DNA from: Faecalibacterium prausnitzii
GTDB lineage: Bacteria > Bacillota > Clostridia > Oscillospirales > Ruminococcaceae
DNA: 64,000 nt
Direction: 5' to 3'
Assembly (NCBI RefSeq): GCF_003324185.1
Contig: NZ_PXUP01000003.1
Location: forward strand, 1 to 64,000
Position numbers and translations under genes: made by a program. The notes beneath the pieces were generated by a model, which saw only the letters and a program-made list of their open reading frames with translations, was not told the origin of the DNA and made no database searches. Positions within the stretch are counted from its first letter, which is position 1. Every line of letters starts with the position of its first letter. Positions 1 through 64,000 of this stretch are shown piece by piece.

Positions 1-525
1 CGCCCTGTGCTGAAACGAGTGCTTGTTGCAGCCATGACGCTGGTAATTTTAACTCTCGGCGCGCTTGCAGTAAGTGCAGACTTCCGCAAGGCGGTCTATA
101 CGATGATTCAGAAGTTCCTGCCCATTGAGATGCAAGTCACTTATAAAGTTGAAGGAGAACCATTAGAACAGCTTCCCGATGCGTATAGTGAACATTATGT
201 ACAAGTCGGATTTTGGCGTGACTATACGCAAGGCTATGATAAAAAGGAAACATTCTCTCATGCGTATGTTAATGCTGCCGGAGAAATCTATTTTGTGGAT
301 TGTTCAATTATAACCGCATACGGACAGATTGAAACATTCGATAATGAACATACCGTTTATACAACTGTAAAGATTGGAGATAAGGAAGCAACACTTGGAA
401 CAAGTGAGATTCCGGGGCAGGTCACCTGTTATATTTTGGTTTGGGAGGATGCTGGTGTTTCCTGCACAATTATGGGCGATGGTTCATTGGATGAGTTGAT
501 GAAGGTTGCAGAAAGTATTTATTAA
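1..525 (+). CDS. DUF4367-like membrane protein, 5' end cut by window
   Basis: The reading frame is open from the first base, so the start probably lies outside the window; a GTG at 7 is the first possible start seen. The visible part begins with basic residues and one hydrophobic segment (about residues 5-23), then an extracytoplasmic domain of about 145 residues. The end, with GSLDELMKVAESIY, resembles the C-terminal signature of DUF4367 proteins, which in clostridia often sit beside ECF sigma factors as anti-sigma-like partners. Any sigma partner would be upstream and cannot be seen. The family call rests on this C-terminal pattern only; the regulatory role is inference. Confidence 0.6.
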   Translation, partial: RPVLKRVLVAAMTLVILTLGALAVSADFRKAVYTMIQKFLPIEMQVTYKVEGEPLEQLPDAYSEHYVQVGFWRDYTQGYDKKETFSHAYVNAAGEIYFVDCSIITAYGQIETFDNEHTVYTTVKIGDKEATLGTSEIPGQVTCYILVWEDAGVSCTIMGDGSLDELMKVAESIY

Positions 526-681
526 CGGCAAAATGCCTAGATATTTGTAGATGAGCACAAATGTGAGAATGGATTTTTGTTTAAGTAAACAAATTTGGGA
601 AATCTTGCAACAAATGTGTTGGTTGCTGCGTTGTCTAAGTAAAAGCTTCTGATGGAAACAAACGGGAGGTGTATGCTCTAT

Positions 682-1656
682 ATGAAAAGGAGCTTCATTG
701 CAATTTCGGTTGCGACAATCATAGGATTGTCAGCTTGCGCAACAAAAGTATCCTCTTCAACTTCTATGAACTCTCCTATATCGACATCGGTGACAAGCGA
801 GCAGGAATTTTTATCTAATCTTGAAAACGCCAGCACAAGCCAAATACTGCAAAAGCTTAAAGAATCGGATGGTGGGTATACAGAAGATTGCTTTTCGGTG
901 TTGACAAATCGTCTTATCAAATTCCCTCAAGACACACTGTATGTGTTGAAATATGACAAACTGATGAATGATAAAGACTTTCAGCAGCTTGTTTTATCCG
1001 GCATAAAAACAGAGCTTCCCTATAGAGGATCGGATGAAGAAAGAAATACGCTTTATCAGTATCTGGAATCCATCACTACTGATAAAGAATATGGACAAAT
1101 CGCATCAGATATTTTAGGAGAACAAGCTGAAAACAAGGAGAAACCAAATCGGCAAATTGAATTTCAAACTGAAGAATTAGGACAAGCGAGCAGTGTTATT
1201 TCAATCGAACTTCCGCAAGGGTGGAAAATTCAAAAGAGAGAACAAACGCAACGTGCTGAAAATAAACCACTTGCTCTTGCAAGCCTGAATCCGTCTTATC
1301 CAGTATATGATATTTATGACAAAAATCATGTGTTGGTTGGCGCGGTTGGATACAGTACCTATGAACCATATGAAGGTGATAGAGATTCCGTGCAGATTGT
1401 TTACTCTGCACTTCGGCTAGGATCGGTTTACAGGTTTGACACGGATAATAAATACGATGTGATACAAACCACGGAACGCGGAACGACTGCACTTACAACG
1501 GTAATTTTTCAAGATGGTGCAAATTCAGAACCAGTAAACAATTTAGGCGTTCTCGCTTATGATAACGAGAAAGAATGCTTTGTTGCAATTGAACTTGAAG
1601 CAAGTTCTGTGTCGGAAAGCCAGGCATTGGAAATTGCAAAATCAATTCGCTTTTAG
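682..1656 (+). CDS. putative lipoprotein, function unknown
   Basis: A 324-residue protein starting MKRSFIAISVATI with a hydrophobic signal and a lipobox LSAC, the lipidated cysteine being residue 19. I chose ATG 682 because it gives a clean lipoprotein signal; GGGAGGT at 664-670 lies 11 bases upstream, while ATGs at 652 and 673 are respectively before and almost touching that site. A Ser/Thr-rich linker follows, then an alpha-helical part and a C-terminal beta-rich domain (roughly residues 165-324) with no motif I can name. The next gene follows after 2 bases, so these probably form one transcript. It lies in the AT-rich island and is likely an accessory gene. Confidence 0.6.
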   Translation: MKRSFIAISVATIIGLSACATKVSSSTSMNSPISTSVTSEQEFLSNLENASTSQILQKLKESDGGYTEDCFSVLTNRLIKFPQDTLYVLKYDKLMNDKDFQQLVLSGIKTELPYRGSDEERNTLYQYLESITTDKEYGQIASDILGEQAENKEKPNRQIEFQTEELGQASSVISIELPQGWKIQKREQTQRAENKPLALASLNPSYPVYDIYDKNHVLVGAVGYSTYEPYEGDRDSVQIVYSALRLGSVYRFDTDNKYDVIQTTERGTTALTTVIFQDGANSEPVNNLGVLAYDNEKECFVAIELEASSVSESQALEIAKSIRF

Positions 1657-1658
1657 AC

Positions 1659-2069
1659 ATGATGGGAATAACGGTGTATAGGTGCCAGCAGATTAAGGAG
1701 AACAACTGTGAACAAAGTACCGTACTTTATGTCATTGCGGTACAGTCCTTGAAACCGGCAACGCTCCGAGATACTTTGACAGCAAGCCAATGGAGCGGTA
1801 TGTGGTTCTTTTCTCTGGCATTTTTCGCCGTCATTTTTATGGAAATGCTGTCTGATTTCTTGCTGGTTACAGAACGCCGCAATACATGGAAAGCGTTAAA
1901 TGGAAATGTCAGCGAAGCCGAATTTCACAATCTTCAGCAAATTGTCTTGTGCGAAAATCAGAAAGTTTCCATTGAGAAAAAACTTGCAAGTACGATACTA
2001 CTGGTTCTGATGATATGTGCAACTGCTGCATTTGTATGGCTCACTTTTTGGTATAAGGTTTTGTTATGA
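1659..2069 (+). CDS. small membrane protein, reading frame possibly broken
   Basis: The last 90 residues look like a real protein: two hydrophobic helices (around SGMWFFSLAFFAVIFMEML and STILLVLMICATAAFVWLTF) joined by a charged soluble loop. The first 45 residues look like noise. A better start is GTG 1708, preceded by AAGGAG with 7-base spacing, which reads MNKVPYFMSLRYSP and then hits TGA; the +1-shifted frame continues ETGNAPRYFDSKPMERYVVLFSG. This suggests two frameshifts within about 110 bases in an originally continuous gene, or sequencing error. The stop overlaps the next start as ATGA, so translational coupling with the following gene was likely. Function unknown. Confidence 0.4.
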   Translation: MMGITVYRCQQIKENNCEQSTVLYVIAVQSLKPATLRDTLTASQWSGMWFFSLAFFAVIFMEMLSDFLLVTERRNTWKALNGNVSEAEFHNLQQIVLCENQKVSIEKKLASTILLVLMICATAAFVWLTFWYKVLL

Positions 2070-2605
2070 AAGAGATAATTATTGAACCACATATTGGAAT
2101 TGGACAATTAAAATTAGGCATGACATCAGATGAATTAGAAAATGCTCTTCTACAAATGAAGAAACAGTGGTCGAATTCTTCTGATGAAGCAATGCAAATG
2201 GAATGTTGTGCGGAAACCGATGACCCTAATTTGATAACCGGACGATATATGGATAATGATTCGTTCTTTCTTGTGCAGTATCGGAACGGAAAAGCTGCTG
2301 AAATCGGCATCCAGCGTGATTTGTCTAAAGTGGCATCAATAAAATTGTTCGGGATGGATATGTTTAATACAGCCGCCGAGTGTATTATTGATAGCTTAAT
2401 GAAAAAGGACAACGTTATTTGCAACGAAAAGGACTTGCAACTGGGAACGGAATATTTTTTTCCCGAAATTGGAGTCCGACTCTGGAGAGAGCGAGCATTT
2501 CATCCCAAACTGTTGAAAGACCCGCTATACATGGAAGAAATGCAGGCGGTATTAGAAGATGAATACCAGTATCAGTATTTTCAGATGGTTACCATAATAG
2601 GTTGA
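2066..2605 (+). CDS. hypothetical protein
   Basis: A 179-residue soluble protein, start ATG overlapping the stop of the preceding gene (ATGA). It opens with a short amphipathic pattern (HIGIGQLKLGMTSDEL) that resembles small immunity-like or SMI1-like clostridial proteins, but the match is too weak to name a family. The C-terminal half is acidic and aromatic. No signal peptide or membrane segment. A rho-independent terminator follows 18 bases after the stop, so this is the last gene of the 652-2605 unit. Function not recognised. Confidence 0.55.
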   Translation: MKEIIIEPHIGIGQLKLGMTSDELENALLQMKKQWSNSSDEAMQMECCAETDDPNLITGRYMDNDSFFLVQYRNGKAAEIGIQRDLSKVASIKLFGMDMFNTAAECIIDSLMKKDNVICNEKDLQLGTEYFFPEIGVRLWRERAFHPKLLKDPLYMEEMQAVLEDEYQYQYFQMVTIIG

Positions 2606-2622
2606 ACTACTAACTAACCATG

Positions 2623-2665
2623 AGCCCTCTATTTGCAACGACTGCAAGTAGAGGGCTGTTGTTTT
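2623..2665 (+). terminator. rho-independent terminator of the 652-2605 unit
   Basis: A stem AGCCCTCTA pairs with TAGAGGGCT, extended inwards by TTGCA/TGCAA around a short loop, and is followed by GTTGTTTTG. It sits just after the stop at 2605. Confidence 0.75.
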
Positions 2666-2677
2666 GCCTTGGATATT

Positions 2678-2860
2678 TTAATTAAAGGTCAATCCTCTAA
2701 ATCTGCCATGGTCACAGCTGAGTGAGAGATAATGCTCAATCTCACCACCCAGCACAAGCTGAGCATACTCCAAGGGCTTGTTGTAGAGCAGCCAGTCCAG
2801 TTCCGCCCGCTGCGTTGGAGTATTGCCGTATTCGTCCTCAATAGCGATGCAGATAAACAA
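2678..2860 (-). pseudogene. fragment of a small protein gene, minus strand
   Basis: The 405 bases between 2611 and 3015 hold no complete gene. On the minus strand a 60-residue frame contains the protein-like stretch TPTQRAELDWLLYNKPLEYA followed by a GGEIEHYL ending. The spacing of its tyrosines and leucines recalls TnpV-like transposon accessory proteins, but that is weak. There is no convincing ribosome site and the ends look truncated, so I read it as a relic of mobile DNA. The remaining AT-rich sequence (2861-2994) shows nothing else recognisable apart from a possible promoter for the next gene. Confidence 0.25.
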
Positions 2861-3015
2861 AACTGTGATTATGCAACAAATTTTCCATGAATTTATGTGC
2901 AGCTATACGATTTTGAAAAATTTTGTAGACAAACGAAATAAATTGGGCTTAAATTTCGTTATTCCAGTAAGAAACGCAAGAGATTTCTTTTAGAGTGTAT
3001 ATAGGAGATCCTTTT

Positions 3016-3264
3016 ATGCTAGAGCAGTTTTTCAAATCGCAAGTCGCAACCGTTTCTGATCCCTACCAAGGCAGTCGCATCACGGATGCGTTGGCGGCTG
3101 CGGGAATCAAGTTCTATTGCAAAACTAAAGATGTCAATCGGCGTAATACGTTCGATCAGGCAAGAATTGGAACTCTAGGTATAAAACCAAAGTATATCAC
3201 AGAGATATTTGTAGACAAAGAAAATGCAGATATGGCACTGCATATTGTACACACGCTAAAGTAA
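3016..3264 (+). CDS. small DUF2007-like protein
   Basis: An 82-residue cytosolic protein starting MLEQFFKSQVATV. ATG 3016 is preceded by AGGAG at about 3002-3006; the GTG at 2995 lies before that site and is rejected. The layout, a short beta strand, a helix with ITDALAAAGI, then IFVDKENADMALHIVH, resembles DUF2007-type putative signal-transducing domains, which have a ferredoxin-like fold. The N-terminal IGTLGIKPKY segment is unusual for that family. It lies alone between two intergenic stretches in the AT-rich island. Assignment is tentative and function unknown. Confidence 0.5.
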   Translation: MLEQFFKSQVATVSDPYQGSRITDALAAAGIKFYCKTKDVNRRNTFDQARIGTLGIKPKYITEIFVDKENADMALHIVHTLK

Positions 3265-3322
3265 AGTCTGCGATATCATAGTTCTTACAGCGTGATATGT
3301 TTTCAGTTGACTGGAGAAAAAC

Positions 3323-3754
3323 ATGAAAAGAATTTGCATTGGACTTTTGACCGCACTAGGGTGTATTGCTGTAGCTACGGCGTTGATTGTTCGGCCATTT
3401 AGCAAAAAATCCATCCAGTCTTATGTACTGCGAAATCAGGATGAGCTGACAAACTATGCGCGGAAAGTGATAGAAGAACATCCAATGGGACCGCTAGAGT
3501 GGAATGGATGGAAAGTATATTATTACGCAGATGATATGGTGGAATTTTGTACAGGCTCTTTCGGGCTCATTCCGAGTACTACATATAAGGGCTTTTACTA
3601 TTCTGAAGATGATGAACCACATGGCTTTCAAGATGTTCCGGTTGAGTTTGTAAAAAGTGGAAATGGATGGTCGTGGGCAGAATCAGAAGGTGATAATACA
3701 CAATATACTGAACGAATTGCAGCACATTGGTATTGGTATGAAGCAAAATTTTAG
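3323..3754 (+). CDS. hypothetical membrane-anchored or secreted protein
   Basis: A 143-residue protein with an N-terminal hydrophobic segment (residues 5-24, after MKRIC) and a tryptophan- and tyrosine-rich extracytoplasmic domain. The start is supported by TGGAG 8-10 bases upstream. There is no lipobox, so it is either anchored by the N-terminal helix or cleaved by signal peptidase I. No domain recognised. AT-rich codon use like its upstream neighbours indicates that it belongs to the same acquired segment, just before the GC-richer toxin-antitoxin and recombinase genes. Confidence 0.55.
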   Translation: MKRICIGLLTALGCIAVATALIVRPFSKKSIQSYVLRNQDELTNYARKVIEEHPMGPLEWNGWKVYYYADDMVEFCTGSFGLIPSTTYKGFYYSEDDEPHGFQDVPVEFVKSGNGWSWAESEGDNTQYTERIAAHWYWYEAKF

Positions 3755-3865
3755 AAGTCGGAGAACCTGAAGTTATGTTGTGCAATATGGAGAAATTTAA
3801 TTATAAGTTTGGGAGTTGTTGATTTGCAACGCAAAATACTTTACAATAAGGCCGAGGTGATAACC

Positions 3866-4171
3866 ATGGAAAAAACGATGACACTCAATCTTCGTGTCAA
3901 CCCCACCGTTAAGCAGCAAGCCGAGGATGTGTTGAAGCAGCTCGGCATCCCGATGGCAACAGCCATTGATATGTACCTGCGCCAGATCACCCTGACTGGC
4001 GGCATCCCCTTCTCGCTGTCCCTGCCGAAGGCTCCTGCGGCTCTGAACGCTGACACCATGACCGATGACCAGCTCCATGCAGCCTTGCAGGTGGGCATTA
4101 AGGAGATTCAGATCGGTGATACCGTGGATGCTGCAAGCGCATTCGCACAGTTCAGGGAACAGCACAGATGA
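3866..4171 (+). CDS. RelB/DinJ-family antitoxin
   Basis: A 101-residue protein whose N-terminus (MEKTMTLNLRVNPTVKQQAE) is the ribbon-helix-helix DNA-binding part of the RelB/DinJ family: a beta strand TLNLRV, then a helix DVLKQLGIPMATAIDMYL. The C-terminal tail should wrap the toxin. Start ATG 3866 is chosen over an upstream ATG because GAGGTGAT lies 7 bases before it and family homology starts there. The stop overlaps the toxin start (ATGA), so the two are translationally coupled. Members of this family repress their own promoter; no operator was resolved here. Confidence 0.85.
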   Translation: MEKTMTLNLRVNPTVKQQAEDVLKQLGIPMATAIDMYLRQITLTGGIPFSLSLPKAPAALNADTMTDDQLHAALQVGIKEIQIGDTVDAASAFAQFREQHR

Positions 4172-4488
4172 AACAGTATGATGTGAAAATTTCCCGGATG
4201 GCACTCAGCGATATGGAGCAGATTTACAGCTACATTGCTGACCGTCTGCTTGAACCTTATACGGCTATGGGGCAGTACAACCGCATTGCAGAAGCCATCC
4301 AGTCGCTGAACATCCTGCCGGAACGCTGTGCGCTGGTGGAAAGTGAGCCGGAGCGCACCCAAGGGCTGCGGCAGATGCTGGTGGATAACTACTCGGTGTT
4401 CTACATCGTGGGCGGGGATGCCGTGTCGGTGGCCCGTGTTCTGTACAGTGCATCCGACCTTGTGCGCCGCCTGCGGAGAATGAAGTGA
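4168..4488 (+). CDS. RelE/ParE-superfamily toxin
   Basis: A 106-residue toxin partner of the preceding antitoxin. The start MKQYDVKISRMALSDMEQIY and the ending SVFYIVGGDAVSVARVLYSA are the conserved beta-strand edges of the RelE/ParE fold. The sequence is closer to ParE/YafQ-like plasmid-stabilisation toxins than to classic RelE, so it could act as an mRNA interferase or a gyrase poison; sequence alone does not decide. Position between a DUF-rich island and a recombinase suggests it stabilises the mobile element. Confidence 0.85.
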   Translation: MKQYDVKISRMALSDMEQIYSYIADRLLEPYTAMGQYNRIAEAIQSLNILPERCALVESEPERTQGLRQMLVDNYSVFYIVGGDAVSVARVLYSASDLVRRLRRMK

Positions 4489-4501
4489 AAGGGGTGTTTG
4501 C

Positions 4502-6247
4502 ATGACCGCCGTAATCTACGCCCGCTATTCCAGCGACAACCAGCGCGAGGAATCCATCGAAGGCCAGATTCGTGAATGTACGGCTTATGCCGAAAAGAAC
4601 GGCATCACGGTAGTTAAGCACTACATTGACCGCGCCCTTTCCGCCAAAACCGACAACCGCCCGGATTTCCAGCAGATGATCAAGGACAGCGAGAAACGGT
4701 TGTTTGACATTGTGCTGGTCTGGAAACTCGACCGTTTCGCCCGAAATCGTTACGATTCGGCCCACTATGAGTATCAGTTGGAACGAAACCATGTCAAGCT
4801 GGTATCTGCCACGGAGCCTATCTCTGACAGCCCTGCGGGTATCATGGTCAAGAGTATGCTCACCGGCATGGCTGAATACTATTCCGCAGAACTTTCTGAA
4901 AAGGTCGTGCGCGGCATGACTGAGAATGTTCTGAAGGGCAAGTACAACGGTGGCACAATTCCCATTGGTTTTAAGGTGGACGAGGAGAAGTTCTTTCAAA
5001 TCGACCCGCTGAAAGCTCCCTTTGTGGTAGAAGCCTTTCAGCGGTACAACGATGGTGCAACTATGAAAGAACTGATGAACTGGCTGAACGACAGTGGCGT
5101 GACCACCAACCGTAACCAGAAGTTTACCTACAACAGTGTTCAGAAGCTGCTGACGAACAAACGGTACATTGGTGAAAACCACTTCAAGGACATTGTGATG
5201 CCCGACAGTATCCCGGCCATCGTGGACAAGGACTTGTTTGAGGAAGTGCAGCTAAAAATCAAAAAGAACAGCCGCGCTCCTGCCCGTCACAAGGCCGAGG
5301 ATGATTACCTGCTCACCACCAAGCTGTTCTGCGGAATGTGCGGCGCGATGATGTTCGGCGAGTGCGGTACGGGTAGAAACAAGGTCGTTCATCATTATTA
5401 TAAGTGCGCCACCGCGAAGCGTTTCAAGACCTGCAAGAAAAAGACCGTCCGTAAAGAGTGGCTGGAAGATTTGGTCATAGCTGAAACCACGAAGCTGATT
5501 CAGGACGATGCCGTGATTGATGCCATCGTTGCGGAAGTGATGGAGTTGCAGGATCAGGAAAACACCACGCTTCCTCTGCTGGAAAAGCAGATGCGCGAGG
5601 TAGAGAATGGCATCGAGAATATGCTGAACGCCATCCAAGCAGGTGTGCTGACCAACTCCACCAAATCGCGTCTGGAAAAGCTGGAAGCCCAGCAGAAAGA
5701 ACTTGAGGTTCGGATCGCCGAAGAAAAAATCGCTCGGCCACGGTTGAGTGAAAATCAGGTTCGTTTTTGGCTGACCCGGTTCCGCAAGCTCGACCCGAAT
5801 GTAAAAAGCCACCGGGAAACGCTTATCAACACGTTCGTGAATGCTGTTTATCTCTATGATGAAAAAGTTTTGATTGCATTCAACTACAAAGACGGCACAA
5901 AAACCATCACTTTCGATGAGATCGCCGCCAAAGATGCCCCAGAGGGCAATGGTTCGGATTTGGGTTGCTTCGCTCCACCAAAAAACCTCAGCGTATACAA
6001 TACGCTGAGGTTTTTGTTTTGTAACAAGGCTAAACTCATAGGGCGGGTGGATTCGAACAGCTGCGGCGCTGTCGCAGAAGACAGCGTAAAAACAGCCCAG
6101 TGGGCTGTTTTTAGCAGCGCGGCTCGCGTAATCCACCCGCGCCCACCAAGGACTCCAGTATCCGAACCGGGTACTGGAGTTTCTGTTTTATCTGCCTTGA
6201 AAAGGGGCTGCAAGGGTGGATTCGAACAGCATCGACCCGCCGAATAG
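4502..6247 (+). CDS. large serine recombinase
   Basis: A large serine recombinase that catalyses integration or excision of mobile DNA. Residues 1-145 form the resolvase catalytic domain (IYARYSSDNQ, nucleophile Ser10; KLDRFARNRYD). A recombinase domain follows (about 160-270), then a zinc ribbon starting CGMCGAMMFGECG, and a coiled coil near residues 350-415. Family proteins usually end shortly after FAPPK (residue about 498). Here no stop follows and the frame runs about 83 residues more, through a terminator hairpin and palindromic DNA, which is almost certainly readthrough of what was noncoding sequence. Start ATG with AAAGGGG upstream. It follows the toxin gene by 13 bases. Confidence 0.92.
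   Translation: MTAVIYARYSSDNQREESIEGQIRECTAYAEKNGITVVKHYIDRALSAKTDNRPDFQQMIKDSEKRLFDIVLVWKLDRFARNRYDSAHYEYQLERNHVKLVSATEPISDSPAGIMVKSMLTGMAEYYSAELSEKVVRGMTENVLKGKYNGGTIPIGFKVDEEKFFQIDPLKAPFVVEAFQRYNDGATMKELMNWLNDSGVTTNRNQKFTYNSVQKLLTNKRYIGENHFKDIVMPDSIPAIVDKDLFEEVQLKIKKNSRAPARHKAEDDYLLTTKLFCGMCGAMMFGECGTGRNKVVHHYYKCATAKRFKTCKKKTVRKEWLEDLVIAETTKLIQDDAVIDAIVAEVMELQDQENTTLPLLEKQMREVENGIENMLNAIQAGVLTNSTKSRLEKLEAQQKELEVRIAEEKIARPRLSENQVRFWLTRFRKLDPNVKSHRETLINTFVNAVYLYDEKVLIAFNYKDGTKTITFDEIAAKDAPEGNGSDLGCFAPPKNLSVYNTLRFLFCNKAKLIGRVDSNSCGAVAEDSVKTAQWAVFSSAARVIHPRPPRTPVSEPGTGVSVLSALKRGCKGGFEQHRPAE
5980..6020 (+). terminator. terminator inside the 3' end of the recombinase frame
   Basis: AAAAACCTCAGCGTAT and ATACGCTGAGGTTTTT form a near-perfect hairpin followed by GTTTTG. 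It lies inside the recombinase reading frame, supporting loss of the original stop codon just upstream. Confidence 0.8.
6041..6148. repeat. palindromic structured element, copy 1
   Basis: GGGC-GGGTGGATT at 6041-6053 pairs with AATCCACCCGCGCCC at 6131-6145 (13 pairs, a 2-base bulge), closing a region that contains further hairpins: CGCTGTC/GACAGCG and AAACAGCCC/GGGCTGTTT. The right arm is followed by ACCA. The left arm carries GGATTCGAAC, the complement of a tRNA T-arm consensus, but no cloverleaf can be drawn. It is separate from any gene I can support. Confidence 0.5.
6152..6190 (+). terminator. terminator-like hairpin
   Basis: ACTCCAGTA pairs with TACTGGAGT around an 11-base loop and is followed by TTCTGTTTTAT. 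It could end transcription leaving the recombinase. Confidence 0.6.
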
Positions 6248-6425
6248 TCCGGCGGGGGAAAGCCCCTGTGCAACAGCGACGACCGCTGCCAGCGGCAGAA
6301 ACAGGGAGGAGCTGTTGGGGCTGCGGCCAGCAGGATGCGCGTGCCGCCCAAGGCACGACGCAGCCGCTGGGAGCCGCGACCCGGGTTCCTTTTCTGCGCG
6401 GCTCGCGACATCTGCCCGCACACAT
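6214..6425. repeat. second, longer copy of the palindromic element
   Basis: The 17 bases GGGTGGATTCGAACAGC at 6214-6230 repeat those at 6045-6061 exactly, and GCGCGGCTCGCG near 6398-6409 repeats the GCGCGGCTCGCG before the right arm of copy 1. Between them lie about 165 GC-rich bases with several hairpins. No gene is seen here; 6426-6493 carries the probable promoter region of the next gene. Confidence 0.4.
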
Positions 6426-6493
6426 ATTGCATCTGTCCCTGACCTGTGATACCATACAGGTAACTGAAACAACACAGACGGAGGACTTTTTCT

Positions 6494-6970
6494 ATGATCT
6501 ACGATACCCTGAACAACCTGCCCAACTATCTGGGCGTAAGCGACAATCTGGACACCGTGATCGAGTACATCATGGCGCGGGATATCACCACCCTGCCTGC
6601 CGGGCGCACCCGCATCGATGGGGACAAGGCGGTGGTCACCGTGAGCACCGTCACGCCCCAGACCTCCGACAAGGCACTGTTCCAGCGGCACGACAATCAC
6701 ATTACGCTGGAGACTGACTTGGACGGCAGTGAGCTGTTTGAGGTAAGCCTTGCGGAGCTGACGCCCACCAAGCCAACCGATGAAGCCGCCGACACCACCG
6801 TAGGCACTGCCGGTACCAGCATTGCCGGAATGCTGTGCGAGGGACGCTTTGCCTTGTATCTGGCGGGGGAACCGTATAAATCCGGTCTGAAGGCGCAGGG
6901 CTGCGGAAAGCTGAAAAAAGCCGTGTTCAGCATTGAGCTGGACCCGGACGAGGAAGAAACGGAAGAATAA
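6494..6970 (+). CDS. YhcH/YjgK/YiaL family protein
   Basis: A 158-residue cupin-like protein of the YhcH/YjgK/YiaL (DUF386) family, several members of which act on sugars such as sialic-acid derivatives as mutarotases or as a beta-galactosidase companion. Family marks are IEYIMARDITTLPAGRTRI near the start, the TVSTVTPQ strand, and the C-terminal GRFALYLAGEPYKSGL. Its usual sialate or galactoside neighbours are absent, so the substrate cannot be inferred. Start ATG has GGAGGA 9 bases upstream. The C-terminus is acidic (DPDEEETEE). A small membrane protein follows after 19 bases, probably in the same transcript. Confidence 0.8.
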   Translation: MIYDTLNNLPNYLGVSDNLDTVIEYIMARDITTLPAGRTRIDGDKAVVTVSTVTPQTSDKALFQRHDNHITLETDLDGSELFEVSLAELTPTKPTDEAADTTVGTAGTSIAGMLCEGRFALYLAGEPYKSGLKAQGCGKLKKAVFSIELDPDEEETEE

Positions 6971-6989
6971 CTGAAAGGAGACTTTCTGT

Positions 6990-7229
6990 ATGGGATTTTT
7001 TGCTGTACTGGCTGCAAGTCTGTTTGCCGTATTTATTTTTACTGTATTCGGCGGCTATTCGCTGCTGCTCTGGTGTCAGCAGTCCCTGTGGATGGTCGTT
7101 CCTCCCGCGCTGGTGCTGGCCGTTCTGGTCTGGACATTTTTGAAAATGGACGATAAGATCACCGCCCTGCAAAAGCGGGTGGACGAGCTGGAAGCCGCAC
7201 AAAAAAGCACGGAGAAGCTTGAAAAATAA
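6990..7229 (+). CDS. small two-helix membrane protein with coiled-coil tail
   Basis: A 79-residue protein: two hydrophobic helices (residues about 3-27 and 33-49) and a charged coiled-coil tail (DDKITALQKRVDELEAAQKS). GAAAGGAG precedes the ATG at good spacing. The shape resembles small clostridial membrane scaffolding proteins, but no family is recognised. It ends two bases before a strong terminator and is followed, convergently, by the histidine kinase gene. Confidence 0.6.
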   Translation: MGFFAVLAASLFAVFIFTVFGGYSLLLWCQQSLWMVVPPALVLAVLVWTFLKMDDKITALQKRVDELEAAQKSTEKLEK

Positions 7230-7231
7230 TA

Positions 7232-7285
7232 CAGCGCCGCCCTTCGTAGAGAAACCTCTCTGCAAAGGACGGCGCTGCTTTTTTG
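7232..7285 (+). terminator. rho-independent terminator
   Basis: AGCGCCGCCCTT pairs with AAGGACGGCGCT, with an inner GTAGAG/CTCT stem, followed by GCTTTTTTG. It separates this unit from the convergent kinase gene. Confidence 0.8.
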
Positions 7286-7314
7286 TGAACGCTTTCACGT
7301 TGGCCTGCCGGTGG

Positions 7315-8631
7315 TTACAGATTTAACAGAACATTCACCCGGAAGATCTGCTCCTCGGTCTCCAAATGCAGATTGCCGTTATATTTGTGCACTACCGTCT
7401 CGGCAGATACCAGCCCGATGCCGGTGCCCTCGTGCTTGGTGGAGTGCAGGATACCCTGCTGCTTTTTCAGCATGCCGTCGTAACGGTTCTCCACCACAAG
7501 CCCCAGCATGGCGGGACTGAGCATCTGCGCCATCACCTGCACCCGGCGCTGCTCCGGCGGCAGCTTCTGGCTGGCGTGCAGGGCGTTTTCCAGCAGATTG
7601 CCCAGAATGGTGCACAGGTCGGCCTCCGGCATGGGAAGCTGCCGAGGCAGTGCCAGCTTCCACTCCACAGGAACGCTCTGTTGCCCGGCTGCATGGTCGT
7701 AATATCCGGCCAGTGCATCCACGGCGGCGTTGGCGCACAGGCTGGGGCGGTGCTCACTGAGTTCGCTTTCATACTGGTGCAGATAGCTTTTCAGCTCCTC
7801 CAGCTGCCCGGTCTCGGTCAGTCCGGCAATCACATGCAGATGCTGCCGGAAGTCGTGCCGCAGACGGCGTGTGTTGTCCAGATAGGTCTGTAACTCCATG
7901 TACCGGCGGGATTCCATGGCCAGCAGCTGGTTTTCCCGGTCCAGCCGGGCATTGCGGGTAAACTCCCGGGCAACGCGGTACATCTCGTACAGCAGCAGAA
8001 AGATGCCGAACAGCGAGATGGACACCGCCAGCACCGAGATGATCTTCAGTCGCCCGACCAGCACCACGGCGGGGTTCAGCGGCATACAGTATACCAGAAA
8101 AACGGCATAGAGGGCGGGCAGCGGCCACGCAGACTGCCAGAAGGCTTCACCGCTGTACTCCCGCAGCAGCCACCGGCTCCACTGCACGGCGGTGAACCAG
8201 AACAGCACGGTGAGCATCGCGGCAAGGCCCAGCCGCAGCAGCGCCGTGGAGGCAAGGCAGACGGTCTGTGGGTTGGAGATCTCGGTCTGGGCGTTGAGCA
8301 GCGTCGACAGCAGGGAACACACCGCCATCATCACGGCAGAGATGGAAAACAGAAACGCGGTCTGGCTTACGGTCACTTCCGGCGTTACCCGCCAGCGCAG
8401 CAGCCAGAAGGAGACCAGCACGATGGCGGGCAGGAGAGAATTGCTGTTCAGCCCGAACACGGCGCAGAGCGCGGCGCAGCCGATGCACAGCAGGGTGATG
8501 CATCCGGCAGCGATGCAGGCGGTGCGCCTGGGGGTGCGCAGCTTTTCCCATAGGGATGCCAGACACAGAAACGCGCTGGGGTACAGCAGCGCAAAATCCA
8601 GAAAATAACGGCCGAACAGGGCAAGATCCAT
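7315..8631 (-). CDS. GHKL sensor histidine kinase (AgrC/ComD type)
   Basis: A 438-residue membrane sensor kinase. Residues 1-215 hold about six hydrophobic helices; a coiled linker precedes RLRHDFRQHLH, where His259 is the likely phospho-acceptor. The C-terminal GHKL ATPase domain shows LGNLLENALHAS (N box) and GTGIGLVSAE (G box). This is the architecture of peptide-sensing AgrC/ComD kinases, but no processing protease or signal peptide gene is adjacent. Start ATG 8631 has AAAGGAG upstream, 17 bases after the stop of its response regulator; a longer frame upstream overlaps the regulator and is rejected. Confidence 0.88.
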   Translation of the reverse strand: MDLALFGRYFLDFALLYPSAFLCLASLWEKLRTPRRTACIAAGCITLLCIGCAALCAVFGLNSNSLLPAIVLVSFWLLRWRVTPEVTVSQTAFLFSISAVMMAVCSLLSTLLNAQTEISNPQTVCLASTALLRLGLAAMLTVLFWFTAVQWSRWLLREYSGEAFWQSAWPLPALYAVFLVYCMPLNPAVVLVGRLKIISVLAVSISLFGIFLLLYEMYRVAREFTRNARLDRENQLLAMESRRYMELQTYLDNTRRLRHDFRQHLHVIAGLTETGQLEELKSYLHQYESELSEHRPSLCANAAVDALAGYYDHAAGQQSVPVEWKLALPRQLPMPEADLCTILGNLLENALHASQKLPPEQRRVQVMAQMLSPAMLGLVVENRYDGMLKKQQGILHSTKHEGTGIGLVSAETVVHKYNGNLHLETEEQIFRVNVLLNL

Positions 8632-8648
8632 GGCGGCTGCTCCTTTCC

Positions 8649-9371
8649 TCAGTGCAGCTCCTGCCGCATGTGGCGGAACTGGTATTGTGTAAAGTGGGCA
8701 AGCAGAGTGCATTTATCCTTTTGCCGTACCGGCAGGCGGGTGCCGTCCAGGATCTCGATGCAGTCCTCCCCGAACCGCAGCACCTTGTCCATGTTGATGA
8801 TAACGCCTCGGTTGCAGCTCATAAAGTTTTCCCGTGCGGTAAGCTTTTCTTCGATCTGCGCAAAGCTGCACATGGCACGGTACTCACCATCCTCGGTGGT
8901 GATAAGGACGTAGTGGTTCCGGGCAATGGCATACAGCACCTTGCGCAGCGGCAGCTGAATGCTTTGGCGGGCAATGCGGATCTCCAGTTCCGGCTCCTTA
9001 CAACGCAGCGCCCGCCGCAGCTCGGCGGCAAGGTGCACGAATTTTTCCTCCTGATAGGGTTTGAGCAGGTAATCGAAGGGGTGCACCGGAAAGGCATCCC
9101 ATACATATTCCGGCGAGGAGGTCACGAATACGATCAGCACCTCCGGGTCGGCCTGCCGCAGTCGGCGGGCGGTCTCGATGCCGTTGGTGCCCGCCATGCA
9201 GATATCCAGAAACACCACGGCGTATAAGCCGGGCTCTGCTGCGGCACGGAGAAAATCATCCCCGCAGGCAAACCATGTGCACTCGGCTTCGGGCAGCTGC
9301 TGTTGCAGCAGCTCCTCCAGCCGCTGGGCGTCCGGGGTCTGATCCTCTACGATGGCGATTGGCAGTGCCAT
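8649..9371 (-). CDS. LytTR-type response regulator
   Basis: A 240-residue regulator pairing with the kinase downstream. The receiver domain has acidic residues ED at 9-10, phospho-acceptor Asp56 (VVFLDICMAG), Thr in FVTSS and Lys104 in LLKPY. The C-terminal half (about 140-235) is a LytTR DNA-binding domain (NHYVLITTEDGEYRA, FMSCNRGVIINMDKV). Such regulators bind direct repeats upstream of target promoters. I take ATG 9371, seven bases after GAGGG; an ATG 21 bases upstream precedes that site. A TATAAT with extended TG lies upstream on the minus strand at 9406-9411. Confidence 0.9.
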   Translation of the reverse strand: MALPIAIVEDQTPDAQRLEELLQQQLPEAECTWFACGDDFLRAAAEPGLYAVVFLDICMAGTNGIETARRLRQADPEVLIVFVTSSPEYVWDAFPVHPFDYLLKPYQEEKFVHLAAELRRALRCKEPELEIRIARQSIQLPLRKVLYAIARNHYVLITTEDGEYRAMCSFAQIEEKLTARENFMSCNRGVIINMDKVLRFGEDCIEILDGTRLPVRQKDKCTLLAHFTQYQFRHMRQELH

Positions 9372-9434
9372 CCATACACCCTCTTTCTCCATTCATTGTT
9401 CCTTTATTATAGCATACTGCGGCGGGAAGGGCAT

Positions 9435-9887
9435 CTGCTTTTTTGCACAAAACGCTCCATTTTGCGCGCCGAGCGCCGTCCCGCGCACCCGCAGCAGGCG
9501 ACTGCCAAAAAGTTTTGGTTGACAGACGGGGCGAATCATGTTATTCTTTTGTTGATTTTGAGAGACGCCGCCTTGCAGAGTCTTTTCAAAGCAATTTACT
9601 CGGGACCGCCCAAACGGGGCTAAGGCCATACGGACAGCCGGGTCCACTGCCGACCGGCGGCGCAAGCTGCCATTATTGATTGAGTTTGAAGCTCAAATTT
9701 TATAAGTTGGTTCCTTTACAACCATGAAATTGCGCAGCCTATGCGCAGACTTGTGAAACGGTCAATAAGAGTAGTAAAAGTGTAGTTGCTATATAGACTC
9801 TCATCACCCCGTCTTTTTGGATCGCAAATAACGCGCAGCACCGGCACTTACGGCTGGGTGCTTTATCAGCGCGGAAAAAGCTTTTCC
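9435..9887 (+). other. long leader/intergenic region before the polyamine operon
   Basis: No gene is supported in this stretch. The part 9566-9662 can fold into a closed domain: CGCCGCC at 9566-9572 pairs with GGCGGCG at 9656-9662, inside which GGACC/GGTCC and GCCC/GGGC helices form. A second hairpin, AGCACC/GGTGCT, lies near 9837-9862. Short open frames on both strands here lack ribosome sites and convincing protein features. It may be a 5' leader RNA or a decayed insertion. Confidence 0.35.
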
Positions 9888-9927
9888 AAGCGCAGGTCTG
9901 CATATTTGTGCAGTGCCTGCGCTTTTT
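9888..9927 (+). promoter_or_regulatory. intrinsic terminator in the leader (possible attenuator)
   Basis: AAGCGCAGG and CCTGCGCTT, extended by CTGCA/TGCAG, form a long hairpin followed by TTTTTTG. It sits 37 bases upstream of the decarboxylase start, in the same orientation, so transcription entering from upstream must pass it. That is the arrangement of an attenuator or riboswitch expression platform. Confidence 0.6.
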
Positions 9928-9963
9928 TGTTGTGCAAAAAGAAGAACAGGGACGGAGGAAAAG

Positions 9964-11430
9964 ATGAACGAGAACAAAGCGCGTTCCCGGCTGGATCAGC
10001 GCCGTGCGCCCATTTACGAGGCGCTGGAGCGGTTCCGGCAGATGCGGGTAGTGCCTTTTGACGTGCCCGGCCACAAGCGGGGCCGCGGCAACCCGGAACT
10101 GACCGCTTTTCTGGGTCAGCAGTGTGTGGGCGTGGACGTGAACAGCATGAAGCCGCTGGATAACCTTTGCCACCCGGTGTCAGTCATCCGGGAAGCCGAG
10201 GAGCTTGCCGCCGATGCCTTTGGCGCAGCACACGCCTTTTTAATGGTGGGCGGCACCACCAGCAGCGTGCAGAGCATGGTACTTACCGCCTGCAAACGGG
10301 GCGATGAGATCATTCTGCCCCGCAATGTGCACCGCAGCGTGCTGAACGCGCTGGTGCTGTGCGGCGCGGTGCCGGTGTATGTGAACCCGGAGGTGGATAA
10401 GCGCCTGGGCATTTCGCTTGGCATGAAGCGGGAGCAGGTGGCAAAGGCCATCAAGGAGCACCCCAACGCTGTGGCTGTGCTGGTGAATAATCCCACCTAC
10501 TACGGCATCTGCTCCGACCTGCGTGCCATCGTAAAAATGGCGCACGATGCCGGGATGCTCTGCCTTGCGGACGAAGCCCACGGCACACACTTCTACTTTG
10601 GCGGCGGCCTGCCGGTATCTGCCATGGCGGCAGGCGCGGATATGGCCTCGGTGTCCATGCACAAGAGCGGCGGCAGCCTGACCCAGTCCAGCCTGCTGCT
10701 CATCGGCCCCAACGTGCACCCGGGCTATGTGCGCCAGATCATCAACCTGACCCAGACTACCTCCGGCAGCTACCTGCTGATGTCCAGTCTGGATATCTCC
10801 CGCCGCAATCTGGCGCTGCGGGGACGGCAGGTGTTCCATCAGGTGGCGGACATTGCCGAGTACGCCCGCGAGGAGATCAACGCCGTAGGCGGCTACTACG
10901 CCTTTGGCAAGGAGCTGTGCAACGGCGATTCCGTCTTTGATTTCGACACTACCAAGCTCAGCGTCCATACGCTGGATATCGGTCTTGCAGGCATCGAGGT
11001 CTACGATATCCTGCGGGATGAGTACGATATTCAGATCGAGTTCGGCGATATCGGCAACATCCTTGCCTACCTGTCCATCGGCGATCGCCCGCAGGAGGTG
11101 GAGCGTCTGGTCAGTGCGCTGGCTGAGATCAAGCGCCGTTACCGCACCGACGGTTCGGGTCTGCTGAGTCAGGAATACATCGACCCTGTGGTGGCTGCCA
11201 GCCCGCAGGAGGCCTTCTATGCCCCCAAAAAGAGCCTGCCCCTGCGGGAGACCGAGGGCATGGTGTGCAGCGAGTTCGTCATGTGCTATCCCCCGGGCAT
11301 CCCCATCCTTGCACCCGGCGAGCGCATCACCAAGGAGATCTTGAACTACATCGAGTACGCCAAGGCCAAGGGCTGCAGCATGACTGGCCCGGAGGACCCC
11401 GAAATCTTGCACCTGAATGTTCTGGCATAA
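9964..11430 (+). CDS. speA: Orn/Lys/Arg PLP decarboxylase, probable arginine decarboxylase
   Basis: A 488-residue fold-type I PLP enzyme of the ornithine/lysine/arginine decarboxylase family, first step of the polyamine operon. The PLP lysine is Lys234 in SMHKSGGS; Asp203 and His206 lie in LADEAHGTHF, and the N-terminus carries the family motif FDVPGHKRG. The presence of agmatinase downstream argues that arginine is the substrate (product agmatine), as in the B. subtilis SpeA branch; lysine or ornithine cannot be excluded by sequence alone. Start ATG 9964 follows GGAGGA; an upstream ATG overlaps the terminator hairpin and is rejected. speE follows after 12 bases. Confidence 0.88.
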   Translation: MNENKARSRLDQRRAPIYEALERFRQMRVVPFDVPGHKRGRGNPELTAFLGQQCVGVDVNSMKPLDNLCHPVSVIREAEELAADAFGAAHAFLMVGGTTSSVQSMVLTACKRGDEIILPRNVHRSVLNALVLCGAVPVYVNPEVDKRLGISLGMKREQVAKAIKEHPNAVAVLVNNPTYYGICSDLRAIVKMAHDAGMLCLADEAHGTHFYFGGGLPVSAMAAGADMASVSMHKSGGSLTQSSLLLIGPNVHPGYVRQIINLTQTTSGSYLLMSSLDISRRNLALRGRQVFHQVADIAEYAREEINAVGGYYAFGKELCNGDSVFDFDTTKLSVHTLDIGLAGIEVYDILRDEYDIQIEFGDIGNILAYLSIGDRPQEVERLVSALAEIKRRYRTDGSGLLSQEYIDPVVAASPQEAFYAPKKSLPLRETEGMVCSEFVMCYPPGIPILAPGERITKEILNYIEYAKAKGCSMTGPEDPEILHLNVLA

Positions 11431-11442
11431 GGAGGGAAAGAG

Positions 11443-12300
11443 ATGGAATTTTGGTTTTCAGAGTTTCACACCCCGGATGTGAAGCACAGCATTCGTGTGA
11501 ACAAGCAGCTCTACTCCAAGCAGAGCGATTATCAGCGCATTGATATCTTTGAGACCCCGGAGTTCGGCCGGGTGCTCACGCTGGACGGCAACGTGATGCT
11601 GACCGAGCGCGATGAGTTCATCTACGATGAAATGATCGTTCATGTGCCTATGGCGGTGCACAAGGAGGCCAAGGACATTCTGGTCATCGGTGCCGGAGAC
11701 GGCGGCGTGGTGCGGGAGCTGACCCGCTACGACCGCGTGGAGCGCATCGACCTTGTGGAGATGGACCCGCAGGTGGTGGAGGCCTGCCGCGCTTACCTAC
11801 CCGGCAATGCCTGCCGTATGGATGACCGCCGGGTGCATATCTACTTTGAGAACGCCCTGAAGTATATCCGCCGCTGCGAGGAGGAGTACGACCTCATCAT
11901 TGTGGACTCCTCCGACCCCTTCGGCCCCTCTGAGGGTCTGTTCACCCGCGAGTTCTACGGCAGCTGCTTCAACGCCCTGAAAGAGGACGGCATCATGGTC
12001 AACCAGCAGGGCAGCCCCTTCTACGCCGAGGACGCCAGCGCCATGCAGCGCAGCCACAAGCGCATCGCATCCACCTTCCCCATCAGCCGGGTGTATCAGG
12101 CACATATCCCTACCTTTGCGGCGGGCTATTGGCTGTTCGGCTTTGCAAGCAAAAAATACCATCCCATTGATGATCTGGACGCAGAAGCGTGGAAGGCGCT
12201 GAATATGCGCACCCGCTACTACACCACCAAACTGCATATCGGAGCATTCTACCTGCCGGCTTTTCTGGAGGAGATGCTGCGGGAAGTGGAGGAACACTGA
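11443..12300 (+). CDS. speE: spermidine synthase family aminopropyltransferase
   Basis: A 285-residue SpeE-family protein. The N-terminal beta domain contains SDYQRIDIFETPEFGRVL and LDGNVMLTERDEFIYDEMI; the Rossmann domain has VIGAGDGGVVRE, where the nucleotide is bound, and IIVDSSDPFGPSEGLFTREF, with the catalytic Asp. Classical SpeE transfers an aminopropyl group from decarboxylated SAM to putrescine. No SAM decarboxylase gene is seen in the window, although the operon carries the SAM-independent carboxyspermidine route as well. Its true acceptor or donor may therefore differ. AAGGAGG precedes the ATG. The stop overlaps the next start by one base (TGATG). Confidence 0.88.
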   Translation: MEFWFSEFHTPDVKHSIRVNKQLYSKQSDYQRIDIFETPEFGRVLTLDGNVMLTERDEFIYDEMIVHVPMAVHKEAKDILVIGAGDGGVVRELTRYDRVERIDLVEMDPQVVEACRAYLPGNACRMDDRRVHIYFENALKYIRRCEEEYDLIIVDSSDPFGPSEGLFTREFYGSCFNALKEDGIMVNQQGSPFYAEDASAMQRSHKRIASTFPISRVYQAHIPTFAAGYWLFGFASKKYHPIDDLDAEAWKALNMRTRYYTTKLHIGAFYLPAFLEEMLREVEEH

Positions 12301-13175
12301 TGCACCCCAACGTTGAGACCTTTATCGGCTGCGACAGCAGCTACCGCGCCGCCAGCATCGTGCTGTACGGTGCGCCTTACGATTCCACCACCAGCTACCG
12401 CCCCGGCGCACGGTTCGGCCCGGCGGCCATCCGGCACGAGAGCTACGGTCTGGAGACTTACAGCCCTTACCAGAACGCCGACCTGACCGATTTTGATGTG
12501 TTCGACAGCGGCGATCTGGAGCTGTGCTTCGGCTCCAGCGAGCTGGCACTGGCCGATATCGAGGCTCGGGCAGAGGAGATTTTGAAGGACGGCAAATTCC
12601 CGCTGCTGCTGGGCGGCGAGCATCTGGTCACATTGGGTGCCGTGCGGGCTGCGGTGAAGAAATACCCGGATCTGCATATCGTCCACTTCGACGCCCACGC
12701 CGACCTGCGGGACGACTATCTGGGCGCGAAGCTGAGCCACGCCTGTGTGCTGCGCCGCTGCCACGAGCTGGTAGGGGATGGCCGTATCCATCAGTTCTGC
12801 ATCCGCAGCGGAGACCGGGCAGAGTTTGAGTTTGCTGCTCAGCACACCGAGATGCACAAGTTCGATTTTACCGGCCTTGCCGAGCTGACCGCACAGCTGT
12901 GCGAGAGCAAGGTGCCGGTGTACCTGACCATCGATCTGGACTGCCTTGACCCCTCCTGCTTCCCGGGTACCGGTACCCCGGAGGCTGGCGGCGTAAGCTT
13001 TTTGCAGCTGCTGGATGCCATCCGCACTGTGACCAAGGCCAACATCATCGGTGCAGACCTGAACGAGCTGGCTCCCACGCTGGACACCACCGGCGTTTCC
13101 ACCGCCACCGCCTGCAAGGTGCTGCGCGAGACTCTGATTGCGCTGGACAAGGGCTGGCCGGGCTTTCAGGTATAA
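12300..13175 (+). CDS. speB: agmatinase / ureohydrolase
   Basis: A 291-residue ureohydrolase of the agmatinase family that would cleave agmatine to putrescine and urea. The binuclear manganese ligands are all visible: GGEH, HFDAHADL, and DLDCLDPSCFPGTGTPE. GARFGPAAIRHESYGLETY is the usual N-terminal signature. ATG 12300 overlaps the speE stop (TGATG), indicating coupling; a longer frame starting inside speE is rejected. If the operon uses the carboxyaminopropyl-agmatine route, this enzyme could instead remove urea from an aminopropyl-agmatine; sequence does not distinguish these. Confidence 0.9.
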   Translation: MHPNVETFIGCDSSYRAASIVLYGAPYDSTTSYRPGARFGPAAIRHESYGLETYSPYQNADLTDFDVFDSGDLELCFGSSELALADIEARAEEILKDGKFPLLLGGEHLVTLGAVRAAVKKYPDLHIVHFDAHADLRDDYLGAKLSHACVLRRCHELVGDGRIHQFCIRSGDRAEFEFAAQHTEMHKFDFTGLAELTAQLCESKVPVYLTIDLDCLDPSCFPGTGTPEAGGVSFLQLLDAIRTVTKANIIGADLNELAPTLDTTGVSTATACKVLRETLIALDKGWPGFQV

Positions 13176-13212
13176 ATACGAAACTACCATTTCAGATAAA
13201 GGAGTAACCGAT

Positions 13213-14471
<1,259 letters not shown>

Positions 14472-14472
<1 letters not shown>

Positions 14473-15683
14473 TGCGGGTGCGCGACAGCCGCCCGCCCTT
14501 TGCGGGGCTGGCAAACCTGTCCGAGGAGCAGCTGCACCGCCTGCCCACCCCCTGCTATCTGCTGGACGAAGCCCAGCTGCGCCGCAACGGCGAGATCCTG
14601 CTGGGGGTGCAGCAGCGCACCGGCTGCCGCATTCTGCTGGCGCAGAAGGCTTTTTCCAACTTCAATGTCTACCCGGTGCTGGCACCCTATCTGGCAGGTA
14701 CCGAGGCCAGCGGCCTGTACGAGAGCCGCTTGGGCAGGGAAGAGCTGCCGGAGAAGGAGAACCATGTGTTCTGCGCCGCCTACCGGGCAGATGAGTTTGA
14801 GGAATTGCTGCAATACGCCGACCACATCGTGTTCAACTCGCCCAGCCAGCTGGCAAAGTTCGGCCCGGCGGCAAAGGCAGCGGGCAAAAGCATCGGTCTG
14901 CGCATCAACCCGGAGTGCTCCACGCAGGAGGGTCACGAAATTTACGACCCCTGCGCCCCCGGCAGCCGTCTGGGCACAACCCGTGCTCAGTGGGACGCCG
15001 CTGTGGCAGCGCACCCGGAGCTGCCCGCCCTGCTGGACGGTCTGCACTTCCATACCCTGTGTGAGCAGGACGCCGATGCGCTGGCGGTAACGCTGGCCGC
15101 AGTGGAGAAAAAGTTTGCAGACCTGCTGCCCAGAATGAAGTGGCTCAATTTCGGCGGGGGACACCACATCACCCGCCCGGGCTATGCCCTTGCTACGCTG
15201 GAAAACTGCATCCTCTCGGTGCGGCAGAAGTACGGCGTACAGGTGTATCTGGAGCCCGGCGAGGCTTGGGCGCTGAATGCGGGCTATCTCGTCACCACCG
15301 TGCTGGACACCCTGCGCAACGGGGATACCAGTCTTGCCATTCTGGATATGTCCGCAGCCTGCCACACCCCGGATGTCATCGAGATGCCCTACCGCCCGCC
15401 GCTGCTGGACGCCGGCGAGGCAGGGGAGAAGGCGCACACTGTCCGCTTGGGCGGCCCCACCTGCCTTGCGGGGGATATCATCGGGGATTACAGCTTTGAT
15501 GCACCTCTTGCTGAGGGGGATAAGCTCATCTTCGGCGATATGGCCATCTACACCACCTGCAAGAACAACACCTTCAACGGGATGCCCCTGCCGCCCATCT
15601 GGCTGCTGGGCGCAGACGGCAGCTGCCGGGAACTGGTGCACTTCGGTTATCAGGACTTCAAAATGCGCTTGGGCGCACAGTAA
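14472..15683 (+). CDS. nspC: carboxynorspermidine/carboxyspermidine decarboxylase
   Basis: A 403-residue fold-type III PLP decarboxylase of the alanine-racemase/DapDC superfamily. Residues LPTPCYLLDEAQLRRN open the barrel, and the PLP lysine is Lys59 in ILLAQKAFSNF. The cofactor phosphate site (LNFGGGHHIT) and the C-terminal CLAGDII cysteine segment match NspC/CANSDC, which decarboxylates carboxy(nor)spermidine to (nor)spermidine. It is the last gene of the polyamine operon; a strong terminator starts five bases after the stop. Confidence 0.88.
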
Positions 15684-15687
15684 AATA

Positions 15688-15733
15688 AAAAGCGTTTGTC
15701 ACGGCCTGCGGGCTGCGACAAACGCTTTTTTCA
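15688..15733 (+). terminator. terminator of the polyamine operon
   Basis: AAAGCGTTTGTC pairs with GACAAACGCTTT, followed by TTTTC, directly after nspC. Confidence 0.85.
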
Positions 15734-15765
15734 TGAAAGGGGACGTTAAGGTGAACGGCAGATAA

Positions 15766-15823
15766 AACAAAAAAGCACCACACGTTTCCGTGTAGTGCTT
15801 TCATTCTGGTGGAGATTACCGGG
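15766..15823 (-). repeat. 58-bp direct repeat, copy 1, with minus-strand terminator
   Basis: These 58 bases are identical to 15905-15962. They contain the hairpin AAAGCAC..ACACG/CGTGT..GTGCTTT, whose minus-strand T-run makes it a terminator, plus the first bases of the tRNA 3' end. It lies downstream (minus strand) of the decayed tRNA copy. Confidence 0.85.
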
Positions 15824-15890
15824 CCGATTCTGATCACGGTGACCCTCTTGCAGTCCATGCACGGCACTCTCCTGGGTGAGCTAAACCCTC
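15807..15890 (-). pseudogene. decayed tandem copy of tRNA-Ala
   Basis: On the minus strand this keeps the acceptor 3' half ending TCTCCACCA, the D-arm GTTTAGCTCA and a recognisable anticodon-arm region, but the 5' acceptor is altered to GAGGG, the anticodon loop no longer reads GGC in a clean 7-base loop, and the T-loop is interrupted by several inserted bases. The same 58-bp segment flanks both copies, so this is a duplicated tRNA gene that has lost function. Confidence 0.75.
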
Positions 15891-15904
15891 ACTCGTTTGG
15901 CAGC

Positions 15905-15945
15905 AACAAAAAAGCACCACACGTTTCCGTGTAGTGCTTTCATTC

Positions 15946-15962
<17 letters not shown>
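15905..15962 (-). repeat. 58-bp direct repeat, copy 2, with tRNA-Ala terminator
   Basis: Identical to 15766-15823. On the minus strand it ends the functional tRNA and supplies its intrinsic terminator hairpin with a T-run. Confidence 0.85.
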
Positions 15963-16021
<59 letters not shown>

Positions 16022-16104
16022 AGATGTCTTGCCTCGTGCCTGACGACGTGTGTAATTATACCAGCCGGAGGTGCGCTTGTCAACAGTTTTTTGAAAATTT
16101 TTTG

Positions 16105-16144
16105 CAGCAAAAGATCCCCGCAGGGCGTGTGCCCGGCGGGGATC
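16105..16144 (-). terminator. terminator of thiT
   Basis: GATCCCCGC pairs with GCGGGGATC; on the minus strand the hairpin is followed by TTTTGC. It lies 40 bases after the thiT stop. Confidence 0.7.
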
Positions 16145-16183
16145 GAAAAAGCGGGGGAGTGCTCTTTTGGGAAAAACTACGCC

Positions 16184-16750
16184 TTAGCGTGCCTGACGGT
16201 CAAAGATCTGCGGAGCCACGCGGCACAGCAGCACAGCGGCCACCATGGTGAGCAGGGTCTCGGGCAGCATATAGCTGCCGTTGTAGGTCAGGCTGTAAGT
16301 CCATGCGGCCAGACCATCGTTCAGGTTGCCCCACACCAGCACACCGGACAAAAAGCTGCACATAAAGCGCAGGAAACCGGCGGCAAAGGTGCCTACGGCC
16401 ACACCCACGGTGCGGTTCTTGAAGGGGCGGGCGAACAACTCGGCCAGACCCAGTGCCATAAAGGCCAGCACATAGTCCAGCAGCACCTCACCGAGGAAGT
16501 AGAGGAAGGTGGAAGCGGGAGGAGGGTAGAAGCCCATGATCATTTGCAGGCAGGCGTTTACAAAGCCGGTGAATAGTCCCCACTTTGCGCCGTGGCGGAA
16601 GGACACCAGCACAAAGGGCAGCATGCTCAGCAGGGTAATGCTGCCGCCGTTGGGCATGGTGAAGAACTTGATGTTGGAAAGCACCGTGCCAATGGCGATC
16701 ATCAGGGCGCATTCCACCAGAATACGGGTCTTGGAATAGGTTTTGGACAT
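16184..16750 (-). CDS. thiT: ThiT, substrate-binding subunit of an ECF thiamine transporter
   Basis: A 188-residue, six-helix S-component of an energy-coupling-factor transporter. MPNGGSITLLSMLPF near residue 32 and the GFYPPPASTFLYFLGEVLLDY segment match the thiamine-binding ThiT family. The EcfA/EcfT energising module is not in the window, as expected for a shared module. A TPP riboswitch lies directly upstream in the same orientation, strongly supporting thiamine as substrate. Start ATG 16750, with GAGAGGAA upstream. Confidence 0.93.
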   Translation of the reverse strand: MSKTYSKTRILVECALMIAIGTVLSNIKFFTMPNGGSITLLSMLPFVLVSFRHGAKWGLFTGFVNACLQMIMGFYPPPASTFLYFLGEVLLDYVLAFMALGLAELFARPFKNRTVGVAVGTFAAGFLRFMCSFLSGVLVWGNLNDGLAAWTYSLTYNGSYMLPETLLTMVAAVLLCRVAPQIFDRQAR

Positions 16751-16781
16751 GATGAAAAGATTCCTCTCTCATAGTAGTACA

Positions 16782-16814
16782 CAAAAACAAAATGCGCCTG
16801 CCGACAGCAGACGC
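16782..16814 (-). promoter_or_regulatory. riboswitch expression platform: intrinsic terminator
   Basis: On the minus strand GCGTCTGC pairs with GCAGGCGC, followed by ATTTTGTTTTTG. It lies between the TPP aptamer and thiT, so ligand binding should favour premature termination. Confidence 0.75.
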
Positions 16815-16847
16815 ACGGAGGTTTGTTGAACGTACCGGACAGTTCCG

Positions 16848-16928
16848 CAAACTCCCTACGCCGGCATTGCCCGGATCAGGTAAAGGGTACTCCGCATTAT
16901 GCGGATCTCAGCCTTACGGCACCCCTGT
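16848..16928 (-). ncRNA. TPP riboswitch (THI element)
   Basis: On the minus strand the conserved TPP-aptamer blocks appear in order: GGGGTGCCG, GGCTGAGA, ACCCTTTACCTGATCCGGG and AATGCCGGCGTAGGGA. It controls thiT, which starts about 100 bases downstream, through the terminator at 16782-16814. Confidence 0.96.
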
Positions 16929-17046
16929 TTTTATGTCCGCCCACAGTATACGCGCCGGGGGACAAAAAGTCAAGCCCGCAGACATAATCCGCCCCGGCGG
17001 CGCGTATGTTATACCATTGCAAAGCTGGAACGCAGGGAGGCGTGAT

Positions 17047-17295
17047 ATGAAAGCCGATCCGGAACAGCGCGCCGTGCAGCTGGGGGAGTACATTGCCGCC
17101 CACAACGCCACGGTGCGGGCAGCGGCGGCTGCGTTCGGGTGCAGCAAGTCCACCGTGCACAAGGACGTTGCCGTGCGGCTGCGCAGCATCAGCCCTGCAC
17201 TGTACGGGCAGGTGCGCGCCGTGCTGGCACGCAACAAGGCCGAGCGTCATCTGCGGGGCGGGGCTGCCACCCGGCGCAGATATAGCCGCCGCTAA
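17047..17295 (+). CDS. spoIIID: SpoIIID-family sporulation transcription factor
   Basis: An 82-residue DNA-binding protein matching SpoIIID, the mother-cell regulator that acts with SigE. It shows a helix-turn-helix FGCSKSTVHKDVAVRL and the family signature HLRGGAATRRRYSRR, which forms the C-terminal DNA contact. It is slightly shorter than the B. subtilis protein (93 residues), lacking the acidic tail. GGGAGG lies 7 bases before ATG 17047. It is a single-gene unit ending in a strong terminator and is convergent with sigG. Confidence 0.9.
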   Translation: MKADPEQRAVQLGEYIAAHNATVRAAAAAFGCSKSTVHKDVAVRLRSISPALYGQVRAVLARNKAERHLRGGAATRRRYSRR

Positions 17296-17302
17296 AGCCC
17301 AA

Positions 17303-17336
17303 AAAGACCGCTGCACTGCGCAGCGGTCTTTTTTTT
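17303..17336 (+). terminator. terminator of spoIIID
   Basis: AAAGACCGCTGC pairs with GCAGCGGTCTTT, followed by TTTTTG; on the minus strand it also has an A-tract, so it may serve sigG from the other side. Confidence 0.85.
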
Positions 17337-17378
17337 GAACCACTTTTTCATAGAGGGCGCAGCGAAAAGCGGCTGCTT

Positions 17379-18146
17379 TTATCCCCCGGTGTGGAACTGC
17401 TGCAACGCGCCTTTTTCCAGCCGGCTTACCTGCGCCTGACTGATGCCGATCTCCTGCGCCACCTCCATCTGGGTCTTGCCGCGCAGATACCGCAGCTCCA
17501 TGATGCGCTTTTCCCGGGGCGAAAGGGCGGCTACCGTATCGCGGAACTGCAACCCGCTGATCCAGCTCTCCTCGCTGTCCGGGTCCCGCACCTGGTCGAT
17601 CACATACATGGCATCGCCGCCGTCGGTGTACACCGGCTCGTCAAGGCTGAGCGGCTCCACCACCGACTCCAGCGCGGCGGTCACCTCGCGCCGGGCAAGC
17701 CCCGCTGCGGCGGCGATCTCGTCCATGGTGGGCTCGCGCCCCAGCTGCTTTTCCAGCGTTTCCCGCGCCTGCATGGCGCGGTAGGCGGTGTCCCGCAGGG
17801 TGCGGCTTACCCGCAGGGCGTTGTTGTCCCGCAGAAACCGCCGGATCTCCCCGATGATCATGGGCACGCCGTAGGTAGAAAACCGCACCGGCTGCGCGGG
17901 GTCAAAGTTGTCGATGGCCTTGATCAGCCCGATGCACCCCACCTGAAACAGATCGTCCAGATTTTCGCCCCGCTGGGCAAACCGCTGCACTACGCTGAGC
18001 ACCAGCCGCAGGTTGCCCTCCACCATCCGCGCCCGGGCAGCTTTGTCCCCGGCGTGGGCAAGGGTGAGCAGCTGCCGCTTTTCCGCCTCGGTCAGCACAG
18101 GCAGCTGCCCTGTGTTCACACCGCATAGCTCCACCTTGTTGTACAT
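17379..18146 (-). CDS. sigG: sporulation sigma factor SigG
   Basis: A 255-residue sigma-70 family factor matching SigG, the late forespore sigma. The N-terminal VELCGVNTGQLPVL is the SigG-specific lead-in; region 2 has NLRLVLSVVQRFAQRG and DDLFQVGCIGLIKAIDNFDP, and region 4 ends GKTQMEVAQEIGISQAQVSR. It is downstream of spoIIGA and sigE in the same order as in spore-formers. A terminator separates it from sigE, so it likely has its own promoter. Start ATG 18146. Confidence 0.93.
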   Translation of the reverse strand: MYNKVELCGVNTGQLPVLTEAEKRQLLTLAHAGDKAARARMVEGNLRLVLSVVQRFAQRGENLDDLFQVGCIGLIKAIDNFDPAQPVRFSTYGVPMIIGEIRRFLRDNNALRVSRTLRDTAYRAMQARETLEKQLGREPTMDEIAAAAGLARREVTAALESVVEPLSLDEPVYTDGGDAMYVIDQVRDPDSEESWISGLQFRDTVAALSPREKRIMELRYLRGKTQMEVAQEIGISQAQVSRLEKGALQQFHTGG

Positions 18147-18210
18147 CCAAACGCCCCCGGTCTTTTAGCTTTACCGGAAGTATGGCTCTGCGCGCCGGGC
18201 GCTATGCGTG

Positions 18211-18246
18211 GAAAAAATTGAGCGCCCCTCCGCAAAAGAGGGGCGC
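18211..18246 (-). terminator. terminator of sigE
   Basis: On the minus strand GCGCCCCTC pairs with GAGGGGCGC around a 7-base loop, followed by TCAATTTTTTCC. Confidence 0.75.
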
Positions 18247-18286
18247 ATTATAGACAAAGCTGTAATTTTATGGTATGCACCAGCGG

Positions 18287-18991
18287 CTATTCGCTTTCAA
18301 GGCGGGCTTTCAGGGTGCGGATGATGCGTTTTTCCAGCCGGGAGATGTAACTCTGGCTGATGCCAAGGGCATCGGCGGCTTCCTTCTGGGTGCGCTCCAC
18401 GCCGTCGGTAAGGCCGAAACGCAGTTCCATGATCTGCCGTTCCCGTGCCGAGAGTGCCGCTACGGCGCTGCGCAGCACCGCGCGCTCGGCGTCCTGCTCC
18501 AGCTGCTGGCTTACCGCGTTGGCGTCGCTGCCAAGAATGTCCGAGAGCAGCAGCTCGTTGCCGTCGCCGTCCACGTTCAAAGGCTCGTCGATGCTGGCCT
18601 CCTGCCGGCGGTTGGAGCTTTTGCGCAGGTACATCAGGATCTCGTTGCCGATGCAGCGGCTGGCGTAGGTGGCCAGCTTGATGCTGCGGGCAGGGGTGAA
18701 GGTGTTTACCGCCTTGATCAGCCCGATGGTGCCAATGCTTACCAAGTCCTCGGCGGGCACGCCGCTGTTTTCGTACTTTTTTGCCAGATACACCACCAGC
18801 CGCAGGTTGTGGGTGATCAGTTCCTCGCGGGCGGCAGCGTCCCCGGCAGCCATGCGGTCAAGCAGGGCTTTTTCCTGCTCGGGGGTAAGGGGCGGGGGCA
18901 GGCTTGGCCCGCCCGCCAGATAATGCACCGCGCCGCAGTAGCGCAAACGCCCCCACAGCCGCTGCCAGACCTTGCGGAAAAACTGCAACAT
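18287..18991 (-). CDS. sigE: pro-SigE, mother-cell sporulation sigma factor
   Basis: A 234-residue sigma factor matching SigE. The first about 24 residues form the amphipathic pro-sequence; [14 protein letters not shown] aligns with the B. subtilis processing region (VYYIGGSEALPPPL), so the SpoIIGA cleavage site near Tyr24 seems retained. Region 2 shows [16 protein letters not shown] and [18 protein letters not shown]; region 4 ends [16 protein letters not shown]. Its processing enzyme SpoIIGA is encoded upstream on the same strand, 225 bases away with repeats between. Confidence 0.94.
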
Positions 18992-19050
18992 GGATATCCC
19001 TCCTGTGCACTATTTATTATATGTATTATAAGGAAACTGCATCAGGGAGG

Positions 19051-19110
19051 GCTGAACCCTCTCAGTCACGGCTTACGCCGTGCCGGCTCCCCCAAAGGGG
19101 GAGCTTTTTT
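19051..19110 (-). repeat. dispersed two-hairpin repeat
   Basis: On the minus strand it reads AGCTCCCCCTTTGGGGGAGC, then a second hairpin CACGGCGTAAGCCGTG, then ACTGAGAGGG. The same plan occurs at 19162-19209 and 52485-52534. Confidence 0.65.
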
Positions 19111-19161
19111 GCCATGACGGAAAAAGTATCGGATGAATGATAAAAGATTACGGCAATGCTA

Positions 19162-19209
19162 TAAGCTCTCCCTCCGGGAGAGCTGGCGCGGGAGCGCCTG
19201 AGAGGGCGG
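19162..19209 (+). repeat. dispersed two-hairpin repeat
   Basis: AGCTCTCCCTCCGGGAGAGCT hairpin, then GGCGCGGGAGCGCC, then TGAGAGGG. It lies about 50 bases from the inverted copy at 19051-19110, both in the 225-base gap between spoIIGA and sigE. Confidence 0.6.
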
Positions 19210-19216
19210 AAAACTC

Positions 19217-20053
19217 CTACACCCCCACCTCCTCCGCCACGTCGTCCCCCAACAGCAGCGTCCATGCGCCGGTGGGGGCGTCCGGGGCGCAAAAGGCCGC
19301 CAGCAGGCCGGGCACGCGGCGCTGCCCACGGCACAGCGCGGCGGGCACGGCGGGCAGCAGGCAATGGCCGGTAACGGCGGCGCAGGGTACAAACTGCACC
19401 CTCAGCCCCGGAGGCGGGGCAGTGCCGGAGGCAAACCAGCTGTCTAAGTAGGCGCGCAGCGGTGCGGGCAGCCGGCTGCGCAACGGCGGGTACTGCACCA
19501 GCACCACCCGCCGCCCGGCAAGGGGGTCTTGCAGGGTAAAGCCGGTGTCGTGGTAGGCCTGTACCGGCACTGTTGCCCCCGCAATTTGCAGCACAGCGGC
19601 AAAGCAGCCCCGCTGCGGGCGGCCAAACACCGCCAGCAGCCCGCGCAACAGTCCGTACACCCCGGCGCAGCAGAGCAAAAGCTGCCCCGGGCGCACCGGT
19701 AAAAGCACGCTCAGGTTGTTGGCCTGTACCCCGGGCAGCACCACCGCGCCGCACAGCAGGCCGTTCAGCGCCGCATACCATCCGCACAGCCGGGCAAAGC
19801 TGCGCGCCCCGGCCACGCCGTAGCACACCGCCACCACCCCGCAGCAGCTGGCGATTTTATATAGTACCGCCAGCGGGGCGGGCCACGGAGGGGCCAGCAG
19901 GACAAGGGTGCTGACCGCAGCCGCCGCGCTGCCCGCGCACAGCCGCAGCCCGGTGCAGCTGCGCCCGCATAAAAGCCCCGCGCCCAGCAGCAGCGCGGCG
20001 GCTGCGGCAAAGTTTACCAGCAGCAATTCGTCCACAAAAACAACTGTTTTCAT
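19217..20053 (-). CDS. spoIIGA: SpoIIGA, membrane aspartic protease that activates pro-SigE
   Basis: A 278-residue protein with five hydrophobic helices in the first about 150 residues and a C-terminal protease domain. The catalytic motif HDTGFTLQDPLAG corresponds to the DTG active site of SpoIIGA; PVQAYHD before it and RVQFVPCAAV after it match the retroviral-protease-like fold. It is divergent enough that the name rests on domain layout, DTG motif and position directly upstream of sigE. High GC and alanine/leucine-rich composition. Start ATG 20053. Confidence 0.85.
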   Translation of the reverse strand: MKTVVFVDELLLVNFAAAAALLLGAGLLCGRSCTGLRLCAGSAAAAVSTLVLLAPPWPAPLAVLYKIASCCGVVAVCYGVAGARSFARLCGWYAALNGLLCGAVVLPGVQANNLSVLLPVRPGQLLLCCAGVYGLLRGLLAVFGRPQRGCFAAVLQIAGATVPVQAYHDTGFTLQDPLAGRRVVLVQYPPLRSRLPAPLRAYLDSWFASGTAPPPGLRVQFVPCAAVTGHCLLPAVPAALCRGQRRVPGLLAAFCAPDAPTGAWTLLLGDDVAEEVGV

Positions 20054-20204
20054 TGCAAAGCACCGCCTTATGGTTCTGGTAGTCTATTTTTCACAAATTT
20101 GCGAAAAAACTTGTCACACCAGAAAAACCCGCATGAACAGTGCAGTTTTGCTACAAAAGCCGGGACGATGTTTCACAGTTTTTACACTTTTTTCAAAAAA
20201 GTAC

Positions 20205-20233
20205 TTGAACATTTCTGGAAAGTGTGGTATATT
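20205..20233 (+). promoter_or_regulatory. SigA promoter of the MAM-family gene
   Basis: TTGAAC (20205-20210), a 17-base spacer and TATATT (20228-20233), preceded by TGG as an extended -10. The start of the MAM homologue is about 70 bases downstream of the predicted transcription start, leaving a short leader with a CCGG/CCGG hairpin. Confidence 0.7.
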
Positions 20234-20311
20234 ATTGCCATCCTAATAAGGATTGAGCCGGAAACACCGGTTCGAAAATATTTTTTCTATTTTTGAAGGG
20301 AGTAATTCATT

Positions 20312-20743
20312 ATGATGATGCCTGCAAATTTCTCTGCTGTGTCTGAGAACGAGATGACCTACGTTATGGGTGGTAGCATTGCTGACTACCTGGCACCCGC
20401 TATGGGCGCTGCTCAGTGGCAGAACTTCCACAAGAACCTGGTGACCATCGTTGGTAACAAGTACGTTCAGGGCTTCCTGGACAACACCGTCGGCGCTGTG
20501 TTCAGCGGCACCTGGACCCCCGGCGACGGCCTGACCGGCTTCGGCGGCCAGTTCAGCACCATTTGGAAGAAGAACTACACCGATAATGTGACCGATGAGT
20601 CCACTGGCGCTCAGAAGTTCGGCTACGGCGCTCTGGGCGTTGTGAACAGCATCCTGAACGTTGCTGGCAACCTGGCTGCTATCTACAACCTGGGCTTCGG
20701 CACCGCTAAGAACATCGTTGGCGAGGGCGTCTACAAAGCTTAA
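20312..20743 (+). CDS. MAM-family protein (microbial anti-inflammatory molecule) with double-glycine leader
   Basis: A 143-residue protein whose start, MMMPANFSAVSENEMTYVMG, closely matches the known opening of the Faecalibacterium anti-inflammatory protein MAM (MMMPANYS...MTYVNGG). Residues 13-21 (NEMTYVMGG) fit the double-glycine leader consensus (E-L/M-x-x-V-x-G-G), so a C39-type peptidase/ABC exporter would cut after Gly21 and release a cargo of about 122 residues, rich in Gly, Asn and Ala with two hydrophobic stretches. AAGGGAG precedes the first ATG. It is a single-gene unit with its own promoter and terminator. No C39 transporter is in the window. The family call is recognition from memory of MAM's N-terminus. 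Confidence 0.85.
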   Translation: MMMPANFSAVSENEMTYVMGGSIADYLAPAMGAAQWQNFHKNLVTIVGNKYVQGFLDNTVGAVFSGTWTPGDGLTGFGGQFSTIWKKNYTDNVTDESTGAQKFGYGALGVVNSILNVAGNLAAIYNLGFGTAKNIVGEGVYKA

Positions 20744-20818
20744 GTAATCAGCTTGACTGATAGGCTCATGCTTGCGTGACTGTACCCCTAGGGGTGCAGG
20801 GAACATACTAGCATAATA

Positions 20819-20858
20819 ACACCCCCGTAGGCTTATGCCTGCGGGGGTGTTTTTTTAT
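20819..20858 (+). terminator. terminator of the MAM-family gene
   Basis: ACACCCCCGTAGGC pairs with GCCTGCGGGGGTGT around TTAT, followed by TTTTTTAT. A second small palindrome, ACCCCTAGGGGT, lies at 20783-20796. Confidence 0.88.
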
Positions 20859-21040
20859 CCCTTCCGTCTCGCTGCGCTCGCCAGCTCCTCCAATAGGGAC
20901 GCCCTTTGCACTGCCGGAAAGTTTGCTATCACCGCCCAAAGCCGTCCCCTTGGACAGACTCTCCCCGGCCGGGGAGAGATGTCGCGTTGGCGACAGAGTG
21001 GGGAGCGGGTGGCTGCGAACGAAGTGAGCAGACGGAAGGG
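20859..21040. repeat. inverted-repeat-bounded element (MITE-like)
   Basis: CCCTTCCGTCT at 20859-20869 and its exact complement AGACGGAAGGG at 21030-21040 bound about 182 bases with no gene. Similarity of the arms extends inwards imperfectly. The middle holds two hairpins, CTCTCCCCGGCCGGGGAGAG and TGTCGC/GCGACA, followed by GAGTGGGGAG, a layout like the two-hairpin repeats elsewhere in the window. Confidence 0.45.
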
Positions 21041-21145
21041 GTGCACTCCGGGAAGTCGCTAACTGGAAAAACGAGACTGAGAGGGTTTTCCCACGTTCAC
21101 ACTTCTTTTACCAGTCTGTTACTTTCCGTTTTATGCGGTTTGTGG

Positions 21146-21178
21146 TATACTATGGTCAACATGGGTCACCATGGCAAC
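21146..21178 (+). promoter_or_regulatory. nadE promoter with tandem repeat, possible operator
   Basis: TATACT (21146-21151) with an extended TGG is followed at once by three imperfect repeats, ATGGTCAAC, ATGGGTCACC and ATGGCAAC (21152-21178). They sit over the expected transcription start, where a repressor would act. No consensus -35 is seen. Confidence 0.45.
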
Positions 21179-21208
21179 ATTGAAACAGACAGGATGTGAA
21201 ATCCTCTT

Positions 21209-23137
21209 ATGAAAGATGGTTTTTTAAAGGCGGCTGCTTTTTCGCCCGCGCTGCGGGTGGCAGACTGCACCTATAATGCACAGCAGATTCTGACACAGCT
21301 GCAAACTGCCGCGCAGCGGGGGGTAAAGCTGGCGGTTTTCCCGGAGTTTTGCCTTACCGGCTACACCTGCGGCGATTTGTTTTTGCAGCGCACCTTGCAG
21401 CAGGGCGCACTGGATGCGCTGGAGTGGCTGCTTGCGCAGACCCGCGCACTGGACACCGTAGTGCTGGTTGGCTTGCCGCTGCTGGTGCACGGCAAGCTGT
21501 ACAACTGCGCTGCCGTGCTGTGCCGCGGGCAGCTGCTGGGCATTGTGCCCAAGACCTACCTGCCCAACTACGGCGAATTCTACGAAAAGCGGCAGTTCAC
21601 CCCCGGCAGCACCGAGGTGCAGACGGTGACCGTCTGCGGGCAGCAGGTGCCCTTTGGCACGTCGCTGCTGTTCCGCTGCCGCCAGATGCCCAGTTTTGTG
21701 CTGGGCGTAGAGCTGTGCGAGGACTTGTGGAGCGTCCTGCCGCCCTCCACCTTCCACGCACTGGCGGGCGCGACCGTCATTGCAAACCTTTCTGCCAGCG
21801 ATGAGACCGTGGGCAAGGCCGAGTACCGCCGCGCACTGGTGGCAAACCAGTCTGCCCGGCTGCTGTGCGGCTACCTGTACGCCTCGGCAGGGCACGGCGA
21901 AAGCACCACCGACATGGTGTTTGCCGGGCATGACCTCATCGCCGAGGACGGCAGCATCCTTGCCGAGACTGCGCCCTTTGCGGGCGACCACGCCGAGACC
22001 GAGCTGGACTGCCAGCGCATGGAGGCCGAGCGTGCTCGCAACACCAGCTTTGAGCACAGCGCCGAGGGCTACGTCACGGTGGAATTTGACCTTACACCGG
22101 AAGAAACGGTGCTCACCCGCCGCATCGACCCCGCGCCCTTTGTGCCCAGTGACCCGCAGCGCCGCGCCGCCCGCTGCGAGCTGATTTTGAAGATGCAGGC
22201 CGACGGCCTTGCCAAACGGCTGGAGCACGCCCACGCCAAAACGGCGGTCATTGGCATTTCCGGCGGCTTGGACAGCTGTCTTGCCCTGTTGGTGGCAGTG
22301 CGCGCCATGAAGCAGCTGCACCGCTCCGCCGCCGATGTGCTGGCGGTGACCATGCCCTGCTTTGGCACCACCAAGCGCACCCGCAGCAACGCCGAAATTT
22401 TGTGCGGGGAGCTGGGCGTAAGCTTTCAGGAAATTCGCATCGCCGACACTGTGCGCAGCCACTTTGCGGATATCGGGCAGGACGAGACTGTGCTGGATGT
22501 CACCTTTGAAAACGGGCAGGCACGGGTGCGCACGCTGGAGCTGATGGACCTTGCCAACCGCACCGGCGGCCTTGTGGTGGGCACGGGCGACCTTTCGGAG
22601 CTGGCGCTGGGCTGGGCGACCTACAACGGCGACCACATGAGCATGTACGGCGTGAATGCCGGTGTGCCCAAAACGCTGGTGCGCTATCTGGTGCAGTACG
22701 AAGCTGAGACTGCTGCCACCGCTGCTTTGCACGATGTGCTGCTGGATATTCTGGCCACCCCGGTGTCGCCGGAGCTGCTGCCCGCCAAGGACGGCGAAAT
22801 TGCACAGATTACCGAGGACTTGGTGGGCCCCTACGAGCTGCACGATTTTTATCTGTATTATGTGCTGCGCTGCGGTTTTGGCCCGGCAAAGATCTACCGG
22901 CTGGCAAAGGTGGCCTTTGCAGGCAGGGCAGAGTACACGGATGCCGTGCTGTACAAGTGGCTGCGCAACTTCTACTGGCGCTTTTTTGCTCAGCAGTTCA
23001 AGCGCAGCTGCCTGCCGGACGGCCCCAAGGTGGGCAGCGTGACCCTTTCGCCCCGGGGCGACTGGCGGATGCCCAGCGACGCCTGTGCCACCCTTTGGCT
23101 GGCAGAGCTGGAGCAGCTCAAACCCGGGGAGCAGTAA
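21209..23137 (+). CDS. nadE: glutamine-dependent NAD+ synthetase
   Basis: A 642-residue two-domain enzyme making NAD+ from nicotinate adenine dinucleotide with glutamine as nitrogen donor. The N-terminal nitrilase-type glutaminase (about 1-270) has the triad regions FPEFCLTGY (Glu), KTYLPNYGEFYEKR (Lys) and GVELCEDLW (Cys). The C-terminal synthetase (about 300-640) has the PP-loop GISGGLDSCLALLVA and GTGDLSELALGWATYNGDHM. Length is normal for the fused form. It heads an operon with the next two genes (3- and 16-base gaps). The nearest AGGA is about 15 bases before the ATG, a weak ribosome site. Confidence 0.96.
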   Translation: MKDGFLKAAAFSPALRVADCTYNAQQILTQLQTAAQRGVKLAVFPEFCLTGYTCGDLFLQRTLQQGALDALEWLLAQTRALDTVVLVGLPLLVHGKLYNCAAVLCRGQLLGIVPKTYLPNYGEFYEKRQFTPGSTEVQTVTVCGQQVPFGTSLLFRCRQMPSFVLGVELCEDLWSVLPPSTFHALAGATVIANLSASDETVGKAEYRRALVANQSARLLCGYLYASAGHGESTTDMVFAGHDLIAEDGSILAETAPFAGDHAETELDCQRMEAERARNTSFEHSAEGYVTVEFDLTPEETVLTRRIDPAPFVPSDPQRRAARCELILKMQADGLAKRLEHAHAKTAVIGISGGLDSCLALLVAVRAMKQLHRSAADVLAVTMPCFGTTKRTRSNAEILCGELGVSFQEIRIADTVRSHFADIGQDETVLDVTFENGQARVRTLELMDLANRTGGLVVGTGDLSELALGWATYNGDHMSMYGVNAGVPKTLVRYLVQYEAETAATAALHDVLLDILATPVSPELLPAKDGEIAQITEDLVGPYELHDFYLYYVLRCGFGPAKIYRLAKVAFAGRAEYTDAVLYKWLRNFYWRFFAQQFKRSCLPDGPKVGSVTLSPRGDWRMPSDACATLWLAELEQLKPGEQ

Positions 23138-23140
23138 GCC

Positions 23141-23494
23141 ATGAAGAACAAAAAGCTTTTGACCAATATCCTGTTTGCAGTGGTGGTGCTGGCCATCGCA
23201 GCGGTGCTGCTGGCCGTGCGCAGCCACAACGCCACCGGCGGAAAACTGACTGCCCAGCTGATTTACGGCGACGCGAACGCCGTGCTGGACATTCCGCTGG
23301 AAAAGGACGAAACTTACAGTGTGGACACCGGTTATTATACGGTGCATATAGAGGTAAAGGACGGCAGAGCGCGGTTTATTGAATCGCCCTGCCCGGATCA
23401 CATCTGCGAGGGCTTTGGCTGGCTGTCGGCGGAGGATCAGACCGCCACCTGTCTGCCTGCCCGCGCCGTGCTGACCATCGTTCCGGTGGGCTGA
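23141..23494 (+). CDS. NusG domain II-containing membrane protein
   Basis: A 117-residue protein with one N-terminal membrane helix (residues 6-25) and an exported NusG_II-type beta domain. The family signature is clear: CPDHICEGFGWLSAEDQTA, then CLPARAVLTIV, with three conserved cysteines. Its function in clostridia is unknown; it often sits next to electron-transport or cell-wall genes. Here it is 3 bases after nadE and 16 before the LCP gene, in one operon. Confidence 0.85.
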   Translation: MKNKKLLTNILFAVVVLAIAAVLLAVRSHNATGGKLTAQLIYGDANAVLDIPLEKDETYSVDTGYYTVHIEVKDGRARFIESPCPDHICEGFGWLSAEDQTATCLPARAVLTIVPVG

Positions 23495-23510
23495 AAAAAG
23501 GAGTATTCTC

Positions 23511-25190
23511 ATGTTGGACGAAAACGAGCATTCCCGCAAGGAGGACGGTCGTTCCCTGCACCGTCTTTTGCACAAGGCTGAGCAGCAGGACGCCACTGTG
23601 GTGGTGGACAGCGCCGCGTTTTTCTCGGAGCTGCCGCCGGAGCAGGCTGCGCCGCCCCGCCGCCCGCAGCAAAACACCCGCCGCAACACTGCTGGCGGGG
23701 AGAATGGGGCGTACCAGCCCCCGAAACGAGGGAAGATCTTGCTGATCGTACAGGCAATTTTAAGCGTTCTGGCGCTGGTGCAGCTGTGGCGCACCCAGAT
23801 GCTGCCGGTGCTGTATCTGGTGGTGCTGGCGGCGCTGCTGGTGCTGCTGTGGCTGCTGGTCAAGCGCTGTCAGGAGTACAAAACTGCAGGCACAGTGTCC
23901 CGGGCGTTCTCGGTGGTGCTGTGCGCCGCCATGGCGGTGGGCTGCGTGTGGGCGCAGCAGGGCCTCGACGCGCTGGGCAATATGACCAACGGTTTTTTGA
24001 GCAACGCCGAGGCCAATAAGATCACCAAAGAGCCTTTTGTGCTGTACCTGAGCGGCGTGGATACCCGCGGTGATCTGACGGAAAAAGCGCGCAGCGATGT
24101 GAATATCATTGCTGCAGTGAACCCCGTTACCAAGCAGGTGGTGCTGATCAACACCCCGCGCGATTATTATGTGGACCTTGCCGGAACAAACAGCAAGGAT
24201 AAGCTGACCCACGCCGGGCTTTACGGTGTGCAGACCAGCATGGACACCCTCGGCAACCTGTACGGTGTGAACGTGGAGCACTATATCCGTATCAATTTTG
24301 CAGGGTTTATCGACATTGTTGATGCGCTGGGCGGTGTGGACGTGTATTCCGATCAGGCGTTCACCTCGGTGGGCAGCCCCGGTTACTACGACCCCACCAC
24401 CTTTGTGGAGGGCTGGAACCATCTGGATGGCAAGGCTGCGCTGGCTTTTGCCCGCGAGCGCCACGCCTTCAAGACCGGCGATGTGCAGCGCGGCATCAAC
24501 CAGATGAAGGTGATCGACGCCATGCTGAACAAGATCAAGTCCCCGGCGCTGCTGATGGGCTTTACCAAAATTCTGGACGCTGTTGCCGACAGCTTTGTCA
24601 CCAGCCTTTCTACCAACCAGATCAGCGCGCTGGTGCGCATGCAGCTGAGCGATTTTGCGGAGTGGAATATTGAACGCTACACCGTTACTGGCACCTCCGG
24701 CAGCAGCACCAAGTGCTACTCTGCCAAGGGGCAGAAGCTCTATGTTATGAAGCCGGACGAAGCCTCTGTGGCAAAGGCCAAAGAGATGATCGCGGCGGTG
24801 ATGGGCGGCGAAGGCACGGTAAGTTCCACCACCCAGACCCCGGAAAAGACGGATGTGTACACCCCCACCACCGACCCCGATGCCGCCGTCTCGGTGCCCG
24901 AGACGCCTGCCGACAGCGTGATCGTGGAAGTACCGGCGGAAAGCGTGCCGGAGCAGGCTGCAGAGCAGCCCGCTGAGCAGCCGGCAGAGCAGCCCGCGGA
25001 GACGCCCGCCGAGCAGCCCGCTGCCACCGAGACGCCCCAGCCGGAAACGACTGCTCCCGCCGAGGGCGGCAGCACCGAGACGCCCGCCGTCAGCCTGCCC
25101 ACGCAGGAGCAGGTGGAGCAGGCCGCAGGCTCGCTGTACAGCGCCGCCTCCACCGTGCTGGACGCCATTCTGGGCGCAAGCGGGAACTGA
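23511..25190 (+). CDS. LCP family cell-wall ligase (LytR-CpsA-Psr)
   Basis: A 559-residue membrane protein of the LCP family, which attaches teichoic acids or other phosphate-linked glycopolymers to peptidoglycan. A cytoplasmic, Arg-rich N-terminus (1-75) leads to about three membrane helices (75-150), then the LCP domain with GVDTRGDLTEKARSDVN and NTPRDYYVDL, the arginines and aspartates that bind the polyprenyl phosphate. The C-terminal 110 residues are a low-complexity Pro/Glu/Thr tail with AEQP repeats, probably spanning the wall. Start ATG follows AAAGGAG. A terminator starts 25 bases after the stop. Confidence 0.9.
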   Translation: MLDENEHSRKEDGRSLHRLLHKAEQQDATVVVDSAAFFSELPPEQAAPPRRPQQNTRRNTAGGENGAYQPPKRGKILLIVQAILSVLALVQLWRTQMLPVLYLVVLAALLVLLWLLVKRCQEYKTAGTVSRAFSVVLCAAMAVGCVWAQQGLDALGNMTNGFLSNAEANKITKEPFVLYLSGVDTRGDLTEKARSDVNIIAAVNPVTKQVVLINTPRDYYVDLAGTNSKDKLTHAGLYGVQTSMDTLGNLYGVNVEHYIRINFAGFIDIVDALGGVDVYSDQAFTSVGSPGYYDPTTFVEGWNHLDGKAALAFARERHAFKTGDVQRGINQMKVIDAMLNKIKSPALLMGFTKILDAVADSFVTSLSTNQISALVRMQLSDFAEWNIERYTVTGTSGSSTKCYSAKGQKLYVMKPDEASVAKAKEMIAAVMGGEGTVSSTTQTPEKTDVYTPTTDPDAAVSVPETPADSVIVEVPAESVPEQAAEQPAEQPAEQPAETPAEQPAATETPQPETTAPAEGGSTETPAVSLPTQEQVEQAAGSLYSAASTVLDAILGASGN

Positions 25191-25214
25191 GCAACCCCTT
25201 TCCGTGAAAAGGCA

Positions 25215-25250
25215 ACCCGGGAAAATCCGCAGATTTTCCCGGGTGCAATT
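25215..25250 (+). terminator. terminator of the nadE-LCP operon
   Basis: ACCCGGGAAAATC pairs with GATTTTCCCGGGT around CGCA, followed by GCAATTAAAAA; the T-run is poor but the stem is strong. Confidence 0.65.
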
Positions 25251-25320
25251 AAAAATGATTATGCCGCTGAATATGCCCAAAGCGCACGCGGCGGGCATTT
25301 TCAATAGTCTTGCATGCAAC

Positions 25321-25366
25321 AAAGAGGTCACTGCACAAATCCTGTGCGGTGGCCTCTTTTTACGTT
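25321..25366. terminator. hairpin between LCP gene and rnpB
   Basis: AAAGAGGTCACTGCACA pairs with TGTGCGGTGGCCTCTTT (one mismatch), followed on the plus strand by TTACG. It can act in either direction between the convergent LCP and rnpB units. 25251-25320 holds nothing else recognisable. Confidence 0.6.
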
Positions 25367-25373
25367 GCTGCAA

Positions 25374-25402
25374 CAAAAAAGCTGCCTGCAACAGCAGACA
25401 GC
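25374..25402 (-). terminator. terminator of rnpB
   Basis: On the minus strand GCTGTCTGC pairs with GCAGGCAGC around TGTT, followed by TTTTTTG. Confidence 0.8.
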
Positions 25403-25417
25403 GCAAAAACACAAAAG

Positions 25418-25763
25418 GGAAAACGAGATAGACCGTAAGCCGGGTTCTGTATTAAACGACGATCTGTCTAGGCCTGCCATTGCTGACAGGCTCGTGCCGC
25501 CTTCGGGACACGCGAGCAGCGCTGTACGTCCCATATAGGCGTTGCTTCCGGTAGGGTTTACAAAGCCGCATGGTCACCCATGCGCTGGTGAGCTCTTACC
25601 TCGCCGTTTCATCCTTACCGCATTGCTGCGGCGGTTTGTTTTCTGTTGCACTTTCCCTAAGGTCACCCTCGGCTGCCGTTAGCAGTTACCGTGCTCTGTG
25701 AGGCCCGGACTTTCCTCAGAGCGGTCAAAGCCGCCCCGCCGCCGTATGTTCCACTCGTTTTCC
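25418..25763 (-). ncRNA. rnpB: RNase P RNA
   Basis: About 346 bases on the minus strand. The ends form the P1 helix (GGAAAACGAG against CTCGTTTTCC, 10 pairs). The universally conserved blocks are visible: GAGGAAAGTCCGGGC near the 5' end, the AGGGTGAC and ACAGAAAACA-like core region, and CAGAACCCGGCTTACGGTC near the 3' end. It is the catalytic RNA that matures tRNA 5' ends. A terminator follows at 25374-25402. Confidence 0.95.
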
Positions 25764-25864
25764 GTTCCTCATGATACCATAAAAAAGTAAGATTTGCAAG
25801 TGAAACGGATTTTTGTTATAATATCATTTGTGTTTTTGTGAATTTTGCAGGGGGAGGGCAGGCC

Positions 25865-26776
25865 ATGCAGCTGTATTTTGCCGTGCCGGATACGGCTACC
25901 ACCCACGATGGGGTGCTGGTGCGCAGCTTTCTGCGCCAGTGTGCCGTCTCTACGGAACTTGCCCGGGCGGTCAAGTTCCGGGGCGGCGGCTTTTTTGCGG
26001 ACGGCGTGCCTGTGCTGGCAAACCGGCGCATCTACCCCGGGCAGATGCTCTCCTTTGCGCTGCCGCCGGAGGGGGATGGCGTGACCCCGCAGCCGGAGAT
26101 CCCGGTCAACGTGGTCTACGAGGATGCCTTTGCGGTGGTGCTGGAAAAGCCGCCGCAGCTGGCGGTGCACCCCACTCTGAACTTCCCCGGGGGCACATTG
26201 GCCAACGGCTACGCGGCGTGGGCGGCTGCCCACGGCCACAGCCCGGTTTTCCGCCCAGTGAACCGCATCGATAAGGACACCAGCGGCCTTGTACTGGCGG
26301 CCAAAAACGCCTACGCCGCGCCGCTGTTGGCGGGCAGGGTGACAAAGCTGTATTATGCCATCGCGCAGGGCGCGCTGCCGCTGGGGGAAGGAGCAATCGA
26401 TGCACCCATCGGCCGCCGGGGCGATAGCATCATCGGGCGCTGCGTTACCCCCGAGGGCAAGCCCAGCCGCACCGAGTATACTATTATAAAGGAAGAAAAC
26501 GGCCTTAGCCTTGCAGCCTGCGTGCCGGTGACCGGGCGCACCCATCAGATCCGGGTGCACTTTGCGTCCATCGGCCATCCTCTTGCCGGGGATGATCTTT
26601 ACGGCGGCAGCCGGGAGCGCATTGCCCGGCAGGCGCTGCACTGCGCCAGGCAAAGCTTTGCCGTGCCTGTATACACCCCGCTGCCGGATGGCATCCGGGT
26701 GGAAATGCCTTTGCAGTTGCGCACCGTCACAGTGGAAAGCCCGCTGCCGCCGGATATGGAAGCGCTCTTTTCGTGA
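25865..26776 (+). CDS. RluA-family pseudouridine synthase
   Basis: A 303-residue enzyme that isomerises uridine in rRNA or tRNA. The catalytic motif appears as PVNRIDKDTSGLVLAAK, with Asp the nucleophile; it has NRID where most relatives have HRLD. The conserved TGRTHQIRVHFASIGHPLAGD and the product-release YYAIAQG strand follow. An S4-like region occupies the first about 80 residues. ATG 25865 has GGGGGAGG upstream and replaces a GTG at 25838. It cannot be assigned to RluC, RluD or another member from sequence alone. Confidence 0.9.
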   Translation: MQLYFAVPDTATTHDGVLVRSFLRQCAVSTELARAVKFRGGGFFADGVPVLANRRIYPGQMLSFALPPEGDGVTPQPEIPVNVVYEDAFAVVLEKPPQLAVHPTLNFPGGTLANGYAAWAAAHGHSPVFRPVNRIDKDTSGLVLAAKNAYAAPLLAGRVTKLYYAIAQGALPLGEGAIDAPIGRRGDSIIGRCVTPEGKPSRTEYTIIKEENGLSLAACVPVTGRTHQIRVHFASIGHPLAGDDLYGGSRERIARQALHCARQSFAVPVYTPLPDGIRVEMPLQLRTVTVESPLPPDMEALFS

Positions 26777-26966
26777 AAACTGCGTGAAAAAATAGCCAAA
26801 TTTTATGTAAGCGCTTGTTTCAAACCATGCAAAGTGTATAATAAAAAGAGAGTGTATTGTGTACAGGCCCTGTTGGCCTTTTGAACAGGGGAACGTACAC
26901 CATCTAGCTGTTGTGTTCCGGGCCGGAAAAATGCCCTGCAGCAGCGCAGGAAGGAGAAAAATCCCG

Positions 26967-28862
26967 TTGACTGAAGATAAAATAAAGGAGCAGCAGCCCG
27001 CTGCGCAGCCGGTACGGCAGACCCGCCGCCAAAAGCTGCGCTCGCTGTGGGCACAGCTCCAGTGCCGGGGTGTGCTGCGGCGGCACAGACTGCGCCGCAA
27101 GCGTCAGCACCGCCGGGAAACGCTGTGGCATAAGCTGCTGCACAACCCCGTAGCGCCCATGGTGGGCGAGACGCTGTACGCCATCGGCTTTTCCGCCGAG
27201 TATGCGGTCATCCGTACCGGGCGCCGTTTGCAGCACGGGCTGCAGCGTCTGCTGCAGATGGGCAGAGATCTGCTGAAAAATATTGCATCCATGGCCTTTC
27301 CCGGGGCGGCGCGGCTGCTGCGGGATCTGTTTGGCCCGGTGGTGCTTGCCCTGCGGGGCACCGGGGCGCTGCTGCGCCACGCACACCGGGTGCGCAAGCA
27401 AAAAGGCTTTGGCGCTGCGCTGCGCGCAAGCGGGCACTTCATTGCGGAGGGCATCGCCGATAACATCCGCCTTGTGCCTCGCATGGCCATGTATGTGCTG
27501 CCGGCGGCAGCACTGGCTGTTATGGTGACGGTGTTCCAGACCACCATCCGTCAGCCTTACGCTTTGCAGGTGCAGGTGGACGATAAAACTGTGGGCTATG
27601 TGGCCAACGAAGAGGTGTTCAACTCTGCGCTGGAGGCTGTGCAGCAGCGTATCAACTATTCCGGTACAGAGCAGGCGCGCTTTACCGTGGAGCCTACTTA
27701 TTCCGTGACCGTCGCCCATGACGTGATGGACGAAAATGACGTGGCTGACGCTATCCTCAAAACCTCCAGCGACCAGATCAGCGAGGGTACGGCTTTGTAT
27801 CTGGACGGCGAGCTGACCGCCGTATGCGCGGACGGCACCGGTCTGCAACGATACATCAGCAGCCTGCTGGAACCCTACGAGAACCCGGACGACCCCAACA
27901 CCACCGTGGGCTTCAACAAGGATGTCACGCTGGAAAACGGCATCTACTTCAACGAGAGCTTTCAGGAGGAAGCCGAGGTGGAGCAGCTGCTCTCTGGCGT
28001 GCAGCAGGCGGAAAAATCCTACACGGTGCAGAACGGCGATACCATCTGGTCTATCGCTCAGAAAAACGGCCTGACCGTGAAGGAACTGTGCGAAATGAAC
28101 ACCGGCTTTACAGCCAACGGCGAAAACGGCCTGACCCAGAACTCCAAGATCCTGCCCGGCGATGCACTGACCGTGGTGCGGGAGGAGGAAACGCTGGAGG
28201 TGCGCATCACCAAGGTGGAAAGCTGGGAGGAAGAGATCGCCTACACCACCGAGACCACCAAATCCAACGAGCTGAACTCCGGCACCAAGCGCGTTACCCA
28301 GAAGGGTGAGAACGGCATCCGCACCGTGACGGCACAGCGGGTGTACGATGCAAACGGCAATCAGCTTTCCCAGCAGATCCTGAGCACTGTGGTGACCAAG
28401 GAGCCTGTGACTGAAAAAGTTACGGTGGGCACCAAAAAGGTGTCCTCCGGTGCATCCTATATCACCGGCAGAGGACAGTTTATCTGGCCGGTGCCCGGCT
28501 ATCGGAACTGCTCCCGCTGGTACGGCGGCAGCCACAAGGGCGTAGATATCTGCGCCGCCGCCGGTACGCCTATCTATGCTTCGGCAGGCGGTACGGTGAC
28601 CAAGGCCGGCTATAACCGCGCCGGTGCAGGCAACGGCTACGGCAACTCCATCATCATCAGCCACGGCAACGGCTACACCACCTTGTACGCCCACTGCCTG
28701 TCGCTGGTGGTGCACGCCGGCCAGTCGGTCAAGCAGGGTCAGCTCATCGGCTATGTGGGCAGCACCGGACGTTCCAGCGGCAACCACTGCCACTTCGAGA
28801 TCCGGCGCAACGGCTCTTACATCGCACCGCAGAACGTGTTCAACCGCAGCAAATATCGGTAA
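26967..28862 (+). CDS. cell-wall hydrolase with LysM, G5 and M23 peptidase domains
   Basis: A 631-residue membrane-anchored peptidoglycan enzyme. A very basic cytoplasmic N-terminus is followed by one membrane helix (near LPAAALAVMVTVFQ), a YabE-like stretch, a LysM domain (SYTVQNGDTIWSIAQKNGLT), a G5 domain (EEEIAYTTETTKSNELNSGT) and a C-terminal M23 metallopeptidase. Zinc ligands are seen in GSHKGVDI (His, Asp) and NHCHFEIR (His). TTG 26967, with AAGGAG about 11 bases upstream, is preferred; the longer frame starting 26859 has no ribosome site and an implausible N-terminus. M23/G5 proteins act in growth or, in spore-formers, in forespore engulfment. Confidence 0.88.
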   Translation: MTEDKIKEQQPAAQPVRQTRRQKLRSLWAQLQCRGVLRRHRLRRKRQHRRETLWHKLLHNPVAPMVGETLYAIGFSAEYAVIRTGRRLQHGLQRLLQMGRDLLKNIASMAFPGAARLLRDLFGPVVLALRGTGALLRHAHRVRKQKGFGAALRASGHFIAEGIADNIRLVPRMAMYVLPAAALAVMVTVFQTTIRQPYALQVQVDDKTVGYVANEEVFNSALEAVQQRINYSGTEQARFTVEPTYSVTVAHDVMDENDVADAILKTSSDQISEGTALYLDGELTAVCADGTGLQRYISSLLEPYENPDDPNTTVGFNKDVTLENGIYFNESFQEEAEVEQLLSGVQQAEKSYTVQNGDTIWSIAQKNGLTVKELCEMNTGFTANGENGLTQNSKILPGDALTVVREEETLEVRITKVESWEEEIAYTTETTKSNELNSGTKRVTQKGENGIRTVTAQRVYDANGNQLSQQILSTVVTKEPVTEKVTVGTKKVSSGASYITGRGQFIWPVPGYRNCSRWYGGSHKGVDICAAAGTPIYASAGGTVTKAGYNRAGAGNGYGNSIIISHGNGYTTLYAHCLSLVVHAGQSVKQGQLIGYVGSTGRSSGNHCHFEIRRNGSYIAPQNVFNRSKYR

Positions 28863-28932
28863 ATAGCAGCAAGGGCTTTTCCACAGGGGAAAGCCCCTCT
28901 GCTGTATCATGAATAAAAAGGAGAGATCATCT

Positions 28933-29652
28933 ATGTCTACCCCTCACATCAGCGCAGAAATGGGCGATTTCGCCAAGACAGTCCTTATGCCGGGTGACCC
29001 CCTGCGTGCCAAGTTCATTGCCGACACCTTTTTGCAGGATGTCCGGCAGGTGACCGGTGTGCGCGGGATGCTGGGCTTTACCGGCACCTACGAAGGCCGT
29101 CCCATCAGTGTGATGGGCAGCGGTATGGGAATGCCCTCCATCGGCATCTACTCCTACGAGCTGTTCAGCTTCTACGGCGTGGAAAACATCATCCGCATCG
29201 GCTCTGCCGGCAGCTATACCGAAAAGGCCAAGCTGTTCGACACCGTTCTGGCCACCGGCGCCGTGAGCGAGAGCAACTACGCCCGGGTACAGAGCGGATT
29301 TACCGGCAACATCACCCTGCCCAGCGCAGCTTTGAACGAAAAGCTGCGTGTCTCCGCTGCAAAGCAGGGTATCCCCCTGATCGAGGGCAACATCCACTCC
29401 TCGGATGTGTTCTACCGCCAGCCCTCGGACGCAAAGCCCACCTACTGGGAAAAGCTGCGGGACGAGGATGGCTGCCTGTGCGTGGAGATGGAAAGCTTTG
29501 CGCTGTTTGCCAACGCGCAGGTGCTGGGCAAGAACGCCGCCTGCCTGCTGACCATCTCGGACAGCTTTGTGGCTCCCGGCATCACCACCGCCGAGGAGCG
29601 CCAGAAGAGCTTTACTGATATGATGAAGGTCGCTCTGGGCGCAGAGTACTGA
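28933..29652 (+). CDS. deoD: purine-nucleoside phosphorylase, DeoD type
   Basis: A 239-residue hexameric-type phosphorylase that splits purine (deoxy)nucleosides to base and (deoxy)ribose-1-phosphate. Motifs: MPGDPLRAKFIADTFL (phosphate binding), GSGMGMPSIGIYSYEL, RIGSAGSY and CLCVEMESFALFANAQ, which binds the ribose. AAGGAGAG lies 9 bases before the ATG. It starts a nucleoside salvage region with cdd and the BMP importer. The preceding 28863-28920 holds a GGGCTTTTCC/GGGAAAGCCC hairpin, probably ending the M23 gene. Confidence 0.96.
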   Translation: MSTPHISAEMGDFAKTVLMPGDPLRAKFIADTFLQDVRQVTGVRGMLGFTGTYEGRPISVMGSGMGMPSIGIYSYELFSFYGVENIIRIGSAGSYTEKAKLFDTVLATGAVSESNYARVQSGFTGNITLPSAALNEKLRVSAAKQGIPLIEGNIHSSDVFYRQPSDAKPTYWEKLRDEDGCLCVEMESFALFANAQVLGKNAACLLTISDSFVAPGITTAEERQKSFTDMMKVALGAEY

Positions 29653-29666
29653 TTGCATAATTTTTC

Positions 29667-29707
29667 CAGCGCGGCTGCCGCCCCAAGGCACAGCCGCGCT
29701 GTTTTTG
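29667..29707 (+). terminator. terminator of deoD
   Basis: CAGCGCGGCTG pairs with CAGCCGCGCTG, followed by TTTTTGCC. The cdd start is 22 bases on, so cdd may depend on readthrough. Confidence 0.8.
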
Positions 29708-29728
29708 CCCATAAAAGGAGGAAACAGC

Positions 29729-30181
29729 ATGACAAAATTGACCATGGAAGAAAAGCAGCAGCTGATCCGCATGGCACTGGCCGCACGGGAAAAGGCCTAT
29801 GTGCCTTACAGTGATTTTATGGTGGGCGCTGCACTGCGCGCTGCGGACGGCCGCATCTTTACCGGCTGCAACGTGGAGAACGCCGCCTTTACCCCCACCA
29901 GTTGCGCCGAGCGCACCGCCCTGTTCAAGGCGGTGGCGGAGGGCGTGACCGCGTTTACGGATATCGCCGTGGTGGGCAGCCGCCGGGGCGAAGTGAACCG
30001 GCAGATCACCTCGCCCTGCGGGGTGTGCCGTCAGGCATTGTTCGAGTTCGGCGGGCCGGAGCTGAACGTCATTATGGCAAAGACCCCGGAGGATTTCATT
30101 GAGCGCAGCATGGACGAACTGCTGCCCTTCGGCTTTGGCCCCTCCAACGTGGCGGGCAACAGCGCTGTGGAAGAGAAGTAA
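29729..30181 (+). CDS. cdd: cytidine deaminase
   Basis: A 150-residue homotetrameric-type deaminase converting (deoxy)cytidine to (deoxy)uridine. Zinc and catalytic residues: FTGCNVENAAFTPTSCAERT (Cys, Glu) and SPCGVCRQAL (two Cys). VPYSDFMVGAAL is the substrate-binding loop. AAAAGGAGG lies before ATG 29729; an in-frame upstream ATG overlaps the terminator. C-terminal tail slightly longer than usual. Confidence 0.95.
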   Translation: MTKLTMEEKQQLIRMALAAREKAYVPYSDFMVGAALRAADGRIFTGCNVENAAFTPTSCAERTALFKAVAEGVTAFTDIAVVGSRRGEVNRQITSPCGVCRQALFEFGGPELNVIMAKTPEDFIERSMDELLPFGFGPSNVAGNSAVEEK

Positions 30182-30288
30182 CTGTCTTTCTGCGAAAAAC
30201 AGCGCAAGCAGGGATAAATTGGTGAATAAGCATTGCTTTTTTATAAATTATACAAGGGATTTGTAAAGAATTTGTAATCGGAAATTGC

Positions 30289-30317
30289 TTGCATCTGTCA
30301 CATCCACCCGCTATACT
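30289..30317 (+). promoter_or_regulatory. promoter of the BMP importer
   Basis: TTGCAT and TATACT are separated by 17 bases, 75 bases before the lipoprotein start. The -35 is weak, suggesting activation or modest strength. Confidence 0.5.
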
Positions 30318-30391
30318 TGAGCCAGTAAATGTGCCAGAGTGCACATTTCATTCTTTTGACGCAATTTTTTAAAATAAAAGGAGAGTTTCTT

Positions 30392-31573
30392 ATGAAGATT
30401 TCTCGTCGTAACTTTCTGGCTGTGGCCGGTGCTGCTGCCGCTGCCGCTGCTCTGACCGCCTGCGGCGGTTCTTCCGCTTCCTCCACCAGCACTGCTTCTT
30501 CCGCAGCTGCCAGCTCTTCCGCCGCTTCCGGCGCAGCAGACGGCGCTGAGAAGATCGCCAAGGTCGCTCTGACCTGCGATACCGGCACGATCGATGATGA
30601 GAGCTTCAACCAGGCTTGCTGGGCTGCTGTTTCCAGCTACATGGGCGACAACTGCCAGTACTACATCCCCGATTCCGATGCTTCCGATGAGGATCGCGAG
30701 ACCATGATCCGTCAGGCTGTCAACGATGGCGCTGATGTTATCGTCTGCGTGGGCTACCTGTACGGTGCCTCTCTGGCATGGGCTGCTGAGCAGTACCCCG
30801 ACGTCAAGTTCATCGCTATCGATGTGACCCAGGGCGATATCGGCACCGACAGCATCCCCGCCAACTGCTACTGCATCACCTTCAAGGAGGAGCAGGCAGG
30901 TTATCTGGCAGGCTACGCCGTTGTTAAGGACGGATACACCAAGCTGGGCTTCCTGGGCGGCATGGCTGTGCCCGCCGTTATCCGTTACGGCTACGGCTAT
31001 GTGCAGGGCGCTGACGCTGCTGCAAAGGAGCTGGGCACCAACATTGACATCAACTACTTCTACGGCGGCCAGTTCTACGGCGATGCCAACATCACCTCCC
31101 GTATGGAGGGCTGGTATGCCAACGGCACTCAGATCGTCTTTGCCTGCGGCGGCGGCATCTACACCTCCGCTGTCGAGGCTGCTCTGAAGAACAACGGCTA
31201 CGTTGTGGGTGTTGACGTTGACCAGAACTACATCGGTGTCAACGGCGTGGCAAAGGACGGCTACGCATACAACCCCTTCGTCACCTCTGCTATGAAGGGT
31301 CTGTCTGAGTCTGTCAGCACCGCTCTGGGTGACATCGAGGCAGGCGAGTGGAGCGAGATCGCTGCCACCAACGGCAACTTCGGTCTGGAGGACGGCGAGT
31401 ACGTTGGTCTGCCCACTGCTGATGACAGCTGGAACTTCAAGACCTTCACCAAGGACGAGTACGAGACCCTGAAGACCAAGATCGCTTCCGGCGAGCTCGT
31501 TGTGGACAACAGCTCCGACGACGCTACCAAGCCCACCGTCAGCGAGTTCACCAAGGTCAACTACATCCAGTAA
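30392..31573 (+). CDS. BMP-family nucleoside-binding lipoprotein
   Basis: A 393-residue substrate-binding lipoprotein of the BMP/PnrA family, which binds purine or pyrimidine nucleosides. The signal MKISRRNFLAVAGAAAAA ends in a lipobox LTAC (Cys24) and carries a twin-arginine motif, SRRNFL. A Ser/Ala-rich linker follows, then the two-lobed domain with GTIDDESFNQACWAA and VGVDVDQNY. It is followed by a terminator, then the ATPase and two permeases, so the binding protein is probably made in excess over the membrane parts. Linked deoD and cdd support a nucleoside substrate. Confidence 0.9.
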   Translation: MKISRRNFLAVAGAAAAAAALTACGGSSASSTSTASSAAASSSAASGAADGAEKIAKVALTCDTGTIDDESFNQACWAAVSSYMGDNCQYYIPDSDASDEDRETMIRQAVNDGADVIVCVGYLYGASLAWAAEQYPDVKFIAIDVTQGDIGTDSIPANCYCITFKEEQAGYLAGYAVVKDGYTKLGFLGGMAVPAVIRYGYGYVQGADAAAKELGTNIDINYFYGGQFYGDANITSRMEGWYANGTQIVFACGGGIYTSAVEAALKNNGYVVGVDVDQNYIGVNGVAKDGYAYNPFVTSAMKGLSESVSTALGDIEAGEWSEIAATNGNFGLEDGEYVGLPTADDSWNFKTFTKDEYETLKTKIASGELVVDNSSDDATKPTVSEFTKVNYIQ

Positions 31574-31601
31574 TCGCTTTCCCGGAATTACTCCCGTAAT
31601 A

Positions 31602-31640
31602 GGGGCGGGGTGCTCATGCAGGGGCACCCCGCCCTTTTTG
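31602..31640 (+). terminator. terminator between binding-protein and ATPase genes
   Basis: GGGCGGGGTGC pairs with GCACCCCGCCC, followed by TTTTTG. It likely limits downstream transcription. An inverted repeat CTTTTTGA/TCAAAAAG at 31709-31731 and a TATAAT at 31757 may give the transporter genes their own promoter. Confidence 0.8.
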
Positions 31641-31814
31641 TATGCCTGTGTGGGAGAATCAGGTAGGAAATCGTGCAGACCTTACAAAAGTAATACTTTT
31701 GTTTGTGCTTTTTGACAAAAAATCAAAAAGCCGTGTGCAAACCGCAAAAAATCAGGTATAATGGTTTGTAGTATAGAAAAGGTGTCGTTACGGCACGAAA
31801 GGAGAGTGAGCAGA

Positions 31815-33353
31815 TTGGCAGAGGATTATGTGATCGAGATGCTCCACATTACCAAGGAATTCCCCGGTATCAAGGCAAACGATGATATCACCCTGCAACT
31901 GCGCAAGGGCGAGGTACACGCCCTTCTGGGCGAGAACGGTGCGGGCAAAAGTACGCTGATGAGCGTGCTGTTCGGCCTGTATCAGCCGGAACAGGGCAAG
32001 ATCCTGAAAAACGGCAAGGAGGTCGCCATCCGCAACCCCAACGATGCCAACGCACTGGGCATCGGCATGGTGCACCAGCATTTCAAGCTGGTGGAATGCT
32101 TCAGCGTGCTGGACAACATCATTCTGGGCGTGGAACCCAACAAGATGGGCTTTTTGCAGAAGGCCGAGGCACGCAAAAAGGTGATGGCGCTGAGCGAAAA
32201 GTACGGCCTGCGGGTGGACCCGGACGCACTCGTCAGCGATATCTCGGTGGGTATGCAGCAGCGCGTGGAGATCCTGAAGATGCTGTACCGCGACAACGAG
32301 ATCCTGATCTTTGACGAACCCACCGCTGTGTTGACCCCGCAGGAGATCGACGAACTGATGGAGATCATGCGCGGGTTCAAGAAGGAGGGCAAGTCCATCC
32401 TGTTCATCACCCATAAGCTCAACGAGATCATGGCTGTGGCCGACCGCTGCACCGTGCTGCGCAAGGGCAAATATATGGGCACGGTGGATATCAAGGACAC
32501 CACCAAGGAAGAGCTTTCCCGCCGCATGGTGGGCCGTGACGTGCAGCTGCAGGTGGAAAAGCAGCCCGCGCACCCCGGCGAGACCGTGCTGGACGTGGAG
32601 AATGTTACCATCCACAATGACCAGCGCAAGAAGGATGTGGTGAAGGATGTGTCCTTCAAGGTGCACGCAGGCGAGATCGTCTGTCTGGCGGGCATCGAGG
32701 GCAACGGTCAGACCGAGTTCATCTACGGCCTGACCGGCCTGAGCAAGCTGTCTGGCGGCAAGCTTACGCTGGACGGCAAGGATATCACCCACGAGAGCAT
32801 CCGCCAGCGCTCCAAGGACGGCATGGGTCACATCCCGGAGGACCGCCACAAGCACGGTCTGGTGCTGGATTTCAGTCTGGAAAACAACATCGTGCTGCAG
32901 CGCTACTGGCAGCCGGAGTTCCAGAAGGGTGGCTTTATCCGTGCCGATAAGGTGCGCGAGTACTCTGACAGACTGATCGAGCAGTACGATGTGCGCAGCG
33001 GTCAGGGCAGTCTGACCACCGTGCGCAGTATGTCCGGCGGCAACCAGCAGAAGGCAATCATTGCCCGCGAGATCGACCGCGACCCCAAGCTGCTGGTGGC
33101 AGTGCAGCCCACCCGTGGTCTGGACGTGGGTGCCATTGAGTACATCCACCGCCAGATCGTGGCCGAGCGCGATAAGGGCAAGGCCGTGCTGCTGGTCAGC
33201 CTTGAACTGGACGAGGTGATGAACCTTTCTGACCGCATCCTTGTAATGTACGAGGGCGAGATCGTGGGCGAGTTTGACCCCAAGACCACCACCGTGCAGG
33301 AGCTGGGTCTGTATATGGCAGGCGCCCGCAAGCAGGGAAAGGAGGAGCAGTAA
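31815..33353 (+). CDS. nucleoside ABC importer ATPase, tandem domains
   Basis: A 512-residue ATPase with two nucleotide-binding domains, as in RbsA- or NupA-type importers. Domain 1: [18 protein letters not shown], signature [14 protein letters not shown], and [14 protein letters not shown]. Domain 2: [16 protein letters not shown] (a degenerate Walker A) and [27 protein letters not shown]. The second site lacks the usual GKST, as is normal for this family. TTG 31815 fits AAAGGAG 9 bases upstream; the extension from 31761 lies before that site. The permease follows 4 bases after the stop. Confidence 0.93.
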
Positions 33354-33356
33354 CAC

Positions 33357-34526
33357 ATGAATAAGAAAAAACTTTCCCGCAGCAGCAGCCTGCAAAGCTC
33401 TGTTACCAGCGTGCTGGCTGCACTGCTGTGCATCCTGATTGGTTTGCTGGTGGGCTTTCTGGTGCTGGTAGCCATCAACCCCGCACACGCATGGGGCGAT
33501 GGCTTTGTGCGCATCATCAAGGGCGGTTTCCACGATGCCCCCTACGGCGTGGGCAAGGAGCTGGCCAATGCTGCACCCCTGATCATGACTGGTCTGTCTG
33601 TGGCCTTTGCCTTCAAGACCGGCCTGTTCAACATCGGTGCAGCCGGTCAGTATACGCTGGGCGCTTACGGTGCGCTGTATTGCGCCATCATGCTCAAGCT
33701 GCCCTGGTTCGTCTGCCTGCTGGTAGCAGCAGTGCTGGGCGGCCTGTGGGGTGCGATCCCCGGCTTTTTCAAAGCCTACTTCAACATCAACGAGGTCATT
33801 ACCTCCATTATGTTCAACTGGATCGGCCTGTATCTGGTGAATGAGCTCATCTACCAGAACGGCACCGGCCCCATGTACGATGTGCGCAACACCCGTACTT
33901 TGAACCTGAGCAAGAATGCCGATTTTGCCCAGTCCCTGATCCCGGACTTTGGCTTGAACAAGCTGTTCCAGACCAACAGCACCACCATTGCCATCTTCTT
34001 GGCGGCAGCGGTGGCCGTGCTGATCTGGGTGGTGCTGAACAAGACCACCTTCGGCTACGAGCTCAAGGCCGTTGGCCTGAACAAGAACGCCGCCCGTTAC
34101 GCCGGTATCAACGAGAAGAAGAACATCATCCTCTCCATGGCCATTGCCGGTGCGCTGGCGGGCTTCGGCGCAGGCCTGTTCTATCTGTCCAACGTGTCCC
34201 AGTGGAACCCGCTGAACTCCACCAGCCTGCCGGGCATGGGCTTCAACGGTATCTCGGTGGCACTGCTGGCAAGCTCCAACCCCATTGGCACCGTGTTCTC
34301 TGCGCTGTTCATCTCCCACATCTCGGTCGGCGGCTCCTTCCTGTCCACCAAATTTTACCCCACTGAGATCTCGGATCTGATCAGCGGCATCATCATCTAC
34401 CTGTGCGCATTCTCTATGCTGTTCCGCGGCAAGATCCAGAGCCTGCTGTTCCGGAATGCCGAAAAGACCAATGTGAACGCAGAGCCTGCATCTGCCGCAG
34501 AAAAGACCAAAAAGGAGGGCAAGTAA
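33357..34526 (+). CDS. nucleoside ABC importer permease 1
   Basis: A 389-residue, roughly ten-helix permease of the branched-chain/nucleoside (BPD_transp_2) family. [20 protein letters not shown] is the typical cytoplasmic-edge motif; [16 protein letters not shown] is the ATPase-coupling loop. It lies 4 bases after the ATPase stop and 2 before the second permease, so ATPase and both permeases form one tight unit. The C-terminal tail is basic. Confidence 0.92.
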
Positions 34527-34527
34527 T

Positions 34528-35445
34528 ATGCTGCTTCTGATCAAATATACCCTGCTGTACGGCATCGTGCTGATGCTGGTGGCACTGGGCGGTATGTTCA
34601 GCGAACATTCCGGCATCATCAACATTGCACTGGAGGGCATCATGGTCATCGGCGGTGTGGCCGGTGTGCTTACCCTGACCATGCTGCCTGCAAGCCTGTC
34701 GCCCTTCCTTGTGGTGCTGATCTCCATTCTGGTGGCAGCGCTGGCGGGCGTGATCTACAGCCTGCTGCTGGCCTTTGCCTCTATCAACCTGAAGGCGGAC
34801 CAGACCATCGGCGGTACGGCACTGAACCTGCTGGCTACCGCCATTGCCGTGGTCATCTCCAAGTACTTCAGCGAGAGCGGCAGCGCCAAGCTGAACTATT
34901 CCAACAAGCCCTTCCTGTTCAGCATCGGCGGGCTGGAACTCAGCGTGTTCGTGCCGTTGGGGCTGATCTTGCTGGTGGTCAGCTACATCGTGCTGTATAA
35001 GACCCGCTTCGGCCTGCGTCTGCGTGCCTGCGGCGAGCATCCGCAGGCTGCGGACTCGGTGGGCATCAACGTTTACAAGATGCGCTACGCCGGTGTCATC
35101 CTTTCCGGTGCGCTGGGCGCCGTCGGCGGTCTGGCGTATATCGTGCCCCCGGTGCAGACCTGGAACTTTGAAGTCGGCGTGGCCGGTGCAGGCTTTCTGG
35201 CACTGGCAGTTATGATCTTTGGCCAGTGGAAGCCTTTCCACATCTTTGGCGCGGCCATGTTCTTTGCTGTGTTCAAGAGCCTTGCCAACATTGCAGACTC
35301 TACCTTCCTTGCGCAGCTGCACTGGTCCAGCAACATCTATAATATGATGCCCTTTGTGGCCTCTATGGTCATTCTGGCCTTCACCTCCAAGAACAGCATG
35401 GCACCCAAGGCCGAGGGTATCCCCTACGATAAGGGCTCCCGCTAA
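34528..35445 (+). CDS. nucleoside ABC importer permease 2
   Basis: A 305-residue permease of the same family, shorter than its partner. FSEHSGIINIALEGIMVIGG and LRACGEHPQAADSVGINVYK are the diagnostic loops. With permease 1, the tandem ATPase and the BMP lipoprotein it completes the importer. AGGAGGGC before the previous stop supplies the ribosome site. A terminator follows 27 bases later. Confidence 0.92.
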   Translation: MLLLIKYTLLYGIVLMLVALGGMFSEHSGIINIALEGIMVIGGVAGVLTLTMLPASLSPFLVVLISILVAALAGVIYSLLLAFASINLKADQTIGGTALNLLATAIAVVISKYFSESGSAKLNYSNKPFLFSIGGLELSVFVPLGLILLVVSYIVLYKTRFGLRLRACGEHPQAADSVGINVYKMRYAGVILSGALGAVGGLAYIVPPVQTWNFEVGVAGAGFLALAVMIFGQWKPFHIFGAAMFFAVFKSLANIADSTFLAQLHWSSNIYNMMPFVASMVILAFTSKNSMAPKAEGIPYDKGSR

Positions 35446-35472
35446 GCGTATTCGCTAAAAATCTGTAAAACG

Positions 35473-35514
35473 AAGGCATCCGCAGCCATCCATGTGCTAC
35501 GGATGCCTTTTTTG
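35473..35514 (+). terminator. terminator of the nucleoside importer
   Basis: AAGGCATCCG pairs with CGGATGCCTT around a 16-base loop, followed by TTTTG. Confidence 0.85.
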
Positions 35515-35570
35515 TACGGGGCAGGGCATATTTTGTCCATATATTTGCCGGCAGAAAATGGCATTTTTAC

Positions 35571-35599
35571 TTGTAAAATACAACAAGATGTGCTATCAT
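35571..35599 (+). promoter_or_regulatory. promoter of the polysaccharide control operon
   Basis: TTGTAA, 17 bases, TATCAT, with TGC before the -10. It lies about 80 bases before the Wzz-like gene. Confidence 0.6.
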
Positions 35600-35679
35600 T
35601 ATAAAACGAATGTGTATCTATAGGAACCCGGTGTACATTTCTTGCACTGCGGAAAACAAGAAAGGTGAGTTTCGCTATT

Positions 35680-36390
35680 ATGGACGAAAAAGCAACTATG
35701 GGACAGTCGCTCCGGAACATGGAGGACGAAGAGACCATTGATCTGATGGAACTGGCCCGCCTGCTGTGGGCGCATGCTGTGCAGATCGTGGCAGCAGCTG
35801 TTGCGGCAGCGCTGATTTGCCTGCTGGTGTGCGTGTTTGCGCTTACACCCAAGTATCAGGCTTCTATCAACATGATCGTGAATACCCGGCAGGATAACTC
35901 CTCCACCTTTACCAGTGATAACTTCAATTCTGCCAAGAACCTGATCAGCACCTATGCGGTCATCATCAAGGGCAACACCGTGCTGAACGAGGTCATTGAT
36001 GAGCTGGATCTGGACATGACCTACGCCGAGCTGTACGACATGGTGGATGTTGCCGATGTGGACGCTACCCAGATCATGAAGATCACGGTCACCGATACCG
36101 ATGCAGAGCGCGCAGGCGAGATCGCCCAGACGATCTCCGACATCGTGCCCGGTGTGCTGGTGGAAAAGGTGGAAGCCGGTTCCTGCAAGACGGTGAGCGA
36201 TGTGTCTATCAACCCCAACAAGGTGTTCCCCCAGACCAAGAAGTACGTTGTGCTGGCCGGTCTGCTGGGCGCTGTTCTGGTGTGCGGCGTGCTGGTGCTG
36301 GCACATCTGCTGCATGACACCGTTGTGGATGACGAAGATGTTCAGAAGAAGCTCGGCCTGCCCGTGCTGGGCCTGATCCCGGAGGTGTAA
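35680..36390 (+). CDS. Wzz/YveK-family polysaccharide chain-length modulator
   Basis: A 236-residue protein with a helix near residues 30-55 (VQIVAAAVAAALICLLVCVF) and another at 186-210, enclosing an extracytoplasmic alpha/beta domain: the Wzz/CpsC layout. YQASINMIVNTRQDNS and SAKNLISTYAVIIKGNTV are typical. In Firmicutes this subunit activates a separate BY-kinase, here the next gene (4-base gap). ATG 35680 has AAAGGTGAG upstream; a GTG 15 bases earlier is rejected because it overlaps that site. Confidence 0.88.
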   Translation: MDEKATMGQSLRNMEDEETIDLMELARLLWAHAVQIVAAAVAAALICLLVCVFALTPKYQASINMIVNTRQDNSSTFTSDNFNSAKNLISTYAVIIKGNTVLNEVIDELDLDMTYAELYDMVDVADVDATQIMKITVTDTDAERAGEIAQTISDIVPGVLVEKVEAGSCKTVSDVSINPNKVFPQTKKYVVLAGLLGAVLVCGVLVLAHLLHDTVVDDEDVQKKLGLPVLGLIPEV

Positions 36391-36394
36391 GACG

Positions 36395-37162
36395 ATGTGG
36401 AATCTGTTTAACAAAAAGAACAAAACTGACGACGAGCACCGCACCCTGCAGCTGATCACCGATAAAAAGATGCCCTTTGGCTATGTGGAGGCCTACAAGT
36501 CTCTGCGCACCAATCTGGACTTTATGGCAGGTTCTATGGACGTGCACACGCTGGTCATCACCAGTACCGTGCCGGAGGAATCCAAGAGCAATGTGGCGGT
36601 CAATCTGGCGATGACGATGGCCGAAAGCGGCAAAAAGGTGGCTCTGATCGACTGCGACCTGCGCAAACCGGTGCTGCACCGCTACCTGAAGGCAGGCCAC
36701 AACGTAAAGGGCGTTTCCAACGTGCTGTCCAACCAGTGCACGCTGGACGAGGCACTGCATGAGTTGAAGGAAATGAACCTGACCTTCCTGCCCGCCGGCA
36801 CTCCGCCGCCGAACCCCTCCGAGATGCTGAGCCAGCCGCAGATGCAGGCCATGGTGGATGCCCTGCGGGAAAAGTTCGACTTTGTCATCTTTGATGCGCC
36901 TCCGGTGTCGGTGGTCACCGATGCAGCCGTCATTGGCCGCTATGTGGATGGCGCGATCTTTGTGGTGCGCTCTGACTTTGCCCCCGCCGATGCAGTGCGC
37001 GGCGCAGTGAAAAAGCTGCAGGATGCCGGTGTTCGGGTGCTGGGCAGCGTGCTGACCCGCTACGACATGAAGAAGGCACTCAAGGGCTCCAGCTACGCAT
37101 ACAGCTATGCCTACAATTACAACTATGCCTACGAAAAACAGAAGGCTGATGTTACTGAATAA
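36395..37162 (+). CDS. CpsD-type bacterial tyrosine kinase (BY-kinase)
   Basis: A 255-residue cytoplasmic tyrosine kinase that, with the preceding membrane adaptor, controls exopolysaccharide assembly. Walker A' is VALIDCDLRKP and Walker B is FDFVIFDAPPV. The Walker A reads STVPEESKSNVAVNLA, where relatives have PGEGKST, so the P-loop is atypical. The C-terminal tail SSYAYSYAYNYNYAYEKQ is the autophosphorylation cluster, with seven tyrosines. The phosphatase gene follows after 12 bases. No glycosyltransferases or flippase are adjacent. Confidence 0.88.
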   Translation: MWNLFNKKNKTDDEHRTLQLITDKKMPFGYVEAYKSLRTNLDFMAGSMDVHTLVITSTVPEESKSNVAVNLAMTMAESGKKVALIDCDLRKPVLHRYLKAGHNVKGVSNVLSNQCTLDEALHELKEMNLTFLPAGTPPPNPSEMLSQPQMQAMVDALREKFDFVIFDAPPVSVVTDAAVIGRYVDGAIFVVRSDFAPADAVRGAVKKLQDAGVRVLGSVLTRYDMKKALKGSSYAYSYAYNYNYAYEKQKADVTE

Positions 37163-37174
37163 GGAAGCACTGCT

Positions 37175-37927
37175 ATGACGGATCTGCATTGTCACATTCT
37201 GCCCGGCATCGATGACGGCGCAAAGGATACAGCAGTCTCGCTGGAGGTGCTGCGCAGGGAATACGAGGACGGTGTGCGCAACATCGCGTTCACCAGCCAC
37301 TTCAACAGCGAGCGCACCACGGTGGATGCCTTTACGGCAAAGCGGCAGGCTGCCTTTGAACAGCTGACCGCCGCGCTGGAAGGACAGCCCATGCAGTTTG
37401 ACTTCAAGCTGGGGGCGGAGGTGTTCTTCTCGCCCGGCCTGTGCGAGCTGGACACCCGGGCACTGTGTATGGGGGACACCGCTTATCTGCTGCTGGAATT
37501 CCCCACCACCCACAAGCCGCATTTTATCCGGCAGACCCTGTACAATCTGCAGCAGCAGGGCATCGTGCCGCTGATTGCGCATATCGAGCGCTACCCCTAT
37601 GTGCTGGAGGATCCCACCCTGCTGTACGACTGGGTAGCCGCCGGTGCCTATGCGCAGATCAACGCAGGAGCACTGCTGGAGCCTAAGCTCTGCAAAAAGT
37701 TGTGTAAGTTCATCCAGTGGGGATTGGTTCATGTCATCTCCACCGACACCCATTCCCCGGACAAGCGCCCGCCCCGCATGGCGCAGGGTGTGCAGCAGCT
37801 GGAAAAGCTGCTGGGCAGGGAAGCTGCTGCCCGCATCGTGCGCAACGGCGATGAACTGTTCCATGATCAGGAACTGGACGCGGCGACCCTGCATCAGCCC
37901 AAAAAGTTTTTGGGCATGTGGGTCTGA
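37175..37927 (+). CDS. CpsB/YwqE-type PHP tyrosine phosphatase
   Basis: A 250-residue PHP-fold, metal-dependent tyrosine phosphatase that reverses BY-kinase phosphorylation. Metal-binding motifs: TDLHCHILPGIDDGAKD at the start, TSHFNSERT, PLIAHIERYPYV and STDTHSPDKRPP. Length is usual for the family. It closes a three-gene regulatory cassette (adaptor, kinase, phosphatase) that lacks the polymer synthesis genes. Confidence 0.9.
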   Translation: MTDLHCHILPGIDDGAKDTAVSLEVLRREYEDGVRNIAFTSHFNSERTTVDAFTAKRQAAFEQLTAALEGQPMQFDFKLGAEVFFSPGLCELDTRALCMGDTAYLLLEFPTTHKPHFIRQTLYNLQQQGIVPLIAHIERYPYVLEDPTLLYDWVAAGAYAQINAGALLEPKLCKKLCKFIQWGLVHVISTDTHSPDKRPPRMAQGVQQLEKLLGREAAARIVRNGDELFHDQELDAATLHQPKKFLGMWV

Positions 37928-37946
37928 TTCTAAAGTAAGGAGAAAA

Positions 37947-37979
37947 CTGCCCGGGCAGAGAATTACTCTGCCCGGGCAG
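37947..37979 (+). promoter_or_regulatory. perfect 14-bp hairpin between ribosome site and start codon
   Basis: CTGCCCGGGCAGAG and CTCTGCCCGGGCAG are exact complements separated by AATTA. TAAGGAG lies just upstream (37936-37942) and the next start, ATG 37991, 11 bases downstream. There is no T-run, so a simple terminator is doubtful. Folding would bring the ribosome site to about 15 bases from the start. Confidence 0.6.
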
Positions 37980-37990
37980 CGGATTTTGGT

Positions 37991-38785
37991 ATGAAGAAAA
38001 ATAAGGTCCTGAAAATCGTGTTGATCGTGCTGGGCGCGCTGGTGGCTCTGCTGGCAGCAGCTGTTCTTGGCGTGCTGTTCTACCTCCACAGTATGGCAGC
38101 CGGTATTCCTGAAACCCTGCCGGATGCCCCGGCGGACAGCACACAGGTCACCCTGACGGATGATGAGATCGATAAGCTGCTCAGCGGTGAGATCACGCTG
38201 GAGGAACTGGCAGATGAAGCCGCCGCGTCCGGCAGCGGGGAACAGGAGGCATCCGCCAGCTCTCCGCAGCAGGAGACAGGTGCGGTTTCCTCCCCGGCAG
38301 GTTCTTCTGCTTCTTCGGGGAGCGCTGCCTCCCAGACGGAGAGCAGCAGTACAGCGTCCTCCAGCAAGCAGGAGACTGCCGGTACAGCCAATTCCGGTAC
38401 AGAAAAACCGGCGTCCTCCTCCGGCAAACAGGAGGCCGGCTACGAGGCCGAGGTCAAGGCACTGCTGCGGCAGCTGTACAGCGTCAAGGCACGCGCCGAG
38501 GCAGAGCTGAACAGCTGCATTGCCGGAGCAAAGGCAGAGTTCAAATCGCTGCCGGAGTCTCAGCAGACACAGGCGCGCAAGATCTCCATCGTGCTGGCCA
38601 GAAGCGGCAGACTGTACGCGATGCAGGCCTCCTACGACAGGGAAGTGGAGAGCATCGTCAGCCAGATGCGCGCCATTCTGACCGCCAACGGCCAGAGCAC
38701 CGCATTGGCAGATCAGGCGATGGCCTCCTATAAGGCACAAAAGAGCGCCATGTACTCCCGGCTGACCGCAAAACTGTACTCCTGA
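37991..38785 (+). CDS. membrane-anchored protein with Ser/Ala-rich linker, unknown
   Basis: A 264-residue protein: a basic start, one membrane helix (residues 8-30), an acidic segment, about 75 residues of Ser/Ala/Gly/Gln low complexity (SSASSGSAASQTESSSTASS), then a helical C-terminal domain of about 110 residues with no recognised family. The layout suggests an anchored surface protein with a flexible stalk crossing the wall. It follows the phosphatase by 63 bases and may be regulated by the hairpin in front. Function unknown. Confidence 0.65.
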   Translation: MKKNKVLKIVLIVLGALVALLAAAVLGVLFYLHSMAAGIPETLPDAPADSTQVTLTDDEIDKLLSGEITLEELADEAAASGSGEQEASASSPQQETGAVSSPAGSSASSGSAASQTESSSTASSSKQETAGTANSGTEKPASSSGKQEAGYEAEVKALLRQLYSVKARAEAELNSCIAGAKAEFKSLPESQQTQARKISIVLARSGRLYAMQASYDREVESIVSQMRAILTANGQSTALADQAMASYKAQKSAMYSRLTAKLYS

Positions 38786-38803
38786 CCCGCAAAACGACCA
38801 CGG

Positions 38804-38871
38804 ACCATCCGCAGCACATTTCCCGGGCACCGACCGTGCTGGAGAAGGGGCTGCGGATGGTTTTGTTTTGC
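38804..38871 (+). terminator. terminator after the polysaccharide control region
   Basis: ACCATCCGCAGC pairs with GCTGCGGATGGT across a 34-base loop with inner CACGGT-like pairs, followed by TTTGTTTTG. Confidence 0.75.
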
Positions 38872-39100
38872 CTTTTTGCTGTAATATGGAGAAAAATGCC
38901 AAGGACATGGAGGGATGACTCTGCGGCAGAGACGCTGCCTTTTACGCCGACAGGGGAGGGCGGATTGTACGCGCCAACGGAACAATCCCCCAAAAGGTCG
39001 GAAAAGTAGCACTTTTACCTACAAATATACAGGAAATTTGTATAAAGTATAAGATTTCACTCATGCTTTGCTATAATAAAGTGAATTCTTTTCATGTAAA
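38872..39100 (+). other. intergenic stretch, nothing coding seen
   Basis: No gene. An extended -10 (TGC then TATAAT at 39072-39077) may be a first promoter for the peptide importer. The rest shows no recognisable element. Confidence 0.4.
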
Positions 39101-39129
39101 TTGACAAAAATCGTGGTTATCCTTATAAT
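39101..39129 (+). promoter_or_regulatory. consensus SigA promoter of the opp operon
   Basis: TTGACA at 39101-39106, a 17-base spacer and TATAAT at 39124-39129: both hexamers match the consensus exactly. Confidence 0.85.
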
Positions 39130-39135
39130 AAATAG

Positions 39136-39324
39136 AGTGTTTCTCGGGTATGGACGATGGTGTTTGTGCAACCGCAAGATGCCATCGTTTTATTATTCGC
39201 TTTTCTGTCCGCGTGCCAAGGACAGACGTCCGCTATGTGTGAGGCTGGCGGACTGCGGGAAAGTGTGGCTCGGCCTGAGAGCAAAAACAGTAATTCATTG
39301 ATAGGATTGGAGTGGCATCAAACG
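39136..39324 (+). promoter_or_regulatory. structured 5' leader of the opp operon
   Basis: About 190 bases between promoter and oppB. CGATGG at 39148-39153 pairs with CCATCG at 39183-39188, followed by TTTTATTATT, a terminator-like hairpin; further on CTGTCC/GGACAG and GTCCGC/GCGGAC pairs occur. A reading frame through it has no ribosome site and is not taken as coding. Confidence 0.4.
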
Positions 39325-40242
39325 ATGGCAAAGTACATCATCAAGCGTGTCGCAATGGGTATCTTCAGTATCTTCATTGTGGCTACGGTTACCTTTTTTG
39401 TCATGAACCTGGTCCCCGGTGGCCCGTTCGTGGCAGAAAAGTCCATCAGTGCCGCTGCTCAGCAGGCTCTGGCCGAAAAGTATGGCCTGGATAAGCCGCT
39501 GGGTGTGCAGTACGTCAACTACATGGAGAGCCTTCTGCACGGCGATCTGGGTCTGAGCCTGCGTCAGCGCGGCCGTACCGTGAACCAGATCATCGCCAGC
39601 AAACTGCCGGTGTCCTGCCGTCTGGCAGGCATTGCAGTGGTGGTGGCTCTGTGCGTGGGCATCCCGCTGGGCTGCATTTCCGCTTACAACCGCGGCAAGT
39701 GGCTGGATAACGTTATTATCGTGTTTGCTACCTGCGGCATCGCGATCCCCAGCTTTATCTCCAGCGTGCTGCTTTTGTACCAGTTTGGTATGAACATGAA
39801 GGTGCTGCCCACCGTTGGCCTGAACAGCGCAGCCGCCTATATCATGCCGGTTACCGCACTGGCCATCTATCCCTCGGCTTATATCACCCGTCTGATGCGC
39901 TCCAGCCTGCTGGACGTCATGGGTCAGGACTATATGCGCACTGCCCGCGCAAAGGGCGTGTCCCAGTTCATGATCCTGTTCAAGCACGCACTGCGCAACG
40001 CCATTCTGCCTGTCATCACCTACGTTGGCCCCATGCTGGCCAGCCTGATGACCGGTTCTTTTGTGGTGGAAAAGATCTTCTCCGTGCCCGGTCTGGGCCG
40101 CGACTTCGTGTCTGCCATCACCAACCGTGACTACACCATGATCATGGGCACCACCATCCTGCTGTCCAGCATGGTCATCATTGCAAACGTGATCGTGGAT
40201 ATCCTTTATAAGATCATCGACCCGCGCATCAAACTGCAGTAA
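39325..40242 (+). CDS. oppB: oligopeptide ABC importer permease OppB
   Basis: A 305-residue, six-helix permease of the DppB/OppB family. The family hallmark is MNLVPGGPFVAEKS near the start and the ATPase-coupling loop TARAKGVSQFMILFKHALRN. ATG 39325 is chosen because MAKYIIKRVAMGIFSIF is the standard family start; the longer frame from 39157 is leader sequence. It is the first gene of an operon with oppC, oppD and oppF. Confidence 0.93.
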   Translation: MAKYIIKRVAMGIFSIFIVATVTFFVMNLVPGGPFVAEKSISAAAQQALAEKYGLDKPLGVQYVNYMESLLHGDLGLSLRQRGRTVNQIIASKLPVSCRLAGIAVVVALCVGIPLGCISAYNRGKWLDNVIIVFATCGIAIPSFISSVLLLYQFGMNMKVLPTVGLNSAAAYIMPVTALAIYPSAYITRLMRSSLLDVMGQDYMRTARAKGVSQFMILFKHALRNAILPVITYVGPMLASLMTGSFVVEKIFSVPGLGRDFVSAITNRDYTMIMGTTILLSSMVIIANVIVDILYKIIDPRIKLQ

Positions 40243-40260
40243 GAGAAAGGAGCGATTTTC

Positions 40261-41310
40261 ATGGAAAACATTAAAAAGAATCCGCTCAGCCTGCAGCTCA
40301 ACGCGGAGGATTTTCTGCCCGCCAGCAATGAGGAAAAGCAGAGCCTGGTGGTCATGCGCGAAAGCGTCAACTTCTGGAAGGACGGTATCCGCCGCCTGAA
40401 GAAGAACAAGATCGCCATGGTCAGCTTTGTGTTCATCATTGCCATTGCTATCTTTGCCTACATTCTGCCCGCCGTGTGGCCCTACAGCTACTCCGAGCAG
40501 GTGAAGGGCAGCAACAATCTGGCACCGTTCGAGTACTCTGCCGCTGAGCAGGCCCGCATCGATGCCGGCGAAAAGGTGTTCCCGCACATTCTGGGCACCG
40601 ACCGTATGGGTCGTGACTTCGCTGTGCGTATCATGATGGGCACCCGCGTCAGCCTGTCTGTCGGTCTGATCGCTTCTGTGCTGGTGCTGATCATCGGCGC
40701 TACCTATGGTGCGGTTGCGGCCTTTGCCGGTGGATGGGTGGATAATATCATGATGCGTATTACAGATATTCTGTACACCATCCCCGATATTCTGCTGATC
40801 ATCCTGCTGGGCATGGCCCTGAAGGACCCGCTGGACAAGCTGTCCACCCAGCCCGGCTTCAAGTGGATGCAGACCCTTGGCCCCAACATGATCTCCATCT
40901 TCATCATCTTTGCTCTGTTGTACTGGGTCGGCATGGCGCGTATCGTCCGCAGCCAGATCCTGATCCTGAAGGAGAGCGAGTACGTTACCGCTGCCCGCGC
41001 ACTGGGCGCATCCAGCGGCCGTATCATCAAAAAGCATCTGCTCACCAACTGCATCGGTACCCTGATCGTTACCACCACCCTGCAGATCCCGGCTTCCATC
41101 TTTACCGAGAGCTACCTGAGCTTCATCGGTCTGGGCGTTGCAGCCCCGCTGCCTTCTCTGGGTTCTCTGGCTACCGATGCCGTCAAGGGCATGAACACCT
41201 ACCCCCATCTGCTGATCGCCCCCGCACTGATGATCAGCGTGATGATCCTTGTGTTCAACCTGTTCGGCGATGGCCTGCGCGATGCCTTTGACCCGAAGCT
41301 GAAGAATTGA
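40261..41310 (+). CDS. oppC: oligopeptide ABC importer permease OppC
   Basis: A 349-residue permease of the DppC/OppC family, with a cytoplasmic N-terminal extension (about 55 residues) ahead of the first helix. HILGTDRMGRDFAVRIMMGT and TAARALGASSGRIIKKHLL are the conserved motifs; the second is the coupling loop. AGAAAGGAG precedes the start. OppD begins 14 bases after its stop. Confidence 0.93.
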   Translation: MENIKKNPLSLQLNAEDFLPASNEEKQSLVVMRESVNFWKDGIRRLKKNKIAMVSFVFIIAIAIFAYILPAVWPYSYSEQVKGSNNLAPFEYSAAEQARIDAGEKVFPHILGTDRMGRDFAVRIMMGTRVSLSVGLIASVLVLIIGATYGAVAAFAGGWVDNIMMRITDILYTIPDILLIILLGMALKDPLDKLSTQPGFKWMQTLGPNMISIFIIFALLYWVGMARIVRSQILILKESEYVTAARALGASSGRIIKKHLLTNCIGTLIVTTTLQIPASIFTESYLSFIGLGVAAPLPSLGSLATDAVKGMNTYPHLLIAPALMISVMILVFNLFGDGLRDAFDPKLKN

Positions 41311-41324
41311 TGAGGTGAACAGAA

Positions 41325-42326
41325 ATGAGCGAGAAAATTCTTGACATCAAAGAAGAACGCCTTTCTTTCTTCACCCCTGCGGGCGAAGTAAAGGCACTGA
41401 ACGGCGTTTCCTTTACCATGAATCAGGGCGATGTTCTGGGCGTTGTGGGTGAGTCCGGCTCCGGTAAGTCGGTCACCGCCTACTCCGTTATGGGCCTGAC
41501 CGCTTATCCCGGCAAGCTGGTGGGCGGCAAGGTGTGGTTCAACGGCCACGAGATCGAGAACATGAAGGAGAAGGACTTCCGCAAGATCCGCGGCAACGAG
41601 GTCTCCATCATCTTCCAGGACCCCATGACCAGCCTGAACCCGGTGTACACCATCGGCAACCAGATCGTGGAGGTCATCCGCCTGCACACCGATAAGAACA
41701 AGGCCGATGCATGGGCACGCGCCAAGGAGCTGCTGGAGCTGGTTGGCATCAACGAGCCCGAAAAGCGTCTGAAGCAGTACCCCCACGAGCTGTCCGGCGG
41801 TATGCGCCAGCGCGTGATGATCGCCATTGCACTGGCCTGTGAGCCCAAGCTGCTGATCGCTGACGAGCCCACTACCGCATTGGACGTGACCATTCAGGCA
41901 CAGATCCTTGAGCTGATGCAGGATCTGCGCAAGAAGCTGGGCATGAGCATCATCATGATCACCCACGATCTGGGCGTTGTGGCTTCCATGTGCGAGAAGA
42001 TCGCCGTCATGTACGCCGGCCACATTGTGGAGTACGGCACTACCGACGAGATCTTCTACCAGCCGGGTCACGAGTACACCAAGGGTCTGATCAACTCTAT
42101 CCCCAAGCTGAACACCGCAGAGCACGAGCGCCTTGTGCCCATCGAGGGTACCCCTGTGGATCTGCTGAATCCGCCGGCCGGCTGCCCCTTTGCGCCCCGC
42201 TGCAAGAACTGCATGAAGATCTGTCTGAGCAAGATGCCCCCGCGCACCGAGCTCAGCGATACCCACTATACCTACTGCTGGCTGCAGCAGAAGGCTGCAT
42301 TTGAGAAAGGGGAAAAGGCAGAATGA
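41325..42326 (+). CDS. oppD: oligopeptide ABC importer ATPase OppD
   Basis: A 333-residue ATPase with Walker A GESGSGKSVTAYSV, Walker B LLIADEPTTALD and signature HELSGGMRQRVMIAIAL. The C-terminal extension CPFAPRCKNCMKIC is the cysteine cluster of OppD/DppD ATPases, which may hold an Fe-S cluster. The stop overlaps the oppF start (ATGA). Confidence 0.94.
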   Translation: MSEKILDIKEERLSFFTPAGEVKALNGVSFTMNQGDVLGVVGESGSGKSVTAYSVMGLTAYPGKLVGGKVWFNGHEIENMKEKDFRKIRGNEVSIIFQDPMTSLNPVYTIGNQIVEVIRLHTDKNKADAWARAKELLELVGINEPEKRLKQYPHELSGGMRQRVMIAIALACEPKLLIADEPTTALDVTIQAQILELMQDLRKKLGMSIIMITHDLGVVASMCEKIAVMYAGHIVEYGTTDEIFYQPGHEYTKGLINSIPKLNTAEHERLVPIEGTPVDLLNPPAGCPFAPRCKNCMKICLSKMPPRTELSDTHYTYCWLQQKAAFEKGEKAE

Positions 42327-43318
42327 GTGAACACAAGACGCTGGTCGAAGTCCAGCACCTGCAGCAGTATTTCCCCGCCGGCGGTGTGGGCAAGAACCGC
42401 AAGTACGTTCAGGCTGTGGATGACGTAAGCTTTGCCATCCGCAAGGGCGAGACCCTTGGTCTGGTAGGTGAGTCCGGTTGTGGCAAGACCACCACCGGCC
42501 GCACCCTGCTGCGCCTGTACGAGCCCACCGGCGGTAAGATCTACTATGACGGCAACCTGCTGTTTGATAAGGACAACAAGATCGCAGTGGATATGCTGCC
42601 CTACCGCCGCCGGATGCAGATCGTTTTTCAGGATCCCTACGCAAGTCTGGACCCCCGCATGACCATTGGCGACATCGTGGGTGAGGGCATTGATATCCAT
42701 CATCTGGCTGAGAATGAAAAGGACCGCCACGATAAGATCATCGCCCTGCTGGAGCGCGTTGGTCTGAACAGCGAGCACGCAAACCGCTACTGCCACGAGT
42801 TCTCCGGCGGTCAGCGTCAGCGCGTGGGCATTGCCCGTGCACTGGCTGTGAACCCCGAGTTCATCGTTTGTGACGAGCCTGTTTCCGCACTGGACGTTTC
42901 CATTCAGGCACAGGTCGTCAATATGTTCGAGGATCTGCAACAGGAGATGGGTCTGACCTACCTGTTCATCGCCCATGACCTGAGCGTTGTGAAGCACATC
43001 TCCAACCGCATCGGCGTGATGTATCTGGGCAAGATGGTGGAGCTGGCCGACAGCTACGAGCTGATCACCCACAGCATCCACCCCTACACCCGCAGCCTGA
43101 TCTCCGCAATTCCGGTGGCAGACCCCATTACGGCCCGCCAGTCCAAGCGTATCGTGCTGCAGGGCGATGTGCCCAGCCCCCTGAACCCGCCGTCCGGCTG
43201 CCGTTTCCGCACCCGCTGCCCCTATGCAGACGAGCAGTGCGCCAACGAGGTGCCCGAGTTCAAGGAAGTCTCCACTGGCCACTGGGCAGCCTGCCATCAC
43301 CTTGACCGCGTGAAGTGA
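42323..43318 (+). CDS. oppF: oligopeptide ABC importer ATPase OppF
   Basis: A 331-residue ATPase, partner of OppD. Walker A is [16 protein letters not shown], the signature [17 protein letters not shown] and Walker [15 protein letters not shown]. The C-terminal [12 protein letters not shown] cysteine cluster is present. Start overlaps oppD by 4 bases. The binding protein follows after 219 bases with its own promoter. Confidence 0.94.
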
Positions 43319-43382
43319 GAACACTTCACACCAGCAAAAGGTGAAAGCAATTCAACTTAGCGCTGAAATGTTGTCACAAAAT

Positions 43383-43433
43383 GGTTACAGTCCAAGTTTT
43401 GGACTTGTAACCGGCATGAGAACGCATTATAAT
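43383..43433 (+). promoter_or_regulatory. oppA promoter overlapped by a palindromic operator
   Basis: GGTTACA-GTCCAA pairs with TTGGAC-T-TGTAACC (43383-43412, one-base bulge). Its right arm contains the -35, TTGTAA (43405-43410), 17 bases from TATAAT (43428-43433). A repressor binding this dyad would block the promoter. Confidence 0.6.
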
Positions 43434-43537
43434 CATTCGTGTTCCTCCGGTGTACAAATTATTTGCACCGGATCGAATATAGAGGCGGCTGGGGGAACCT
43501 GGCACACTCAAATTTGATATAAGGGAAGGATATTATT

Positions 43538-45232
43538 ATGAAACGCATTTCTCGTCGTAATTTCCTCAAGGTTGCAGGCGTGGGTGCCGCTGCTCTGGGT
43601 CTGGCAGCCTGTGGCGGCAGCAAGTCCGGTTCTACCGCAACCTCCGGTACTGCTTCTTCTGCTGCTGGTTCCTCTACCGGCAGTGTCAACACCGCTGGCT
43701 TCACCGTCCAGTACGGCCCCAACCCCGAGACTCTGGATCCCTCTTTGAACAGCGCTGTTGATGGCGCCAACACCATCATCACCATCTTCGAGCCCCTGCT
43801 GATCATCAACGAGAACAACGAAGTTATTGGTGGCCAGGCTGAGAGCTGGGAAGCAAGCGAGGACGGCCTGACCTGGACCTTCACCATGCGTGACGGCCTG
43901 AAGTGGAGCGATGGCACCGACCTGACCGCTAAGGACTTTGAGTACACCTTCAAGCGTATGGTCAACCCCGACACCGCAGCTCCCTACGCAGAGACCTGCC
44001 TGGGCATGATCGATGGTTTTGACGCAGCACAGGCCGGTGATACCGATGCTCTGAACGTCAAGGCAAGCGACGACGGCAAGACCCTGACCATCGTGCTGTC
44101 CTACCCCTGCTCCTACTTCGACAAGATGGCCGCATTCGCATCCATGAGCCCTGTGCAGCAGGCTACCGTTGAGGCCAACGGCGATGCATGGTGCACCTCC
44201 GCTGAGACCTTCGTCTCCAACGGCCCCTACATGATCACCGAGTGGACTCCCTCCGAGCGTATCGTTCTGACCAAGAACCCCAACTACGTTGGCGGCTGGG
44301 ATAGCTCCAAGATCGTTTCCGACAGCATCACCCTGCTGTTGCTGGAGGACTCTTCTGCTTCCTACGCTGCTTACAACAGCGGCGAGGCTGTCCTGATCAA
44401 GGACGTGCCCACCGACGAGATCCCCAGCCTGACCAAGGCAGAGGACGGCGGCGACTTCTACGTTGACACCATTCTGGGCACCTACTACGTCAGCCTGAAC
44501 CTGCAGCGTGATGCCTTCAAGGATGCCAAGGTCCGCAAGGCTCTGGCTCTGGCCATCGACCGCGACTATGTTGGTAACACCATCATGCAGGGCACCTACT
44601 CTGCTGCATCCAACTTGGTTGGCCCCGGCATCGTGGACGAGCAGGGCTACTTCTACGACAACGCGAACGGCGGTTCTCCCTACATTGCTGATGACTACGA
44701 GGCAAATATGGCCGAGGCTAAGAAGCTGCTGGAAGAAGCTGGCTACCCCAATGGCGAGGGCTTCCCCACCATCGAGTACAGCACCAACGATTCCGGCTAC
44801 CATGTGCCTCTGGCAGAGTACCTGCAGCAGACTTGGGGCGATCTGGGCATCACTTTGAGCATCAGCAAGATGGAGTGGTCTGCCTTCACCGCTGCTCGCC
44901 GTGCCGGCGAGTACGATGTTGCCCGTAACGGCTGGGTCATGGACTACAACGATCCTTCCAACATGATCGAGCAGTTCTGCACCGACAACGGCAACAATGA
45001 TGGTAAGTACTCCAACCCTGACTTCGATGCTGCTATGGAGGCTTCCAAGGTTGCTGATCCTGCCGAGCACTTTGCGCAGCTGCATAAGGCTGAGGACATC
45101 CTGATGGAGGATATGGGCTGCATCCCCGTTGCTTACTACAACGACTTCTGGCTGCAGAGCTCTTCTCTGAAGGGCGTCTGGCACAGCCCCTACGGCTACT
45201 GGTACTTCCAGTACGGCTACATCGAGGAGTGA
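43538..45232 (+). CDS. oppA: oligopeptide-binding lipoprotein OppA
   Basis: A 564-residue extracellular solute-binding protein of family 5. The signal MKRISRRNFLKVAGVGAA has a textbook twin-arginine motif (SRRNFLK) and a lipobox LAAC. The mature protein has the family landmarks GPNPETLDPSLNSAVDGAN, GLTWTFTMRDGLKWSDGT and, near the C-terminus, NGWVMDYNDPSNM, which lines the peptide pocket. It is transcribed separately from oppBCDF, consistent with the need for excess binding protein. Two hairpins follow the stop. Confidence 0.93.
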   Translation: MKRISRRNFLKVAGVGAAALGLAACGGSKSGSTATSGTASSAAGSSTGSVNTAGFTVQYGPNPETLDPSLNSAVDGANTIITIFEPLLIINENNEVIGGQAESWEASEDGLTWTFTMRDGLKWSDGTDLTAKDFEYTFKRMVNPDTAAPYAETCLGMIDGFDAAQAGDTDALNVKASDDGKTLTIVLSYPCSYFDKMAAFASMSPVQQATVEANGDAWCTSAETFVSNGPYMITEWTPSERIVLTKNPNYVGGWDSSKIVSDSITLLLLEDSSASYAAYNSGEAVLIKDVPTDEIPSLTKAEDGGDFYVDTILGTYYVSLNLQRDAFKDAKVRKALALAIDRDYVGNTIMQGTYSAASNLVGPGIVDEQGYFYDNANGGSPYIADDYEANMAEAKKLLEEAGYPNGEGFPTIEYSTNDSGYHVPLAEYLQQTWGDLGITLSISKMEWSAFTAARRAGEYDVARNGWVMDYNDPSNMIEQFCTDNGNNDGKYSNPDFDAAMEASKVADPAEHFAQLHKAEDILMEDMGCIPVAYYNDFWLQSSSLKGVWHSPYGYWYFQYGYIEE

Positions 45233-45282
45233 TTTCCTCCCTGTGCTGTGCAGCGTAAGCTGAACCGTAAACTATAAGCACC

Positions 45283-45325
45283 AAGCACCCCGCTGACCGG
45301 AAATGGTTGGCGGGGTGCTTTTTTG
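45283..45325 (+). terminator. terminator of oppA
   Basis: AAGCACCCCGC pairs with GCGGGGTGCTT, followed by TTTTG. Confidence 0.85.
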
Positions 45326-45339
45326 CTGTTACCCTGCAA

Positions 45340-45380
45340 AAAAGACGAGTGCTCGGTTTTGTCGAGCACTCGTCTTTTAT
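45340..45380 (-). terminator. terminator of the minus-strand gene 45409-46167
   Basis: AAAAGACGAGTGCTCG pairs with CGAGCACTCGTCTTTT around a 6-base loop; on the minus strand a TTTTTTG run follows. It may act in both directions. Confidence 0.8.
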
Positions 45381-45408
45381 ATGTAAACCAGATTGAAAAG
45401 GTACCAGC

Positions 45409-46167
45409 TTACACCGCAGCCATGGCGGCCAGAACGCTTTGCCAGCTCTTGCTGCGTGCGGCAGGCACCGGCGCGGGGCGGGTGCGCCGTGCAGCAGGGG
45501 CACTATGACCGGTTGCAGAGGATACCGTCAGGGCAGGGGAGGGGCAAAAGAACACAGCGGTGTCCTTTGCCAGCCACTGCGCAGCCAGTGCGGCGGCCTG
45601 CGGGTCAGACTGCAACGCACGGCGCTCGTTTCCGGCCAGAAAATCAGCCAGCCAGTACAAAATTGCGGCCAGCGGCAGGCAGGGGGAAGCGTCCTGACTC
45701 CAGTAACTCCAGCGTGCGCCGCGGCCGAGGTGGCTTTCGACTGTGATCTGTGCGCCGGTGCGGGCATTCTGCGGGATGATACCAACATAGTTCGTGCCGG
45801 CGCGCTGCCCCAGTTCCTCCACAAGGCGCTGGGTGCGGGCGGCATCCAGCCGATCCTCCCGGCAGTAGGCGCGGAAGTCGGTCTGGCTGAGCAGGCTGTC
45901 GGCACTGGACGGAAAACGTCCGGTCAGCTGCCCATCGGCATTGTGGCACAGCTGCCAGCCCTTGCGGAACAGCTGAAAATTCAGGCAGCGCCGCCCCATG
46001 GTGGAGTAGCACACAAGGGCGCTCTGCTCCCCGGGCAGCTGTTTTACTTCAAGATAGGCATCGTTGCCGCAGGTGTCCTGCAAACGGATGGTGAGCAGCA
46101 GCTGTGCACCGGCGTGCAGGGTGGACATGGCGTTGTGCATGGCGTCAAAATAACGGGAAGCGTCCAT
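45409..46167 (-). CDS. hypothetical protein
   Basis: A 252-residue soluble protein without signal or membrane segments. The middle shows FRAYCREDRLDAARTQRLVE and a region beginning SYWSQDASPCLPLAAILYWL; the C-terminal 60 residues are Ala/Pro/Arg-rich and likely disordered. No family recognised. ATG 46167 has AGGAAGGAG 8 bases upstream, a very strong site; the longer frame from 46272 is rejected. It is downstream of the VWA gene on the same strand but separated by a terminator, so a link with the MoxR-VWA pair is only positional. Confidence 0.6.
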   Translation of the reverse strand: MDASRYFDAMHNAMSTLHAGAQLLLTIRLQDTCGNDAYLEVKQLPGEQSALVCYSTMGRRCLNFQLFRKGWQLCHNADGQLTGRFPSSADSLLSQTDFRAYCREDRLDAARTQRLVEELGQRAGTNYVGIIPQNARTGAQITVESHLGRGARWSYWSQDASPCLPLAAILYWLADFLAGNERRALQSDPQAAALAAQWLAKDTAVFFCPSPALTVSSATGHSAPAARRTRPAPVPAARSKSWQSVLAAMAAV

Positions 46168-46388
46168 GATTGATCTCCTTCCTAAAAAGCAAACAGCGAA
46201 ACGTTGTAAAAGTGCCAGCCGGGTGATCGGGCCGACAGGCTGTATAAAACTTCTCTGAACGTAGTATAGCATACTTTTGAGGAAAAAACAACTGCAAGTT
46301 TCTTCGAAACGACAAAATTTTGCAAAAGCTTATGGCATGGAGCAAACAGAAGTTCAAAGCATGGTTGTGCTTTATGATAATCGGTTGT

Positions 46389-46450
46389 GAAAAATGACCC
46401 CTGCGGGAGATGCCGGCTAAGGCAGGAGTTGCTCCCACAGGGGTCATTTT
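46389..46450 (-). terminator. terminator of the MoxR-VWA operon
   Basis: AAATGACCCCTG..GGGAG pairs with CTCCC..CAGGGGTCATTT; both sides carry A/T tracts, so it can act on either strand, here 8 bases after the VWA stop. Confidence 0.8.
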
Positions 46451-46457
46451 ATATTTT

Positions 46458-48212
46458 TCAATCGCCAAGCTCCCGAATCTCGTTCTGGATCAATCGCCCG
46501 GCAGCGCGGGCAAGCTGATCCATGCCGCGGATGCGCGCCATATTTTTGCCGTAGATCTGCGTGGCGGCACCGGCGCTGCTGTCCTCGCCCATAAAAACGG
46601 CAGACACCCGCACCCCCTGCCGCTGCAAGGTGCGCACCTGCGCGGCGGTATCGGTAACACCGGCGGCGTCCTCGTAGGCGCAGCCCAGCGGGTTCTCTGC
46701 TGTGGGCGGAATGCGGCGGCTGTCGTTGGGGCTGGCATCGGTCAGCAGGATCATCAGGTGGCGCGGGGCGGGGCCGGGGGCGTACTGAATCAGATCACCC
46801 GCTGCCCGCAGCGCCAGACCGTCTCGGTTCCAGCCTGAGGCGAAGTACCGGAAGATGTTCTGCCTGTTCTTGTCCGCAAAGCCTTTCAGCACCCGCAGTA
46901 CCGTGTAGCCCCGCAGGCTGCTAAAGGCGCTTACTCGCACCGGAATACCGCAGTTGGCCAAGCTTTCGGCCAGAATGACACCCTGCGCCGCAATCACCTC
47001 CTGACAGTGTAGGCGGGAGGCGGAGGCGTCCAGCAGCAGATCCACTGTAAAGGCGGGGCAGTTTTCCTCCTCCGGGCACAAAAACACCCTGTTATCGTTC
47101 AGGTAAGGGGCGCGCCACACCCGCCCGGCGCACAGGTTGCCGCTGCGTGCCACCCGCTGGTCGGGCTGCTGATGCACCAGAATGCAGTTGCGGATCTGTT
47201 CGGTAAGGCGCAGCACCACGCTGCGGTGCAGCTCCTGATTTTTTGCATAGTAGGCGCGGTTGCGTTCGGCCTGCAATTCGGCCTGCTGTGCCAGCTGCCG
47301 CGCTTCCGGGGTGGGGGCCTGCGCCGGGCTGGGTACACCGGCGCTGAACCACAAGTGACAGCCCAAATGCACCCCAGTGCACAACTCCTGCTCAGTCTTG
47401 CGCAGCTGCTCCGGCGGGTAGAAGCAGCGCCCGAAGCAGCTTTCAATGTAGGCGCGGTCCTGCGCGGCGCGCTGCTTCAGGGTGATGTTTGCCCGGCGCT
47501 TGTCCACCGCCAGCCCGCTGCCAGTGGCATCCACCGCACCGGAATGCTCCACCGTCACCCGGTCGGTCTTGATCATCTGGGTGGGCATGGTTTTGGTAGC
47601 AAGCTTTGCCCAAAAGCCTTGCAGCCGCAGATGCAGCGCGGGTTTCTGGCGTACCTTGCCGTCAAACAGGGCAAATTTTGCAAACAGCGCCAGCAGGTCG
47701 TTTTTGAGCTGTGCTGGTTCCGGTACGGTCTCCGGTTCCAGCGCGGCGGCAAGGCTGCTCTCGTAAGGGGTCATGACCGGGGCGGTGTGTCCCAGCACCT
47801 TGCGCCAGCGCGCAGCCTGCATGGTGTACACCAGCTGGTTTTTCGCCATCCACTCCTGCCGCGAAAGCTTGTACTGGATGGCAAAAAAGTAGTCCGCGTG
47901 GGCAAACCGCAGCGCCTCCAGCACCGGGCGGCGGGGCAGCTCCAGCCGGTATGCGGCGTTTTCCAGATATAGCCACGCCATATCGTCCAGCATGGGCTGG
48001 CGCACATCGCCCTCCCAAGCGGAAAAAATGTCCCGGATCAGCGCATCACCGTAGTATTTATGCACCAGCCCTACGATGCAGTTCATGTAAAAATCAATGG
48101 TGCCGTCTGTGTTATGGGCCAGAAACAGCGGCTCAAAGCCGTAGGCTCCGGCAGCGGCCCAGACCTGATTGGCCGCACGCCGCTCCTGCGCGGTGTAGCT
48201 TTGGGCGTCCAT
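46458..48212 (-). CDS. VWA-domain protein (CobT/NorD-like), partner of MoxR ATPase
   Basis: A 584-residue cytoplasmic protein with a C-terminal von Willebrand A domain. The metal site is complete: DASAS at 395-399 and, later, LLTDASPND. The N-terminal 380 residues are helical and charged, with no enzyme motif. VWA proteins of this type work with MoxR/CobS/NorQ AAA+ ATPases as chaperone machines that insert metals or remodel enzymes. Its ATPase is encoded directly upstream, sharing one base (TGATG). No metalloenzyme client is evident nearby. Confidence 0.8.
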   Translation of the reverse strand: MDAQSYTAQERRAANQVWAAAGAYGFEPLFLAHNTDGTIDFYMNCIVGLVHKYYGDALIRDIFSAWEGDVRQPMLDDMAWLYLENAAYRLELPRRPVLEALRFAHADYFFAIQYKLSRQEWMAKNQLVYTMQAARWRKVLGHTAPVMTPYESSLAAALEPETVPEPAQLKNDLLALFAKFALFDGKVRQKPALHLRLQGFWAKLATKTMPTQMIKTDRVTVEHSGAVDATGSGLAVDKRRANITLKQRAAQDRAYIESCFGRCFYPPEQLRKTEQELCTGVHLGCHLWFSAGVPSPAQAPTPEARQLAQQAELQAERNRAYYAKNQELHRSVVLRLTEQIRNCILVHQQPDQRVARSGNLCAGRVWRAPYLNDNRVFLCPEEENCPAFTVDLLLDASASRLHCQEVIAAQGVILAESLANCGIPVRVSAFSSLRGYTVLRVLKGFADKNRQNIFRYFASGWNRDGLALRAAGDLIQYAPGPAPRHLMILLTDASPNDSRRIPPTAENPLGCAYEDAAGVTDTAAQVRTLQRQGVRVSAVFMGEDSSAGAATQIYGKNMARIRGMDQLARAAGRLIQNEIRELGD

Positions 48213-49132
48213 CAGGCAAACAGCTTTCCGGCATCCAACTTGGCCGGGATGCGTGCGGCGATCACGTCCCGGATCAGCCCCTGCTCGTAGGAGTCAAAGG
48301 CCTTGTTGGTGATGCCCATATCCAGCGCCGCCCCGGCCGGGATGCCCCTGCGGATCAGCCGCAGCGCGTCCAGCATACCGCGCAGATCCAGCGCTTTGGT
48401 GGAAATCTCGGCACTGTCGCACTTTTTCTGCAGGTCCAGAAACAGCAGTGCAAACTGGTGCACATATTTTGCCGAAAGATCCGGGAACTGCGCCCGCAGC
48501 AGCTTTTCCAGATTATCTTGGGTGATGGTGGGCATCTGCACCACTGCAAAGCGGGAGGTAAGCGCCTCGTTCAGCTCCCGGGTGCCCGCGTAGCCGTAGT
48601 TCATGGTGGCGATAAAGCGGGTCTCCTCGGCCAGCGGGATGCGGTCGTAACCGGGTACATCGATGGCGCGGCGGAAGTCCAGCACCGCGTGCAGCACCGC
48701 CAGCGCCTCGTTTTTGGCCATGTTGATCTCGTCCAGCACGCCGAAGCCGCCGCACTGTGCGCAGCGGTACACCGGCCCGGGACGGAACACCACCTGCCCG
48801 CCCGCAAAGGTATCCATGCCGATGAGGGAGGCGGCATCCATGTTTACATGAAAGGAGATGTCCCACGCGGGGCGGCCAAAAGCGGCGGCAAGGTTTTCTG
48901 CCAGCACGTTTTTGCCGGTGGCTTTGCCGCCGGCCAGCAGCAGGTTTTCGCCGCAGAGGATGGCCGCCAGCGCCTGCTCCCACACCTCTTTGCCGTAGTA
49001 GGTAAAGGCAGGGGCAGGGATGCGCGGGCGCAGCGCCTCGCTGAGCGGATGGGCGGCGCGGTATTCCTGCACCGCCGTAAGCAGGGCGGGGTCCACCCCT
49101 TCCTGCCGTAATGTATCCAGAATATCCGACAT
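48212..49132 (-). CDS. MoxR/CobS-type AAA+ ATPase
   Basis: A 306-residue AAA+ ATPase. Walker A lies at about 67-75 (AGGKATGKN, a CobS/NorQ-like variant), Walker B at 131-136 (VLDEIN), with the sensor ATMNYGYAGTRELNEALTSR following. A CAQC pair at 124-127 just before Walker B is unusual for the family and could bind a metal. ATG 49132 follows GAGGTG; the frame continues upstream without a ribosome site. It forms an operon with the downstream VWA protein. Confidence 0.85.
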   Translation of the reverse strand: MSDILDTLRQEGVDPALLTAVQEYRAAHPLSEALRPRIPAPAFTYYGKEVWEQALAAILCGENLLLAGGKATGKNVLAENLAAAFGRPAWDISFHVNMDAASLIGMDTFAGGQVVFRPGPVYRCAQCGGFGVLDEINMAKNEALAVLHAVLDFRRAIDVPGYDRIPLAEETRFIATMNYGYAGTRELNEALTSRFAVVQMPTITQDNLEKLLRAQFPDLSAKYVHQFALLFLDLQKKCDSAEISTKALDLRGMLDALRLIRRGIPAGAALDMGITNKAFDSYEQGLIRDVIAARIPAKLDAGKLFA

Positions 49133-49240
49133 TTGTACAAACACCTCGATCTCTGACCGGGCGGGAATGAACTGCCCGGTTTCACGCTTATCATAGCACA
49201 ATCGCGGGCATTTGTGTAGAGGGCGTGCGGGGCAAAAACA

Positions 49241-49274
49241 CAAAAAGGGGCAGCCCCAAATGGGGCTGCCCCTC
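49241..49274 (-). terminator. terminator of the flavoprotein gene
   Basis: AGGGGCAGCCCC pairs with GGGGCTGCCCCT around AAAT; on the minus strand TTTTTGTG follows. Confidence 0.8.
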
Positions 49275-49325
49275 TTCACATGAAAAAGAAAAAACGCTTA
49301 GAGTATGCCGGAGAACTGCGCTTTA

Positions 49326-51353
49326 TCAGGCGTTCTCCAGACCGGCCATCTGCTTGACGGATTTGATGGCAAAGGTCAGGGTGCGGCCACAAGCGGTGCC
49401 GCCCATGACGCAGGGGTAGTTGTTCTGGAAGAAGCTGCCGGACATATCGCCGGTAATGTACAGGCCGGGAATGGGCTCGTTGTTGCTATCCTTCGCCTGG
49501 CAGTTTTCAGTGATGGAAATACCCTGCATACTGCACAGCAGAGAGGCACCCAGCCAGCAGCCGTAGAAGGGCGCGGTGCGGATGGCGCTCAGGCGGCTTG
49601 CAGGCTTGCCGAAGTCCTCGTCGTTCTGCTTGTCGTACAGCTCGTTATAGCGGGCAACGGTGGCTACAAAGTTGTCCTTGTCAGCACCGGTAAAGCCCAT
49701 CTTGTCGGCAAGCTCTTCAATGGTGTCCGCCTTCATGATCAGGCCCTCACCCTCGTACTGCTCCAGCTGACCTTCCATCATGCCGGGGATGTAACGGGTC
49801 AGTGCAGAGCAACCGATGGTGTGGAAGCGATCTACGTCGCTGCGGAAGTTTGCATCGTGGATCATGGCATAAACGTGCCCCGGCTGCTGGAAAGAAGCAT
49901 GGGAGGCATTGTCGTATTCCTGACTTTCGTTCATAAAACGCTCGCCATGGCGGTTGACCTTCAGGAAGGGCTGGCTGCCGGGGTTGTACTGACCCACAGT
50001 GCCGGGGAAGGCCTTGCCGCCAAAGGCAGAGCCGTTGTCCGCATAACCGGCATCCACACCGGGTGCCACCAGACCGCGGTCGAACAGCACGGGAGCAGGC
50101 TCTGCATCCAGATGTGCACCTGCCCAGATAGCGGCGCGGATACCATAGCCCTTGTCAGCAGGGGTATAGGAGCAGGCGGTGGTCACGCTGGTGCCCAGCG
50201 GGTCCAGCTGCTCCATCATGTAGGGATTGCCTGCATAGCCGCCACAGGCCAGCAGTACGCCCTTGGCTGCGTTGATGCGGATGAAGTGGTCGTCGGCAGT
50301 GCTCTGGGCGATAACGCCGGTGATGCGGCCGTCGGCATCCTTTTCCAGCTTGGCAAGGCCGGTGTTAAAGTCGATGCTGTAGCCCTTGCTCTCGATATAC
50401 TCCTGAAATACCACGTTGCGGGGCTTTTCGGCGCTGCTGTAGTCGACTTGCTGCACAGGGAACATCAGCTTGCTCTGGCTCACCTGCGTATCATCCGGCC
50501 ATTTGGCTTCATCGCCGGAGGTCAGGTTGCATACATAGTTGTAGGGCTCGCTTTCCAGAATGCCGGAAACAAAATCGTGCATGGCGGCAGACTCATTGAT
50601 CCAGGTCTTAACTACGCGCTGGTCGCAGCGACCGCCCATGGAGCGGGAAATCTCGCTCAGCAGCTCGGCGCGGTCAACAGGAGCGATGCCCTTTTTCTTT
50701 GCTTCGCTGCTGTCGATGGTGCCGTACCAGTGGCGGGTATCCATAACGGCAGAATTCTGCTCGATGATGCGGAAGTCCAGTCCGTTCTGTGCAGCATAAG
50801 CGGCTGCGCACATACCACCGTTGCCAGCGCCCACAATGACGATATCGGTATCCCATGTCTCAGTGATGGAAGCCTCGTCGATGTCAGGCTCTTTGCCCAG
50901 CCAGTCGTTCTCATCGCCGGTGGGCAGCTGCACGCTGGAGACCACGGCCTCGCCCTTAGCCTGTGCGTAGCAGCTCTTGGCGGCCTTCATCACGGCGTCA
51001 GAGGTGACGGTGGAGCCGGAAACACCGTCGATCTCGGCAGAGCCGGCGGCCATCAGCTGCTTGCGCAGCTCATCGGCAGCGGCAGCGCCGTAGGAAGCGG
51101 TCTCGCCGGAGGTGTCCACCACCACGTCGGTGACAGCGCTGTCGGAGAAGGTCATGGTGACCTTGACAGTGGAGGAGATACCCTCGGCAGTGCCCTCGTA
51201 GGTGCCGGGGGTGTACTGGCCGGCAGCACCGGAAGTGGAAGCGGAAGCAGAGCCGGAGGCGGCATTGCAGGCAGCCAAAGCACCGGCGGTCACACCGCTC
51301 ATGGCGGCAGCAGCGGCGATCTTGATAAAGCCCTTACGGGAGATCTTGTTCAT
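49326..51353 (-). CDS. exported FMN/FAD flavoprotein reductase (flavocytochrome c/fumarate reductase family)
   Basis: A 675-residue exported flavoenzyme. The signal MNKISRKGFIKIAAAAAM has a twin-arginine-like SRKGF motif and a possible lipobox (LAAC). An FMN_bind domain follows; DGVSGSTVTS is the covalent flavinylation site modified by ApbE-type transferases. The main body is an FAD-binding-2 domain starting TDIVIVGAGNGGMCAAAY. This is the layout of extracellular respiratory reductases acting on fumarate, urocanate or other acceptors; the substrate cannot be read from sequence. No haem motifs. ATG 51353 has AGAGAG upstream. Divergent from a LysR regulator. Confidence 0.87.
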   Translation of the reverse strand: MNKISRKGFIKIAAAAAMSGVTAGALAACNAASGSASASTSGAAGQYTPGTYEGTAEGISSTVKVTMTFSDSAVTDVVVDTSGETASYGAAAADELRKQLMAAGSAEIDGVSGSTVTSDAVMKAAKSCYAQAKGEAVVSSVQLPTGDENDWLGKEPDIDEASITETWDTDIVIVGAGNGGMCAAAYAAQNGLDFRIIEQNSAVMDTRHWYGTIDSSEAKKKGIAPVDRAELLSEISRSMGGRCDQRVVKTWINESAAMHDFVSGILESEPYNYVCNLTSGDEAKWPDDTQVSQSKLMFPVQQVDYSSAEKPRNVVFQEYIESKGYSIDFNTGLAKLEKDADGRITGVIAQSTADDHFIRINAAKGVLLACGGYAGNPYMMEQLDPLGTSVTTACSYTPADKGYGIRAAIWAGAHLDAEPAPVLFDRGLVAPGVDAGYADNGSAFGGKAFPGTVGQYNPGSQPFLKVNRHGERFMNESQEYDNASHASFQQPGHVYAMIHDANFRSDVDRFHTIGCSALTRYIPGMMEGQLEQYEGEGLIMKADTIEELADKMGFTGADKDNFVATVARYNELYDKQNDEDFGKPASRLSAIRTAPFYGCWLGASLLCSMQGISITENCQAKDSNNEPIPGLYITGDMSGSFFQNNYPCVMGGTACGRTLTFAIKSVKQMAGLENA

Positions 51354-51497
51354 AGGTACGCTCTCTTTCTTTTTTCTCTTCTTGTTTTCCTTCTTGTTGT
51401 GCAGCAAGGTGAAGGCCACTTTGCTGAATCCTTAACAATTGTAGCGTAGAAAAATGCTGTTTACAATTCAAGTTTATCATATTATAATTAAGGAAAA

Positions 51498-51512
51498 CCT
51501 AATGTATTTAGG
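51498..51512. promoter_or_regulatory. LysR-type operator palindrome
   Basis: CCTAA-TGTAT-TTAGG is a 15-bp dyad in the 171-bp divergent region, abutting the ribosome site of the LysR gene. Its position fits autoregulation; the flavoprotein start is about 145 bases away on the other side. Confidence 0.45.
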
Positions 51513-51524
51513 AGGAAGGAAAGA

Positions 51525-52442
51525 ATGAACCAGAGCGCGATGGCGGGCTTTGTAAAGATCGTGGAGATGAACAGCTTTTCTGCGGCGGCAGAGGCGCTGT
51601 ATCTTTCACAGTCGGCACTTTCGCAGCAGATCCGCACGCTGGAAGGGCAATTGCAGTTTGAACTGTTCCAGCATGTGCCGCGCCGTGTGGTGCTGACCCC
51701 GGCGGGATGGGATTTTTACCCCAAGGCAAAGCAGCTGCTGGAATTGTACGATGAGGCGGTGCATCATGCGCAGGCAGTAAAGCTGAATGCAAATCCACCC
51801 AAACGGCATCTACTGATCGGACATCAGAATATGCCGCTGCAAATGCTAGGCTTTGACCTGTTTGCCGCTACAGGGGAGTTGAGCAACCGCTTTTCTCCTA
51901 TAATGCACCGCTGTGCCAGCATAAAGGATGTCTGGAGGGCGTTGCTGAATGATGAGATCGATCTTTCATTACAGATCGAGTGTGCAGAGATCGCGGCGCG
52001 AGGCTTGCACTTTTATCCGGTAGTGTATATGCCAGAGATCGGCGTCCCATTTCATACGCCGCCGGAGGTGCCCCGTGGATATATTACGCTGGAACAGGCG
52101 GTGCAGTATCGGTGGATGTTTGCAGAAACACCAGAGCAGTCACTGTATGAGACCGCATTGCTGCACGAGGCTGCGAGACGGCAGGCAGAAATCATTCGCA
52201 GCGTAAAAAGTGTACAGTATGAACTGCCCAGCCTGATGCTGACCCCGGCAGTGTACTACCGCAGACCGGATCCTTCACAGGTGTTTATTCTGGATTGGAA
52301 CAAGGGAATGCGGTTTGGTATTGTTACGAAAGCGGAGCCGGACTCGGTGGTGATGGCCTATGTCCGCGCCTTGCAGCAACAGCTGCCGTCCCTCTCGGAA
52401 AAGCTGTTCGGCCTGAAGCTGGAACCGGTGGAGGAATCATAA
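51525..52442 (+). CDS. LysR-family transcriptional regulator
   Basis: A 305-residue regulator. The N-terminal helix-turn-helix is classic (NSFSAAAEALYLSQSALSQQ, then IRTLEGQLQFELF). The C-terminal effector domain is present but diverged, with an HHA..KLNANPPKRHLLIG link. GGAGGAAGG lies 7 bases before the ATG. Divergent orientation with the flavoprotein gene makes that gene its likely target, presumably in response to the enzyme's substrate. Confidence 0.9.
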   Translation: MNQSAMAGFVKIVEMNSFSAAAEALYLSQSALSQQIRTLEGQLQFELFQHVPRRVVLTPAGWDFYPKAKQLLELYDEAVHHAQAVKLNANPPKRHLLIGHQNMPLQMLGFDLFAATGELSNRFSPIMHRCASIKDVWRALLNDEIDLSLQIECAEIAARGLHFYPVVYMPEIGVPFHTPPEVPRGYITLEQAVQYRWMFAETPEQSLYETALLHEAARRQAEIIRSVKSVQYELPSLMLTPAVYYRRPDPSQVFILDWNKGMRFGIVTKAEPDSVVMAYVRALQQQLPSLSEKLFGLKLEPVEES

Positions 52443-52484
52443 AGAAAAGACGAAAAAACTTTCAGGCACGACAGATGTAGAAAA

Positions 52485-52534
52485 GCTCCCCCTCTCGGGG
52501 GAGCTGGCATCGCGCAGCGATGACTGAGAGGGGA
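52485..52534 (+). repeat. dispersed two-hairpin repeat
   Basis: AGCTCCCCCTCTCGGGGGAG hairpin, GGC, ATCGCGCAGCGAT hairpin, then GACTGAGAGGGG. Same plan as the copies at 19051-19110 and 19162-19209. Confidence 0.7.
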
Positions 52535-52540
52535 ATGCAA

Positions 52541-52584
52541 AGAGCACCTATTGCCCTAAAAAGGCAACAGGTGCTCTTTTTTCA
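52541..52584. terminator. bidirectional terminator between lysR and ABC exporter
   Basis: AAGAGCACCT pairs with AGGTGCTCTT with an inner TTGCC/GGCAA stem and T-runs on the plus side. It separates convergent genes. Confidence 0.8.
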
Positions 52585-52607
52585 GTTATATTGCGATAAC
52601 AGGTGCT

Positions 52608-54419
52608 TTAATCCACCACGTCCTCGAACTGGCTGTTGTACAGGTCAGCGTAGAAGCCGCCGGCCTCGATCAGCTGGTCGTGGGTGCCCTGCTCCACAAT
52701 GTCACCGTCCCGCATCACAAGGATGAGGTCGGCATCCCGGATGGTGGAAAGGCGGTGGGCGATGACAAAGCTGGTGCGCCCCTCCATTAGGCGGTCCATG
52801 GCGGTCTGGATGCGCTGCTCGGTGCGGGTATCCACGCTGCTGGTAGCCTCGTCCAAAATCAGGATGCGGTTATCTGCCAGAATGGTGCGGGCGATGGTAA
52901 GCAGCTGCTTCTGCCCCTGACTGACGTTGGAGGCGTCCTCGTTCAGCTCCATCTGGTAGCCGCCGGGCAGGGTGCGGATAAAGTGGTCGGCGTTGGCAGC
53001 CTTTGCGGCGGCGATCACCTCTTCATCGGTGGCGTCCAGCCGGCCGTAACGGATGTTCTCCATGATGGTGCCCTTGAACAGCCATGTGTCCTGCAGCACC
53101 ATGCCAAAGCCCTCGCGCAGGGCGCTGCGGTCAAAGTCCCGCACATCGTGGCCGTTCAGGGTGATAGAACCGGCGTCCACATCGTAAAAGCGCATCAGCA
53201 GCTTGACCATGGTGGTCTTGCCCGCACCGGTGGGGCCTACGATGGCTACCTTCTGGCCGGGCTGCACTGTGCAGCTGAAGTCGTGGATAACAGTCTTGTC
53301 CGGGGTGTAGCCGAAGCGCACATGGTCAAAGGTGACCTGTCCGTCAATGTCGGCGGGGTCGGCGCGGCGGGCGGGGTCTGCCAGCTGCTCTTCCTCCGGC
53401 TCGTTCAAAAACTCGAACACCCGCTCGGCGGCAGCGGCCATGCTCTGCAGCATATTGGATACCTGCGAAAGCTGCTGGATGGGCTGGGTAAAGTTTTTGA
53501 CATACTGGATAAAGGCCTGAATATCACCAATGGTGATAACGCCGTTTGCAGCAAAAATGCTGCCCACGATGGCCACTGCCACATAGCCCAGGTTGCCCAC
53601 AAAGTTCATGATGGGCATCATAAGGCCCGAGAGGAACTGGCTCTTCCATGCGGATTCGTACAGCTTATCGTTGGCGGCGTTGAAGTCAGCCAGCACCACG
53701 GCTTCGCGGTTAAAGGCCTTGACCACGTTGTGGCCGGCGTAGACCTCCTCGACCTGACCGTTGACCACGCCCAGCGTGGCCTGCTGTGCCTTGAAGTACT
53801 TCTGGCTGAACTTGACCACCACCAGCACCAGCGCCAGCGATACCGGTAAGATCAGCAGGGCAATCAGGGTCATGCGGGGACTGATGGAAAGCATCATCAC
53901 CAGCACACCGATCATGGTGGTCACGCTGGTGATCAGCTGGGTGATGCTCTGGTTCAGGCTCTGACCCAGTGTGTCCACATCGTTGGTGATGCGGGAGAGC
54001 ACCTCGCCCACGGTGCGCTTTTCAAAGTACGCCAGCGGCAGGCGGTTGATCTTTTCACTGATCTGGCGACGGAAGTCGTAGCAGACCTTCTGAGAAAGGC
54101 CGGTCATCAGCCAGCCCTGAATAAAGCTGAAGGCGCTGCTCAGCAGGTACATCCCCAACAAAAACAGCAGGATGCGGCCGATATACACAAAATCAATGCT
54201 GCCGGTGCCGCGCAGCCGGGCGATCCAGCCGGTGGCAAGGGCGGTGGTGGCCTTTGCCAGCACCTTGGGGCCTGCAATGTTGAAGATGGTGGACAGAATA
54301 GCAAACAGCATGGCTGCCGTAAGGGGCAGCTTGTAGTGGCTCATGGTGCGGATGAGCTGCCGCAGCGTGCCTTTAAAGTTTTTGGCGCGCTCGGTGGTGG
54401 GACGTCCGGGTCTGGGCAT
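52608..54419 (-). CDS. ABC exporter half-transporter B
   Basis: A 603-residue half-transporter: an N-terminal six-helix membrane domain and a C-terminal ATPase with GPTGAGKTTMVKLLMR, VSQGQKQLLTIARTI and ILILDEATSSVD. The LSGGQ signature is VSQGQ here, so one of the two ATP sites of the pair may be weakened, as in heterodimeric multidrug exporters such as BmrCD and LmrCD. ATG 54419 is preferred to a GTG at 54428, which sits too close to the AAGGAGG site. It starts one base after the stop of half-transporter A. Confidence 0.9.
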   Translation of the reverse strand: MPRPGRPTTERAKNFKGTLRQLIRTMSHYKLPLTAAMLFAILSTIFNIAGPKVLAKATTALATGWIARLRGTGSIDFVYIGRILLFLLGMYLLSSAFSFIQGWLMTGLSQKVCYDFRRQISEKINRLPLAYFEKRTVGEVLSRITNDVDTLGQSLNQSITQLITSVTTMIGVLVMMLSISPRMTLIALLILPVSLALVLVVVKFSQKYFKAQQATLGVVNGQVEEVYAGHNVVKAFNREAVVLADFNAANDKLYESAWKSQFLSGLMMPIMNFVGNLGYVAVAIVGSIFAANGVITIGDIQAFIQYVKNFTQPIQQLSQVSNMLQSMAAAAERVFEFLNEPEEEQLADPARRADPADIDGQVTFDHVRFGYTPDKTVIHDFSCTVQPGQKVAIVGPTGAGKTTMVKLLMRFYDVDAGSITLNGHDVRDFDRSALREGFGMVLQDTWLFKGTIMENIRYGRLDATDEEVIAAAKAANADHFIRTLPGGYQMELNEDASNVSQGQKQLLTIARTILADNRILILDEATSSVDTRTEQRIQTAMDRLMEGRTSFVIAHRLSTIRDADLILVMRDGDIVEQGTHDQLIEAGGFYADLYNSQFEDVVD

Positions 54420-54420
54420 A

Positions 54421-56718
54421 TCACTCACCCTCCTTTTCTGTATTCAGGGTATCCAGCGCCAGCTCCTTCTGGCTCAGCTGGCTGCGGGCGATCTCCTGAT
54501 ATTCCGGGCAGCTGACCATCAGCTGGGCGTGGGTGCCCTTGCCCACCAGCCTGCCTTCGTCCAGTACAAGGATCTGGTTTGCGTGCAGCACGGTGGAAAT
54601 GCGCTGTGCCACAATGATCACAGTGGCGTTGTCGGTCTGTGCCTTCAAAGCGCGGCGCAGCGTTACATCGGTCTTGTAGTCCAGCGCCGAGAAGCTGTCG
54701 TCAAACAGATAGACCTTGGGATTTTTGGCAATTGCCCGGGCAATGGAAAGCCGCTGCTTCTGGCCGCCGGATACGTTGGAGCCGCCCTGTGCAATGGGGC
54801 TTTGGTAGCCTTCGGGCTTTGCCTCGATAAAATCAGTGGCCTGTGCAATGGCGGCGGCTTTGTGCACCTGTGCATCGGTGATATCCTCGCCGCCGAATTT
54901 CAGGTTGCTGTCAATGGTGCCGCTGAACAGCACACCCTTCTGGGGCACATAGCCCAGCAGGTCGTGCAGCTGTGCCTGTGGCATCTCGCGCACGTCAATG
55001 CCGTCCACGGTCACCTTGCCGCCGGTCACATCGTAAAAGCGGGGGATCAGGTTGAGCAGGGTGGACTTGCCGCAGCCGGTGGAGCCGATGATGGCGGTAG
55101 TCTCGCCGGGCTTTGCGGTAAAGCTGATGTGTTCCAGCGCATCGCTGTCTGCACCGGGGTAACGGAAGCTCACGTCCTCGAACTGCACAACGCCCTGCCA
55201 GTCGGTGTGCGCCTGTGCAGCTTTTGCGGTGGCTTCGTCCGGGTCGTGGATGGAGGCTTTGGTGCGGATGACCTCGTCAATACGATCCGCAGCCACACCG
55301 GCGCGGGGCAGCATGACGGCCACCATGGCCAGCATCAGGAAGGACATGACGATCTGCATGGTGTAGGTGATAAAGGCAATCATTTCGCCCACCTGCATGG
55401 TGCCGGCATCCATGGCCTTGCCGCCGAACCAGACGATGAGCAGGCTGGTGCCGTTCATGATCAGGGTCATAAAGGGCATCATAGCCACCATGGCGCGGTT
55501 TGTGAACAGCTGGGTGCCCATCAGTTCCCGGTTGGCCTTGTCAAAGCGCTGCTCCTCAAACTTTTCGCGGCTGAAGGCGCGCACCGGCATGATGCCGGTC
55601 AAAATTTCGCGGCTGACCAGATTTAGCCGGTCCACCAGCTGCTGCATCACCTTGAATTTTGGCATGGCAACGCTCATCAGGAAAATGATGAGCAACAGCA
55701 GGATGGCCACGTCCAGCACCACGATCCAGGAAAGGCCGGAGCTGCTGCCCACAACGTGCAGCACGCCGCCAATGCCCAGAATGGGCGCGTAGGCCACCAT
55801 GCGCAGCAGGATGACGCAGACGAACTGCACCTGCTGGATATCGTTGGTGGTGCGGGTGATGAGGGAGGCGGTGGAAAAATTCTCGATCTCTGCATTGGAG
55901 AAGCCGATAACGCTGGAGAAGGTCTCCCGGCGCAGGTCGCGGCCGATGGCGGCAGATACCCGGGAGGCAAGGAAGCCCACGGCCACAGCCACGACCACCA
56001 TCAGCAGAGTAAGGGCAAGCATCTGGCCGCCCACCCGGAACAGGTAACCCATCTGCACATTCCGTGCAACGCCCTGTGCCTCGTATTCCAGCTGCACCAG
56101 CAGCAAAGACTGGCTTTTCAGGTTTTCCAGCAGGGTGCTGTCCATCTGGCTCATGGCACTGTCCAGCTGCTTTTGCAGCATACTGCGGTCAAAACCGGGC
56201 ATCTGGCTCATGGCGGCAAACTGGCTGCAAACGGTGTCCAGATCTGCTGCCGTGGGGGTAACGGTCTCGGTGTCGGTGTCCGCAGCGGCAGAGGGCATCT
56301 CGGCAAGGCCGGTCATGCCCATGCTGTTCTGCCCAGCGGGGGTGTTGGCGGCCTGTGCGGCAGCCATATACAGCACGATGTCCGGGGTGGTCACGGCGTC
56401 CTCCAGTGCGGTGCGCTCGTCCTCGGTCAGGTCAGAGCGCAGCTGCAGCACGCCATCGTCCTGCAGGTAGTACTGGTAGGCGTTTTGCAGCTTTTGTGCA
56501 TCCTCTTCGCTCATCAGCAGGCTCAGCGTGTCCAGCGTGCTCTTGCGCAGCGTCTGGGGCAGGGGACTTTCAATGCCGCCCTGCTGGATGCCGGTGTCCA
56601 CGATCTTGCTGGTGTAGTCCGGCAGTGCAAGGTCGCAGTACGCCTGCACGAACAGCAGCGCGAACACCACAAGGCAGACCGCCCAGTGCCGGGCCAGCTG
56701 CTTAAAGATCTTTGTCAT
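54421..56718 (-). CDS. ABC exporter half-transporter A with large insert
   Basis: A 765-residue half-transporter. The first membrane helix is followed by an insert of about 200 residues outside the membrane (Gln/Met-rich, with SQMDSTLLENLKSQS) before the remaining helices, an unusual extension. The ATPase has GSTGCGKSTLLNLIPR, VSGGQKQRLSIARAI and VYLFDDSFSALD; the Walker B glutamate is replaced by aspartate-serine, a degenerate site expected in heterodimers. ATG 56718 has AAGGGAG upstream and overlaps the marR stop by 17 bases. Confidence 0.9.
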   Translation of the reverse strand: MTKIFKQLARHWAVCLVVFALLFVQAYCDLALPDYTSKIVDTGIQQGGIESPLPQTLRKSTLDTLSLLMSEEDAQKLQNAYQYYLQDDGVLQLRSDLTEDERTALEDAVTTPDIVLYMAAAQAANTPAGQNSMGMTGLAEMPSAAADTDTETVTPTAADLDTVCSQFAAMSQMPGFDRSMLQKQLDSAMSQMDSTLLENLKSQSLLLVQLEYEAQGVARNVQMGYLFRVGGQMLALTLLMVVVAVAVGFLASRVSAAIGRDLRRETFSSVIGFSNAEIENFSTASLITRTTNDIQQVQFVCVILLRMVAYAPILGIGGVLHVVGSSSGLSWIVVLDVAILLLLIIFLMSVAMPKFKVMQQLVDRLNLVSREILTGIMPVRAFSREKFEEQRFDKANRELMGTQLFTNRAMVAMMPFMTLIMNGTSLLIVWFGGKAMDAGTMQVGEMIAFITYTMQIVMSFLMLAMVAVMLPRAGVAADRIDEVIRTKASIHDPDEATAKAAQAHTDWQGVVQFEDVSFRYPGADSDALEHISFTAKPGETTAIIGSTGCGKSTLLNLIPRFYDVTGGKVTVDGIDVREMPQAQLHDLLGYVPQKGVLFSGTIDSNLKFGGEDITDAQVHKAAAIAQATDFIEAKPEGYQSPIAQGGSNVSGGQKQRLSIARAIAKNPKVYLFDDSFSALDYKTDVTLRRALKAQTDNATVIIVAQRISTVLHANQILVLDEGRLVGKGTHAQLMVSCPEYQEIARSQLSQKELALDTLNTEKEGE

Positions 56719-57211
56719 GGTTCGTTTCTCCCTTCGGGTCAATGTTGCGCGCGGCATTTTCCGCAAGAATGGCATCCATCAGCGCGCCGCGCAGCGCGTC
56801 CATCTGGGCTACCTGCTCCGGCTCTAACCGTGCCAGCACGCTGGCAAAGTAGTCGCGCAGAGCCTGCTCACACTGGTGGCACAGCTCATACCCCTTGGGG
56901 GTGACGCGCACCAGCGTTTTGCGGCGGTCGGCGGGGTCCGGTTCCCGCACCACAGTGCCGTCCTGCTCCATCAGCCGCAGCCCGCGCGAGACCGCCGGCA
57001 GCGGCTGACGGATCTCTCGGGCAAGGTCGGAGACATAGATAGCGCCGTCCTTTCCGTGGCAGTTGATGGAATGCAGCAGGCCTTCCAGCATATTAAAGTG
57101 GCATTTGGGGCAATCAGCCAGCGCCGCCCGCATCCCGGCCTTGGATGCCTTGCTCAGCTGCCCGATATAGTGGCACATCCCCTGAAAGCTGGGGGTGCTT
57201 GGCTCGGACAC
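56702..57211 (-). CDS. MarR-family transcriptional regulator
   Basis: A 169-residue winged-helix regulator. YVSDLAREIRQPLPAVSRGL is the recognition helix region and DGTVVREPDPADRRKTLVRV the wing, both typical of MarR proteins. It is the first gene of an operon with the two exporter subunits, so it should repress them and itself until a toxic ligand binds. The start is GTG with GGAGGG 6 bases upstream. A perfect palindrome lies 28 bases before it. Confidence 0.9.
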   Translation of the reverse strand: MSEPSTPSFQGMCHYIGQLSKASKAGMRAALADCPKCHFNMLEGLLHSINCHGKDGAIYVSDLAREIRQPLPAVSRGLRLMEQDGTVVREPDPADRRKTLVRVTPKGYELCHQCEQALRDYFASVLARLEPEQVAQMDALRGALMDAILAENAARNIDPKGETNHDKDL

Positions 57212-57239
57212 GACAGTCCCTCCTCGTTTGCATTTTTCA

Positions 57240-57263
57240 AATACTTAACAGATGTTAAGTATT
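57240..57263. promoter_or_regulatory. probable MarR operator
   Basis: AATACTTAACA-GA-TGTTAAGTATT is a perfect 11-bp inverted repeat upstream of the marR gene. Size and position fit a MarR dimer site. 57264-57409 contains no gene. Confidence 0.75.
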
Positions 57264-57415
57264 AACGCCTGATAAGCATATTCCTTTTGCAGCCGGATTG
57301 CAAGGGAATGGGAAAATATTAAACAAAAATTCACAAAAAACTTGTAGGTTTTGTCAATGCGCAAACCGGCTCTCGCTGCATAAAAATAAAGGACAGGCAG
57401 AAACGGAGGGTGCGG

Positions 57416-58414
57416 ATGGAGCAGGGATTCCAAGTGTTGTTACAGGTATTCGGCGGATTGGCGCTGTTTTTATATGGAACGGACAGCCTGTGCAGGGCAG
57501 TACAGCAGGGAGCGGGCAGGCGGCTGCGCAGTTTGCTGGCGCGGTGCACCGCAAACCCGGCGGCAGGGCTGCTGAGCGGGGCGGCGGTCACGGCGGTGCT
57601 GCAAAGCAGCTCGGCGGTCACGGTCATGGTGATTGCCTTTCTGGCGGCGGGGCTGTTGCAGCTGCGGCAGGCGGTGCCGGTGGTGTTCGGAGCGAACATC
57701 GGCACAACGGTCACGGCGCAGCTGCTGGCGTTCCGGGTGGAAAGCTGGCGGTATCTGCTGCTGTTTGGCGGGGTGCTGCTCTGTCTGGCCTGTAAAGGCT
57801 GGCGGGGCCGCTGCGTGGGCGAGGCAGTGTTCGGCTTCGGACTGCTGTTTGAGGGCGTTACGGTGATGCGCAGCGCCATGGAACCGCTGCTGCAAAGCCC
57901 TCTGCTCCGGCTGGAGCTTGCCCGGGTGCAGCAAAGTCCCATGCACGGGCTGCTGGCGGGCGTCTGCATGACCTTAACGGTGCAAAGCAGCTCTGCCACA
58001 GTGGCGCTGCTGCAAAGCATGACGGCGCAGCCCGGGGCAGACGGCGTGCACAGCCTGCTGGGGCTGACGGCGGCCATTCCCATTTTGCTGGGGGATAACA
58101 TCGGCACCACCATCACGGCGGTGCTTGCCGCCATCGGGCAGGGAAGAGACGCCAAGCGGGTGGCGGCAGCCCACGCCATTTTTAACCTGAGCGGAGCGGC
58201 GGTGTGCTGCGCACTCTTGCAGCCCTTTGCGGCGCTGGTGCGGCTGTGCTCGCCCGCAGGGGTGGAGTGCGCCGTGATCGCCCGGCAGATCGCCAACGCA
58301 CACACCTTATTTAACGTACTGTGCGCGCTGGTGTGGCTGCCCCTGACCGGGCAGATGGTGCGGCTGGTCTGCGCGCTGCTGCCCGATAAAAAACGCCCGC
58401 AAGAACGGTTGTAA
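57416..58414 (+). CDS. Na/Pi-cotransporter family protein, short form
   Basis: A 332-residue membrane protein with two repeats carrying the family motif (AVLQSSSAVTVM and LTVQSSSATVALL, plus GANIGTTVTAQ and GDNIGTTITAV). Unlike the larger relative at 59893 it has no PhoU-like tail. It may import phosphate or another anion with sodium. ATG 57416 with GGAGGG 5 bases upstream is preferred to the GTG at 57410, which overlaps that site. Confidence 0.88.
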   Translation: MEQGFQVLLQVFGGLALFLYGTDSLCRAVQQGAGRRLRSLLARCTANPAAGLLSGAAVTAVLQSSSAVTVMVIAFLAAGLLQLRQAVPVVFGANIGTTVTAQLLAFRVESWRYLLLFGGVLLCLACKGWRGRCVGEAVFGFGLLFEGVTVMRSAMEPLLQSPLLRLELARVQQSPMHGLLAGVCMTLTVQSSSATVALLQSMTAQPGADGVHSLLGLTAAIPILLGDNIGTTITAVLAAIGQGRDAKRVAAAHAIFNLSGAAVCCALLQPFAALVRLCSPAGVECAVIARQIANAHTLFNVLCALVWLPLTGQMVRLVCALLPDKKRPQERL

Positions 58415-58437
58415 ACCGGAGCGGGGAATGGTATACT
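58409..58437 (+). promoter_or_regulatory. promoter of the sortase gene
   Basis: TTGTAA, 17 bases, TATACT, with TGG before the -10. The -35 overlaps the stop codon of the preceding gene. Confidence 0.65.
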
Positions 58438-58476
58438 GAAGCAGACAATACTATTATATATAAAGGATGGAATGCA

Positions 58477-59133
58477 ATGAAACGGAAAATCGGCAGGCTG
58501 TGCATGGTGCTGGGCGCGGTGCTGATCTTATGCGCCGCCGGGTTGCTGGGCTACAACCGGTGGGATGCCGCCCGGGCAGAAAAGGCTTCGCAGGAAGTAT
58601 TGGGCGAGCTGGAGCAGACCATGCAAAAGACCATTACGGAGCACCAGCAGGAAAACGAGACTGCAGCCCCGCAGCCGGTGCTGGACCCGACGCAGGAGAT
58701 GACCACTGTGGAGGTGGAAGGGCGGGACTACATCGGGGTGCTTTCCATCCCGGCGGTAGAACGGGAGCTGCCGGTGATGGCGCAGTGGAGCTACGCCGGG
58801 CTGAAGATCGCCCCCGGGCGGTACAGCGGCACCACCTATGGCGATGATCTTGTGATCTGCGGCCACAACTACGCAATGCACTTCAGCCCCATCAAGTGGC
58901 TGGCCATCGGCAGTTCGGTCTATTTTACGGATGCGGACGGTCTGCGCTGGAGCTATGAGGTGGAGAGCGTGGAGACTTTGCGCCCCACCCAGATCGAGGA
59001 GATGACCACCGATACCGAGACGGACAACTGGGATCTGACCCTGTTCACCTGCACCTCCGGCGGCGGTTCCCGCTACGCGGTGCGCTGTGTGCGGACAGGC
59101 TACCCCGTCCGTGTGACGGACGCGGCAGAATAA
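58477..59133 (+). CDS. sortase
   Basis: A 218-residue transpeptidase that fixes surface proteins to the wall. One N-terminal membrane helix (about 8-26), a linker of about 50 residues, then the sortase barrel with the full triad: His in VICGHNYAMHF, Cys in LTLFTCTSGGGSRYAVRC, and the Arg of SRYAVR. The class is not clear (a D-like layout). No LPXTG-type substrate is in the window. AAAGGATGG precedes the ATG. A TTCCGCT/AGCGGAA hairpin with a T-rich tail (59165-59206) probably ends it. Confidence 0.88.
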   Translation: MKRKIGRLCMVLGAVLILCAAGLLGYNRWDAARAEKASQEVLGELEQTMQKTITEHQQENETAAPQPVLDPTQEMTTVEVEGRDYIGVLSIPAVERELPVMAQWSYAGLKIAPGRYSGTTYGDDLVICGHNYAMHFSPIKWLAIGSSVYFTDADGLRWSYEVESVETLRPTQIEEMTTDTETDNWDLTLFTCTSGGGSRYAVRCVRTGYPVRVTDAAE

Positions 59134-59213
59134 TGCTTTGCACAGCAGGATGATTTGGAAGGGCTTCCGCTTTGCTATAGCCATTATCAGCGGAAAATTT
59201 ATTTTTAATTTCA

Positions 59214-59247
59214 GGATAGCGGAGCGTCTGCGGACGCTCCGCTATCC
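59214..59247. repeat. perfect 15-bp hairpin with TGCG loop
   Basis: GGATAGCGGAGCGTC and GACGCTCCGCTATCC are exact complements around TGCG, giving C(UGCG)G, a UNCG-type tetraloop of exceptional stability. No T-run follows on either side within a few bases. It lies in the 59134-59512 gap, which otherwise shows no gene. Confidence 0.6.
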
Positions 59248-59512
59248 CATTTTCACAGTAGTGGGTCGTGACGGAAAACGGCAGCTCCAGCGCCTGTTTC
59301 CTGCGGAAATGCGGCGCTGCGGGGACTGCCAAAGACCTGATCTCCGAGGAAAATGGCCGTGTACAGCGTGAGCAGACTGGGGAGCATACGCTGTTTTTTA
59401 CGCAAAAATCCGCAAAAACGTTTGAAAGTCCTTTTTATGGTATCTGAATTATGCGATACTGTGTTCACTGGGAAAGCCCCGGAACAAAACAGAAACACAG
59501 GAGGGAAACACC

Positions 59513-59629
59513 ATGAAGGATTTTGAGTTGCGTTATGTGGGCAGTCATGTGGAGGTATACACCGGCAGTGGTGTGTTCCTGTTTTCGGCCGACACAGTGC
59601 GGGAGGCCATGGAAGAGCTGGCCGGGTAA
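59513..59629 (+). CDS. 38-residue microprotein
   Basis: A short frame of 38 codons: MKDFELRYVGSHVEVYTGSG, then VFLFSADTVREAMEELAG. It has a strong ribosome site (AGGAGGG, 7-8 bases before the ATG), protein-like composition and a clean alternation fitting a beta hairpin followed by a helix. No membrane segment. It is preceded by about 380 bases without a gene and followed by about 260 bases. Function unknown; similar tiny clostridial proteins are often missed by annotation. Confidence 0.6.
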   Translation: MKDFELRYVGSHVEVYTGSGVFLFSADTVREAMEELAG

Positions 59630-59757
59630 GCGGCGGCATATCGCATCTGGGAAAGCTGAATGTAAAATGTATGTAAAATAACGGAAATCTTTTTGCTTGC
59701 CGCCCGGAAATATGTTGCGGAATGTGTAAAAAAAGTAACTTTCCTGTAAAATAAACC

Positions 59758-59787
59758 TTGTTGAGACGCCCCCTTTGATGGTATAAT
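59758..59787 (+). promoter_or_regulatory. promoter of the Na/Pi-PhoU gene
   Basis: TTGTTG, 18 bases, TATAAT, with TGG before the -10, about 100 bases before the start at 59893. 59630-59757 holds nothing recognisable. Confidence 0.6.
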
Positions 59788-59892
59788 AAAAGTAAGCGGC
59801 TTCCGGAACAGGGCAGGCGTTGCGCGTGCAAGGTTCCGACGGCTGTGTGCTGTAAAGGATTAAAAGGGAAGTTTCATATTAGGAGTATCGTT

Positions 59893-61671
59893 ATGGATAT
59901 CACACACATTACCTCTCTGCTGGGCGGCGTTGCGCTGTTCCTGTACGGCATGTCCATCATGGGCGCCGGTCTGGAAAAGCTGGCAGGCGGCAAGATGCAG
60001 GGCGTATTGCAAAAGCTTACCTCCTCTACCATCAAAGGCGTGATCTTCGGCACACTGATCACCGGCGTCATCCAGTCGTCGGCTGGTACGGTGGTTATTT
60101 GTGTCGGTCTGGTCAACTCCGGTATCATGACACTGACGCAGTCGGTAGGCGTGATCATGGGTGCAAATATTGGTACTACGGTAACAGGTCAGTTGATCCG
60201 CATGGCGGATATCTCAGGCGACAGCCTGTGGCTGACCTTGATCCAGCCCAAGACCTTTGCCCCCGTGGTGGCGTTTATTGGCTGCATTTTTTATGTGTTC
60301 CTGCGCAATGCCAAAAAGAAGAATATCGGCCAGATCATGCTGGGCTTCGGCATTTTGTTTACCGGCATGAGCCTGATGGATACCGGCGTTGCTCCCCTGC
60401 GGGAGAGCGCCGTCTTTCAGAATCTGTTTGTCACCATGACCAACCCCATTCTGGGCGTTCTGGTGGGCGTGGTGGTCACCGTGATCATCCAGTCCTCCTC
60501 CGCTTCGGTGGGTATTCTGCAGGCACTGTCCAGCACAGGGCTTGTCACCTTCAGCTCTGCCATTCCCATCATTCTGGGTGCACATATCGGTACGGCGTTC
60601 ACCCCGCTGCTCACCATCGGCGGCTCCTCCAAGGATGGTAAGCGGGCAGCGCTCATCCACCTGTACTTCAACGTCATCGGCAGTGTGATCCTGCTGGCGC
60701 TGATCTATGCGGTGCAATTCACCATCGGCATCCCCATGTGGGGCGATGTGATGAACAAGAGCTCCATTGCAAACATCCATACCTTGTCCAGCGTATGCGC
60801 CATGCTGCTGTTCCTGCCTTGCAGCGGAGTGCTGAGCCGCTTGGCGATGCTCACGGTGCCCAGCAGCGTGGAGGAAGCACAGGAGCTGAGCATGCCGGTG
60901 CTGGACGAGCGTCTGTACAAGAGCCCGGCAGTGGCCTTGCAGCAGGCGAAGAATGCGGTGATCAAGATGTCTCGCCGCGCCGCCCGCAACGTGGGTCTGG
61001 CCGCGCCGCTGCTTTTGAAAATGGACGAGGAGACCGTGAGCGCCATTAAGGTACGCGAGAACCTGATCGACCGCATGGAGGTGGAGATCACCAACTACCT
61101 GATCAAACTGACCGATCAGGAGCTGGGCGACGACGAAAGCCACGCGGTGACCGAGCTGCTGAATTTTGTCACCGAGTTCGAGCGTATCGGCGACTATGCC
61201 GTGAACATCATGGAAAAGGCCGAGGAGCTGTACGACAAGGAAGCCAGCTTCAGCGAGAGCGCCAAAAAGGAACTGCAATTGCTGGATGCCGCATTGGAGC
61301 GCATTCTGGTTCTGACGGACGAGGCCTTTGAAAACGATGATGTCCAGAAGGCTGCACAGGTGGAGCCGCTGGAGGAGATCATTGATGTGATGGTGGAGCG
61401 TCTGCGCGACCAGCACATCCTCCGTCTGAAGGACGGGATCTGCTCCATCGACACCGGCGTGGTGTTCCTGGATGTGCTGAACAACGCCGAGCGTATCTCC
61501 GACCACTGCTCCAACATTGCGGTGCGCATGGTGGGCATGGAGGCCGGCGATGATTACGACTCTCACACCCTGAAAAACATCATGCACCACAGCCCCAGCA
61601 AGGACTATATGCTGGAGTACGAGCAGTGCCGCAAGGAATACCTTGTGCCGCTGGAAGAAATGGAAGCCTGA
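59893..61671 (+). CDS. Na/Pi-cotransporter family protein with PhoU-like domain
   Basis: A 592-residue protein: an N-terminal transporter half (about 1-320) with paired QSSAG/QSSSAS and GANIGTTVTG/GAHIGTAFTP motifs, and a C-terminal PhoU-like helical domain (about 350-590) with ELLNFVTEFERIGDYAVNIM and NNAERISDHCSNIAVRM, whose acidic residues bind metal in PhoU. ATG 59893 has TAGGAG upstream; the longer frame from 59845 is leader. It probably imports phosphate with sodium, the PhoU part tying transport to phosphate status. Confidence 0.93.
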   Translation: MDITHITSLLGGVALFLYGMSIMGAGLEKLAGGKMQGVLQKLTSSTIKGVIFGTLITGVIQSSAGTVVICVGLVNSGIMTLTQSVGVIMGANIGTTVTGQLIRMADISGDSLWLTLIQPKTFAPVVAFIGCIFYVFLRNAKKKNIGQIMLGFGILFTGMSLMDTGVAPLRESAVFQNLFVTMTNPILGVLVGVVVTVIIQSSSASVGILQALSSTGLVTFSSAIPIILGAHIGTAFTPLLTIGGSSKDGKRAALIHLYFNVIGSVILLALIYAVQFTIGIPMWGDVMNKSSIANIHTLSSVCAMLLFLPCSGVLSRLAMLTVPSSVEEAQELSMPVLDERLYKSPAVALQQAKNAVIKMSRRAARNVGLAAPLLLKMDEETVSAIKVRENLIDRMEVEITNYLIKLTDQELGDDESHAVTELLNFVTEFERIGDYAVNIMEKAEELYDKEASFSESAKKELQLLDAALERILVLTDEAFENDDVQKAAQVEPLEEIIDVMVERLRDQHILRLKDGICSIDTGVVFLDVLNNAERISDHCSNIAVRMVGMEAGDDYDSHTLKNIMHHSPSKDYMLEYEQCRKEYLVPLEEMEA

Positions 61672-61683
61672 ATCATATAAATG

Positions 61684-61723
61684 CAACGAGCCGCTGCACA
61701 TCGTGCAGCGGCTCGTTGCATTT
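61684..61723. terminator. bidirectional terminator
   Basis: CAACGAGCCGCTGCAC pairs with GTGCAGCGGCTCGTTG around ATC. It separates the convergent Na/Pi and BofC-like genes, touching the stop of the latter. Confidence 0.8.
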
Positions 61724-62096
61724 ACTCCCCCAAATCCTCCAGCAGCAGGTCCAGCTCCCGGGGGCTGTTGACCACAAGCCCGCGCTTGATGCGTAAGGCG
61801 TCGTTTTCGGGCAGAAGATTGGTGTAGATGCCGGTCACGCGGATCAGGGTGCCCGGGGTACCGTCGGCGCGGCAGGTGTACACCGCCACCCGCCCGCCGC
61901 TGTCTTGCAGGCAGTAGCGGGCAGTGTTCGTCTGGGGCACTGCCTGCGCGGCAAGGCTCAGGGGAGAGGCGGGGTCGGTCTCAGACCCGGCGGGGCTTTG
62001 GGACAGCGGCAGCTTTGGCAGCGCCATCCAGAACAGACTGAATACAATGGTGAATACGCAAAGCCCGTAGAACAGGCAGACAGACAGCTTGCGCAT
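61722..62096 (-). CDS. BofC C-terminal-domain-like exported protein
   Basis: A 124-residue protein with one N-terminal helix (about 7-25) and an exported C-terminal domain. DSGGRVAVYTCRADG and the acidic ending NSPRELDLLLEDLGE match the pattern of BofC C-terminal domains found in clostridia; BofC in Bacillus is a forespore intermembrane regulator. The match is from pattern memory and moderate. GGGAGTG lies before ATG 62096. Together with spoIIGA-sigE-sigG it may be part of a sporulation remnant. Confidence 0.6.
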   Translation of the reverse strand: MRKLSVCLFYGLCVFTIVFSLFWMALPKLPLSQSPAGSETDPASPLSLAAQAVPQTNTARYCLQDSGGRVAVYTCRADGTPGTLIRVTGIYTNLLPENDALRIKRGLVVNSPRELDLLLEDLGE

Positions 62097-62230
62097 AAAA
62101 AACACTCCCTTCCCCGGTAAGTATGCCCCGTTTTGGCGGATGGCAGACAATTTTCACACGCAGATACTGTACTTTCCACAAGAGAGTGTGTTATACTATT
62201 TATATCTGCTCAGCGCGCAAAGATTGGTTC

Positions 62231-62259
62231 TTGCCCGGCTGGGGCTTGCGTGCTATAAT
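62231..62259 (+). promoter_or_regulatory. promoter of the penicillin-binding protein gene
   Basis: TTGCCC, 17 bases, TATAAT, with TGC before the -10. Confidence 0.65.
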
Positions 62260-62373
62260 ATGGTATTGCAGTTTGAAATTTCGTGTCACAAACGTTGTGG
62301 ATAAAGCCCGGTGCAGCTATGCCCGGCAACAGTCTTGAAATGTCAGGAGGCGATCCCTATCTCCAACAATGAG

Positions 62374-64000
62374 ATGAGAAAGATCCACCGGGGCGGCGAG
62401 GAGCAGCCTGCCCGCCCGGTGGGACGTAAGGTCAATGTTTCCCAGAGCCGCCGCGAAGCACGCCCCGCAGCGGAAAACCGTACCCGCGCGCCCAAGGCAC
62501 CCAAAAGCCCCAAGCCGCCAAAGGAAAAGAGCAAGCATCCCATCCTGCGGTTCATTGGCCGCACCGTCGCTACGGTGCTCTGCCTTGGCATCATGCTGGG
62601 CAGCGTGGTGGCCGTGGGCATGGTGTTCTATGTGGTGCAGGCTACTGCCAACGACGGTGACCTGCTGGACTTGGACAACATTCAGCTGAGCCAGTCCAGT
62701 ATGGTGGTAGCTACCGACCCGGATACCGGCGCACAGGTGGAGTATGCCACCCTGCGCTCTTCCAACAGCCACCGCGTTTGGGCAGACCTTGAGCAGATCC
62801 CCTCCAATTTGCAGTATGCCTTCATCTGCACCGAGGATAAGGACTTCTACTCAGAGCCTGGCGTCAACTTCAAGCGCACCATCGGCGCAATGATCAATGA
62901 GTATCTGCTGCCCATTTACAGCTCCAAGCAGGGCGCATCCACACTGGAACAGCAGCTCATCAAGAACCTGACCGATGACAACAGCGCCAGCGGTATCGAT
63001 GGCGCATTGCGCAAGGTGCGCGAGATCTACCGCGCCCTCTGCCTGAGCCGCAGCTACTCCAAGGAGACCATTCTGGAGGCGTACCTGAACACCATCAGCT
63101 TTACCGGCACCATTCAGGGTGTGCAGACGGCGGCCAACGAATACTTCAACAAGGACGTCAGCCAGCTGAGCCTGTGGGAGTGCGCCACCATTGCATCTAT
63201 TACCAAAAACCCCACCAACTATAACCCCTATACGAACCCCGAAAATCTGATCCACCGCCGCAACTTCATCATGTACAATATGTGGCAGCAGGGTGTGATC
63301 AGCGAGGAGGACTACCGCAACGGCGCTGCACAGCCCCTTGTGCTGGCCGAAGAAGACAGCGGCAAAAAGCCCAGCACCGTCACCTCCTACTTCACCGATG
63401 CACTGTTCAACGAGGTCGTGCAGGACATCATGACCAAGGAGGGCATCAGCGAGTCCGAGGCACAGAAGCTGCTCTACACCGGCGGCTTTACCATCGAAGC
63501 CACTGTCAACACCAAGCTGCAGTCCCAGATGGAAAACCTGATGCTGAACACCGACGATGCCTACTTCCCGGCGGGCTGGCATGAGGAAGAGGTCACCTCT
63601 ATTTCGGACGATGATGTGCAGGTGTTCAACGAAGACGGTACCCCCAAGACCCGCACCGGCGAAGATGGCACCGTCTACTATTACCGCAACGTGCGCACGC
63701 AGGCTGCTATGGTCACGCTGGACTATGACGGCAATGTGCTGGCCATTGCGGGCGGCCTGGGCGAAAAGACCAAGAGCCTTTCCCTGAACCGCGCCTATAA
63801 TGTGGAGCGGCAGACCGGTTCTACCATCAAGCCCATCGGTGCCTATGCGCTGGGCATTGAGTACGGTCTGGTCAACTGGTCCACCATGCTCAACAACTCC
63901 CCCCTGTACCAGAAGCAGGATATGATCATCCGGGACGAGGACTACTGCCGCAAGAATGGCCTGATGGGGCTCTCCGACAAGCAGCTCCGCGCTTACCCCA
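62374..64000 (+). CDS. class A penicillin-binding protein, 3' end beyond window
   Basis: The frame runs to the window edge (at least 542 codons). A basic cytoplasmic N-terminus is followed by one membrane helix (near FIGRTVATVLCLGIMLGSVV), then a glycosyltransferase-51 domain with CTEDKDFYSEPGVNFKRT, GASTLEQQLIKNL and KETILEAYLNTI, and the start of the transpeptidase with RQTGSTIKPIGAYALG, whose Ser and Lys form SxxK. It polymerises and cross-links peptidoglycan. ATG 62374 is the first conventional start, but the AGGAGG at 62345-62350 is 23 bases away and fits better an ATC at 62359 (8 bases), so the true start is unsettled; a TTG at 62335 lies before that site. Confidence 0.9.
   Translation, partial: MRKIHRGGEEQPARPVGRKVNVSQSRREARPAAENRTRAPKAPKSPKPPKEKSKHPILRFIGRTVATVLCLGIMLGSVVAVGMVFYVVQATANDGDLLDLDNIQLSQSSMVVATDPDTGAQVEYATLRSSNSHRVWADLEQIPSNLQYAFICTEDKDFYSEPGVNFKRTIGAMINEYLLPIYSSKQGASTLEQQLIKNLTDDNSASGIDGALRKVREIYRALCLSRSYSKETILEAYLNTISFTGTIQGVQTAANEYFNKDVSQLSLWECATIASITKNPTNYNPYTNPENLIHRRNFIMYNMWQQGVISEEDYRNGAAQPLVLAEEDSGKKPSTVTSYFTDALFNEVVQDIMTKEGISESEAQKLLYTGGFTIEATVNTKLQSQMENLMLNTDDAYFPAGWHEEEVTSISDDDVQVFNEDGTPKTRTGEDGTVYYYRNVRTQAAMVTLDYDGNVLAIAGGLGEKTKSLSLNRAYNVERQTGSTIKPIGAYALGIEYGLVNWSTMLNNSPLYQKQDMIIRDEDYCRKNGLMGLSDKQLRAYP

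Follow-up and report, generated by a model that had tools for sequence, protein, structure and literature searches.

A MAM gene of Faecalibacterium prausnitzii as a probable client of a C39-ABC exporter with several leader-bearing cargoes

One transporter may serve several substrates that share a leader, as is the case for the prochlorosins and for the substrates of ComAB/BlpAB, all of them short bacteriocins, pheromones or lanthipeptides. MAM (Microbial Anti-inflammatory Molecule) comes from Faecalibacterium, one of the major commensals of the human gut, and is considered a candidate anti-inflammatory protein. Its gene lies near a sporulation cluster in all genomes examined by Auger et al. 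2022 (PMC8836110), who located the PCAT gene beside mam in three strains and at other sites in several more, described a conserved Gly-Gly at positions 20-21 and suggested that MAM is exported by PCAT. Rodrigues et al. 2025 (PMC12184118) found the first 21 residues to be missing from the MAM peptides of the supernatant, ranked MAM first in abundance among the envelope proteins, observed immunogold labelling at the surface, and modelled a hexamer and a surface lattice. In the same paper the supernatant peptides, which increase in stationary phase, were interpreted as lysis products, and an uncut leader peptide was detected once, in one spectrum. A search with the strict motif MMMPANx(8,11)VxGG placed 95.33% of its matches in Faecalibacterium, the MAM-PCAT relation was called specific to this genus, and PCAT substrates were ascribed a pattern of a hydrophobic residue at -12, Glu at -8, Leu or Met at -7, Val at -4 and Gly-Gly (PMC12184118). 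Both the envelope location and the inhibition of NF-kB by MAM were published for strains other than the one studied here.

The double-glycine leader, the hypothesis of a C39-ABC exporter and the site beside the sporulation genes are already published in these two papers. A word search of the main text of PMC12184118 gave no mention of paralogs, other substrates or accessory proteins, and in the open literature searched we found no report of a multi-cargo exporter, of leader and cassette outside Faecalibacterium, or of the fold of the accessory protein. What seems new is an extended leader shared by many cargoes, with one exporter gene per genome.

The mam gene and its surroundings

The window, i.e. 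the whole stretch of 64,000 nucleotides analysed here, contains a gene that, judged by homology, encodes a true Faecalibacterium MAM and is an additional member of this known family (Table 1). A first-pass annotation had described the protein as opening like MAM; the similarity was found to continue beyond the leader and to run over the whole protein, with 94% identity to the closest named relative (Faecalibacterium sp. I4-1-79; query residues 1-141), while further named Faecalibacterium loci align with 68% over residues 1-141 and 49% over residues 1-130. A scan of named genomes gave 20 loci, all with Faecalibacterium in their titles; 19 of these (L077-L095) were taken as MAM loci, and the remaining one (L096) matched in the leader only. 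MAM homologues are possessed by 26 of 31 Faecalibacterium genomes (E 0.001). The F. duncaniae MAM peptide of PMC12184118 was recognised in locus L029 and is carried by the MAM of genome G003, which has six leader ORFs besides MAM, and clustering on the cargo alone places the window protein and the F. duncaniae MAM in one group. No NCBIfam model matched the window protein up to E 1, and the Pfam search returned only a sub-threshold hit to Kelch_6 (E 0.071).

The double-glycine leader suggested at first pass is real, being matched by the leader profile and carrying conserved columns as well as Gly20-Gly21. It agrees with the strict published motif (MMMPAN, 11 residues, V18, M19, G20-G21) and with the PCAT substrate pattern (V10 at -12, E14 at -8, M15 at -7, V18 at -4, G20 and G21). 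The early estimate of the cargo size, about 122 residues, was also correct. The AlphaFold2 model of MAM is helical but weak (mean pLDDT 58), in agreement with the published three-helix description, and because the model was too weak we ran no fold search with it.

Promoter, gene and terminator are all confirmed, in line with the earlier description of a self-contained unit. The promoter is of the sigma-70 type; its scan gave four promoter-like matches in 3 kb (shuffled mean 0.7), three of which are overlapping readings of one site, and both hexamers are invariant in an alignment of the window with its four closest named loci, L077-L080 (five sequences). Seven terminator-like matches came from the terminator scan (3.7 on average after shuffling), and the one listed in Table 1 has the longest stem. 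A hairpin in the mam mRNA leader (20253-20275; z-score -2.4 for the whole mRNA leader) was dropped as a conserved element, since this stretch is not retained in L079 and L080. As also proposed at first pass, the gene sits beside sporulation genes rather than a transporter: spoIIGA, sigE and sigG lie upstream on the minus strand and likewise adjoin mam in L077-L080, and the window has no C39 gene. The label of an orphan was given up, as mam belongs to a known family and keeps a conserved site, and the exporter cassette is present elsewhere in the genome. The single tRNA gene of the window is a tRNA-Ala (15946-16021).

Table 1. Coordinates of mam, its parts and its neighbours in the window
Feature	Position	Strand	Basis
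sigG	17379-18146	-	NF006071, E 3.5e-113, over cut-off
sigE	18287-18991	-	NF006158, E 1.5e-100, just below cut-off (335.6 of 339 bits)
spoIIGA, divergent neighbour	19217-20053	-	TIGR02854, E 6.6e-12, below cut-off; synteny
mam promoter, TTGAAC-17-TATATT, TG before second hexamer	20205-20233	+	Promoter scan
Ribosome binding site, GAAGGGAG	20295-20302	+	Invariant in window and L077-L080
mam, 143-aa MAM precursor	20312-20743	+	ORF call, ATG 20312 to stop; homologues
Leader, 21 residues, ending Gly20-Gly21	20312-20374	+	Leader profile; column conservation
Cargo, 122 residues, mostly helical in a low-confidence model	20375-20740	+	Cargo cluster; AlphaFold2
Intrinsic terminator, 15-pair stem followed by T's	20818-20851	+	Terminator scan
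nadE (NAD+ synthase), downstream neighbour	21209-23137	+	NF002730, E 1.4e-263

Exporter, leader and cargoes within Faecalibacterium

An exporter acting in trans had been supposed from the leader, and a listing of C39-ABC genes in the window's genome yields a single one, hence the sole candidate, on contig C44 (L036, 9301-11637). Its product scores 578 bits against TIGR01193 (cut-off 524) and combines PF03412, PF00664 and PF00005, all over cut-off, in one chain, i.e. the C39, ABC membrane and ATPase domains. It has Gln8, Cys14 and His92, the active-site residues named in PMC12184118, and the Asp that F. duncaniae has at position 136 corresponds to D139 in an unaligned reading of this exporter. 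The cassette continues with genes for a 151-aa protein, an HlyD-like protein and an Ig-like (Big_2) protein, in this order. One such exporter gene, matched as two neighbouring pieces, is present in each of 26 of the 31 genus genomes; it is absent in G018, G019, G025 and G026, and the only C39 frame of G020 is a different one, of 293 aa. No second PCAT of the leader-linked kind was found in any of the 31 genomes searched. In G028, a one-contig genome, the open frame that holds the exporter's C39 pieces is no longer than 203 aa (G028:C1:1947568). In Faecalibacterium some 30 inserted residues, lysine-rich in the window's genome, split the C39 match, which is unsplit in the five leader-linked exporters outside the genus.

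The 151-aa accessory protein has no PDB match by sequence profile and no match in Pfam or NCBIfam. Its AlphaFold2 model (mean pLDDT 73.8, 15 sequences) resembles folds of the GyrI/BmrR/Rob/SOUL type in the PDB (best E 6.1e-4, TM-scores about 0.5), and from this predicted fold we would guess at cytosolic binding of a peptide or ligand, as a chaperone or an immunity factor.

Six leader genes were identified in the window's genome with a leader profile (E <= 1.9e-12; next match 0.39); the profile was built from those same six leaders, and the independent test lies in the remaining genomes. Besides mam, five further genes on contigs C5, C35 and C76 carry the leader, and they encode four cargo types other than MAM. 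Over the genus the profile matches 149 ORFs in 27 of the 31 genomes, the six of the window's genome included, which is a lower bound since the shortened-leader MAMs of G002 and G013 were missed; about 0.3 false matches are expected over the 31 genomes at E 0.01. Start codons and cut sites were assigned by script rules, and two leaders without the usual Gly-Gly (G015:C8:299699 and G021:C16:11682) were given ad hoc cut sites and still counted. A DNA pattern for the core EMTYxxGG matches 26 of 31 genus genomes and the reversed pattern none of them. Pro stands at a fixed distance from the Gly-Gly in 143 of the 149 leaders, and among the alignable ones Glu occupies one site in 98% and Tyr another in 87%. 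Exporter-bearing genomes have 2 to 8 leader genes, with a median of 6.

Natural variants of the MAM leader were also observed. One MAM of L087 (10001-10339; G021:C16:11682) has lost its Gly-Gly, MMMPANYSVIAENEMTYV being directly followed by LMTASNW, and a second MAM-like gene with a normal leader lies beside it; if the draft assembly is right, this locus would be a built-in test of the need for Gly-Gly. In F. longum and its relatives the MAM leader is shortened and ends in VVYGG without the usual EMTY spacing (L093 73-462 and 3352-3771; G002:C1:1937478; G013:C4:63128).

The cargoes fall into 11 groups with 50, 35, 26, 13, 11, 5, 3, 3, 1, 1 and 1 members and are 49-135 residues long. For the eight groups with at least three members, hhalign found no homology in any of the 28 profile comparisons (top probability 1.7%), and relatedness among these groups was rejected. 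MAM constitutes group 1, which includes a second MAM-like gene (MTFPAN...) and occurs in 24 genomes plus G002 and G013; groups 0 and 2 are found in 26 genomes each. Groups 0-6 are hydrophobic on average, in contrast to groups 7 and 8. For the six leader proteins of the window's genome, Pfam yielded no family over the cut-off, bacteriocin models included. Leader genes of groups 2 and 4 form a close pair (e.g. G000:C35:192494-193058 and homologues), group 2 being present in all 11 genomes with group 4, and genes of group 0 lie in close tandem (e.g. G000:C76:62422-62925).

Linkage, co-occurrence and spread beyond the genus

Leader and exporter are both present in 26 of the 31 genus genomes and both missing in 4 (Fisher p 1.6e-4, uncorrected for kinship). 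The one genome with a leader only, G025, is a 77% complete draft with two leader genes and no C39 gene.

In most MAM-bearing genomes of the genus (18/26) mam and the exporter gene lie within 3 kb, and in the other 8 they lie on separate contigs or no less than 68 kb from each other. A row of PCAT, one or two MAM genes, the 151-aa protein, HlyD and the Ig-like protein is found in 15 of the 19 named MAM loci (with a MAM on either side of PCAT in L091 and L093). Eleven of these 15 have the full spoIIGA-sigE-sigG set beside the cassette on the opposite strand, and in the other 4 the contig ends first. L077-L080 show no PCAT within their 10-kb flanks. Seven of the eight unlinked genomes are represented in an exporter tree, where they form one branch (100/99); the five other genus exporters in the tree all come from mam-linked genomes, and leader genes are likewise near the exporter outside the genus. 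Because the unlinked exporters make up one branch and linkage also occurs outside the genus, the simplest account would be one derived move of the cassette. That PCAT may lie elsewhere than mam was published before, while the single branch of unlinked exporters comes from the present tree.

To follow the system outside Faecalibacterium we used a family sample of 396 genomes, 7 from the genus and 389 outside. The leader (E <= 1e-4) was detected in 11 of them, namely six of the genus and five others (5/389). A C39 match is present in 100 of the 396, including all 11 with a leader, and the 151-aa protein (E up to 1.1e-64) occurs in the same 11 genomes. Weak extra matches to this protein were seen in G128, a fragment at a contig start, and in G227 and G257, whose weak accessory relatives were not counted as a system. 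Outside the genus, each of the five genomes with a leader (G086, G209, G273, G321 and G396; G086 is 85% complete with 6% contamination) has its leader genes within 5 kb of a PCAT gene, with relatives of the 151-aa, HlyD and Ig-like proteins beside it. In an order sample of 284 genomes the 151-aa protein was found in three, one of them outside the family (G600), where a PCAT, a leader ORF with EMTYVDGG and the start of an HlyD gene stand alongside. The confinement of the leader to Faecalibacterium, published for a stricter motif, is therefore rejected for the extended leader. Two DNA-pattern matches were discarded, in G350 for its missing leader context and one of three in G273 as a lipoprotein-like ORF; the leader profile found neither, and the reversed control pattern gave one match in the 396 family genomes (G225).

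The exporter tree comprises 45 sequences, i.e. 12 of the 26 genus exporters, the full set of five leader-linked exporters from outside the genus, and 28 leader-negative ones hand-picked from the C39 list, mainly full-length frames. One branch (100/100) separates the 17 leader-associated exporters from the 28 others, a result that comes with a long-branch warning; many leader-negative sequences are also unevenly trimmed at the N-terminus, with part of C39 missing. The second exporters of G209 and G396 fall among the non-leader ones. An exporter outside the leader clade was also observed near the weak accessory-protein relative of G257 (L349, G257:C7:880000-899000), where a short ORF carries a double-glycine leader of a different type (ELSEDEKNEVDGG); judging by these parts, L349 is perhaps a distant cousin of the cassette.

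Export of MAM and comparison with known systems

Taken as a whole, the explanation we consider probable is that MAM is one client of a multi-cargo C39-ABC exporter guided by the leader. MAM would be made with a 21-residue leader that docks in the C39 peptidase domain of the C44 exporter, the precursor would be cut after Gly-Gly (Gly21), and the helical cargo of 122 residues would be pumped out with the help of the cassette's HlyD-like adaptor and end up in the envelope, where MAM has been reported in F. duncaniae. The same exporter would be common to the five other leader genes of the window's genome with their four other cargo types. In most genomes of the genus mam lies inside the cassette by spoIIGA-sigE-sigG; in the window's lineage the cassette is elsewhere, and mam would have stayed. 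This explanation draws on the computed homology, leader sharing, single exporter gene per genome, co-occurrence, synteny and exporter clade. Leader recognition, the cut after Gly21 and export would follow by analogy with known PCAT biology, the envelope location in the window's strain would follow from the published F. duncaniae work, and any function ascribed to the cargoes is putative.

Several observations stand against a multi-cargo exporter. G025 has two leader genes without a C39 gene, G028 has kept five leader genes with a C39 frame of 203 aa, the MAM of L087 is without Gly-Gly and those of G002 and G013 have shortened leaders, and PMC12184118 offers both the lysis interpretation and one uncut leader peptide. 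If the leader were no export signal, MAM and its companions would be intracellular and reach the medium by lysis, which is how the rise of supernatant peptides in stationary phase was taken in that paper. We regard this as very improbable, however, since the same paper reports envelope enrichment, surface immunogold labelling and the missing first 21 residues, and since leader and exporter are present or absent together in the genus and leader and accessory protein share the same 11 of 396 genomes. It is unlikely, too, that the exporter is in effect dedicated to MAM, with the other leader proteins carrying decaying paralogous leaders or not being its cargo. Such dedication would suit the 18 of 26 genomes in which mam is the sole leader gene within 3 kb of the exporter, the position of the other leader genes of the window's genome on C5, C35 and C76, and the wording of PMC12184118, which terms the MAM-PCAT relation specific. 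However, groups 0 and 2 are as widespread as MAM (26 genomes each) and their leaders keep the same columns, which decay does not explain; moreover, no genome has a second PCAT of the same kind, and outside the genus the exporter clade and the leader occur without MAM.

A bacteriocin arsenal would leave the export route unchanged, the cargoes including MAM being antibacterial and the GyrI/SOUL-like protein or another factor providing immunity. The exporter is over the cut-off for TIGR01193, a peptide cleavage/export family, cargo groups 0-6 are hydrophobic on average, and the matched fold includes some antibiotic-binding or immunity proteins, with CtaZ and the albicidin resistance protein among the structures matched. 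We nevertheless think such an arsenal improbable, as a protein of 122 residues that is the dominant published envelope protein is ill-suited to be a bacteriocin, and as bacteriocin models are matched neither by the six leader proteins in Pfam nor by MAM in NCBIfam. Beyond the multi-cargo exporter itself, we tentatively raise the possibility that the conserved four-gene cassette (a PCAT of a distinct clade, a helper of GyrI/SOUL fold, HlyD and an Ig-like protein) may deliver unrelated tagged proteins that build or decorate the surface, with MAM as the most abundant one, and that other genera and at least one other family of the order may use it for cargoes of their own.

Should the exporter also handle about five further proteins in each genome, its mutants are not readable as MAM mutants, and if the explanation is true, several members of the Faecalibacterium surface proteome are unstudied. 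The common leader makes the question of export directly testable, and it offers a simple means of searching other gut bacteria for proteins of this kind.

Compared with published MAM (PMC8836110, PMC12184118), the window gene has the same full-length homology, strict leader motif, sporulation-side site and PCAT in the genome, and differs in sequence only; the available text of these papers treats MAM as a PCAT substrate and describes no other leader-bearing cargoes. The predicted fold of the 151-aa protein is that of GyrI-like, BmrR C-terminal and SOUL proteins, but it has no detectable sequence similarity to solved structures and is tied to an export cassette. With its PDB relatives among the PCAT/AMS exporters, such as PCAT1 with CtA and the streptococcal ComA, the exporter shares the C39, transmembrane and ATPase parts in one chain as well as the double-glycine leaders of its putative substrates. 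It differs from PCAT1 and ComA in its separate clade and, in Faecalibacterium, its insert of about 30 residues in C39, and the cassette differs in its companion of GyrI/SOUL fold, its Ig-like protein and its cargoes of 49-135 residues. Unlike the substrates of the prochlorosin and ComAB/BlpAB systems, the putative Faecalibacterium cargoes are larger, and one of them is a dominant envelope protein.
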